Shown here: positions 1-32,182 of the stretch, in pieces
How positions within the stretch are numbered: the stretch's first letter is position 1
Layout of the letters: each line of letters begins with the position of its first letter
Assembly (NCBI GenBank): GCA_018303945.1
Contig: JAGVXD010000012.1
Coordinates: 1-32,182 of the forward strand
From: Candidatus Pacearchaeota archaeon
Lineage (GTDB): Archaea > Nanobdellota > Nanobdellia > Pacearchaeales > GW2011-AR1
Reading direction: 5' to 3'
Length of the DNA: 32,182 bases
The notes under the pieces: model-generated
Seen by the model: the letters and a program-made list of their open reading frames with translations, nothing else
The model's database searches: none
Told to the model about the DNA's origin: nothing
Program-made: the position numbers and the translations under genes

Positions 1-498
1 GTCATTAGACAACGCTCTCGCAATTGCAACTCTTTGCTGCTGTCCTCCTGAAAGCTGGTTGGGATAATGTTCTCCCCTATTTCCCAAATCCACTAGTGAG
101 AGAAGCTCATCTGCCCTCTCTTCACGCTCTTCCCGAGGAATACCCTGAAAAAGCATTGGGAGCATGATGTTTTCTTTTGCTGTTAAGTTTGGGATAAGAT
201 TAAAGCTCTGAAAAATAAATCCTATTTTCTGCCCTCTAACCTGCGCAAGCTCTGATTCCTGCAGATGCTCAATGTCAATTCCGTCAAGATAAATGTCTCC
301 TGAAGTTGCTAAATCCAGACTGCCAACGAGATTCATTGCCGTTGATTTTCCCGAGCCGGACGGCCCCATAATTGCCACAAAATCTCCCTCATCAATTGTA
401 ATTGTGACTCCGTCAACTGCCTTGACAACAGATTCTCCCATAAAATAATGCTTTGCTACATTTCTCAATTCTATGGTGTGTTTTACATTATGCGCCAT
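1..498 (-). CDS. ABC transporter ATP-binding protein, LolD/MacB type (C-terminus outside window)
   Basis: ATPase subunit that would power a FtsX/MacB-type permease at the cytoplasmic membrane. I translated it from the ATG at 496-498 through the left edge: 166 codons without a stop. Walker A GPSGSGKST lies near residue 43, the Q-loop reads FIFQSFNL, and the signature LSGGQQQRVAIARAL lies close to the edge. The LNLVGSLD segment after Walker A and the TIELRNV opening fit the LolD/MacB/YknY subfamily. Walker B and the H-loop would lie outside the window. The permease partner is not visible and would be expected further left. The next gene, rpoN, is divergent. Family assignment is firm; the transported substrate is unknown. 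Confidence 0.9.
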   Translation of the reverse strand, partial: MAHNVKHTIELRNVAKHYFMGESVVKAVDGVTITIDEGDFVAIMGPSGSGKSTAMNLVGSLDLATSGDIYLDGIDIEHLQESELAQVRGQKIGFIFQSFNLIPNLTAKENIMLPMLFQGIPREEREERADELLSLVDLGNRGEHYPNQLSGGQQQRVAIARALSND

Positions 499-534
499 AA
501 GAATTCTGTGATAGCAGATATTAAGAAGCTTTCT

Positions 535-595
535 ATTTTAGAACGCTGTGTAGCCACTAGACATATGTGTGTGGATAGCACACAATTTTAGAACG
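535..595. repeat. Pair of 11-bp direct repeats with a hairpin
   Basis: The 11-mer ATTTTAGAACG occurs at 535-545 and again at 585-595, exactly 50 bp apart. Just before the second copy is a perfect 6-bp inverted repeat, TGTGTG-GATAG-CACACA. The segment sits between the divergent ABC ATPase and rpoN genes, so it may bind a regulator, but nothing in the sequence identifies one. Confidence 0.5.
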
Positions 596-603
596 AACGC
601 AAG

Positions 604-612
604 TTTTAAAAA
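604..612 (+). promoter_or_regulatory. TATA-like box of rpoN
   Basis: TTTTAAAAA centred about 26 bp before the ATG at 634, the archaeal TATA-to-start spacing. It supports a leaderless mRNA beginning at or near this ATG. Confidence 0.6.
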
Positions 613-633
613 GCACTTTTGCGGCTTATGTGT

Positions 634-831
634 ATGTTAATACCTGTAAGATGCTTTGGTTGCGGAAAACCCATAGGACATTTGTGGGAAGAATATAAGA
701 AACGTATTGATGCTGGAGAAGATGCAGGCAAAGTACTTAACGAGCTAGGCATAGAGAGATATTGCTGCAGAGCGGCTTTGCTTGGTCATGCAGATATGCT
801 TCCTGAAATAACTAAATTTAAGAAATCTTAA
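634..831 (+). CDS. rpoN: DNA-directed RNA polymerase subunit N (Rpb10)
   Basis: Small zinc-binding subunit that helps hold the archaeal RNA polymerase core together. The 65-residue product begins MLIPVRCFGCGKPIGHLWEE, the family hallmark, with zinc ligands CFGC near residues 7-10 and the CC pair (RYCCRAALL) near residues 44-45. The reading frame stays open upstream to ATG 628 and TTG 619, but ATG 634 gives the canonical N-terminus and length and matches the TATA-like box at 604-612. In many archaea rpoN is linked to ribosomal protein genes; here no ribosomal protein neighbours are seen, so it stands alone between a divergent ABC gene and a convergent hypothetical gene. This gene is one of the strongest signs that the window is archaeal. 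Confidence 0.95.
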   Translation: MLIPVRCFGCGKPIGHLWEEYKKRIDAGEDAGKVLNELGIERYCCRAALLGHADMLPEITKFKKS

Positions 832-835
832 TACT

Positions 836-1231
836 TTATCTAATACTCTTGGGATTATACCAACGAGCGTATCCCCTTAAAGCGTTTGTCTGTCCGGGAT
901 ACATTGATTTTATTTCATGAAAGCTATGATTCTTTATAAGTCTCTTGTATTCTTCGGCAGTAATTTTTTTACGTTCTATGCCTGATTGCGGGCTAATTAA
1001 TAATTTTGAATCCTTCTCCGTGGTTAAAGGAGGAAAAAGCGGAAGCGCGTAATCTTTCAGTATTCCCTCAAGTTTTCCAACTCTTGCACATTCAACCATA
1101 TTATCTACGAGAGTTTCAAATTGTGTAATTTGAGATACTGTAGAGCTATAGACTACATCTAATAAAGTAGTTATTTTATTGAGATACTCTTCCTTTCTGA
1201 CTTTTAGATGTTTATTTAAATCTTCAACCAT
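836..1231 (-). CDS. Hypothetical protein with a possible C-terminal helix-turn-helix
   Basis: I do not recognise this 131-residue protein. The N-terminal two thirds is predicted helical (MVEDLNKHLKVRKEEYLNKI onward). The C-terminal stretch from about residue 90, with ITAEEYKRLIKN, then HEIKSMYP, then LRGYARWYN, has the spacing of a homeodomain-like helix-turn-helix in which a second helix is followed by a recognition helix. It converges on rpoN with only 4 bp between the stop codons. Start is ATG at 1231; AT-rich sequence (TATAAATA, 1264-1271) lies about 36 bp upstream. A DNA-binding role is only a suggestion. Coding is supported by an open frame of normal composition filling the interval. 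Confidence 0.6.
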   Translation of the reverse strand: MVEDLNKHLKVRKEEYLNKITTLLDVVYSSTVSQITQFETLVDNMVECARVGKLEGILKDYALPLFPPLTTEKDSKLLISPQSGIERKKITAEEYKRLIKNHSFHEIKSMYPGQTNALRGYARWYNPKSIR

Positions 1232-1526
1232 TTTTTTGACCTTATGTTATTAGTAATGAGAAGTATAAATATTTATCGTCGTAAAATTTACTACTTATAT
1301 CAAGTTAAAATTTATTAGTTGACAAGATATAGAGAACTGCGTACAAATATGTAATCTAACCTGCATAGTTATCTATATTTTTTTCCTTTAAGTGGAGAAA
1401 GACATTTCCTGCAGAAATTATTTTTATATTGTACTTCATTGCGAGACTTTTTATTTTATGCATTGCCTTATGAATAAACAACAAGAACTATTTGGAGCAA
1501 TAAAGGAAGTATATTATTAAGATTTA
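1232..1526. other. AT-rich intergenic stretch, no convincing gene
   Basis: About 295 bp between two minus-strand hypothetical genes. The only open frame of note is a 16-codon run at 1470-1520 on the plus strand (begins MNKQQELFG), too short to support as a gene. The part nearest 1231 probably holds the promoter of the leftward hypothetical gene. Confidence 0.5.
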
Positions 1527-2015
1527 CTATCTAAAGCAGCGCCTTAGCAATAAATAATCATTATAACTCCTTACTTCGTCTATCTTGCCTATAACTGATG
1601 AATAATCCTTATCCCTCTGCATAAAACCTATAATATTATTTAATGTTGGAGGTAAATGCCTCTTATTCAATACATCTAAAGCCGCAATGGGTTTTAATTT
1701 GACTTCTTTCCACATATAGAGCGAGACATGATTTTTACCTGAATATAAAGAGAAATTTGCTGAAGGAAAGAAAAGCAGTGTGTTGTTTCCAATTGGCTTA
1801 TAATCAACTAAATATACTTCTAGAATATTAAAACATCTATTATCATGGCATCTGGATGTCTCAAGTGCAGGATTAAAATAAAGGGGGGCTGTGAACCTAA
1901 AAGATATGCTATTGGCGTGTTCTTCTCGTGTTCCCTGAATCCATACCTTACCTGAAAGAACTTCCCGCTCATAATCTTTGTGCATAATATCCAAAAAATT
2001 TGATGTAGTTTCCAT
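1527..2015 (-). CDS. Hypothetical protein, 162 residues
   Basis: Not recognised. A soluble-looking protein with alternating hydrophobic and polar stretches suggestive of a beta-rich fold in the middle (SISFRFTAPLYF, NILEVYLVDYKP, NTLLFFPSANFSLYSG). No signal peptide or membrane span is seen. Two cysteines near residues 56-62 (CHDNRC, CX4C) could bind metal but there is no second pair. Its ATG at 2013-2015 lies only 16 bp after the 3' end of the 5S rRNA gene on the same strand, so it may be co-transcribed with 5S or start from a signal inside it. No separate TATA box can be placed because the usual position falls within the 5S gene. Confidence 0.55.
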   Translation of the reverse strand: METTSNFLDIMHKDYEREVLSGKVWIQGTREEHANSISFRFTAPLYFNPALETSRCHDNRCFNILEVYLVDYKPIGNNTLLFFPSANFSLYSGKNHVSLYMWKEVKLKPIAALDVLNKRHLPPTLNNIIGFMQRDKDYSSVIGKIDEVRSYNDYLLLRRCFR

Positions 2016-2031
2016 GAAGATTTAAAATGAC

Positions 2032-2145
2032 GAAGACAGCATCGGAGTTTCGCCTCTTGTGGGAGACTACCGCAGCCGACGTCATCAGCTTGACTTCTGT
2101 GTTCGGAATGGGAACAGGTATTTCCTAATGACTATGGCCGTCTTC
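2032..2145 (-). rRNA. rrf: 5S ribosomal RNA
   Basis: Component of the large ribosomal subunit. Read on the minus strand, the ends GAAGACGGCC and GCTGTCTTC pair as helix I. The interior has the conserved CCGAACACAGAAGTCAAGC block (loops B/C) and the GGTAGTCTCCCACAAGAGGC block (helices IV/V). Length about 114 nt. It is not next to 16S or 23S genes in this window, i.e. an unlinked 5S, which is common in archaea with dispersed rRNA genes. A TATA box lies 27 bp upstream at 2167-2178, and a transposase gene follows immediately on the upstream side. Confidence 0.95.
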
Positions 2146-2166
2146 ACTTTTAAGCTGTAATAAAGG

Positions 2167-2178
2167 TATTTAAATTTA
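2167..2178 (-). promoter_or_regulatory. TATA box of the 5S rRNA gene
   Basis: TATTTAAATTTA centred 27 bp upstream of the first base of 5S rRNA (2145), as expected for an archaeal TBP site. Confidence 0.65.
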
Positions 2179-2185
2179 ACTTATG

Positions 2186-2216
2186 GGGAGGCTGTGCTCC
2201 CAGCTGACATATGTCA
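2186..2216. repeat. Hairpin plus 12-bp palindrome at the transposase 3' end
   Basis: GGGAG-GCTGTG-CTCCC (2186-2201) forms a short hairpin, and TGACATATGTCA (2205-2216) is a perfect 12-bp palindrome that includes the transposase stop codon. They could be the transposase terminator or an end structure of the element. No matching inverted copy was found on the other side of the transposase. Confidence 0.45.
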
Positions 2217-3053
2217 TACCTTAAAGTAGACATCTGAAGGTACTTTTCTCTCGAGGCTTGTATGAGGTCTGAAATGGTTGTACCTCATTCTAAAATGCTC
2301 TGCGTTCTTGCAGAACTTAACTTCATTATCTAATGTCTGAAAGAATCTTTCTATCTTTCCAGTTGTTGTAGGGCTATGAATTGCTGTTCTGATATGCTTG
2401 ATAATCCTTCTGTTGCACCATCTATCAAACTTGCTGTGTTTGCTTCTCAAGCCAAACACATTTCCATTATCAGTTAAAATCTCTCTTGGCTTTCCATGAA
2501 TCTTAATCAACTCATCTAAAAGATGAGTTAGAATTGAAGTCGTAACTTCATTCAAAGCAAACAATCCTAAGCAATATCTTGAGCAATCATCAATAACTGC
2601 AAAACAATATTTATCTTTTATTTTCTGATCTGAAACATCCATCTGCCAGAGAGAGTTAGGATGTTTTCTCTGCCAGCGAATATATTTTAATCTCTTTTTC
2701 CTTCGCTGATTAGGATTGCATAAATTATGTTTGTTTAGAACTTTGTTCACAGACCAATGACTTACATCAACATAATCTGCAAGCCTATTCTCTCCCCACC
2801 CCAATTCCTTTCTTAGCATTAGAATCTTTGATTCCATTTCAGGAGTTATTTTGTATCTTATATTTTTTGGTCTTCTTGATTTGTCTAACAAATCCCAATC
2901 ATTTTTGTTTAATCTTTCATTCCATCTCTGCAAAGTTCTTGTAGCAGTTTCATATCCAAATTGAGCAAGAAGAATTTTTCTGCACTGATTGTAAGAGTGA
3001 TGTTTGGCTCTTAATAGATATGAATTTGCCTTAAATAAACCTGTTTCAGACAT
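2214..3053 (-). CDS. DDE transposase, IS481/rve integrase-core type
   Basis: Catalyses strand transfer for an insertion sequence. The 279-residue protein has an N-terminal helix-turn-helix region (about 20-110, including TATRTLQRWNERL and SHWSVNKVLNKH), then an rve core. The acidic triad is visible as D139 (WQMDVSD), D195 (LTDNGNVFG) and E235 (GKIERFF), with the usual 39-residue D-to-E step. It ends with YNHFRPHTSLERKVPSDVYF, typical of the IS481/IS3-like C-terminus. No frameshift is visible, so the enzyme may be active. I could not find terminal inverted repeats or a target duplication, so element borders are undefined; the left border must lie right of the 5S promoter. It could be a solo or decayed copy. 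Confidence 0.88.
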   Translation of the reverse strand: MSETGLFKANSYLLRAKHHSYNQCRKILLAQFGYETATRTLQRWNERLNKNDWDLLDKSRRPKNIRYKITPEMESKILMLRKELGWGENRLADYVDVSHWSVNKVLNKHNLCNPNQRRKKRLKYIRWQRKHPNSLWQMDVSDQKIKDKYCFAVIDDCSRYCLGLFALNEVTTSILTHLLDELIKIHGKPREILTDNGNVFGLRSKHSKFDRWCNRRIIKHIRTAIHSPTTTGKIERFFQTLDNEVKFCKNAEHFRMRYNHFRPHTSLERKVPSDVYFKV

Positions 3054-3054
3054 T

Positions 3055-3198
3055 GCATCTCTGGTAAATTTGGAAGAAAGATTAAAGAATTTAGGAGCTG
3101 GAAAATTGTATAAAAAAGCCCACCGAATTCGTGAGCAAGCTATGAATCGTCCAGAGATTAAAGCTTATTTTACCAGAATAAGAATGGATGCTAATTAA
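3055..3198 (+). pseudogene. Possible 3' remnant of a host gene beside the transposase
   Basis: An open frame from just outside the transposase start to a TAA at 3196-3198 encodes about 47 residues (NLEERLKNLGAGKLYKKAH through TRIRMDAN) that are charged and helical like a real protein C-terminus, with no good ATG. Upstream, the frame continues only as antisense of the transposase. One reading is the tail of a gene cut by the insertion; another is a tiny protein from TTG 3070. The 5' part is not found left of the transposase, where 5S rRNA sits. Its stop overlaps the convergent neighbour by 8 bp. Confidence 0.3.
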
Positions 3199-3457
3199 TA
3201 TTCAGACGTTTTCTTGTTAATGCAATTGCCTGATCTAAAATACCCATTATATATTCGGGGCGAATGTTTCCACCTTCTCCGTTAGCAATCTCCTTAGGTG
3301 TAAGCATGACTTCTCTTGTATGTATGGCATATCTCAAATCAAGATATTCCAGATAAAGTGGAGAAAGAGAATGAATAGCTGAATTTAGATTATCTAAGTT
3401 TTCCTTGGAGATAGTTTCTGTTCTATATACTTCCTTCGCCAGGTCTTCAAGAGACAT
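3191..3457 (-). CDS. Small helical protein, weak resemblance to a sigma region-4-like helix-turn-helix
   Basis: An 88-residue protein I cannot name. It is predicted all-helical. The spacing LSPLYLEYLDLRYAI, then LTPKEIANG, then RPEYIMGILDQAIALTRKRL recalls the region-4 HTH of sigma factors (LRY, then EIA, then R with A..LR). Such a likeness can arise by chance in short helical proteins, so the assignment is tentative. It converges with the remnant at 3055-3198 and is followed on its upstream side by the tRNA cluster on the opposite strand. The start ATG at 3457 is the only one near the 5' end. Confidence 0.55.
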   Translation of the reverse strand: MSLEDLAKEVYRTETISKENLDNLNSAIHSLSPLYLEYLDLRYAIHTREVMLTPKEIANGEGGNIRPEYIMGILDQAIALTRKRLNIN

Positions 3458-3534
3458 GATTAATACAATTATATATGGTATTTATCTTTATCTAGTTTAT
3501 AGAGAAATTTATGTCCTCCGCTATAACCTCAAGA

Positions 3535-3543
3535 TTTAAAATA
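3535..3543 (+). promoter_or_regulatory. TATA-like box of the tRNA-Leu gene
   Basis: TTTAAAATA centred about 41 bp before the mature tRNA 5' end, allowing a short 5' leader to be removed by RNase P. Confidence 0.45.
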
Positions 3544-3579
3544 CTCGGAGATTTGCTCATTTTAGAGATTTTGGTTTAT

Positions 3580-3676
3580 GCAGGGGTACCAAAGTGGTCA
3601 AATGGGGCAGACTCAAGAAAATATTGAGCAATCTGCTGACTTAGTGTCTTCAGAGGTTCGAATCCTCTCCCCTGCA
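3580..3676 (+). tRNA. tRNA-Leu (anticodon CAA), intron-containing
   Basis: Decodes UUG. The acceptor GCAGGGG pairs with CCCCTGC (3669-3675), the discriminator is A3676, and no CCA is encoded. The long variable arm marks a class II tRNA, and the T arm is AGAGG-TTCGAAT-CCTCT. The anticodon stem GCAGA (3607-3611)/TCTGC (3632-3636) closes properly only if 13 nt (3618-3630) are removed, giving the loop CTCAAGA with anticodon CAA at 3614-3616. First of three tandem tRNA genes on the plus strand, each with its own TATA-like box. Confidence 0.93.
3618..3630 (+). other. 13-nt archaeal tRNA intron after position 37
   Basis: The intron AAAATATTGAGCA sits between positions 37 and 38, the canonical archaeal site. 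Its TTGAG is complementary to CTCAA of the anticodon loop, as expected of a bulge-helix-bulge substrate for the archaeal splicing endonuclease. Exact cut points may shift by a base within the A run. Confidence 0.85.
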
Positions 3677-3696
3677 TTTTATGTCTGACAGATATC

Positions 3697-3704
3697 TTTA
3701 AAAT
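3697..3704 (+). promoter_or_regulatory. TATA box of the tRNA-Arg gene
   Basis: TTTAAAAT centred 28 bp before the tRNA-Arg 5' end. Confidence 0.55.
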
Positions 3705-3727
3705 GAGATTTAGCTTTGCCAAAATAT

Positions 3728-3802
3728 GCCCCCGTAGCTCAGCCCGGATAGAGCATTGGGGTCCTAACCCAAGGGTCGCAGGTTCAAATCCTGTCGGGGG
3801 CG
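3728..3802 (+). tRNA. tRNA-Arg (anticodon CCT)
   Basis: Decodes AGG. The acceptor GCCCCCG pairs with CGGGGGC (3795-3801), discriminator G3802. The D arm is GCTC...GAGC, the anticodon stem TTGGG/CCCAA encloses the loop GTCCTAA with CCT at 3763-3765, and the T arm is CGCAGGTTCAAATCCTG. No intron and no encoded CCA. Confidence 0.93.
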
Positions 3803-3814
3803 TGAGCAATAAAG

Positions 3815-3822
3815 TTTAAAAC
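3815..3822 (+). promoter_or_regulatory. TATA box of the tRNA-Gly gene
   Basis: TTTAAAAC centred 28 bp before the tRNA-Gly 5' end. Confidence 0.55.
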
Positions 3823-3845
3823 ACCATTTATAATACCTATCTTAA

Positions 3846-3916
3846 GCGCGATTAGTTTAATGGCAGAACTATTGGTTTCCAACCAATTAGCACGGGTTCG
3901 ATTCCCGTATCGCGCA
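3846..3916 (+). tRNA. tRNA-Gly (anticodon TCC)
   Basis: Decodes GGA/GGG. The acceptor GCGCGAT pairs with ATCGCGC (3909-3915), discriminator A3916. The anticodon stem ATTGG/CCAAT encloses TTTCCAA with TCC at 3878-3880, and the T arm is ACGGGTTCGATTCCCGT. 71 nt, intronless, CCA not encoded. Confidence 0.93.
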
Positions 3917-3968
3917 TTTTAGTTAGTGGGGAATGATTATTAAAGTGATTCCATATAATTACGACATT

Positions 3969-4727
3969 ATGAAAATAATAGAAGTAAAGAATTTAATCAA
4001 GAAATTTGGAAAAGTTACTGCAGTAAACAATATTTCTTTTGATGTAGAAGCGGGCAGTATAACTGGGCTTTTGGGGCCAAACGGAGCTGGAAAAACTACA
4101 ACTATACAAATGATGCTTAATATAATTACTCCGTCTGCAGGAAAGATATTAATATTTGGAAAAAGCTTAATAAATAATCGTGAAGAAATACTTAACAGAC
4201 TTAATTTCTCATCCCCATATGTAACGCTTCCTACTAATCTAACCGTCTGGGAAAACCTGTCCACGTTTGCAAGACTATATGGAATCAGAGATTTAAGAAA
4301 AAGAGTCATTGAAGTGACAAAACAATTTGAGATAAGTGATATGATTGACAAGCTCACTGGAACTCTCTCTACTGGGCAATTAACCCGTCTTAACCTGGCA
4401 AAAGCTCTTCTAAATCGGCCTTCTCTGCTTTTGCTTGATGAGCCAACAGCTTCTCTTGACCCGGACATAGCAGACAGAATACGCAAGATGCTTAAGAAAT
4501 TGCAGAAAGAAACTGACCTAACAATATTGTACACTTCGCATAACATGCATGAGATTGAAGAAATTTGCAACAATGTAATCTTCATGAATCATGGCATAAT
4601 AACTGACAGAGGAACACCTAAAGAACTAATAAAGAAATATGGACATTCTGACCTTAATGAAGTCTTTATAACTCTGGCTAGAAAGCCGAGAGAAGGAGAA
4701 AAGAAAAATGAAAATGCGCAGAGTTAA
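3969..4727 (+). CDS. ABC-2 type exporter, ATP-binding subunit
   Basis: ATPase of a CcmA/DrrA-type exporter that works with the permease encoded directly downstream. From ATG 3969 the 252-residue protein has Walker A GPNGAGKTT (36-44), Q-loop region FSSPYVTLP, signature LSTGQLTRLNLAKAL, Walker B LLLLDEPTASLD and the switch TSHNMHE. The signature departs from LSGGQ by Thr in the second position, which other family members tolerate. The frame is open from 3933, but that ATG would add 12 residues before the conserved MKIIEVKNLIKKFG start, so 3969 is chosen; a weak TATTAAAG lies 28 bp before it. The last 20 bp overlap the permease gene. Substrate (drug, lipid or polysaccharide) is unknown. Confidence 0.92.
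   Translation: MKIIEVKNLIKKFGKVTAVNNISFDVEAGSITGLLGPNGAGKTTTIQMMLNIITPSAGKILIFGKSLINNREEILNRLNFSSPYVTLPTNLTVWENLSTFARLYGIRDLRKRVIEVTKQFEISDMIDKLTGTLSTGQLTRLNLAKALLNRPSLLLLDEPTASLDPDIADRIRKMLKKLQKETDLTILYTSHNMHEIEEICNNVIFMNHGIITDRGTPKELIKKYGHSDLNEVFITLARKPREGEKKNENAQS
4693..4698 (+). promoter_or_regulatory. Shine-Dalgarno site of the ABC-2 permease
   Basis: AAGGAG 9 bp before ATG 4708. It shows that internal operon genes here use ribosome binding sites while upstream genes look leaderless. Confidence 0.6.
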
Positions 4728-5499
4728 TGCTCTTCTAATTAGACACTTGTATCTCTACAAAAGAAGCGTTCCGAGACTGATGGACATATTCTACTGGCCA
4801 ATCGTTGAACTTCTTCTATGGGGTTTTCTAAGCATTTACTTGTCTAAACTTGAATTGAGCACTTTTAATGCTGTAACACTTTTTCTTGGAGCTATAATAT
4901 TCTGGGATTTGTTAGCTCAGTCACAAAGGGCGGTATCTGTGGCTTTTCTTGAGGATGTTTGGGAGAAAAACCTATTGAATATATTTATTACACCTCTTAA
5001 GATATCGGAGTTTCTTGCGTCAACAGTGATATTGGGATTTGTAAAAATCATTTTAGTCGCTATAGTCATGAGCATACTTGCATTTTTGTTTTACGCATTT
5101 AACATATTTGATTTTGGCTTATCACTTATACCTTTCTTCATCAACTTGCTAATTTTTGGCTGGACTCTCGGCTTGTTTACTACTGCTATTATCCTACGAT
5201 ACGGAACTTCCGCGCAAGTTCTTGCATTTGGATTTATAGTCTTGATACAACCATTTACAGCAGTCTTCTATCCTGTAAGCGCATTGCCGCAAGCCCTTCA
5301 ATATATATCATATTTATTCCCATCTACCTATGTATTTGAAGGGCTAAGGGAAGTTGCCAATGCTGGAAGCTTCCCAGGCATGCTTCTCCTGCTTGCATTT
5401 TTGACAAATATTATTTATCTAGCTTTAGTAACATGGTTCTTCTATGGAATGTTTGCATGGATAAAACGCAAGGGACGACTCATGAAACTTAATGATTGA
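4708..5499 (+). CDS. ABC-2 type exporter, permease subunit
   Basis: Membrane partner of the preceding ATPase. The 263-residue product has the ABC-2 pattern: a basic N-terminus (MKMRRVNALLIRHLYLYKRS), about six membrane spans (roughly 28-46, 57-73, 103-130, 140-165, 172-195 and 228-250), and the loop FYPVSALPQALQYISYLFPSTYVFEGLRE between the last spans, characteristic of NodJ/DrrB-like permeases. It overlaps the ATPase by 20 bp and has a Shine-Dalgarno site, so the two are translationally linked. ATG 4714 is an alternative start. Confidence 0.9.
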   Translation: MKMRRVNALLIRHLYLYKRSVPRLMDIFYWPIVELLLWGFLSIYLSKLELSTFNAVTLFLGAIIFWDLLAQSQRAVSVAFLEDVWEKNLLNIFITPLKISEFLASTVILGFVKIILVAIVMSILAFLFYAFNIFDFGLSLIPFFINLLIFGWTLGLFTTAIILRYGTSAQVLAFGFIVLIQPFTAVFYPVSALPQALQYISYLFPSTYVFEGLREVANAGSFPGMLLLLAFLTNIIYLALVTWFFYGMFAWIKRKGRLMKLND

Positions 5500-5504
5500 T
5501 AAGA

Positions 5505-5512
5505 TTTAAAAG
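5505..5512 (+). promoter_or_regulatory. TATA-like box upstream of secF
   Basis: TTTAAAAG centred about 32 bp before ATG 5540; transcription would start a few bases before the ATG. Confidence 0.4.
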
Positions 5513-5539
5513 TAGGGCGGCGTTGGTGTTATAATAAAC

Positions 5540-6445
5540 ATGGAAACAGATAAAGCGGCTGAAAGTGCACACTCTCAAAGAAACTGGTATGATAAAAGCT
5601 ATAAGATTTTGCTTTTGATTCCTATAATCCTTGTTGCTTTATCATTGTTATATCTTGTATTCTTCTACATTGAACACGGAGATATTGTCTTAAAAGATGC
5701 CAGCTTGTCAGGAGGAACTACTATAACTATTAGAGGAGAAGCCGATTCAGACTTACTGGAAAACTCGCTTAAATCTGAATTTGATGACATATATGTAAGA
5801 AAGATTACAGACTTACGCACTGGAAGACTTATAGCCGTGGTTATAGATTCGGGCATCGAGCCAGAGTTATTAAAACCTGCTGTTGAGAAAATATTAGGAT
5901 ATAAACTTAATTCTGATAATTCTACAGTAGAATTTACTGGGCCCAGCTTAAGCAATAATTTTTACAAGCAGCTCCTTGTAGCTTTGCTTTTCTCTTTTAT
6001 CCTAATATGCATAGTTATATTTTCTTTGTTCAGAACATTAATTCCGAGCTTGGCAGTAATTTTTGCTGTAATTGGAGATATTATCATGCCTCTGGCTTTG
6101 ATTAACTTTTTAGGCATAAACTTATCTGCGGCAGGCATTGCGGCATTTTTAATGCTCATAGGTTATTCTGTTGATACAGACATTCTTCTCACTACGAGAG
6201 TACTGAAGAAAAGAGAAGGAAGTGTAAATGAGAGAATATATGGCGCATTTAAGACTGGAATGTTCATGACAATAGTAGGGCTTCTGGCTGTCCTGCCCGC
6301 ATTCTTTATCGTTACTGGACTGCCGGATTCTTTCCGCCAGATATTCCTAATATTATCTATGGGATTGTTTGCTGATATACTTAACACATGGCTTACAAAC
6401 GCAAGCATATTGAAGTGGTATACGGAGGTTAAGAAACATGGCTAA
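5540..6445 (+). CDS. secF: Protein-export membrane protein SecF
   Basis: RND-type accessory subunit of the Sec translocon that, with SecD, helps pull proteins across the membrane. The 301-residue protein has one N-terminal span (about 25-45), an extracytoplasmic domain starting DASLSGGTTITIRGE, and five C-terminal spans from about residue 145. The conserved acidic residue that senses protons sits in GYSVDTDILLTTRVLK, and the RTLIPSLAVIFAVIGDIIM segment is typical. Gene order secF then secD, with an 8-bp overlap, is the archaeal arrangement. Confidence 0.95.
   Translation: METDKAAESAHSQRNWYDKSYKILLLIPIILVALSLLYLVFFYIEHGDIVLKDASLSGGTTITIRGEADSDLLENSLKSEFDDIYVRKITDLRTGRLIAVVIDSGIEPELLKPAVEKILGYKLNSDNSTVEFTGPSLSNNFYKQLLVALLFSFILICIVIFSLFRTLIPSLAVIFAVIGDIIMPLALINFLGINLSAAGIAAFLMLIGYSVDTDILLTTRVLKKREGSVNERIYGAFKTGMFMTIVGLLAVLPAFFIVTGLPDSFRQIFLILSMGLFADILNTWLTNASILKWYTEVKKHG
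6424..6428 (+). promoter_or_regulatory. Shine-Dalgarno site of secD
   Basis: GGAGG inside the 3' end of secF, 9 bp before ATG 6438; supports the secD start and coupled translation. Confidence 0.7.
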
Positions 6446-7949
6446 AATAGGAATAAGAGTCTGGATTCTTGTCATTTTTCTTGCTTTGGCTCTTCTTGCA
6501 ATATCACCTAATTTTAAAAAGGGAATTGTTATAGAAAGTGTTGAGAAAAATTCCAGTGCTTTTGATGAGGGACTTAGAGCTGGAATGATAATTCTGGCTG
6601 TGAATGATGCTCCGATAAAAACTTTTGAAGATTATACTGGAGAGATAGAGAGTGTATTGGAGCAAACGGGGGACAAAAAAAAGATTATTATACAGACTGA
6701 AGAAGATTCTTTTATCTTATTCACAAACCACTCTCCTGACATCACTGTTGCGCCAATACCTCAATCACGACTTAAAACTGGCTTAGACCTAAGCGGAGGA
6801 GCAAGAGCACTTATCAAGCCCAGCAACGTCAGCCTTACTTATGCGGAGACAGAAGATGTTATTGCAATAATGAATGAAAGACTGAATGTTTATGGAATAA
6901 AAGATATTGCAATAAGACCTGTAAAGGACCTTAACGGTGATAATTTCATATTGGTTGAAATAGCTGGCGCGACTCCAGATGATATTGCTGGGCTTCTGGC
7001 TCAACAGGGTAAATTTGAAGCGAAGATAGGAAATGTCAGCGTGTTTAAAAGCGATGAAGGAGATATTACAAACGTATGCAAAAATGATGCGCGCTGTTCA
7101 GGTGTAAGACAATGTGATTTATATCAGGAAGGATATTTCTGCACTTTTGATTTCTCTATATCTTTAAGTCCTGAAGCAGCACAAAAACATGCTGATGTAA
7201 CTAAGAACGTTAGTATAGACCCGCAGGGAGAATATTTATCTGAAAAACTCTCTCTTCTTATAGATAATAGCGAAGTCAGTGTATTATCAATAAGCAGTTC
7301 ACTTAGGGGATTAGTCACTTCTGAAATATCAATACAGGGTTCTGGAAGCGGGACAAATGAGGAAGAAGCACTAAATAATGCTAAATTTGAGATGAAAAAA
7401 CTTCAGACTATACTTCAGACTGGAAGCCTGCCTTACAAATTTGAGATAGTTAAGCTAGATACTATTTCTCCGCTTTTGGGACGTGAATTTACCAAGGGGT
7501 TAATAATGCTCGCATTTGTAGTTTTTACCATAGTTTCATTAGCAGTATTAGTATGGTACAGAAAAATAAAAGTTACTCTTGCAGTCATACTTACTATGAT
7601 ATCGGAAGCTATTCTCACTCTTGGAATAGCTGCTTTCATAAATTGGAATCTTGATGCTCCAAGCATTGCGGGTATAATCGCTGGAATAGGCACTGGAATA
7701 AATGACCAGATAGTCATCATTGACGAATCCTTTTCTAATCTTAGCGTTGGGATAAAAGAGAGAGTAAAAAGGGCGTTGTTTATAATACTCGGTGCGTTCT
7801 TAACTATCGTTGCGGCAATGCTCCCACTATTCTGGGCTGGGGCAGGACTATTAAGGGGATTTGCCCTTACAACAATCATAGGAGTCACTGTTGGAATATT
7901 AATAACAAGGCCTGCTTTCGCTGAAATAATGCGGAAGATGGGGGAATAA
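6438..7949 (+). CDS. secD: Protein-export membrane protein SecD with a PDZ-like insertion
   Basis: Partner of SecF in the Sec translocon. The 503-residue protein has span 1 at about 7-23, then an unusual segment at about 29-95 that reads like a PDZ domain (GIVIESVEKNSS..., then GLRAGMIILAVNDAPIKTFE), then the SecD hallmark GLDLSGGARALI at 115-126. The P1 domain includes the archaeal Cys-containing stretch (CKNDARCSGVRQC, then GYFCTFDFSI), then five spans from about 368. The conserved acidic residue is in GTGINDQIVIIDE. The start is fixed by the Shine-Dalgarno site at 6424. The stop TAA overlaps the ATG of the next gene (TAATG). Confidence 0.95.
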   Translation: MAKIGIRVWILVIFLALALLAISPNFKKGIVIESVEKNSSAFDEGLRAGMIILAVNDAPIKTFEDYTGEIESVLEQTGDKKKIIIQTEEDSFILFTNHSPDITVAPIPQSRLKTGLDLSGGARALIKPSNVSLTYAETEDVIAIMNERLNVYGIKDIAIRPVKDLNGDNFILVEIAGATPDDIAGLLAQQGKFEAKIGNVSVFKSDEGDITNVCKNDARCSGVRQCDLYQEGYFCTFDFSISLSPEAAQKHADVTKNVSIDPQGEYLSEKLSLLIDNSEVSVLSISSSLRGLVTSEISIQGSGSGTNEEEALNNAKFEMKKLQTILQTGSLPYKFEIVKLDTISPLLGREFTKGLIMLAFVVFTIVSLAVLVWYRKIKVTLAVILTMISEAILTLGIAAFINWNLDAPSIAGIIAGIGTGINDQIVIIDESFSNLSVGIKERVKRALFIILGAFLTIVAAMLPLFWAGAGLLRGFALTTIIGVTVGILITRPAFAEIMRKMGE

Positions 7950-8380
7950 TGCTGCCAAGATGGCATATTGTCTATGGCGCTCTCTTCTCCGCCATATTGT
8001 GGATAAGCGTCCCACAAATAGAAATAAAATATCTAGCAATTGTCTTCCTTGCATCTGTTTTTATTGACTTTGACCATTATCTATGTGCCGTGAAAAATAC
8101 GGGGAGCTGGAGCTTATTTCATTCTTTTCAATATCATAAAATTCAGAACAAAGTGTTAAATATTCTGGAAAGAAAAGGCAAGAAACCGCGCTCAGATTTT
8201 CATCTATTTCACACTGTGGAATTTCATGCACTTATAGGCATACTGGGGATATGGATAGCTCCATTTTTCTATCTTTTTATCGGGATGGCTTTTCACTCTT
8301 TTCTAGACCTTTTTTCTCTTCTTAAAACTGAAAAAATACACAGAAGAGAGTACTTTTTCTTTAACTGGTTAAAGAGATGA
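7949..8380 (+). CDS. Small membrane protein, possibly YdjM-like metal-dependent hydrolase
   Basis: 143 residues with three or four membrane segments. Histidine/aspartate motifs lie at membrane borders: FIDFDHYLCAV near residue 40, FHSFQYH near 67, FHLFHTVEFHAL near 95, and GMAFHSFLDLFS near 120. This resembles the FPDxDH and H-rich pattern of YdjM/DUF457-type membrane-bound hydrolases, some linked to lipid processing, but the similarity is by motif only. Translationally coupled to secD by TAATG, so it is probably the third gene of the secFD operon; a link to protein export is guilt by position. Confidence 0.65.
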   Translation: MLPRWHIVYGALFSAILWISVPQIEIKYLAIVFLASVFIDFDHYLCAVKNTGSWSLFHSFQYHKIQNKVLNILERKGKKPRSDFHLFHTVEFHALIGILGIWIAPFFYLFIGMAFHSFLDLFSLLKTEKIHRREYFFFNWLKR

Positions 8381-8393
8381 TTCTAATTGACTG

Positions 8394-8669
8394 TTATAGA
8401 AAACTCCATACTCCCTTTGCCAATAGGAGAAATGATGGTGCCCACCATAAAATTACCGGAAGAGCGAAAAATATGGAGAGCGCAAGTATGATAGCTGAAC
8501 AAATATCAAGAACACTTAGTACATCCCCCCCAAAAATAAAAAGTCCCTTTATAAACAAAAGAGTTATGCAGAAAATAAGATAGGAAAGTGGGGGCTGCAT
8601 GCCAAATATGAACATCATAAATGCAAGTGCCGAGGCAATATCCAGCGCACCTAATAATTTTACAATCAT
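8394..8669 (-). CDS. Small hydrophobic membrane protein
   Basis: 91 residues, nearly all hydrophobic, with about three membrane spans: LGALDIASALAFMMFIFGM, YLIFCITLLFIKGLFIFG and ICSAIILALSIFFALPVILW. The design (LGALD at the start, LIKG in the middle, LAKGVWS at the end) gives an internal near-repeat of helix pairs seen in small archaeal membrane proteins; function unknown. A plus-strand frame covers the same bases (8377-8583) but its product looks random, whereas this frame has a TATA-like box 25 bp before the ATG. Convergent with the secFD operon and divergent from the glycosyltransferase. Confidence 0.65.
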   Translation of the reverse strand: MIVKLLGALDIASALAFMMFIFGMQPPLSYLIFCITLLFIKGLFIFGGDVLSVLDICSAIILALSIFFALPVILWWAPSFLLLAKGVWSFL

Positions 8670-8688
8670 CTTCGCACCAGCAAAATAC

Positions 8689-8698
8689 TATTTAATAA
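8689..8698 (-). promoter_or_regulatory. TATA-like box of the small membrane protein gene
   Basis: TATTTAATAA centred 25 bp upstream of the start codon at 8669 on the minus strand. Confidence 0.5.
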
Positions 8699-8722
8699 GA
8701 TTTATATTGGAGAAACACAGCA

Positions 8723-8730
8723 TATAAATA
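8723..8730 (+). promoter_or_regulatory. TATA box of the GT2 gene
   Basis: TATAAATA centred 26 bp before ATG 8752; leaderless start. It marks the left border of the glycan region and lies back to back with the minus-strand box at 8689-8698. Confidence 0.65.
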
Positions 8731-8751
8731 TCCCTGTTTTTTATTTCCAAT

Positions 8752-9531
8752 ATGGAAAATAAGACTAAATGCAAGGTAATGATATTGATAGTTGCATACA
8801 ATGCGGAAAAAACTCTTGCCAGACTTCTGGATAGAATGTCCAAAGAAACCTTTGATTATGTAGACGAGATTCTACTTGCAGATGATGCTTCTCAAGATAA
8901 AACTTTCCTAGTTGCTCAAGATTATAAAAACAGGAAGGGATTTGAAAAACTGACGATAGTTAAGCATTCCAAGAACAAGGGATATGGCGGAAATCAGAAG
9001 TGGGGCTATAATTATGCAATGAAAAAGGGATATGGTGCAGTCGTGATGATACATGGAGATGCCCAATATCCTCCAGAGCAAATTATTCCTCTTGTTGAGC
9101 CTATTGTAAAAGGAGATAAGGATTTTATGTTTGGCTCAAGAATGGCAGGACATCCGCTTAAAGGAGGAATGCCCATATATAAATTCCTAGGAAATATCTT
9201 CTTGACAAGCATCGAGAATATAATTCTTAGAACTAGACTTTCAGAATTTCACTCTGGTTTCAGAGCATATTCTCTTGATGCATTGAGAGAAATTCCTCTT
9301 GAGCGTACATCCGATGGATTTCATTTTGACTCTGAAATTATAATCCAGCTTGTAATTGCAAGGAAAAGAATCGGCGAGATAACAATACCTACTTTTTACG
9401 GTGATGAAAAGTGCAATGTTAAGGTTATAAATTATGGGCTTAACATACTAAAGGAATTAACCAAATATATTCTAACAAAGCACCATATACACTCATATCC
9501 TAAATATGATATTGAAAATTTTAAAAACTGA
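8752..9531 (+). CDS. Family 2 glycosyltransferase, dolichol-phosphate-sugar synthase-like
   Basis: Probably moves a sugar from a nucleotide donor to a polyprenyl phosphate on the inner membrane face. The 259-residue protein is a GT-A fold enzyme: MILIVAYNAEKTLARLL at 10-26, DDAS at 44-47, the nucleotide/metal motif HGDAQYPPEQI near 101, and the acceptor-site block GFRAYS then FDSEIIIQLV near 177-200. It has no C-terminal membrane spans, as in the soluble DPM1 subgroup. Next comes a GT-C membrane enzyme that uses lipid-linked sugars, so the two may form a pair (donor maker and user). Own promoter; 43 bp gap downstream containing the next TATA box. Confidence 0.88.
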   Translation: MENKTKCKVMILIVAYNAEKTLARLLDRMSKETFDYVDEILLADDASQDKTFLVAQDYKNRKGFEKLTIVKHSKNKGYGGNQKWGYNYAMKKGYGAVVMIHGDAQYPPEQIIPLVEPIVKGDKDFMFGSRMAGHPLKGGMPIYKFLGNIFLTSIENIILRTRLSEFHSGFRAYSLDALREIPLERTSDGFHFDSEIIIQLVIARKRIGEITIPTFYGDEKCNVKVINYGLNILKELTKYILTKHHIHSYPKYDIENFKN

Positions 9532-9545
9532 AAAGATACGACAGG

Positions 9546-9555
9546 TATATAAATA
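9546..9555 (+). promoter_or_regulatory. TATA box of the GT39-like gene
   Basis: TATATAAATA centred 25 bp before ATG 9575. Confidence 0.6.
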
Positions 9556-9574
9556 AAGTTTTCATTGGAAGATT

Positions 9575-11380
9575 ATGGTGGAAGAGGGGATTTTCAGCAA
9601 GGGAGTTGAGCGCATATTAACTCTTTTTTATGCACGCGAAAAGAAAATTCAGCGTTGGCTTTTAATACTTGTATTTGTAGGTTTTATACTTAGATTGATT
9701 GCGGCTCTTCATCTAAATACCCTTGCTGATGATATGCTTTACGCTTCTCAAAGCGCCGGAATTTTAAATTCGAATATTCTATCTACCCACTCAAATCCGC
9801 CGCTTTCGTTCTATCTTACCGACCTTGCATATAAGATTATTGGATATACGACTTTTGCTTCCAGATTATTTCAGCTCATAGCCGGAACATTGCTCATAAT
9901 AGTTGTTTTTCTTATAACTAAAAAGCTTTTCAATGAACGTGTGGCTCTTGCTGCGGCTTTCTTTGCTACATTTTCCAATTTTATGGTTAGGATGACATTC
10001 AATGAACAAAGTCTAATTGTCTTTTTCTTTTCTTTTTTCGCCGTTTATCTTGGAATGCTATATTTAGACAGCAAAAATAAGAATTGGCTAGTATTTTCTG
10101 CAATATTATTCGGTATGGCTTTGCTCACTAAATACAATGCTCCGTTCATAATTCTTTCATTCTTAATATATGGTATTTATTTCCTTAAAATAAATAAGGA
10201 GAAAATACTTAACAAATCCAGAATTAAGCATGTAATTTTATTTGCAGTTATAATTTTAGTCTTTGCCATGCCATTTATTGCTTTTAATTATTTTATATAT
10301 AAAGAAAGAGGGATAGTAGATGTTTACTTCAGTAGATTGCTTCCCGTTGAAAAAGCACAAAATCTTTATCAGAGCCTTGCAGGACAAGACAGCAGTTTCT
10401 TCAGTAATTTATTCAAGCCCGCAGTGTATAACAACTACAACTTAGTCCTTAAGAGCGATTTGTTGCTGGGATTGTTTGCAATTGCAGGAATAATAATTAT
10501 GGCCCGTCAGAAAATTAAACTGCCTTTGGCATTTTTAATAATATTCCTCTTAATTCCATTCATATTGCAAAGCGGAGGAAGCAATTTACAGAAGCACTTT
10601 TTATTCATGCATGTGATATTCAGCATTGCGGCAGGATATTCTCTTGAAAAAATGACTGGTAAAATAGATAATAAAAAGATTAATATTGCAGTAATAGCCA
10701 TTATTGCTATTTTGTCAATCGTCAATCTTGGAACTGCATATGGAACTCCAACTCATTATTTCCATTCGAGTGAGAATGCCCAGCTCAAAAGTTATATAAA
10801 TCAAAATGTTGGAGACAACGACTTAATACTGCTGGATCCTAGGATATATAGTGCAAAGGGATTTTGGCTTGCGACAGACAATCATTTCCTGCTGCTCTCT
10901 GAATTTCCAGCGTTTTACGATTATCAGAAAAATATAACGCAAGAACAGAACACTCCCACAGACATATATATTGTAGAATGCGTTATTGACGACTGTGGTT
11001 GGGGGTGGGTGCATACAAATCAAGAGCTGAATGCAAGCTCGGAAGCAATTCTCAACACCTTCCGTGAGAATGCCGGAGAAGTCAAGAGCATTGAATCTTA
11101 TGATTACACTGGGAATGAGCTTGTAAAAGTTAAAGAGAAGAAAGTAAAATATATGGTTTATAAAATGACTCTTATGTTGAACCCTGAACTAGTCAAATAT
11201 ACAAATAGAGTACATCAGTTCTATTTTACTCCTTATTTATATGAAAACATGGAACAGTATGTATATTCTTACGAAACAAGAGGTATGGAGAGATTATTGG
11301 AGAAAATAAGTCTGGGAATAATATATTTGAGCATTATTTTAGCCATACTCTCTTTCTTAGCTGTTTTCTTTTTGTTATAG
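9575..11380 (+). CDS. GT39/ArnT-like membrane glycosyltransferase
   Basis: GT-C enzyme expected to take a sugar from a polyprenyl-phosphate carrier outside the membrane and attach it to a lipid, glycan or protein. The 601-residue protein has a first span at about 27-45, then the acidic loop motif TLADDMLYASQ near 50 with SNPPLSFYLTDLAYK after it (the GT39 catalytic-loop pattern). About ten further spans reach residue ~390, a soluble domain of about 170 residues follows (HYFHSSENAQLKSYINQNVG onward), and a final span ends the protein (about 580-600). Two cysteines in VECVIDDCGWGW may form a disulfide outside the cell. Substrate is unknown. Confidence 0.82.
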   Translation: MVEEGIFSKGVERILTLFYAREKKIQRWLLILVFVGFILRLIAALHLNTLADDMLYASQSAGILNSNILSTHSNPPLSFYLTDLAYKIIGYTTFASRLFQLIAGTLLIIVVFLITKKLFNERVALAAAFFATFSNFMVRMTFNEQSLIVFFFSFFAVYLGMLYLDSKNKNWLVFSAILFGMALLTKYNAPFIILSFLIYGIYFLKINKEKILNKSRIKHVILFAVIILVFAMPFIAFNYFIYKERGIVDVYFSRLLPVEKAQNLYQSLAGQDSSFFSNLFKPAVYNNYNLVLKSDLLLGLFAIAGIIIMARQKIKLPLAFLIIFLLIPFILQSGGSNLQKHFLFMHVIFSIAAGYSLEKMTGKIDNKKINIAVIAIIAILSIVNLGTAYGTPTHYFHSSENAQLKSYINQNVGDNDLILLDPRIYSAKGFWLATDNHFLLLSEFPAFYDYQKNITQEQNTPTDIYIVECVIDDCGWGWVHTNQELNASSEAILNTFRENAGEVKSIESYDYTGNELVKVKEKKVKYMVYKMTLMLNPELVKYTNRVHQFYFTPYLYENMEQYVYSYETRGMERLLEKISLGIIYLSIILAILSFLAVFFLL

Positions 11381-11393
11381 TCCAGCATATACT

Positions 11394-11404
11394 TATTTAA
11401 AAAT
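11394..11404 (+). promoter_or_regulatory. TATA box of the HldE-like gene
   Basis: TTATTTAAAAA centred 26 bp before ATG 11425. Confidence 0.6.
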
Positions 11405-11424
11405 GTAGAAAATAAGAGAAAAGT

Positions 11425-12966
11425 ATGCCTATTATCAAGGTACAATCTCTTGATAATCTTCAAAAGATTGTAGAACAACTTAAAAAAGAAGGAAAGAAAA
11501 TAGTCCACTGTCACGGATGTTTTGACATTGTTCATTACGGGCACGTGAGACATTTCATGTCTGCAAAAGAGCAAGGAGACATACTAATAGTTACTGTAAC
11601 ACAGGATAAATTTGTGCGCAAAGGCCCGGGAAGACCATACTTCAGCGAAGACATAAGAATGCATATGATTTCTTCGCTTCAATGTGTTGATTATGTGGCG
11701 TTAAATCAATGGGAAACAGCTGTTGAGATAATTAAGATTCTTAAACCTGATGTATATGTTAAAGGCAAGGAAGTCGTTGAAAATGGAAATGTAGATATGG
11801 TGCAAGGAGAAAATGGGAAAATATCAAATATTAAAGCTGAAGAAGAAGCTGTTCTATCTGTTGGTGGAAGATTGCATTTTACTGAAGAAATTACTTTCTC
11901 ATCTACGAGAATCATTAACCAAATAACTGAAAATGTGCCTGATGAAGCTAAAATTTATTTTGGCGCACTAAAATCAAAATACTCTGCGGATGATATTATT
12001 AACCAGCTTGAACATCTAAGAGGGATAAAAGTTCTTGTAATAGGCGATGCAATAATAGATGAATATGTTTATTGCGAACAAATGGAGAGGAGCGGTAAAG
12101 AGCCATTGATTGCGTATCATCTTCTTAACTCTGAACTGCAGGCCGGAGGCGTGTTTGCTGCATCCAATCATATTGCAGGATTTACTAATCATATTGAATT
12201 AATAACTTGTATGGGAAATAACTCCCATTATGAATTTCTTAAGGGCAAACTAAAGAATGGAATACAGACGCATCTCTTTTTGCAGAATGAAAGCAAGACA
12301 CTCGTAAAGAGAAGATATGTTGATAATTACAAGCGCCAGAAACTTTTTGAGCTTTATAGCAGCAAAGGAATAGAAATTGGAAAATTAAATGAAGGCGAGA
12401 TAATAAAATGCATAGAGAGAGTTCTCCCACAGGTAGATATGATTTTAATAACTGATTTTGGTCATGGGATGCTTACTCCTGCAATGATAGATACTTTGAT
12501 GAACAGCAATAAATTTGTTGCCTTAAATTGCCAATTAAATGCCGGGAATCTGGGTTACAATTTCATTACAAAATATAGAAGAGCTAATTTTATATCCCTT
12601 AATGAGCGGGAAATTAGACTGCCTATGCAGGAAAAAAACTCCGACATAAGCGTTCCAATTGAGAAACTGAATAAGATTCTAAACGCAGACTCAATCAACA
12701 TTACTATGGGAAAACATGGGAGTATCCTTTATCATAAAGGTAACTATTATAGGGCGCCGGCATTTACAAAAGATCCTATTGATACAATAGGGGCGGGAGA
12801 CGCAGTTCTTTCCTTGCTGTCCTTGCTTACATACAAGGGATTTGACCCGGAGCTTGTTTCATTCATAGGAAATTGCGTTGGAGCAATCGCCGTACGCACA
12901 GTTGGAAACAGAGAATCAATAGATTCAATAGAAATGAATAAGTTTGTGAAATATATCATGAAATGA
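11425..12966 (+). CDS. HldE-like bifunctional protein: cytidylyltransferase domain then PfkB sugar kinase domain
   Basis: Likely phosphorylates a sugar (heptose-like) and activates it as a nucleotide sugar. Residues about 1-165 form a cytidylyltransferase-type domain: GCFDIVHYGHVRHFMSAKEQ with the HxGH motif, TVTQDKFVRKGPGRPYF, then DVYVKGKE and the C-terminal TFSSTRIINQ equivalent to the family's SSTxII. Residues about 185-505 form a PfkB/RfaE-type kinase: KVLVIGDAIIDEYVYC, LQAGGVFAASNHI, ITDFGHGML, and the catalytic GAGD at 456-459 in DTIGAGDAVLSLL. In E. coli HldE the kinase comes first and the transferase second; here the order is reversed. The true sugar and nucleotide are unknown. Confidence 0.88.
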   Translation: MPIIKVQSLDNLQKIVEQLKKEGKKIVHCHGCFDIVHYGHVRHFMSAKEQGDILIVTVTQDKFVRKGPGRPYFSEDIRMHMISSLQCVDYVALNQWETAVEIIKILKPDVYVKGKEVVENGNVDMVQGENGKISNIKAEEEAVLSVGGRLHFTEEITFSSTRIINQITENVPDEAKIYFGALKSKYSADDIINQLEHLRGIKVLVIGDAIIDEYVYCEQMERSGKEPLIAYHLLNSELQAGGVFAASNHIAGFTNHIELITCMGNNSHYEFLKGKLKNGIQTHLFLQNESKTLVKRRYVDNYKRQKLFELYSSKGIEIGKLNEGEIIKCIERVLPQVDMILITDFGHGMLTPAMIDTLMNSNKFVALNCQLNAGNLGYNFITKYRRANFISLNEREIRLPMQEKNSDISVPIEKLNKILNADSINITMGKHGSILYHKGNYYRAPAFTKDPIDTIGAGDAVLSLLSLLTYKGFDPELVSFIGNCVGAIAVRTVGNRESIDSIEMNKFVKYIMK

Positions 12967-12985
12967 TAGTTTTATAGGATATATA

Positions 12986-12996
12986 CATATTTAAAT
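12986..12996 (+). promoter_or_regulatory. TATA box of the epimerase gene
   Basis: CATATTTAAAT centred about 28 bp before ATG 13019. It favours this ATG over the in-frame TTG at 13007. Confidence 0.6.
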
Positions 12997-13018
12997 CAAG
13001 ATAATATTGAATAAAGAA

Positions 13019-13999
13019 ATGGGAAAAAGAGTTTGTGTTATGGGTGGTGCTGGATACGTGGGGAGCGCCCTCGTGCCGAGATTACTGGAAAGAGGAGATG
13101 ATGTTATGGTATATGATACTTATTGGTATGGTGATATATTTGGAGAAATGCGGAATTGTAAATTAAAGGAAGTAAGAGGCGATATAAGAGACCGAAGTAA
13201 ATTATTAGACAATATTAAAGGGATGGATGCAATTTTACATCTTGCCTGCATATCTAATGATCCAAGTTTTGATTTAAATCCCTCTCTCGGCAGATCAATA
13301 AATCTTGATGCATTCCATAATGTATTAGATGTTGCGCGCCAGAATCCTGAAGCAAGATTTGTTTATGCAAGCTCTTCAAGCGTATATGGAGTAAAGAAAG
13401 AAAAAGAAGTTATTGAGGAAATGATAGAAGAGCCGCTTACAGATTATTCTAAATTTAAACTTGAATGTGAGAAAATTCTCAAGGCAGAAGCTAGAGACCT
13501 GGATTATGTTATTGTGCGCCCAGCTACCGTATGTGGATATGCCCCTAGATTGAGATTAGATGTTGTAGTTAATATACTCACGATTAATGCTCTTGAGCGA
13601 GGAATTATATTAGTAGATGGCGGAGAACAAACAAGGCCCAATATACACGTTAAAGATATGGTTGGAGTTTATGAAAAACTTATAGACTCTCCTAGCGATA
13701 AAACTCGTTATGAAATATTTAATGCCGGAGATGAGAATCATTCTGTCAGAGAATTAGCTGAAATAGTTAGAAGAAAGGTTCCTAATGCAACTATACAAAT
13801 TAATCCTGTAAAAGACCAACGCTCATATAATGTAAACTCTGATAAGATTAAGAGATTTCTTGGATTTAGAACTAGCGAGACAATAGAATCTGCAGTAGAA
13901 AGTATAGTTGATGCTTATAGGGAAGGAAAGATAATTGAAGGGCTTACTAATCCAATTTACCATAATATCAAAAGAATGAAAGAGTTGAATATCTCGTAA
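13019..13999 (+). CDS. NAD-dependent sugar epimerase/dehydratase (extended SDR)
   Basis: Acts on a nucleotide sugar, oxidising and reducing at C4 or a neighbouring carbon. From ATG 13019 the 326-residue protein has the Rossmann motif GGAGYVG (9-15), GDIRD near 54-58, the substrate serines in VYASSSSVYG near 115-124, and the catalytic pair Y143/K147 in DYSKFK. Downstream come RPATVCGYAPRLRLDVVVN and RPNIHVKDM, family features that line the sugar pocket. Preceded by the HldE-like gene, so it may convert that product. The specific reaction (4-epimerase, 4,6-dehydratase, 3,5-epimerase-type) cannot be told from motifs. Confidence 0.87.
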   Translation: MGKRVCVMGGAGYVGSALVPRLLERGDDVMVYDTYWYGDIFGEMRNCKLKEVRGDIRDRSKLLDNIKGMDAILHLACISNDPSFDLNPSLGRSINLDAFHNVLDVARQNPEARFVYASSSSVYGVKKEKEVIEEMIEEPLTDYSKFKLECEKILKAEARDLDYVIVRPATVCGYAPRLRLDVVVNILTINALERGIILVDGGEQTRPNIHVKDMVGVYEKLIDSPSDKTRYEIFNAGDENHSVRELAEIVRRKVPNATIQINPVKDQRSYNVNSDKIKRFLGFRTSETIESAVESIVDAYREGKIIEGLTNPIYHNIKRMKELNIS

Positions 14000-14034
14000 A
14001 TTTTAAGAAATTTAATATTTGACTCTGAACAATA

Positions 14035-14046
14035 CATTTTAAATAA
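14035..14046 (+). promoter_or_regulatory. TATA box of the flippase gene
   Basis: CATTTTAAATAA centred 26 bp before ATG 14066. Confidence 0.6.
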
Positions 14047-14065
14047 CACTAAACTTTCTATAGTT

Positions 14066-15613
14066 ATGGTAAAAAATGCTTCTAATCTTAAAGGAACAAT
14101 ATTTGCTAATTCTCTCTGGAACGTGATGGCTTCTCTTATCGGAAGAGCTGGAGCTCTTGTTTTTACAATTATCATAGCCAGAGCATTACTGCCTGAAACA
14201 TTTGGCATTTATTCCCTCGCATTGTCTATTGCTGTTTTCTGCCTCACATTTACAGATCTTGGGATTAATCAAGCCCTTATCATATATGTCTCAACATATT
14301 TGAAAAACAATAAGAGCAAGGCGCGGTCTTATTTTATTGCGCTTATGCGTTATAAGCTTATAATGACCTTAAGCGTTGCTGGAATAATAATACTTGCCTC
14401 TTATCCATTATCTTTCTTTATATTTAATAAACCTGATTTATTTGTCCCGCTCTTATTTATTGGCGGATATATAGTGATAACTTCCATAGAGGGATTTCTG
14501 GAATCATTGTTTTATGCCTTTAACAAAGTAAGTTACATGACTTCTAAAGAGATAATATTTCAGGCTACAAGGCTAATACTGTCTATTCTCGTTCTTACTT
14601 TAGTTGCCACTTCGTCTTATGTGGCTGGGCTTGTTGGAGCACTTATACTCACAATGGTAGCTGTTATTGTTTACGTTGTATTGAGCCTAAGAAAAATAGG
14701 TAAATTTATCTTTGAAAGAGGAGAAAGTCTGGATATTGATAAAGTTGGATTGTTAAAGTTCATAGGATATATATCTGTTGGAATAACTGCTGCAGCATTG
14801 TTTGCATCTATAGATATAATAATGCTGGGCATATTCGTGCCCTCTGAATATATTGGATTTTATAAAGCGGCATTTACTCTTGTATCAAGCATAATAGGTA
14901 TTCTGACATTCTATAATATATTTCTTCCCGTATTTAGCAAACTTGGCAATGAAAAAACTGAAGAAATGTTTAACACTATATTCAAATATCTTTCTATTAT
15001 TGGACTGCCCGCAGTTTTTGGACTCTTGAGCATTGGTCCATATGTCCTAAAGGCAGTTTATGGCGACTCTTATATTCCTGCCACTCCGATATTATATATT
15101 CTCGCCCCTTTGATATTCATTGAATTATTGGCTGCTCTTGTTTCATCTGTTTTTTCAGCTAAGAAAAAGCCTGAATATCTTGCGAAGATTATGCTATTTT
15201 CCCTTGTACTAAATGTCCTGCTTAATTTATCACTTATAACCCTATTATTAAAGAACTCTGCTATTTTGGCAACAATTGGTGTAGGGGCGGCAACAGTTAT
15301 AAGTAAATTGGTTTACTTAATAGTATTATTCTTTTTGTTAATAAAAGTAATGAAAGTCAGGGCGAAACTTGGAGTTGTCATTAAGCCGCTTGCAGCCAGC
15401 ATTATTATGTCTATATGCCTTATACTTATAAATAAGTCTATATCTGACATGAACTGGTTCTGGGGAGGTCTGGAGATAATAGCCGGGATAATAGTTTATG
15501 GAATAATTATTATATTAATTGGGGCAATTAATAAATCTGAAATTAAAATGTTTTATTCATTTTTCAGAGCTCTAGTTCCTGCAAGACCGCCTGAAACTCC
15601 TCTTCACTCCTGA
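14066..15613 (+). CDS. Wzx/RfbX-type oligosaccharide flippase
   Basis: MOP-superfamily transporter that would move lipid-linked glycans across the membrane. 515 residues with about 13-14 membrane spans. The opening NSLWNVMASLIGRAGALVFT followed by IARALLPETFGIYSLALS is the standard polysaccharide-flippase start, and the second half repeats the pattern with DIIMLGIFVPSEYIGFYKAA and VFSKLG. The length is usual for the family. Placed after glycosyltransferase and sugar-activation genes, it supports reading the locus as assembly of a lipid-linked surface glycan. Converges with the radical SAM gene, 12 bp between stops. Confidence 0.9.
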   Translation: MVKNASNLKGTIFANSLWNVMASLIGRAGALVFTIIIARALLPETFGIYSLALSIAVFCLTFTDLGINQALIIYVSTYLKNNKSKARSYFIALMRYKLIMTLSVAGIIILASYPLSFFIFNKPDLFVPLLFIGGYIVITSIEGFLESLFYAFNKVSYMTSKEIIFQATRLILSILVLTLVATSSYVAGLVGALILTMVAVIVYVVLSLRKIGKFIFERGESLDIDKVGLLKFIGYISVGITAAALFASIDIIMLGIFVPSEYIGFYKAAFTLVSSIIGILTFYNIFLPVFSKLGNEKTEEMFNTIFKYLSIIGLPAVFGLLSIGPYVLKAVYGDSYIPATPILYILAPLIFIELLAALVSSVFSAKKKPEYLAKIMLFSLVLNVLLNLSLITLLLKNSAILATIGVGAATVISKLVYLIVLFFLLIKVMKVRAKLGVVIKPLAASIIMSICLILINKSISDMNWFWGGLEIIAGIIVYGIIIILIGAINKSEIKMFYSFFRALVPARPPETPLHS

Positions 15614-15625
15614 CTCTTAAGAAAT

Positions 15626-17059
15626 TTATTCCTGCCTTATGTGACCTACTTTCTTCTCTTCCACACCTCTTGGAGTTAATGTATTTGCATCCATAGCTTC
15701 TACGCTTTCTGTCGGCTTTGTCTTAAACTCTTCAATTAACCATTGCACCTGTGCCATTACTTCATTTCTCCTTGCCTCCCCATAAGGATACTTAATTTCA
15801 AAATCCGGTACTGGATTTGCCATATATTCTGTCCAAACATCCCTATCATAGACCCCTTGTGAAACTAACTGGCGATAATATTCTGTGTCTGGCTCTGGAT
15901 AAAGCACATTAAAAAATGGGTGTTTTATGTTGTGTTCTCTTATCTTCTCAGGAAGTTTTTCAACATAATCCATTTTATCTCTCTGCATCTCCAAAGGTGT
16001 GCCTATAATGAAATACCCCAACATGTCAATATTAGATCTATTCATTGCCTCGCAAAATCTATCAATATCCTGAATTGTCTCTGGTTTTCTGAACCATTTT
16101 AAAACGTCGCTGTCAAAATGCTCAAAGCCAACATGAATTCTCTTAAAACCATAATTAGTCAATTTCTCAAGCGTAGTATAATCTTTCATTCTTACCTGGC
16201 CTCTTCCAGACCATTCACTATTAAAACCTCTTTTATTCATCTCTGTAGATACTCTATCCAGATGATTTGGTATTACGTTAAAATTATCGTCTAGAATGTG
16301 AACGCTCCTGCATCCTATAGTGTATAAATACTCCATTTCATCCACGACTGCAGATGCATTTTTAAGCTGTGGCTTCTTTGTTTGAACATTGCAGAAAGTG
16401 CATTGCTGTGGACAGCCCACACTTGAGAACATTGGAAGCCTGTTTTCAGCTCTAAACAAAACAAATTCTTTTGGAAAATAAAAATTCACATCTAAAAATT
16501 TCCTTTGAGGAAAATTTATATCATTTATGTTAGTTGTGCAATAAATCTTTCCTTTTGGAGGTTTGCCATTTGATACTTCATCAACGGCTTTTCTAAACTC
16601 ATTCTCTGCCAAAGGACCTATAAAAACTGCATCTGCCCCGTTTTTCAATGCCGAATCCCCATAATGTGTTACATGCGGTCCTCCAACTGCCTTGTATGAT
16701 GCAGAAGTTTCACGGAGAATTCTGTTTAACGCCCAGACTTTTCTGTCTACTGATGTTATGCCCAAAACATCCGGCTTTTCAGATTCTATTCTCTGAATTG
16801 TTTCTTCAATTGACCATCCATGACTTGAAGCATCAAGTAGTTTTATGTCATATGTATCTTTAGGTAGATTTGAAGCAAGAGATAATATGCCCAGAGGCAT
16901 ATACTTAACGGCTTTAGGTTTGAAATGATTAGGCGTTGTCCAATTAACAAACTGTCCTTCTTCAGGAAGGGTCATAAGAACTATTTTATTCACTCTGCCT
17001 TTTGAACCATTTACTTTGAATTCTCCATACTCTCTTTCCATATTAATCTCATTTTCCAT
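15626..17059 (-). CDS. B12-binding-domain radical SAM protein
   Basis: Uses S-adenosylmethionine and a 4Fe-4S cluster to start radical chemistry. Residues about 25-165 look like the cobalamin-binding Rossmann domain (YMPLGILSLASNLP, VGGPHVTHYGDSAL, GADAVFIGPLAENEF), though the classical DxHxxG histidine motif is not clear (LLDASSHGW is the nearest). The radical SAM core follows with C216, C220 and C223 in VGCPQQCTFC, then HILDDNFNV and GYFIIGTPLE. Family members methylate or rearrange unreactive carbons in lipids, tetrapyrroles and antibiotics. Its place in a sugar locus suggests a sugar or lipid substrate, but this is inference. A TATA-like TATTTAAATAT lies at 17070-17080, nearer than usual to ATG 17059; ATG 17041 is another candidate start. 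Confidence 0.85.
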   Translation of the reverse strand: MENEINMEREYGEFKVNGSKGRVNKIVLMTLPEEGQFVNWTTPNHFKPKAVKYMPLGILSLASNLPKDTYDIKLLDASSHGWSIEETIQRIESEKPDVLGITSVDRKVWALNRILRETSASYKAVGGPHVTHYGDSALKNGADAVFIGPLAENEFRKAVDEVSNGKPPKGKIYCTTNINDINFPQRKFLDVNFYFPKEFVLFRAENRLPMFSSVGCPQQCTFCNVQTKKPQLKNASAVVDEMEYLYTIGCRSVHILDDNFNVIPNHLDRVSTEMNKRGFNSEWSGRGQVRMKDYTTLEKLTNYGFKRIHVGFEHFDSDVLKWFRKPETIQDIDRFCEAMNRSNIDMLGYFIIGTPLEMQRDKMDYVEKLPEKIREHNIKHPFFNVLYPEPDTEYYRQLVSQGVYDRDVWTEYMANPVPDFEIKYPYGEARRNEVMAQVQWLIEEFKTKPTESVEAMDANTLTPRGVEEKKVGHIRQE

Positions 17060-17126
17060 GATTATAGGCTATTTAAATATTCTTATTGAGAAGTTATATA
17101 TTTTTGTAGCAGTATTACATAGAAAT

Positions 17127-17137
17127 CTATTTAAATT
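17127..17137 (+). promoter_or_regulatory. TATA box of the first DegT aminotransferase gene
   Basis: CTATTTAAATT centred 26 bp before ATG 17158. It favours ATG 17158 over the upstream in-frame TTG 17143. Confidence 0.6.
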
Positions 17138-17157
17138 GAGTTTTGGCAACAATAATT

Positions 17158-18226
17158 ATGAGAGTAAAGTATTCTTATCTTGAAGAACAATTCAAAAATC
17201 CTGATTATATTCTTAGAGATTTGGAGAAACTTGTAAAAAGAGGAGATTTTACACTTGGAAAAGAAGTTGAAATATTTGAGAAGAGATTTGCCCAGCTTGC
17301 TTCTGCAAAATTTGCGGTTGGTGTTTCATCCGGAACTGCCGCTCTCTTGCTTGGATTGCAGGCAGTTGGAGTTGGGCATGGTGATGAAGTTATAACTGCT
17401 CCAAATACTTTTTTTGCGAGCGTTAATGCTATTGCTGCGGTTGGCGCAAAACCTGTTTTTGTAGATGTTGGAGAGGATTATAACATAAATAGTGAGCTTA
17501 TTGAAAACGCAATAAATGAGCGCACAGAGACCTGCGGCAATGAATGAAATTGTAGACATTGCCAGAAAACATGGACTAAAAGTAATTGAAGACGCGGCTC
17601 AAGCAATTGGAGCAAACTATCGTGGGAGGCATGTAGGTAATTTCGGAGATACAGGAGGATTTAGCTTCCATCCACTAAAGAATCTAAATGTGTGGGGTGA
17701 TGCTGGAATGATTATCACAAATAATCCAGATATATCTGTTTCTTTGTGTGAACTCCGTAATCAAGGATTAAAAGATAGAGATACTTGGACAAGATATGGG
17801 CACAATCTTAGAATTTCATCATTACAAGCATTGGTAGGTAAACATCTGATTAAAGACACTTCTGATTTGACAGAGAGAAGAATTGCAAATGCATTGAATT
17901 ATGACAAAGAACTAAGAGATATCGAAGAGATTACTTTTCCCCAGAGAATGATAGAATTGCGTGAGGTCTTTCATACATATGTAATACAAGCTGAAAGAAG
18001 AGACGAACTAAATAAATATCTAAACGAAAAAGGAATAGAATCTAAGATACACTATCCGGTGCCACTTCATTTGCAGCCGGCGACAAAATATCTGGGATAT
18101 AAAAAGGGAGATTTTCCTCAAACTGAAATGCAAGCAGAAAGAATTATATCTCTTCCTGTTCATCCATATCTAAAAGAAAGAGAAAAGAAGAAAGTTATTG
18201 AAACCATAAAGGAGTTTTACAGATAA
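17158..18226 (+). pseudogene. DegT/DnrJ/EryC1-family sugar aminotransferase, frameshifted
   Basis: PLP enzyme that aminates keto-sugars on nucleotide carriers. Two overlapping frames together make one protein. Frame 1 (17158-17526) encodes the N-terminal 123 residues (FAVGVSSGTAALLLGLQAV, DEVITAPNTFFASVNA). Frame 2 (from 17528) encodes 232 residues with the cofactor Asp in VIEDAAQAIGA and the PLP lysine in FHPLKNLNVWGDAG, through IKEFYR. At the joint the family's usual KAIIPVHLTG-type stretch of about 10 residues is missing and the frame shifts (about 29 nt lost), so frame 1 ends eight codons later at TGA 17545-17547. The joint lies exactly at the end of a 99-bp repeat shared with the next gene. 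True mutation or assembly error is not decided here. The stop overlaps the next ATG by one base. Confidence 0.85.
17428..17526 (+). repeat. 99-bp exact direct repeat, copy 1
   Basis: Identical base for base to 18499-18597, offset 1071 bp. Encodes AIAAVGAKPVFVDV...INERT in the first DegT gene. The flanks diverge at once on the left; on the right this copy runs straight into the deletion joint. Confidence 0.97.
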
Positions 18227-19203
18227 TGGAAGTACCTTATGTAAATATTGCCTTGCAATATAAAGGATTAGAACATGAGATTTTACCTGTTGTAAAAGAA
18301 GTTCTTAAAAGTGGAAGTTATATTCTTGGAAAAGAATTAAATCGTTTTGAGCATAGAATAGCTGGTTTTTGCAGAACAAGATACGCGATAGGAGTTGCGA
18401 ATGGAACTGACGCTCTTAGATTATCTTTACACGCGCTTAATATAGGGAGGGATGATGAGGTAATTACTGCTCCTAACTCTTTTATTGCAAGTGCCGGAGC
18501 TATTGCTGCGGTTGGCGCAAAACCTGTTTTTGTAGATGTTGGAGAGGATTATAACATAAATAGTGAGCTTATTGAAAACGCAATAAATGAGCGCACAAAC
18601 TATCGTGGAAGACGCACAGGTTCTCTGGGAGATGTCGGATGTTTCAGTACACATCCTCTTAAAACATTGCATACTGCCGGAGATGGGGGATTTATTACAA
18701 CTGACAGCCAAGAAATTTATGAAAGAATAATTAAATTGCGAAATCATGGTTTAAAGAACAGGGAAGAATCGGAATTTTTTGGATATAACAGTAGACTTGA
18801 TGAAATACATGCGGCTATTCTAAACACTCAATTAGAATATGTAGAGATATGGAATAAGCAAAGAAGAGATATTGCTCTCCGTTACAGCTCAGAGTTATCT
18901 CCCATTGTAGATACGCCTGAAGAAAAATCTTATGAGGAATCATCATATCACACGTTTGTAATTCAGGCTAAAAATCGCGATTCTTTGCGCCTGCATCTGT
19001 CCAATATGGGTATAGAAACAAAGATTCATTATCCCATTCCAATTCACCTGCAACAGGCGGCAAAATATCTAGGATATCGCTCTGGTGCATTTCCTGTTGC
19101 AGAAAGACAATCGAGCCAGATTCTCTCTCTTCCTGTGTATCCTGAATTAACATCAAAACAAATAGAAAAAGTTATTGAAGGAGTAACTTCTTTTTATAAA
19201 TAA
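18226..19203 (+). CDS. DegT/DnrJ/EryC1-family sugar aminotransferase with internal in-frame deletion
   Basis: Second aminotransferase in tandem with the first, sharing TAATG coupling and a GGAG site at 18211-18214. The 325-residue product has VANGTDALRLSLHALNI, DEVITAPNSFIASAGA, the PLP lysine in STHPLKTLHTAGDGG, and the family C-terminus IHYPIPIHLQQAAKYLGY. Compared with the reconstructed upstream paralogue it lacks about 39 residues right after INERT, jumping straight to NYRGRRTGSLGD. The missing part should carry the PVHLTG strand and the EDAAQA aspartate that binds the PLP ring nitrogen, so as written the enzyme should be inactive. Adding 39 residues gives about 364, the normal family length. 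An assembly artefact is likely. Confidence 0.85.
   Translation: MEVPYVNIALQYKGLEHEILPVVKEVLKSGSYILGKELNRFEHRIAGFCRTRYAIGVANGTDALRLSLHALNIGRDDEVITAPNSFIASAGAIAAVGAKPVFVDVGEDYNINSELIENAINERTNYRGRRTGSLGDVGCFSTHPLKTLHTAGDGGFITTDSQEIYERIIKLRNHGLKNREESEFFGYNSRLDEIHAAILNTQLEYVEIWNKQRRDIALRYSSELSPIVDTPEEKSYEESSYHTFVIQAKNRDSLRLHLSNMGIETKIHYPIPIHLQQAAKYLGYRSGAFPVAERQSSQILSLPVYPELTSKQIEKVIEGVTSFYK
18499..18597 (+). repeat. 99-bp exact direct repeat, copy 2
   Basis: Exact copy of 17428-17526 within the second DegT gene. Immediately after it the in-frame deletion of about 117 bp begins. The 13-mer CAAACTATCGTGG after the joint is also shared with the first gene. Confidence 0.97.
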
Positions 19204-19232
19204 ATTCTTAAATCCTATTTATTTTTTTATTG

Positions 19233-19375
19233 CTCAAACTGGGTGCAATACCCTCTAGCTCGCTACGATTTATAGTTTGAGGCTGAGAAGATTGTTTGAA
19301 CAATCTTCGAGGTGCTCAAGGATTTTTGTTGAATCCTTGACACTTAAAAATACCCTGTGGTTTGCTGGGATTTTT
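19233..19375. ncRNA. Intergenic segment made of four hairpins: candidate structured RNA or bidirectional terminator
   Basis: Between two convergent genes. Stem 1: CTCAAACT (19233-19240) with AGTTTGAG (19274-19281), enclosing GGGT-GCAAT-ACCC (19241-19253). Stem 2: GAAGATTGTT (19287-19296) with AACAATCTTC (19299-19308). Stem 3: TCAAGGATT (19316-19324) with AATCCTTGA (19332-19340). Stem 4: AAAAAT-A-CCC (19346-19355) with GGGATTTTT (19367-19375), ending 1 bp before the stop codon of the minus-strand gene. Stems 2 to 4 occupy almost every base. Such density exceeds a simple terminator. It could be a small RNA (an H/ACA-like form is conceivable, since ACA follows stem 3) or paired terminators. No family is recognised. 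Confidence 0.45.
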
Positions 19376-19376
19376 A

Positions 19377-20774
19377 TTAAATAAAATTAATGTGCTGCGG
19401 CACATGGGCTCTATCTGTATCTCTTAATGGAACTCCGTTTTCAACCCAACCATATACGACTTCATTTACCTTATCTTGAAGGCAGAGAGTTGCACACATT
19501 TTCTGCGGATTGAACTTATCTGAACCTAGATGCCCAATAACTTCCCAGTATTTATCGCTTGCCCAAATATCCTTGAAACGCTCTCTTGAATAATTACCTA
19601 TATGATACCTAGAATAGTCTTTTCCAAAGAAAGAACCGCATGGCGCGACAATGCAAGTGCCTGACATCTGAAGCATTAAAGGGGTGCCGAAACATTTAGA
19701 ATAACGCCTGTCTCTGCCAGTCATCATCTTAGTCCACTTTGCCTGCACGGAATAATCATCTATAGAAAGTGCCTCTGCGGTTTTTAGCAATGTGAGTGCA
19801 AGAGGGGTTTTATACCAGCTATAATCAACTCCCAGACTTCCTTTTTCGTCGTCGCTACAATGTTTAATTACTGTATAATCTGCTTTTAAGTCTCTGCCAA
19901 GCAAAGCAAGAGGAATAACTTGGTCTGCATACTCTGGAAGCAAAACCATTTGCAAGCCAATTGTTGTCTCCAAATTATTTTCCCGTTTTATGCGTATGCT
20001 CTCTCTTATACTCTCCAAAGCGCCTTCCCATTGTTTGTCGCTAACACCCATAACCTGCTTATAAGCTTCTCTCTCGCCTGCAGAGATATTAAAGCGGGCG
20101 TAGGTAAATGCGCGTATAAGCTCTAAGTCTGGATTTAGCTTTAACCCGTTTGTGCCAACAGCCATGTCAATCCCTTTTGATTTTCCATATAATACAAAAT
20201 CTCTAAAATATGGATTCTCTGTACTTTCTCCATCGCTCACTAAACTTACGCCGCGAACACCCTCTCCGGAGGCGTGACCTATTGTCGTGAAATCATCTAG
20301 AAGGTTTTGATAAGTTGCCCATTCTTCAGGTGAAGCTTTGTTAAACTGAAGACCAGCGTAGCAATATTCACAGCTGAAACTGCACTTTTGTGTAAGAGCC
20401 ATGTCAACTGTTATTGGAGCTATGCGCTCGCCTCTGCGCCAAGCTTCAAGACGTTCACGATGCTTCCAATGCTCTATTTTTGTAGAGTCTAAATGGAGCT
20501 TGCCTCTTGGATTGGGGGCATTTGGAGGACGCGGAGCAATTTCATCCATCTTACTTAGAATAATGTCTTGTAAGGCATTTGGCGTTCCTATGCGTCTTGC
20601 TTCTTCTCTTATTGAAGGCATTGCTGTCTCTATTTCATGAAGGACTTCTCTTGGACTAAAAGGATAGCTAAGAATTGACTGCACCTCATCAAATTGGCGT
20701 AGTATCTTATTTTCATTTACGCCTTTACGTCTGCGCTCATTTCTGGTTATTTCAGCAATTACATCATTTGTCAT
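19377..20774 (-). CDS. Radical SAM protein with SPASM-like C-terminal domain
   Basis: Predicted radical SAM enzyme with extra iron-sulfur cluster(s). From ATG 20774 (465 residues) there is a roughly 110-residue N-terminal extension, then the core CSFSCEYC with C131, C135 and C138, GVSLVSDGESTENPYF in the SAM-binding region, and AVGTNGLKLN. A C-terminal Cys-rich part follows (YSKCFGTPLML, TCIVAPCGSFFG, then MCATLCLQD) with the DIW and FKDIWAS pattern of SPASM domains. Such proteins modify peptides or sugars, or mature enzymes. Next to DegT aminotransferases it could act on a sugar or aminosugar. The in-frame TTG at 20786 is a less likely start. Its promoter is probably in the AT-rich divergent region near 20804. 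Confidence 0.85.
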   Translation of the reverse strand: MTNDVIAEITRNERRRKGVNENKILRQFDEVQSILSYPFSPREVLHEIETAMPSIREEARRIGTPNALQDIILSKMDEIAPRPPNAPNPRGKLHLDSTKIEHWKHRERLEAWRRGERIAPITVDMALTQKCSFSCEYCYAGLQFNKASPEEWATYQNLLDDFTTIGHASGEGVRGVSLVSDGESTENPYFRDFVLYGKSKGIDMAVGTNGLKLNPDLELIRAFTYARFNISAGEREAYKQVMGVSDKQWEGALESIRESIRIKRENNLETTIGLQMVLLPEYADQVIPLALLGRDLKADYTVIKHCSDDEKGSLGVDYSWYKTPLALTLLKTAEALSIDDYSVQAKWTKMMTGRDRRYSKCFGTPLMLQMSGTCIVAPCGSFFGKDYSRYHIGNYSRERFKDIWASDKYWEVIGHLGSDKFNPQKMCATLCLQDKVNEVVYGWVENGVPLRDTDRAHVPQHINFI

Positions 20775-20811
20775 AATAAACTTCAATTATACCTATTCCA
20801 CCCTATATAAA

Positions 20812-20821
20812 TTTTTATATA
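20812..20821 (+). promoter_or_regulatory. TATA-like box in the divergent region
   Basis: TTTTTATATA centred 26 bp before ATG 20843. The wider self-complementary AT block 20803-20822 may also serve the minus-strand radical SAM gene. Confidence 0.5.
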
Positions 20822-20842
20822 GTCTATTCTAAAGATTATAAT

Positions 20843-21256
20843 ATGAGTGATACTAAACCAATTTTATCTGCAACCGGATTAAATCGGGACTATTTGATAG
20901 CTCTTGGCAGTGTAGAACACTATCTTAAAAGAGTTGAACAAATATATGAAGAAAGTCTTCCCGGAAGATGGATACACCTTGCTGAAAGAACTTTAACAAA
21001 AAGGCCTGTTCAGAGATATACTGAATATCTTAATTCTATAGGCTGCACCGAAGAGATTATAAGTGATAGCAACAGAGATTTAGTAAGTGAGCTTGACAAG
21101 ATGGTTGATGAGATTAATAGGCTAAGTAGTGAAGATAATGTTCATTTACTGAAACTGAAAGAAAGTCAGGAGCGTAGGAGATTGCAAGAATTGTATAATT
21201 CTGCCAGAAATTTAATTCTCACGGGAAGAACAGATTATAAACCTCGGGAAGTTTAA
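20843..21256 (+). CDS. Hypothetical helical protein, 137 residues
   Basis: Not recognised. Soluble, charged and predicted nearly all helical; the second half (DLVSELDKMVDEINRLSS and LLKLKESQERRRLQELYNSA) could form a coiled coil. No cysteine pair or catalytic motif stands out, with a single Cys near residue 70. It is divergent from the radical SAM gene and shares its promoter region, which hints at joint control but does not show function. The start ATG matches the TATA spacing. Confidence 0.65.
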   Translation: MSDTKPILSATGLNRDYLIALGSVEHYLKRVEQIYEESLPGRWIHLAERTLTKRPVQRYTEYLNSIGCTEEIISDSNRDLVSELDKMVDEINRLSSEDNVHLLKLKESQERRRLQELYNSARNLILTGRTDYKPREV

Positions 21257-21316
21257 ATTCTTTATAGAAATGCATGCTTAAACAAAGAAGTGATTTTTCT
21301 AAGAGGGATAATAAGA

Positions 21317-21823
21317 TTATTTGCTTGAAATTATATTAATCGTTTCTTCTATAGTCAAAAAAGATTTATCAATTATGGTCCAATCAATTTTGTCTTTATT
21401 AAGAAAGAATGCTTCACGCAATTCTTTTGTTCTAACAAACATGATCTCTTCTTCTTCTCTTTCCCTTAATCTTTTAATTAGCATCTCTTCTGACGGCAAA
21501 ATTAAAAATAATTCTATATCCTCTCCAAGAGATTTTTTATAATCTTCAATTAAATCTTTTTTAGGAAGAACGTCATCAATAAAAACATCAAACCCTAAAT
21601 CCGTACTGTTTTTCGTAATGTCACAAATATTATTAGTAACTAATCTTCTCTGATCTTTTGCTTCCCGTGTCTTCAACCATGGAAGCGTATATCCTCCCTT
21701 AACCATCTTCCGTATTCTATCTGCTGATATCGCAACTCCTTTTGGCGCTTTTTCCGCCAATTTCATAGATATTGTTGTTTTTCCCGCTCCCGGAGGTCCA
21801 GTAATTACAATTATTTTTGGCAT
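21317..21823 (-). CDS. P-loop kinase of the AAA_33/adenylate-kinase-like type
   Basis: Small ATP-dependent kinase. The 168-residue protein has Walker A GPPGAGKTT at 8-16, AISADRIRKM around 32-41 (substrate-binding region of zeta-toxin/gluconate-kinase/CPT-like enzymes), the Walker B-like VFIDDVLP near 80-87, and the lid region RLREREEEE near 120. Substrate may be a nucleotide, sugar or antibiotic; motifs do not decide. No antitoxin-like partner is adjacent, so a zeta-type toxin role is not supported. A TATA-like box lies 26 bp upstream. Confidence 0.8.
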   Translation of the reverse strand: MPKIIVITGPPGAGKTTISMKLAEKAPKGVAISADRIRKMVKGGYTLPWLKTREAKDQRRLVTNNICDITKNSTDLGFDVFIDDVLPKKDLIEDYKKSLGEDIELFLILPSEEMLIKRLREREEEEIMFVRTKELREAFFLNKDKIDWTIIDKSFLTIEETINIISSK

Positions 21824-21844
21824 ATTCTCTAAGTATTATTTATG

Positions 21845-21855
21845 TTTAAATAAAT
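21845..21855 (-). promoter_or_regulatory. TATA-like box of the P-loop kinase gene
   Basis: Minus-strand ATTTATTTAAA, centred about 26 bp upstream of ATG 21823. Confidence 0.5.
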
Positions 21856-21985
21856 ATGCATACTGGGGCGGAGTTTTTAAAAGATTATTATTTTCTGGTA
21901 GAAGAATCGCCATATTGGTGTAAATAATAATATATATTTCCTAGACTTTTATTAATAACATAATTATATGTATTTAATTGTCTCT

Positions 21986-22031
21986 TAATTAAATTAGTTT
22001 AATTATTTAGCTCTAAAGTTATTTCTTTAGA
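21986..22031 (-). terminator. Two hairpins downstream of the 22061-22714 gene
   Basis: TAATTAAA-TTAG-TTTAATTA (21986-22005) and TCTAAAG-TTATTT-CTTTAGA (22012-22031) lie 30-75 bp after the stop codon in a gene-free, very AT-rich stretch (21856-22060). This suits transcription termination, although archaeal termination depends more on T-runs than hairpins. Confidence 0.35.
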
Positions 22032-22060
22032 TAGCACTTTTTGTTAAATACAAGTAAAAT

Positions 22061-22714
22061 TTAATAACCAGAATCCTGATGTAATATACAATTATGTGCA
22101 TCTTTTAGTGAAAGAGGAAATAAGTCACTAAAATCAACGCTTTTTGATGCATCAAAAATCATAGCATTTAGACTATCAGATTTTGGCAAAGATTTGTAAC
22201 CTCTTAAAGGTCTCCAAATTCCAGTTCTATCAAAAAATTCTTTTCTTTCTTTTTCCCAATATACGGAATGACAGATTTTTCCATTATCGTAATAAGCAAT
22301 AATTGCATTTTCATCCAAAGAATCCTTTCTATTAAATCTCTCTAAGTAATCTTCAATTCCAGGACATCTTTTTCCAACATCGGTTTTTCCATCTATTAAA
22401 ATATCTGAAGGTGTTAATCCTGCAAGATAAAGAGAGGTTCCAAAACAGTTAGAGCCGTATGCTTCTCCATTTGGAATTACTGAAGCGACAATTAGCCTCT
22501 CTTTGAACTTCTTAGCATCGAAAAAGTCAAATCTGCTTGAAAGTGTATAGTACCATCCTTTTTCTAAAGTATCAGAGACATGTTTTGGAAGATTTAAATT
22601 AGGATCTCCTTTGATTTCTTCTTTAACCCAATTAGTATTATATTCCACGCATTCTCCATCGTGAGTTATATCTAATACTTTTCCAGATCTAGGTAATGCG
22701 CTATGGTATGTCAT
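22061..22714 (-). CDS. Hypothetical protein with a possible NlpC/P60-like cysteine-histidine arrangement
   Basis: 217 residues from ATG 22714, a start chosen because a TATA box lies 27 bp upstream. An ATG at 22756 in the same frame would overlap the tRNA 3' half and the TATA box. I do not recognise the family. The order SNCFGTSLYLAGLTP (Cys at the start of a helix), then AIIAYYDNGKICHSVYWEK (His in a strand), then FFDRTGIWRPL resembles papain-like NlpC/P60 or permuted-transglutaminase folds with Cys before His. No signal peptide is seen, so an extracellular wall role is not supported. Function remains open. Confidence 0.65.
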   Translation of the reverse strand: MTYHSALPRSGKVLDITHDGECVEYNTNWVKEEIKGDPNLNLPKHVSDTLEKGWYYTLSSRFDFFDAKKFKERLIVASVIPNGEAYGSNCFGTSLYLAGLTPSDILIDGKTDVGKRCPGIEDYLERFNRKDSLDENAIIAYYDNGKICHSVYWEKERKEFFDRTGIWRPLRGYKSLPKSDSLNAMIFDASKSVDFSDLFPLSLKDAHNCILHQDSGY

Positions 22715-22735
22715 AATAAAATGCTCTATCCTAGG

Positions 22736-22748
22736 TTTAAAAATATAT
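22736..22748 (-). promoter_or_regulatory. TATA box of the 22061-22714 gene
   Basis: Minus-strand ATATATTTTTAAA, centred 27 bp before ATG 22714; decides the start codon. Confidence 0.6.
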
Positions 22749-22755
22749 CTTAGCA

Positions 22756-22790
22756 TGGTCCGTAGAAGAATTGAACTTCTGCCTTCTCGG
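22756..22790 (-). tRNA. Lone 3' half of a tRNA (split-gene half or integration scar)
   Basis: On the minus strand the sequence reads CCGAG (anticodon-stem 3' strand), AAGGC (variable loop, with the conserved C48), AGAAG-TTCAATT-CTTCT (perfect T arm with T54, T55, C56, A58 and C61), ACGGACC (acceptor 3' strand) and A as discriminator. All 3'-half landmarks are intact, but upstream there is no CTCGG, D arm or GGTCCGT 5' strand, nor any downstream, so it is neither a complete nor a permuted tRNA. A TATA-like AT tract at about 22835-22850 would start transcription about 30 nt before the half. Alternatives are a 3' tRNA half gene spliced in trans, or the duplicate left by an integrated element. 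Confidence 0.55.
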
Positions 22791-22863
22791 TTTTTAGCAT
22801 TGTTTTAATTCAACGAATTATCAGGTTCTGCGTGTAAATAATAATATATGGGAGGTAAAAATA

Positions 22864-23616
22864 TTAAATCCCATACATTGTTTGCAAACCAGTTATATCT
22901 GGCTGCTCAAGAGTTATTTTGCTTGTTTCGCCTTCTGTTGAATAACCGTACATCGTTACATCTAGGCAACTTGTTGAATAAATATCAGCCAAACCTACAG
23001 CATGCCCCAGCTCATGAACAGCTATATTCTCTAAATCCATCTTGCTGGAATCAATTGTGGCATCCCCCCACGCAAATCTTGTATTGTACCTTTGATCAAA
23101 TTCAACTATCTGTTTACCTACTCGAGTATACCAAACACTTGTTACTGCTATAACTCCATCATTAGGATAATCTGCAAAATCAATTGAATTTTTAAAATCT
23201 TGTACTCCATATGTTGCAGAGTAGTCTATTGCATAATCATTGTCAAACAATTCACTTGAAGTTGAAGAATCCCATATTTCTGCTGATGTAAAGATTGTTG
23301 AAGTTATGAAATTCTCGCTTAAACCTTGAGGATTGACTGGATTTATTGAATAATTTACAGGCAGACTTTTCCATTTTACTCCCATTAACTTGTAGCATGT
23401 TGATGTTTTTCTTGAATTTCCCGCATTTTCAGGTTTAACATAGTGAATAAAATCAACTCTCTCAAGTCCCCAATCATTGTCTATCACTGGAGAATTTTCA
23501 GGGGCTTTTGCATTTTCTTTTGCATTATCATTTACAGGGATCAACATCGAGCCCGTTACTAGAATTGATAATCCTATTACAATCATAAATACAGAGATAA
23601 TATAATATATTTTCAT
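22864..23616 (-). CDS. Exported matrixin-like zinc metalloprotease
   Basis: Predicted secreted or membrane-anchored protease. The 250-residue protein starts with a hydrophobic signal or anchor (about 4-27), then a low-complexity linker. The zinc site HELGHAVGLAD lies at 201-211 (HExxHxxGxxD with a third Asp ligand in place of His), with a Met-turn at TMYG (222). The upstream FTSAEIWDSSTS region (109-120) matches the usual helix A of matrixins. No cysteine-switch propeptide is seen. The start ATG follows a TATA-like box 25 bp upstream. It may shape the cell surface or digest host or environmental protein. No link to the glycan genes other than location. Confidence 0.85.
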   Translation of the reverse strand: MKIYYIISVFMIVIGLSILVTGSMLIPVNDNAKENAKAPENSPVIDNDWGLERVDFIHYVKPENAGNSRKTSTCYKLMGVKWKSLPVNYSINPVNPQGLSENFITSTIFTSAEIWDSSTSSELFDNDYAIDYSATYGVQDFKNSIDFADYPNDGVIAVTSVWYTRVGKQIVEFDQRYNTRFAWGDATIDSSKMDLENIAVHELGHAVGLADIYSTSCLDVTMYGYSTEGETSKITLEQPDITGLQTMYGI

Positions 23617-23635
23617 ACAATTATGGAATAAAAAG

Positions 23636-23644
23636 AATATTTAA
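23636..23644 (-). promoter_or_regulatory. TATA-like box of the metalloprotease gene
   Basis: Minus-strand TTAAATATT, centred 25 bp before ATG 23616. Confidence 0.5.
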
Positions 23645-23666
23645 GCATTTCTATATAATGGCGATT

Positions 23667-23712
23667 ATAGGAAATCACTTTAATAATTGGAATTTTCCGA
23701 GTGATTTCCTAT
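23667..23712. repeat. 13-bp perfect inverted repeat with 20-bp spacer
   Basis: ATAGGAAATCACT (23667-23679) and AGTGATTTCCTAT (23700-23712). It lies 51 bp upstream of the metalloprotease start and 48 bp after the NUDIX stop. A second, weaker repeat AACTTT...AAAGTT lies between it and the NUDIX stop. It may be a terminator of the ThDP-NUDIX operon, an operator for the protease gene or a tiny mobile-element remnant. Confidence 0.6.
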
Positions 23713-23759
23713 CTAGCAAACAACAAAACTTTTACGAAAATTAAAGTTGTTTACTATAA

Positions 23760-24179
23760 TCAGTCTAATCTTGATAAGTTTTTCTTTATATAAATCTTAA
23801 GGAATTCAGGAAATTTTTCATTCATGATTTCATCAAAAGTAAAATAACCGAGTCTTTGCCCTTCTGTCAATGTCAATTCTTCCAGACGGTGATTTGTTCT
23901 GCCTTTGTATGTATATATATCATGATCGTATACTTCTGGATTTTTTCTTACCTTAATAACATCCAGATAACGGATATCTGTGACAATTTCTCCTTTTCTT
24001 CTGCTTTTTAGCTCTTCGCTTATCTCCCTTTTTAATGCTTGAAGAGGTGTTTCTCCCTTCTCATTTCCACCTCCAATAAATGCCCAGTAATTTGGATGAG
24101 GTATAGTCTGCTTATTATCCCGCAAGTAGCAGAGAAAACGCTCTTTATTCCTAATAAATATTAAAGAAACTCTTCTCAT
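23760..24179 (-). CDS. NUDIX hydrolase
   Basis: Hydrolyses a nucleoside diphosphate linked to another group. The 139-residue protein has the full Nudix box at 37-57 (G37, E43, R51, E52, E55, E56 in GNEKGETPLQALKREISEEL). The start ATG overlaps the end of the ThDP gene by 4 bp, so the two are translationally coupled and probably act in one pathway, perhaps on a nucleotide-sugar or cofactor by-product. The N-terminal MRRVSLIFIRNKERFLCYLR strand is typical of the fold. Exact substrate unknown. Confidence 0.9.
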   Translation of the reverse strand: MRRVSLIFIRNKERFLCYLRDNKQTIPHPNYWAFIGGGNEKGETPLQALKREISEELKSRRKGEIVTDIRYLDVIKVRKNPEVYDHDIYTYKGRTNHRLEELTLTEGQRLGYFTFDEIMNEKFPEFLKIYIKKNLSRLD

Positions 24180-25951
24180 GGTTTTTCAATTGGTGGCACT
24201 AGCATATTGTCATTGAACTCTTGGCGAGACAATAGCGGTGCTGAATCTTCTATAGGTCTTCCAAACACAAGTTTAGGAAGCATCTCTTGCTCTGGTGCAA
24301 TCTGAACATTACATAGTACTGGCCCAGTATGATTGAGTGTTTCTTCAATTTTTCCTGAAAGCTCACTGTGATTAGATATTCTTAAAGAAGGTATTTTATA
24401 AGCATTGGCAACAGCTTCAAAATCTACATCGGCTAATCCAGTTTTTGAATCAACACCTGTATAGTTCCCCTTGAGCCAAGTACGAAGAGTTTGCTTGATA
24501 ATTCCATGCCCGTGATTGTTCATTACGAATATCCTGACTGGAAGTTTATTATATTGAATAGTTGCAAGTTCCTGTATATTCATTTCAAATCCTCCATCAC
24601 CAGTTATGCATGTAATTGGGTTTTTAGTACCGAAAGCAGCGCCAATGCTTGCTGGGAAAGAATACCCCATAGGAGAATGGTTAAATGCAGATATAAGTCT
24701 CTGATTTCCTCTCAAGTGCAGTCCCTGCATTGTCCATATTAAATTCCCTCCGCAATCAGATAGAATTACATCGTCATTCCCTGATTGACGCGAGAGTTCT
24801 CTCATGAATACATAAGGATTAACATTTTCAGTCTGGTCGGCATATTCTGGAAGGCATATTGGATATTTTGTTTTCACTCTTTCAACATAATTGAACCATT
24901 CTCTTAAGTCAATTTTTTCAAAATCTTTAAGCTGGGGATTTATTTTGTCAAAGAATCTGTTTATGTCTTCACATATTGGAACATCTACTTCAAGCCCGAG
25001 CTTTTTATATTTATCAAGCTCTGACTCATCTATATCCAGAACTATTTTCTTTGCTCCACGTGCAAAAGTTTTTGCGTTTGGCCCTATTTCATGAGTATCT
25101 AATCTAGTTCCAAGGGCAATCACCAAATCAGAGTTCTGGACTACGAAGTTTCCTGCTCTTTCAGAACTAACCCCAAAACTCCCAACCATAAGTGGGTGAT
25201 CGTAAGGAATATAATCCATTGCTCCCCAAGTTGGAGCGACAGGAAAACCAAGTTTATTTACAAAGTATTTTGCTTTTTCAATCGCACCGCCTGCGCGTAT
25301 TCCTCCACCTAGAATAACCACTGGACGTTTAGAATTTTTAATTAAGTCAAGTGATTGCTGAATTCTTGCCTCAAGGTCTTGTGATGAAACTTCCTCTGCT
25401 GGTGGAGTAAATGATTTTAGATTTTCGGGATTTATATCCGCGCGTTGAATATCGTCACAAATATCTATTAAAACTGGGCCTGGACGACCTGAACGAGCTA
25501 AATATGCTGCTTTTTCAAGTTCATACCGCAGAGTATCTGGAGTGTCAACAAGAGAAGAGTATTTAGTGACGAACTTAAAAATATTTGCTACATCTGTTTC
25601 CTGAAATCCTATCTGCCTGGACTTGCTGTCGCGCTTGAGCTGACCTGTTGGGACTTGTCCCGTGATGCTTATGATGGGGATCGAATCATAATAAGAACAG
25701 CAAGTTCCGGTTAAAAGATTAGTCGCTCCCGGCCCGCTAGTTGTAAGAGCGACACCTATATTATTAGTAACTCTTGAATATGCATCTGCAGCCATGGCCG
25801 CTGCTTGCTCATGTTTAACAGGAATATGCTTTATATCGTCTCTTTTTGCCAGAGAATCCAATGTGTGAACTATGCATCCTCCAGTTATCCCGAAAGTATG
25901 TTTCACTCCCTGCTCAACTAAAAATTGCGCAATGTAGTCTGATGCTTTCAC
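24176..25951 (-). CDS. Thiamine diphosphate-dependent enzyme, acetolactate synthase-like
   Basis: ThDP enzyme that would decarboxylate a 2-keto acid and transfer the carbon unit. From GTG 25951 it has 591 residues: the PYR domain with catalytic Glu48 in PVKHEQAAAMAADAY, LTTSGPGATNLLTG, the middle domain (PVVILGGGIRAGGAIEKA), and the PP domain with the ThDP/Mg motif GDGGFEMNIQELA ending in MNNHGHG. The GTG matches a TATA box 26 bp upstream; another in-frame GTG at 25972 would overlap that box. No small regulatory ilvN subunit is nearby. In polysaccharide loci such proteins can make branched sugars (YerE-like); whether this one does so or makes acetolactate is unknown. Four-base overlap with the NUDIX gene. 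Confidence 0.9.
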   Translation of the reverse strand: MKASDYIAQFLVEQGVKHTFGITGGCIVHTLDSLAKRDDIKHIPVKHEQAAAMAADAYSRVTNNIGVALTTSGPGATNLLTGTCCSYYDSIPIISITGQVPTGQLKRDSKSRQIGFQETDVANIFKFVTKYSSLVDTPDTLRYELEKAAYLARSGRPGPVLIDICDDIQRADINPENLKSFTPPAEEVSSQDLEARIQQSLDLIKNSKRPVVILGGGIRAGGAIEKAKYFVNKLGFPVAPTWGAMDYIPYDHPLMVGSFGVSSERAGNFVVQNSDLVIALGTRLDTHEIGPNAKTFARGAKKIVLDIDESELDKYKKLGLEVDVPICEDINRFFDKINPQLKDFEKIDLREWFNYVERVKTKYPICLPEYADQTENVNPYVFMRELSRQSGNDDVILSDCGGNLIWTMQGLHLRGNQRLISAFNHSPMGYSFPASIGAAFGTKNPITCITGDGGFEMNIQELATIQYNKLPVRIFVMNNHGHGIIKQTLRTWLKGNYTGVDSKTGLADVDFEAVANAYKIPSLRISNHSELSGKIEETLNHTGPVLCNVQIAPEQEMLPKLVFGRPIEDSAPLLSRQEFNDNMLVPPIEKP

Positions 25952-25972
25952 TTCGCTTGAAAAAGATAACAC

Positions 25973-25982
25973 TATATAAATT
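25973..25982 (-). promoter_or_regulatory. TATA box of the ThDP-NUDIX operon
   Basis: Minus-strand AATTTATATA, centred 26 bp before GTG 25951; supports that start. Confidence 0.6.
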
Positions 25983-26096
25983 TAATTATAGTAAAGAAAA
26001 TTTGCAAAATTAATATTTACAAGTGATTAGGCAGTTTTCAGACAAAAAAATATTATTTGATATTAGTGTAATTAAACAGTTTAGTGCGGAATTTAG

Positions 26097-27293
26097 TTAA
26101 TCGCCTAATGTATATTTATGATTATTTTCCAGTAAATCTCTCATTTTGCCAATGGCTTTTTGTATGTTTTCCTTGGAGTTTGCGTAACACATCCTGACAT
26201 AACCTTCCCCGTTGTCGCCAAATATAGGTCCTGGAGCCAAAGATACTCCTGCTTCGTTCAGCATGACTTCGCAAAATTCGTTGCTTGACATTCCTGTTCC
26301 AGTTACGCTTGGAAATGCATAAAATGCACCTCCAGGATTATTACATTTTACTCCTGGAAGAGTATTAAGTCCTCTAACTAAAATATCTCTCCTATCGCGA
26401 TACTCGGAAATCATGCTATCAATTGTGCTCTGACTATTTCTCAAGGCATTTATGCCTGCGCGCTGAATAAATGGCGAGACACAAGAAGTTGTTGTCTCAA
26501 GCATTAATCCCATTTTGCTGATAACATCAGATGGGCCAGTCACCACGCCAAGTCTCCATCCAGTCATAGCGTAAGATTTTGAGAAACCATTAACTACAAT
26601 AGTGCGTTCTCTGCAAGAGTCATACCTGCTTGGAGAATAGTGATTGGTATTTGCGTCCTTGAAAATCATTCTTGCATAAATCTCATCGCTTAACAAAAAC
26701 AAATCATGCCTCTTAGCTATTTCGTACATCTCCTTTACTTCCTGTTCAGTCATTACTGCGCCAGTAGGATTACTTGGACTATTCATTATTATCATGCGCG
26801 TCTTGCCCGTTATTCTTTTTTCTACTTCTGAAGGGTCTATGCGAAATCCATTCTCTTCGTGAAGTGGGACGCGATTTATTCCAATGTTTAATAACTTTAA
26901 AATTGAAAAATATGAGACAAACCCGGGGTCAGGAACTATTACTTCATCTCCAGGATTTGCTGTGCATGCCACCGCATAATATATCTGAACATTTGCGCCC
27001 GGTGTAACAAGAATCTGGTCAAGCTCTGGTTTAAAGCCGCGAGAACGCTGAGTCACTTCTGCGGCGGCTAAACGCAACTCTAAAATTCCGTTTGAAGGAG
27101 CATAATGAGTTTCGCCATTTTTAAGAGCATTGTAGGCTCCTTCGACTATATGACTTGGTGTGTTAAAGTCAGGGTCTCCCAATTCAAAGTGCAAAACTTC
27201 TTTTCCAGAACGCTCAAGCTCTTTTGCCCGTGCTAAAATTTGGAACATTGGCTGTCCTTCAAGACGAGATGCTGCATCTGATAAACGTTTCAT
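26097..27293 (-). CDS. Class I/II PLP-dependent aminotransferase
   Basis: Fold-type I aminotransferase related to aspartate and alanine aminotransferases. The 398-residue protein has NSPSNPTGAV around 171-180, D203 and Y206 in LSDEIYARM, and the PLP lysine K239 in NGFSKSYAMTGWRLG, plus an Arg near the C-terminus (GYVRMCYA). The start overlaps the preceding glycosyltransferase by 4 bp, forming an operon dehydratase-glycosyltransferase-aminotransferase. It may supply an amino donor or an amino-acid group for the glycan, or be metabolic; the context favours the former only weakly. Confidence 0.9.
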   Translation of the reverse strand: MKRLSDAASRLEGQPMFQILARAKELERSGKEVLHFELGDPDFNTPSHIVEGAYNALKNGETHYAPSNGILELRLAAAEVTQRSRGFKPELDQILVTPGANVQIYYAVACTANPGDEVIVPDPGFVSYFSILKLLNIGINRVPLHEENGFRIDPSEVEKRITGKTRMIIMNSPSNPTGAVMTEQEVKEMYEIAKRHDLFLLSDEIYARMIFKDANTNHYSPSRYDSCRERTIVVNGFSKSYAMTGWRLGVVTGPSDVISKMGLMLETTTSCVSPFIQRAGINALRNSQSTIDSMISEYRDRRDILVRGLNTLPGVKCNNPGGAFYAFPSVTGTGMSSNEFCEVMLNEAGVSLAPGPIFGDNGEGYVRMCYANSKENIQKAIGKMRDLLENNHKYTLGD

Positions 27294-28549
27294 TTTGATA
27301 ATCTGATTTGTGGAGTTGTTCTGCTGTTTAGTTTCTTCGATATTACATCTTGCAAGAACAATTCAAATGAAGGCATATTATTTTCCATTGTGAATTCTCT
27401 CCTGGCAATAGCTACTTTATCAAGCAATTTTGAATAATTGTACGATTTTAATTTTTTCTTCAATTTGCTAAATTCTTTATCACTGAATGCCAAATCAAGA
27501 TCATACTTACGCAGTTCTGCTCTGGTGCATTCATGGTCACGTGAAAATAAACATGGACCGAATAGACATGGAATGCCTGCTTCAAAATAGTTTGCCGTTT
27601 TGTTTCCCGGACCAAGAGCGGCAAATTCTTTATTTATTATAGAATAATCAAATTGGGACATGCAAAGTCCAAAGTCATATTTTGATATTTCTTTTATTAT
27701 ATCATGATGGTTAATGGGCTTGTGTATGTGAATATATTTCTTGTTTTCTACCTTATCAAACTCATTGTCTGAAGCCCATTTTTCATACTGTCCGCTATAT
27801 ATATGAAGATGTATCTTATTTTTTGCGAATTTATTTATCACATCATATCCAGAAATAAATCCCAGTGAATTATTACCTTCTAATGAAAGAACCATAAATC
27901 CTATGTAAACTATATGGAGTTCGTTGTCTTTTTTTGATAACTTGTATGACGAAAAAGGCTGTATGTACTCATCCATTATATAAGGAAACATTCTACCAAC
28001 CGGTACTTTTATTGGAAATAAATTCTTAACTGCCTTATACTCATCGCCCTTAAAAAATACGCCGTCTGAATGAGTGAAAAGATATCTCTCCGAGTTTAAT
28101 TCGAGATCTGGGATGCCTGCTTTCTTGAAGAAACGTTTCTCCTTATATCTCAAAGCATTGACATCGTATGGAAAAAATATGAATGGTGTGCGCGATGAAA
28201 GCAGATGAGTAATACGACAGCAGAGGGCTGGGAGCCAAAGCGGCTTAGGAGAGGCAACTCCAATTATTATATCTGGATTATGACTTAGAAGTTGATAAAA
28301 TTTAGATATTATTCTGGGAGTTTTCTTGATTATGCTTTTTCCATTGGATGCGCTGACTGAAAATGAATCTATGTTAAGATTAATGATTTTATCATATGCA
28401 GAATCATAGATATCGCTTTTTGATTTAAGAAAAGAAAAGAGAATTGTCTTATACCCTCTATTTTTAAGGCATTTTGCGAGCTTGTAAGTATATGCTACAG
28501 GGGCAGATTCTAAGAATGCAATTGTAAGATATTTTGATTTTTCTGACAT
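27290..28549 (-). CDS. GT-B fold glycosyltransferase-like protein
   Basis: Probably adds a sugar in glycan assembly. The 419-residue protein opens with LTIAFLESAPVAYTYKLAKC, has HNPDIIIGVASPKPLW in the N-terminal domain and LHIVYIGFM at the hinge, and then GPGNKTANYFEAGIPCLFGP, which occupies the position of the donor-binding E(x7)E region in GT4-like enzymes (FEAGIP). No membrane span is clear. It starts 1 base after the dehydratase stop and overlaps the aminotransferase by 4 bp. The family call rests on pattern, with no exact subfamily. Confidence 0.72.
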   Translation of the reverse strand: MSEKSKYLTIAFLESAPVAYTYKLAKCLKNRGYKTILFSFLKSKSDIYDSAYDKIINLNIDSFSVSASNGKSIIKKTPRIISKFYQLLSHNPDIIIGVASPKPLWLPALCCRITHLLSSRTPFIFFPYDVNALRYKEKRFFKKAGIPDLELNSERYLFTHSDGVFFKGDEYKAVKNLFPIKVPVGRMFPYIMDEYIQPFSSYKLSKKDNELHIVYIGFMVLSLEGNNSLGFISGYDVINKFAKNKIHLHIYSGQYEKWASDNEFDKVENKKYIHIHKPINHHDIIKEISKYDFGLCMSQFDYSIINKEFAALGPGNKTANYFEAGIPCLFGPCLFSRDHECTRAELRKYDLDLAFSDKEFSKLKKKLKSYNYSKLLDKVAIARREFTMENNMPSFELFLQDVISKKLNSRTTPQIRLSK

Positions 28550-28550
28550 T

Positions 28551-29570
28551 TCAAAATGCCCCTACTTTCTGCAATAACTCTGTAATTTCTTCACGGTTAA
28601 GCATTCTTGCATTAGATGAATGGAATGGCTCTTTAACTCCAAGAGGTGATGTAATTCCCATATTGCTGTGAGGTCTTATTACGAAATTATGCCCTACATC
28701 TATAGTGTCTTTGCATTCAAAATCTGCAATAAGACACTCGTGTGTTTTTTCTCCGGGGCGTCTTCCAATTATCTCCACCGGCACCTTGCTTTTGCTCATG
28801 ATTTCCGCAATATTGCCAAGTAAAACTGCTGGCATCTTGACTGATATAACATCTCCGCCTAAACCATAGATTAAAGCATATAATATCAAGTCTATGGAGT
28901 CATCAAGAGTAAACATGAAACGCGTCATTGTTGGGTCTGTGACTTTGATTGGCTCTCCTTTTTCATATGCTTTTTTCCAGTGAGGAACAACTGAACCAGT
29001 AGTCATTAGGACGTTGCCATATCTTACAGTAAGGAATTTTGTATTTAATGTGCTGTATTTTGTGCGTTCAGCTTCGCAGAATAGCTTTTCCATTAATGCT
29101 TTTGACATACCGTATACATTAATGGGGGAAGCGGCTTTATCTGTAGAAATACCCAGACATATCCCTACATTTTTTTCATCCTTCACAGCATTTATTACAT
29201 TCATAGAGCCATCAATGTTAGTTTTTATGCATTCCATTACCTGGTTTTCCGCAAGGTCTAGGTATTTGAAAGCCGCAGCATGGATAACTATATCTACACC
29301 TACAACTGCATTGCGAATTGAGAAATAATCGCGAACATCTCCCAATAAATACTTGCAGCGCGCATCCGGGTATCTTTCTCTGGTTAAATCCTGCAGTTTC
29401 TCATCCCGACTTAGTATCCTTATTTCTCTTGGATTAAGTGCCAGAAGCCTGCCTATGAGTGCATTGCCTAAGGCACCTGAACCGCCAGTTATTAAAATTA
29501 CTTTGTTAGAAATGAATGTTTCAGCAGTAGAGCGATCCACCTTCCCATTTAGATAATTTGTATGAGTCAT
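28551..29570 (-). CDS. UDP-HexNAc 4,6-dehydratase-like SDR (CapE/PseB/FlaA1 group)
   Basis: Removes water from UDP-GlcNAc or a similar sugar to give a 4-keto-6-deoxy product, the substrate on which DegT-type aminotransferases act. The 339-residue protein has the Rossmann motif TGGSGALG at 28-35, LLGDVRD near 75-81, IHAAAFKYLDLAE at 96-108, and the signature ISTDKAASPINVYGMSK with T143, D144, K145, Y153 and K157. MTRFMFTLDDSIDLI is a further group mark. It is a short, soluble form without membrane spans. First gene of its operon with a TATA box 26 bp upstream. Confidence 0.9.
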   Translation of the reverse strand: MTHTNYLNGKVDRSTAETFISNKVILITGGSGALGNALIGRLLALNPREIRILSRDEKLQDLTRERYPDARCKYLLGDVRDYFSIRNAVVGVDIVIHAAAFKYLDLAENQVMECIKTNIDGSMNVINAVKDEKNVGICLGISTDKAASPINVYGMSKALMEKLFCEAERTKYSTLNTKFLTVRYGNVLMTTGSVVPHWKKAYEKGEPIKVTDPTMTRFMFTLDDSIDLILYALIYGLGGDVISVKMPAVLLGNIAEIMSKSKVPVEIIGRRPGEKTHECLIADFECKDTIDVGHNFVIRPHSNMGITSPLGVKEPFHSSNARMLNREEITELLQKVGAF

Positions 29571-29591
29571 AATATTAGCTGATAGTTGCGG

Positions 29592-29600
29592 CTTTTAAAG
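29592..29600 (-). promoter_or_regulatory. TATA box of the dehydratase operon
   Basis: CTTTTAAAG, centred 26 bp upstream of ATG 29570 in the 51-bp gap between two minus-strand genes; shows a separate transcription start here. Confidence 0.6.
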
Positions 29601-29621
29601 ATTATTGTATAGAAAAAGAAT

Positions 29622-30791
29622 TTAATATACTGCTGTTTCCTTTCTTTGAAGAGTCGCTTCGTCAAATATTCTCTTCAGTTTTGCATTCTTATATTCTACT
29701 GAAAATTCTTTCTCGTATCTTTCACGTGAAGCAGAACTCATCTTTGTGATAAGATAGGGGTGTTCTGCAACCAGTGAAACTGCCTCTACAATACCAGTAA
29801 TTATTGACTTTGAATTATTTTTGTATATGAAATCGGTAAAAGAAGGAAATTCTGACAAAGGAGTAGATTGGTATTCGTATTTCCCCTTAACTGGGAGATG
29901 AATTACAAATCCATTATCTTTCACTGCCTCTGGAAGCCCGAACATATCTGTAGTTATTATGGGGAGAGAGCATCCCATTGCTTCGACAAAAGACATCCCA
30001 AGATTAAGATAAGTCGGGGCAAGAAGAATATCGCTCTCAGCATATATCTTAAATAACTCTTTGCGGGGCATGAGGGAAATTACTTCAAGTCTCTCTATTT
30101 TTGTGTCTATCCCTTGCGGGATATTTGATATTATTTTCATGCGAACATTTGGATATTTCTTGGATATAATTCTGAAAGCAGATATTGCCTCTCTTCCCCC
30201 CTTCATATTAAAAATTACCGGGTCGCTCTGATTTGCAGTGCCTACAAATATTATGTTAATATATCTGTCATGTTTTTTTCTTCTTATAATAGGCACATCC
30301 GCAGCAAAATGAACTACCTCAATTTTATGCTGAAAACGGGATGTGTCAAATTCTCTCTCTATTGTCTTCTTTCCAAAATTAGTGAATGGCATTATTTTCC
30401 TGCAATAAGAAGAAGCAAGCACATCCTCTATTTTTCTGCGATTTTTATTAAGAAGATAATCATTGTGCCCTGAAAGAGAGAGAGCCACTTCGCAGTCGCA
30501 TACCCATGGAACTTTTTTGTTAATTAAAAAATCAGATACATAAACAAGGTCTATGTCTGAAGCAACTTTTAAGTCTTTTTCATAAAAAGAAAGAGGATTC
30601 ATAAATGGGTAAAGAATATTCTTGTAAATAGCCCTAATTAATTTATTCTTTTTCAGACTTTCAACACGGTGCTGATTTGACCTGTCGGCAGGCATAACGT
30701 ATGAATATCCATCTGGCGGATGCTTAATCATCTCTTGAGCTATGGTGTGTAGTTTATCAGAGAAACTATAGAATAGAATTTTTTTATCCAT
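29622..30791 (-). CDS. Family 4 glycosyltransferase
   Basis: GT-B retaining glycosyltransferase. The 389-residue protein has the acceptor-side domain up to about 180, the hinge INIIFVGTANQSD, and the donor-binding region LAPTYLNLGMSFVEAMGCSL followed by DMFGLPEAV, which gives the GT4 E(x7)E-like spacing with the first Glu replaced by Asn/Leu-type residues and the second in FVEAMG. Further C-terminal helices end in ETAVY. It has its own TATA-like box and stands divergent from the 30872 gene. Sugar and acceptor unknown. Confidence 0.85.
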   Translation of the reverse strand: MDKKILFYSFSDKLHTIAQEMIKHPPDGYSYVMPADRSNQHRVESLKKNKLIRAIYKNILYPFMNPLSFYEKDLKVASDIDLVYVSDFLINKKVPWVCDCEVALSLSGHNDYLLNKNRRKIEDVLASSYCRKIMPFTNFGKKTIEREFDTSRFQHKIEVVHFAADVPIIRRKKHDRYINIIFVGTANQSDPVIFNMKGGREAISAFRIISKKYPNVRMKIISNIPQGIDTKIERLEVISLMPRKELFKIYAESDILLAPTYLNLGMSFVEAMGCSLPIITTDMFGLPEAVKDNGFVIHLPVKGKYEYQSTPLSEFPSFTDFIYKNNSKSIITGIVEAVSLVAEHPYLITKMSSASRERYEKEFSVEYKNAKLKRIFDEATLQRKETAVY

Positions 30792-30811
30792 AAAAAATGA
30801 ATATTTGCATA

Positions 30812-30821
30812 TTTTATAAAG
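30812..30821 (-). promoter_or_regulatory. TATA-like box of the GT4 gene
   Basis: Minus-strand CTTTATAAAA, centred about 26 bp before ATG 30791. Confidence 0.5.
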
Positions 30822-30840
30822 ATATGTAATAGTGCAATTA

Positions 30841-30853
30841 TATTTATAAATTA
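30841..30853 (+). promoter_or_regulatory. TATA box of the 30872 gene
   Basis: TATTTATAAATTA, centred 26 bp before ATG 30872; divergent to the GT4 promoter 20 bp away. Confidence 0.6.
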
Positions 30854-30871
30854 CATTAGTGTAAACATTAT

Positions 30872-31609
30872 ATGAGAAATAGTAAAGAAATTCTTAATAG
30901 TGCTCCTTTTCCAGTACATTATGCGCGAGTTCTTGCTTATGGATTAAATCCTATTTTATACTCTGGATGCCCATCACCTGAAGTATGTAAACTGCGCGAG
31001 CTTATTTTTGGAGAGCATTTGAGTCAGTTATCTTCTTTTTTTAGAGGCAAGGAGGAGAATTTGATGCCTCCTACTCGGTTGAGATTTAATAATCTGCATG
31101 AAATATTGTCTTTGGCCGGGTCTGAAGAGATGATGGAAAAAGGTCTTAGCGAGAGGAGGGAGATTCTTAAACAGGCATCCAACCATTATGCTGATATTAT
31201 GAGAGAAGAGGTTTGCCCGCTTGCGCTTAAAGTGGACGAGCCAGAGCAAAGAGAATATATTCAAGTCATTACAGATTCTGTATTTAAAGAAATCTCTAAC
31301 GGTCTTAATCTCTCTGGAAAGTTTGCAGAGACTCTCTCTACAAAAGGCATTGTCCCATTTTTTAGAGCAGAAGGTGCATTGCATATTTATGCAATAAGGC
31401 ATTTTATTAAAAAAGAATGTGAATATATGAATAGAGAACATATGAGAAAAATTACTCGTGAAGAAGCGATTAGGAATATAGAGCTTTATGGTAATTTTAT
31501 TCCTGTTGGAGGCCAAGCATTTATCGAGATGAGTAATATGGAATGGGTAAGTTTTGGAAAAAAGATACATTTTGAGGACTATCTGGATGATTTCTTTCTG
31601 AAAAGATAA
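30872..31609 (+). CDS. Hypothetical helical protein, 245 residues
   Basis: Not recognised. Soluble and mostly helical, without signal peptide or membrane spans. Conserved-looking spots are FPVHYARVLAYGLNP near the start, LYSGCPSPEVCKL with two Cys near residues 33-40, FRAEGALHIYAIRHFIKKEC with a His-rich helix near 165-185, and NFIPVGGQAFIEM near 210. Cys and His placement could bind a metal, but no known pattern is completed. The gene is divergent from a glycosyltransferase and overlaps the end of the convergent carbamoyltransferase gene by 31 bp. Confidence 0.65.
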   Translation: MRNSKEILNSAPFPVHYARVLAYGLNPILYSGCPSPEVCKLRELIFGEHLSQLSSFFRGKEENLMPPTRLRFNNLHEILSLAGSEEMMEKGLSERREILKQASNHYADIMREEVCPLALKVDEPEQREYIQVITDSVFKEISNGLNLSGKFAETLSTKGIVPFFRAEGALHIYAIRHFIKKECEYMNREHMRKITREEAIRNIELYGNFIPVGGQAFIEMSNMEWVSFGKKIHFEDYLDDFFLKR

Positions 31610-32182
31610 TTACCCAATGCGAGGTATTTTAAGGCAGAGTTTTCCAGAGTATGAAAAGCATCTTCAGGAGTAAGAACATTGGGTTCGCCATGCAAATTAA
31701 ATGAGGTATTTAAGAGCGCACCTACGCCTGTTATCTTTCTGAACTCTGAAAGTATTGCATAATACTCCGGGTTCCATTCTTTATAAACTGCCTGCGGACG
31801 CACTGTATGATCATATGGATGCATTGCTGCAGGCATGTCTTTTTTAGCACTTTCAGTTCCATTAAATGTAATTACCATGTATGGGCAGGGTATTTCTTTT
31901 GGGTTTAAGAAATATTTTTTCTGCTCTTCCGCCATGACACTAGGAGTAAAGGGCATCCAAAAATCCCTGTCCTTAATCATTTCATTAAGAACCCTAATTG
32001 TATCTGGATGTGAGGGGTTTGCAAGAATGGAGCGATTCCCTAAAGCTCTAGCACCCCACTCACTCCTTCCTGAACATCGTGCAACTATCTCTCCTTTAGC
32101 AAGAAGCTGTCCGACCGCACGAGCAATGTTTTTAGAATATGTTATCTCATATTTTTTTCTTAAATTTCTCTCTTTAATGAGA
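31579..32182 (-). CDS. NodU/TobZ-type carbamoyltransferase, C-terminal part
   Basis: Enzyme that transfers a carbamoyl group to a sugar hydroxyl using carbamoyl phosphate and ATP. The gene enters from the right edge; 201 residues are inside the window. I read the frame through to 32181: the stretch before ATG 31980 gives CSGRSEWGARALGNRSILAN, the family's most conserved block (GxxExGxRALGxRSIL), then DFWMPFTPSVMAE, CPYMVITF, VRPQAV, and TGVGALLNTSFNLHGEPN with the closing PEDAFHTLENSALKYLALGN. The catalytic N-terminal domain lies outside. It suits decoration of the glycan or lipid made by this locus. Confidence 0.9.
   Translation of the reverse strand, partial: LIKERNLRKKYEITYSKNIARAVGQLLAKGEIVARCSGRSEWGARALGNRSILANPSHPDTIRVLNEMIKDRDFWMPFTPSVMAEEQKKYFLNPKEIPCPYMVITFNGTESAKKDMPAAMHPYDHTVRPQAVYKEWNPEYYAILSEFRKITGVGALLNTSFNLHGEPNVLTPEDAFHTLENSALKYLALGNYLFRKKSSR

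Follow-up and report, generated by a model that had tools for sequence, protein, structure and literature searches.

Two tandem sugar aminotransferase genes of a Pacearchaeota archaeon probably share a converted tract that was misjoined in assembly

The window, a 32,182-nucleotide stretch of Candidatus Pacearchaeota DNA, carries two adjacent genes for DegT-type sugar aminotransferases, and both are broken in the printed sequence. We conclude, with near certainty, that the two genes are intact in the real genome and that an identical 227-bp tract within them, called R here, arose by gene conversion and was misjoined by the assembler.

Both genes belong to Pfam family PF01041, with the two pieces of gene 1 scoring 123.9 and 201.9 bits and gene 2 scoring 297 bits against a gathering cut-off of 19.8. 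They resemble the DegT/DnrJ/EryC1/StrS sugar aminotransferases in their fold family, in the catalytic HPLK lysine motif carried by each gene, and in lying as a tandem pair within a surface-glycan gene cluster (Table 1). The nearest solved structures are those of nucleotide-sugar aminotransferases, with chains 7b0d, 3frk (QdtB), and 3uwc. Among the NCBIfam models for sugar transaminases (PseC, WecE, and others), no equivalog or subfamily cut-off is reached, and the best scores lie below half of the curated cut-offs. Side-by-side DegT pairs recur in unrelated phyla (records L068, L069, L072, L073, and L077), which suggests a conserved two-enzyme module. An integrase-core (rve) transposase-like gene lies on the minus strand near the left end of the contig (2214-3053).

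Table 1. Coordinates of the tandem genes, the pieces of tract R, the contig ends, and the surface-glycan neighbours in the window
Feature	Position	Strand	Remark
Tandem DegT gene 1	17158-18226	+	Seam splits the gene into frames 17158-17547 and 17528-18226; PF01041 E = 1.2e-35 and 2.2e-59
First 99 nt of R, gene 1	17428-17526	+	One graph word; exact match to 18499-18597
Last 99 nt of R, gene 1	17527-17625	+	One graph word; 29 nt lost at 17526/17527
Tandem DegT gene 2	18226-19203	+	39 codons lost in frame at 18597/18598; PF01041 E = 2.8e-88, two stretches
First 99 nt of R, gene 2	18499-18597	+	Exact match to 17428-17526
Last 11 nt of R, gene 2	18598-18608	+	Expected word of 99 nt is short by 88 nt
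Left contig end	1-99		Exact 99-nt word common to the end of contig C16
Right contig end	32084-32182		Exact 99-nt word common to the end of contig C15
Cytidylyltransferase/kinase	11425-12966		Surface-glycan neighbour
NAD epimerase	13007-13999		Surface-glycan neighbour
Polysaccharide flippase-type protein	14066-15613		Surface-glycan neighbour
Polysacc_synt_2 protein	28551-29570		Surface-glycan neighbour
Carbamoyltransferase piece	31579-32181		At the contig end

The shared repeat and the two seams

The tandem genes have an exact 99-bp repeat in common, and no other direct exact repeat in the window reaches 31 bp. A preliminary description, made from the sequence alone, had reported this repeat at 17428-17526 and 18499-18597 with diverged flanks. 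Those coordinates are exact, and the codons that flank the tract are 54% identical in nucleotides between the genes and 43% identical at third positions. The length of the repeat is far beyond any chance match: in a comparable gene pair, other than that of the window, the longest match against codon-shuffled copies was 15 nt.

In both genes, the break immediately follows the letters GCGCACA, so the two breaks begin at the same base, as the preliminary description had stated. Beyond the seam, gene 1 resumes in another frame, and gene 2 resumes in frame at NYRG. In gene 1, the PLP-ring aspartate and the catalytic lysine are both encoded, in a frame other than that of the N-terminal part, and gene 2 as printed has lost the PLP-ring aspartate of its EDAAQ motif at the seam. 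The remainder of both frames is open and conserved. No N is printed at either joint.

The sizes of the gaps were measured against 16 intact homologues, namely the tandem pairs of two related archaeal genomes (G016 and G171), the third DegT genes of both archaea, and bacterial pairs from Gemmatimonadales, Omnitrophota, Bacteriovoracaceae, Opitutales, and Pelagibacteraceae records. A scan of genome contigs yielded distant tandem pairs only, which served as length controls. Neither the relatives nor the 181 genomes of the family that were searched included another member of the genus carrying the locus. Across the copy-1 gap, from the threonine to the RPA position, exactly 10 residues are present in all 16 homologues; across the copy-2 gap, up to the NYRG position, 39 residues are present in 15 of the 16. 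Thus, copy 1 has lost 29 nt (10 codons minus one retained G), which shifts the frame, and the loss in copy 2 amounts to 117 nt (39 codons), which preserves it. The earlier estimates of about 10 residues with a frameshift and about 39 residues in frame, the PLP-ring aspartate among them, were therefore sound. With the gaps counted in, each gene comes to 364 residues. Of the lengths of 365 and 364 proposed previously, the second is borne out and the first is one residue too long; the intact gene 1 orthologues of G016 and G171 encode about 363 residues. The copy-1 gap and, independently, the copy-2 gap both give 227 bp for the shared tract. Very probably, the true gene pair shares an identical tract of this length, the middle of which has been lost at the two joints.

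A second 99-bp stretch, which the preliminary description overlooked, lies in copy 1. The distance between its seam and the renewed divergence of the genes is once more exactly 99 bp, such that copy 1 reads as 99 nt abutting 99 nt. The outer limits of this arrangement are the visible first differences between the genes and do not depend on any model. In copy 2, the second shared block retains 11 of the expected 99 nt to the right of the seam, 88 nt fewer than simple abutment would leave. The dinucleotide CA is common to both sides of this joint; counting it, 13 nt of R are retained.

Word length of the assembly and origin of the joints

The source genome comprises 803,700 bases in 22 contigs and is 86.9% complete; the window is its contig C14. 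We sampled the genome as contig ends together with approximately 325 kb of stretches. Comparison of the 44 contig ends yields 14 exact terminal overlaps that are 20 nt or longer. Nine of these are exactly 99 nt, including those at both ends of the window contig, and the others measure 77 nt (once) and 74 nt (four times). The graph word length of this assembly is 99 nt. For comparison, the end words left at repeat breaks equal the maximum k in metaSPAdes and MEGAHIT and the maximum k minus one in IDBA-UD (PMC10914622). The left contig end (1-498) falls within a gene for an ABC transporter ATPase, and the terminal 74-99 nt of this gene are common to four contig ends (C14, C15, C16, and C20). This sharing indicates that the repeated transporter gene breaks the assembly.

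An unmerged parallel to the tandem genes exists in the same genome. Specifically, a 121-bp repeat occupies positions 1084-1204 of contig C16; contig C1 ends with its first 99 nt, and C16 starts with its last 99 nt. Against a misjoin at R, a 102-bp internal exact repeat in contig C10 was assembled without visible trouble, which shows that a repeat slightly longer than the word need not break the assembly. Contig C12 carries a run of 1713 Ns (record L105, 1618-3330), which means that the assembly was scaffolded. Local assembly errors and bad scaffolding joints are documented in metagenome assemblies (PMC7111523), and SPAdes misassemblies arise mainly from repeat resolution (PMC5481147).

From these observations, the following sequence of events can be proposed. 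Recent gene conversion would have left the identical 227-bp tract in both genes. Because R is longer than the 99-nt word, it could not be walked in the graph without further information, and a de Bruijn assembler with 99-nt end words would have failed to traverse it. The first 99 nt of R would then have formed the end of the upstream piece of each gene, and the last 99 nt the start of each downstream piece. A later step, presumably scaffolding or gap closing, would have made both joints by abutting the pieces without the middle of R, which we take to be identical in the two genes. In copy 1, word would have met word, with the downstream piece keeping its whole first word and 29 nt being lost. 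In copy 2, the word would have been joined to the last 11 nt of R, with the loss of 117 nt. This second joint counts to some extent against the scheme, since it is no clean abutment and requires an extra trimming of 88 nt, possibly at the shared CA.

The arrangement resembles a known de Bruijn repeat breakpoint (PMC10914622, PMC7111523) in three respects: exact 99-nt words occur where contigs end and again to the left and right of the copy-1 seam, the repeat exceeds the word, and the assembly is scaffolded. It differs in that the window pieces are joined without N and in that copy 2 is trimmed by 88 nt. The preliminary description had already named as the likely cause of the breaks a short-read assembler that wrongly closed an identical block of about 230 bp, and the measured values of 227 bp for the block and 99 nt for the word agree with it.

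The unambiguous printed sequence and the in-frame nature of the copy-2 deletion would also suit two real deletions, either in a decaying gene pair or following conversion. However, two independent events would need the same starting base, and the first of them would need to have left 99 nt on either side, the very length of the contig-end word. Copy 2 would moreover lose a core strand and the PLP-ring aspartate while the rest of both frames stays conserved. We consider real deletions extremely improbable.

Gene conversion in the tandem pair

Among codons that specify the same residue in gene 1 and gene 2, 33 of 33 are identical within the tract versus 61 of 121 outside it (p = 5.6e-9), so protein conservation alone does not explain the tract. 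Inside the tract, the pair is 100% identical, versus 68-69% identity to orthologues; outside it, the pair is 53-59% identical, versus 55-68%. Given the low identity of the flanking codons, the tract is most readily read as the product of recent gene conversion. G016 and G171, which represent another genus of the same family, possess the same tandem DegT pair, intact and homogenised over the same segment. The best 30 codons are 97% and 90% identical in the G171 and G016 pairs, versus 64% overall, a contrast reached in 0 of 5000 permutations. The G171 pair contains an 82-bp exact repeat (record L140, 4884-4965 and 5990-6071; contig C1 of G171, 44884-44965 and 45990-46071) at the same codons as the window tract. 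The tract sequences of the two genera differ (68-69% identical), which argues that the conversion events were independent.

These comparisons bear on the possibility that the identical block was assembled from mixed strains and that there is no real converted tract. The draft is fragmented (22 contigs, 86.9% complete), and branches between strains also create shared end words. Against mixing, the gene order is that of the intact pairs in G016 and G171, and those intact related genes carry comparable homogenised tracts in the same place, one of them an exact 82 bp. A product of mixed strains is thus very unlikely, and the identical tract itself is, on this sequence comparison, very probably real.

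The best reading of the tract is repeated conversion over short distances, within the core segment of the gene that is conserved most strongly. Such a segment may offer the longest matches for recombination and the cheapest swaps. We regard it as somewhat probable that codons of about 90-124 (extending to 165 here) are a recurrent conversion spot in the tandem DegT pairs of this archaeal family, with independent tracts in at least two genera. In the five bacterial tandem pairs (L068, L069, L072, L073, and L077), no 30-codon tract stands out at this position by permutation; L073 does reach p = 0.037, at a different place in its gene. For the bacterial pairs, the synonymous-codon test gives weak results (L072, p = 0.04; L068, p = 0.06). 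As for direction, R of gene 1 does not consistently resemble either gene 1 or gene 2 of G016. Within this segment, the third DegT gene of G171 (L140, 17881-17917, on contig C1 of G171) matches tandem gene 2 exactly over 37 nt, but the codon test is not significant (p = 0.13). Perhaps this third paralogue also takes part in conversion.

Homogenisation of one place in two genera could also be taken as the mark of programmed recombination that varies the specificity of the sugar enzyme, with the window having caught an intermediate. Yet the tract is a conserved core segment (GAKPVFVD...AITxKTKAILPVHL), and the genome as assembled contains no third copy of R that could act as a silent cassette or hold the lost middle. 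Furthermore, conversion makes the two genes more alike, so a role in varying the sugar is not favoured. The probability of such a system is negligible, and the earlier suggestion of recombination to vary the enzyme is not supported: the shared tract belongs to the core of the fold, which is conserved, and it is being homogenised rather than diversified. The companion suggestion, gene conversion followed by deletion, survives in part. Conversion stands as the source of the identical block and fails as the cause of the deletions.

The pattern resembles gene conversion and concerted evolution among prokaryotic paralogues (PMC6053082) in its synonymous identity inside the tract with divergence outside, and in its recurrence in related genera. 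Unlike the whole-gene conversion described there, that proposed here covers a short tract (about 80-230 bp) in tandem sugar aminotransferases. A search of titles and abstracts for DegT together with gene conversion returned nothing on such tandem pairs. The conversion tract is a modest event of a known kind, and the gene pair is ordinary.

Implications

Recognising the joints for what they very probably are keeps two intact genes from being labelled pseudogenes or a switching system. A further gain is a test of suspect seams that requires no reads: the length of the repeat, the span between the seam and the next divergence of the copies, and the length of the contig-end overlaps are compared, and agreement of all three on a single value marks the joint as very likely artefactual. 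What would remain for the biology is repeated short-tract gene conversion in the tandem sugar aminotransferases of archaea with small genomes.
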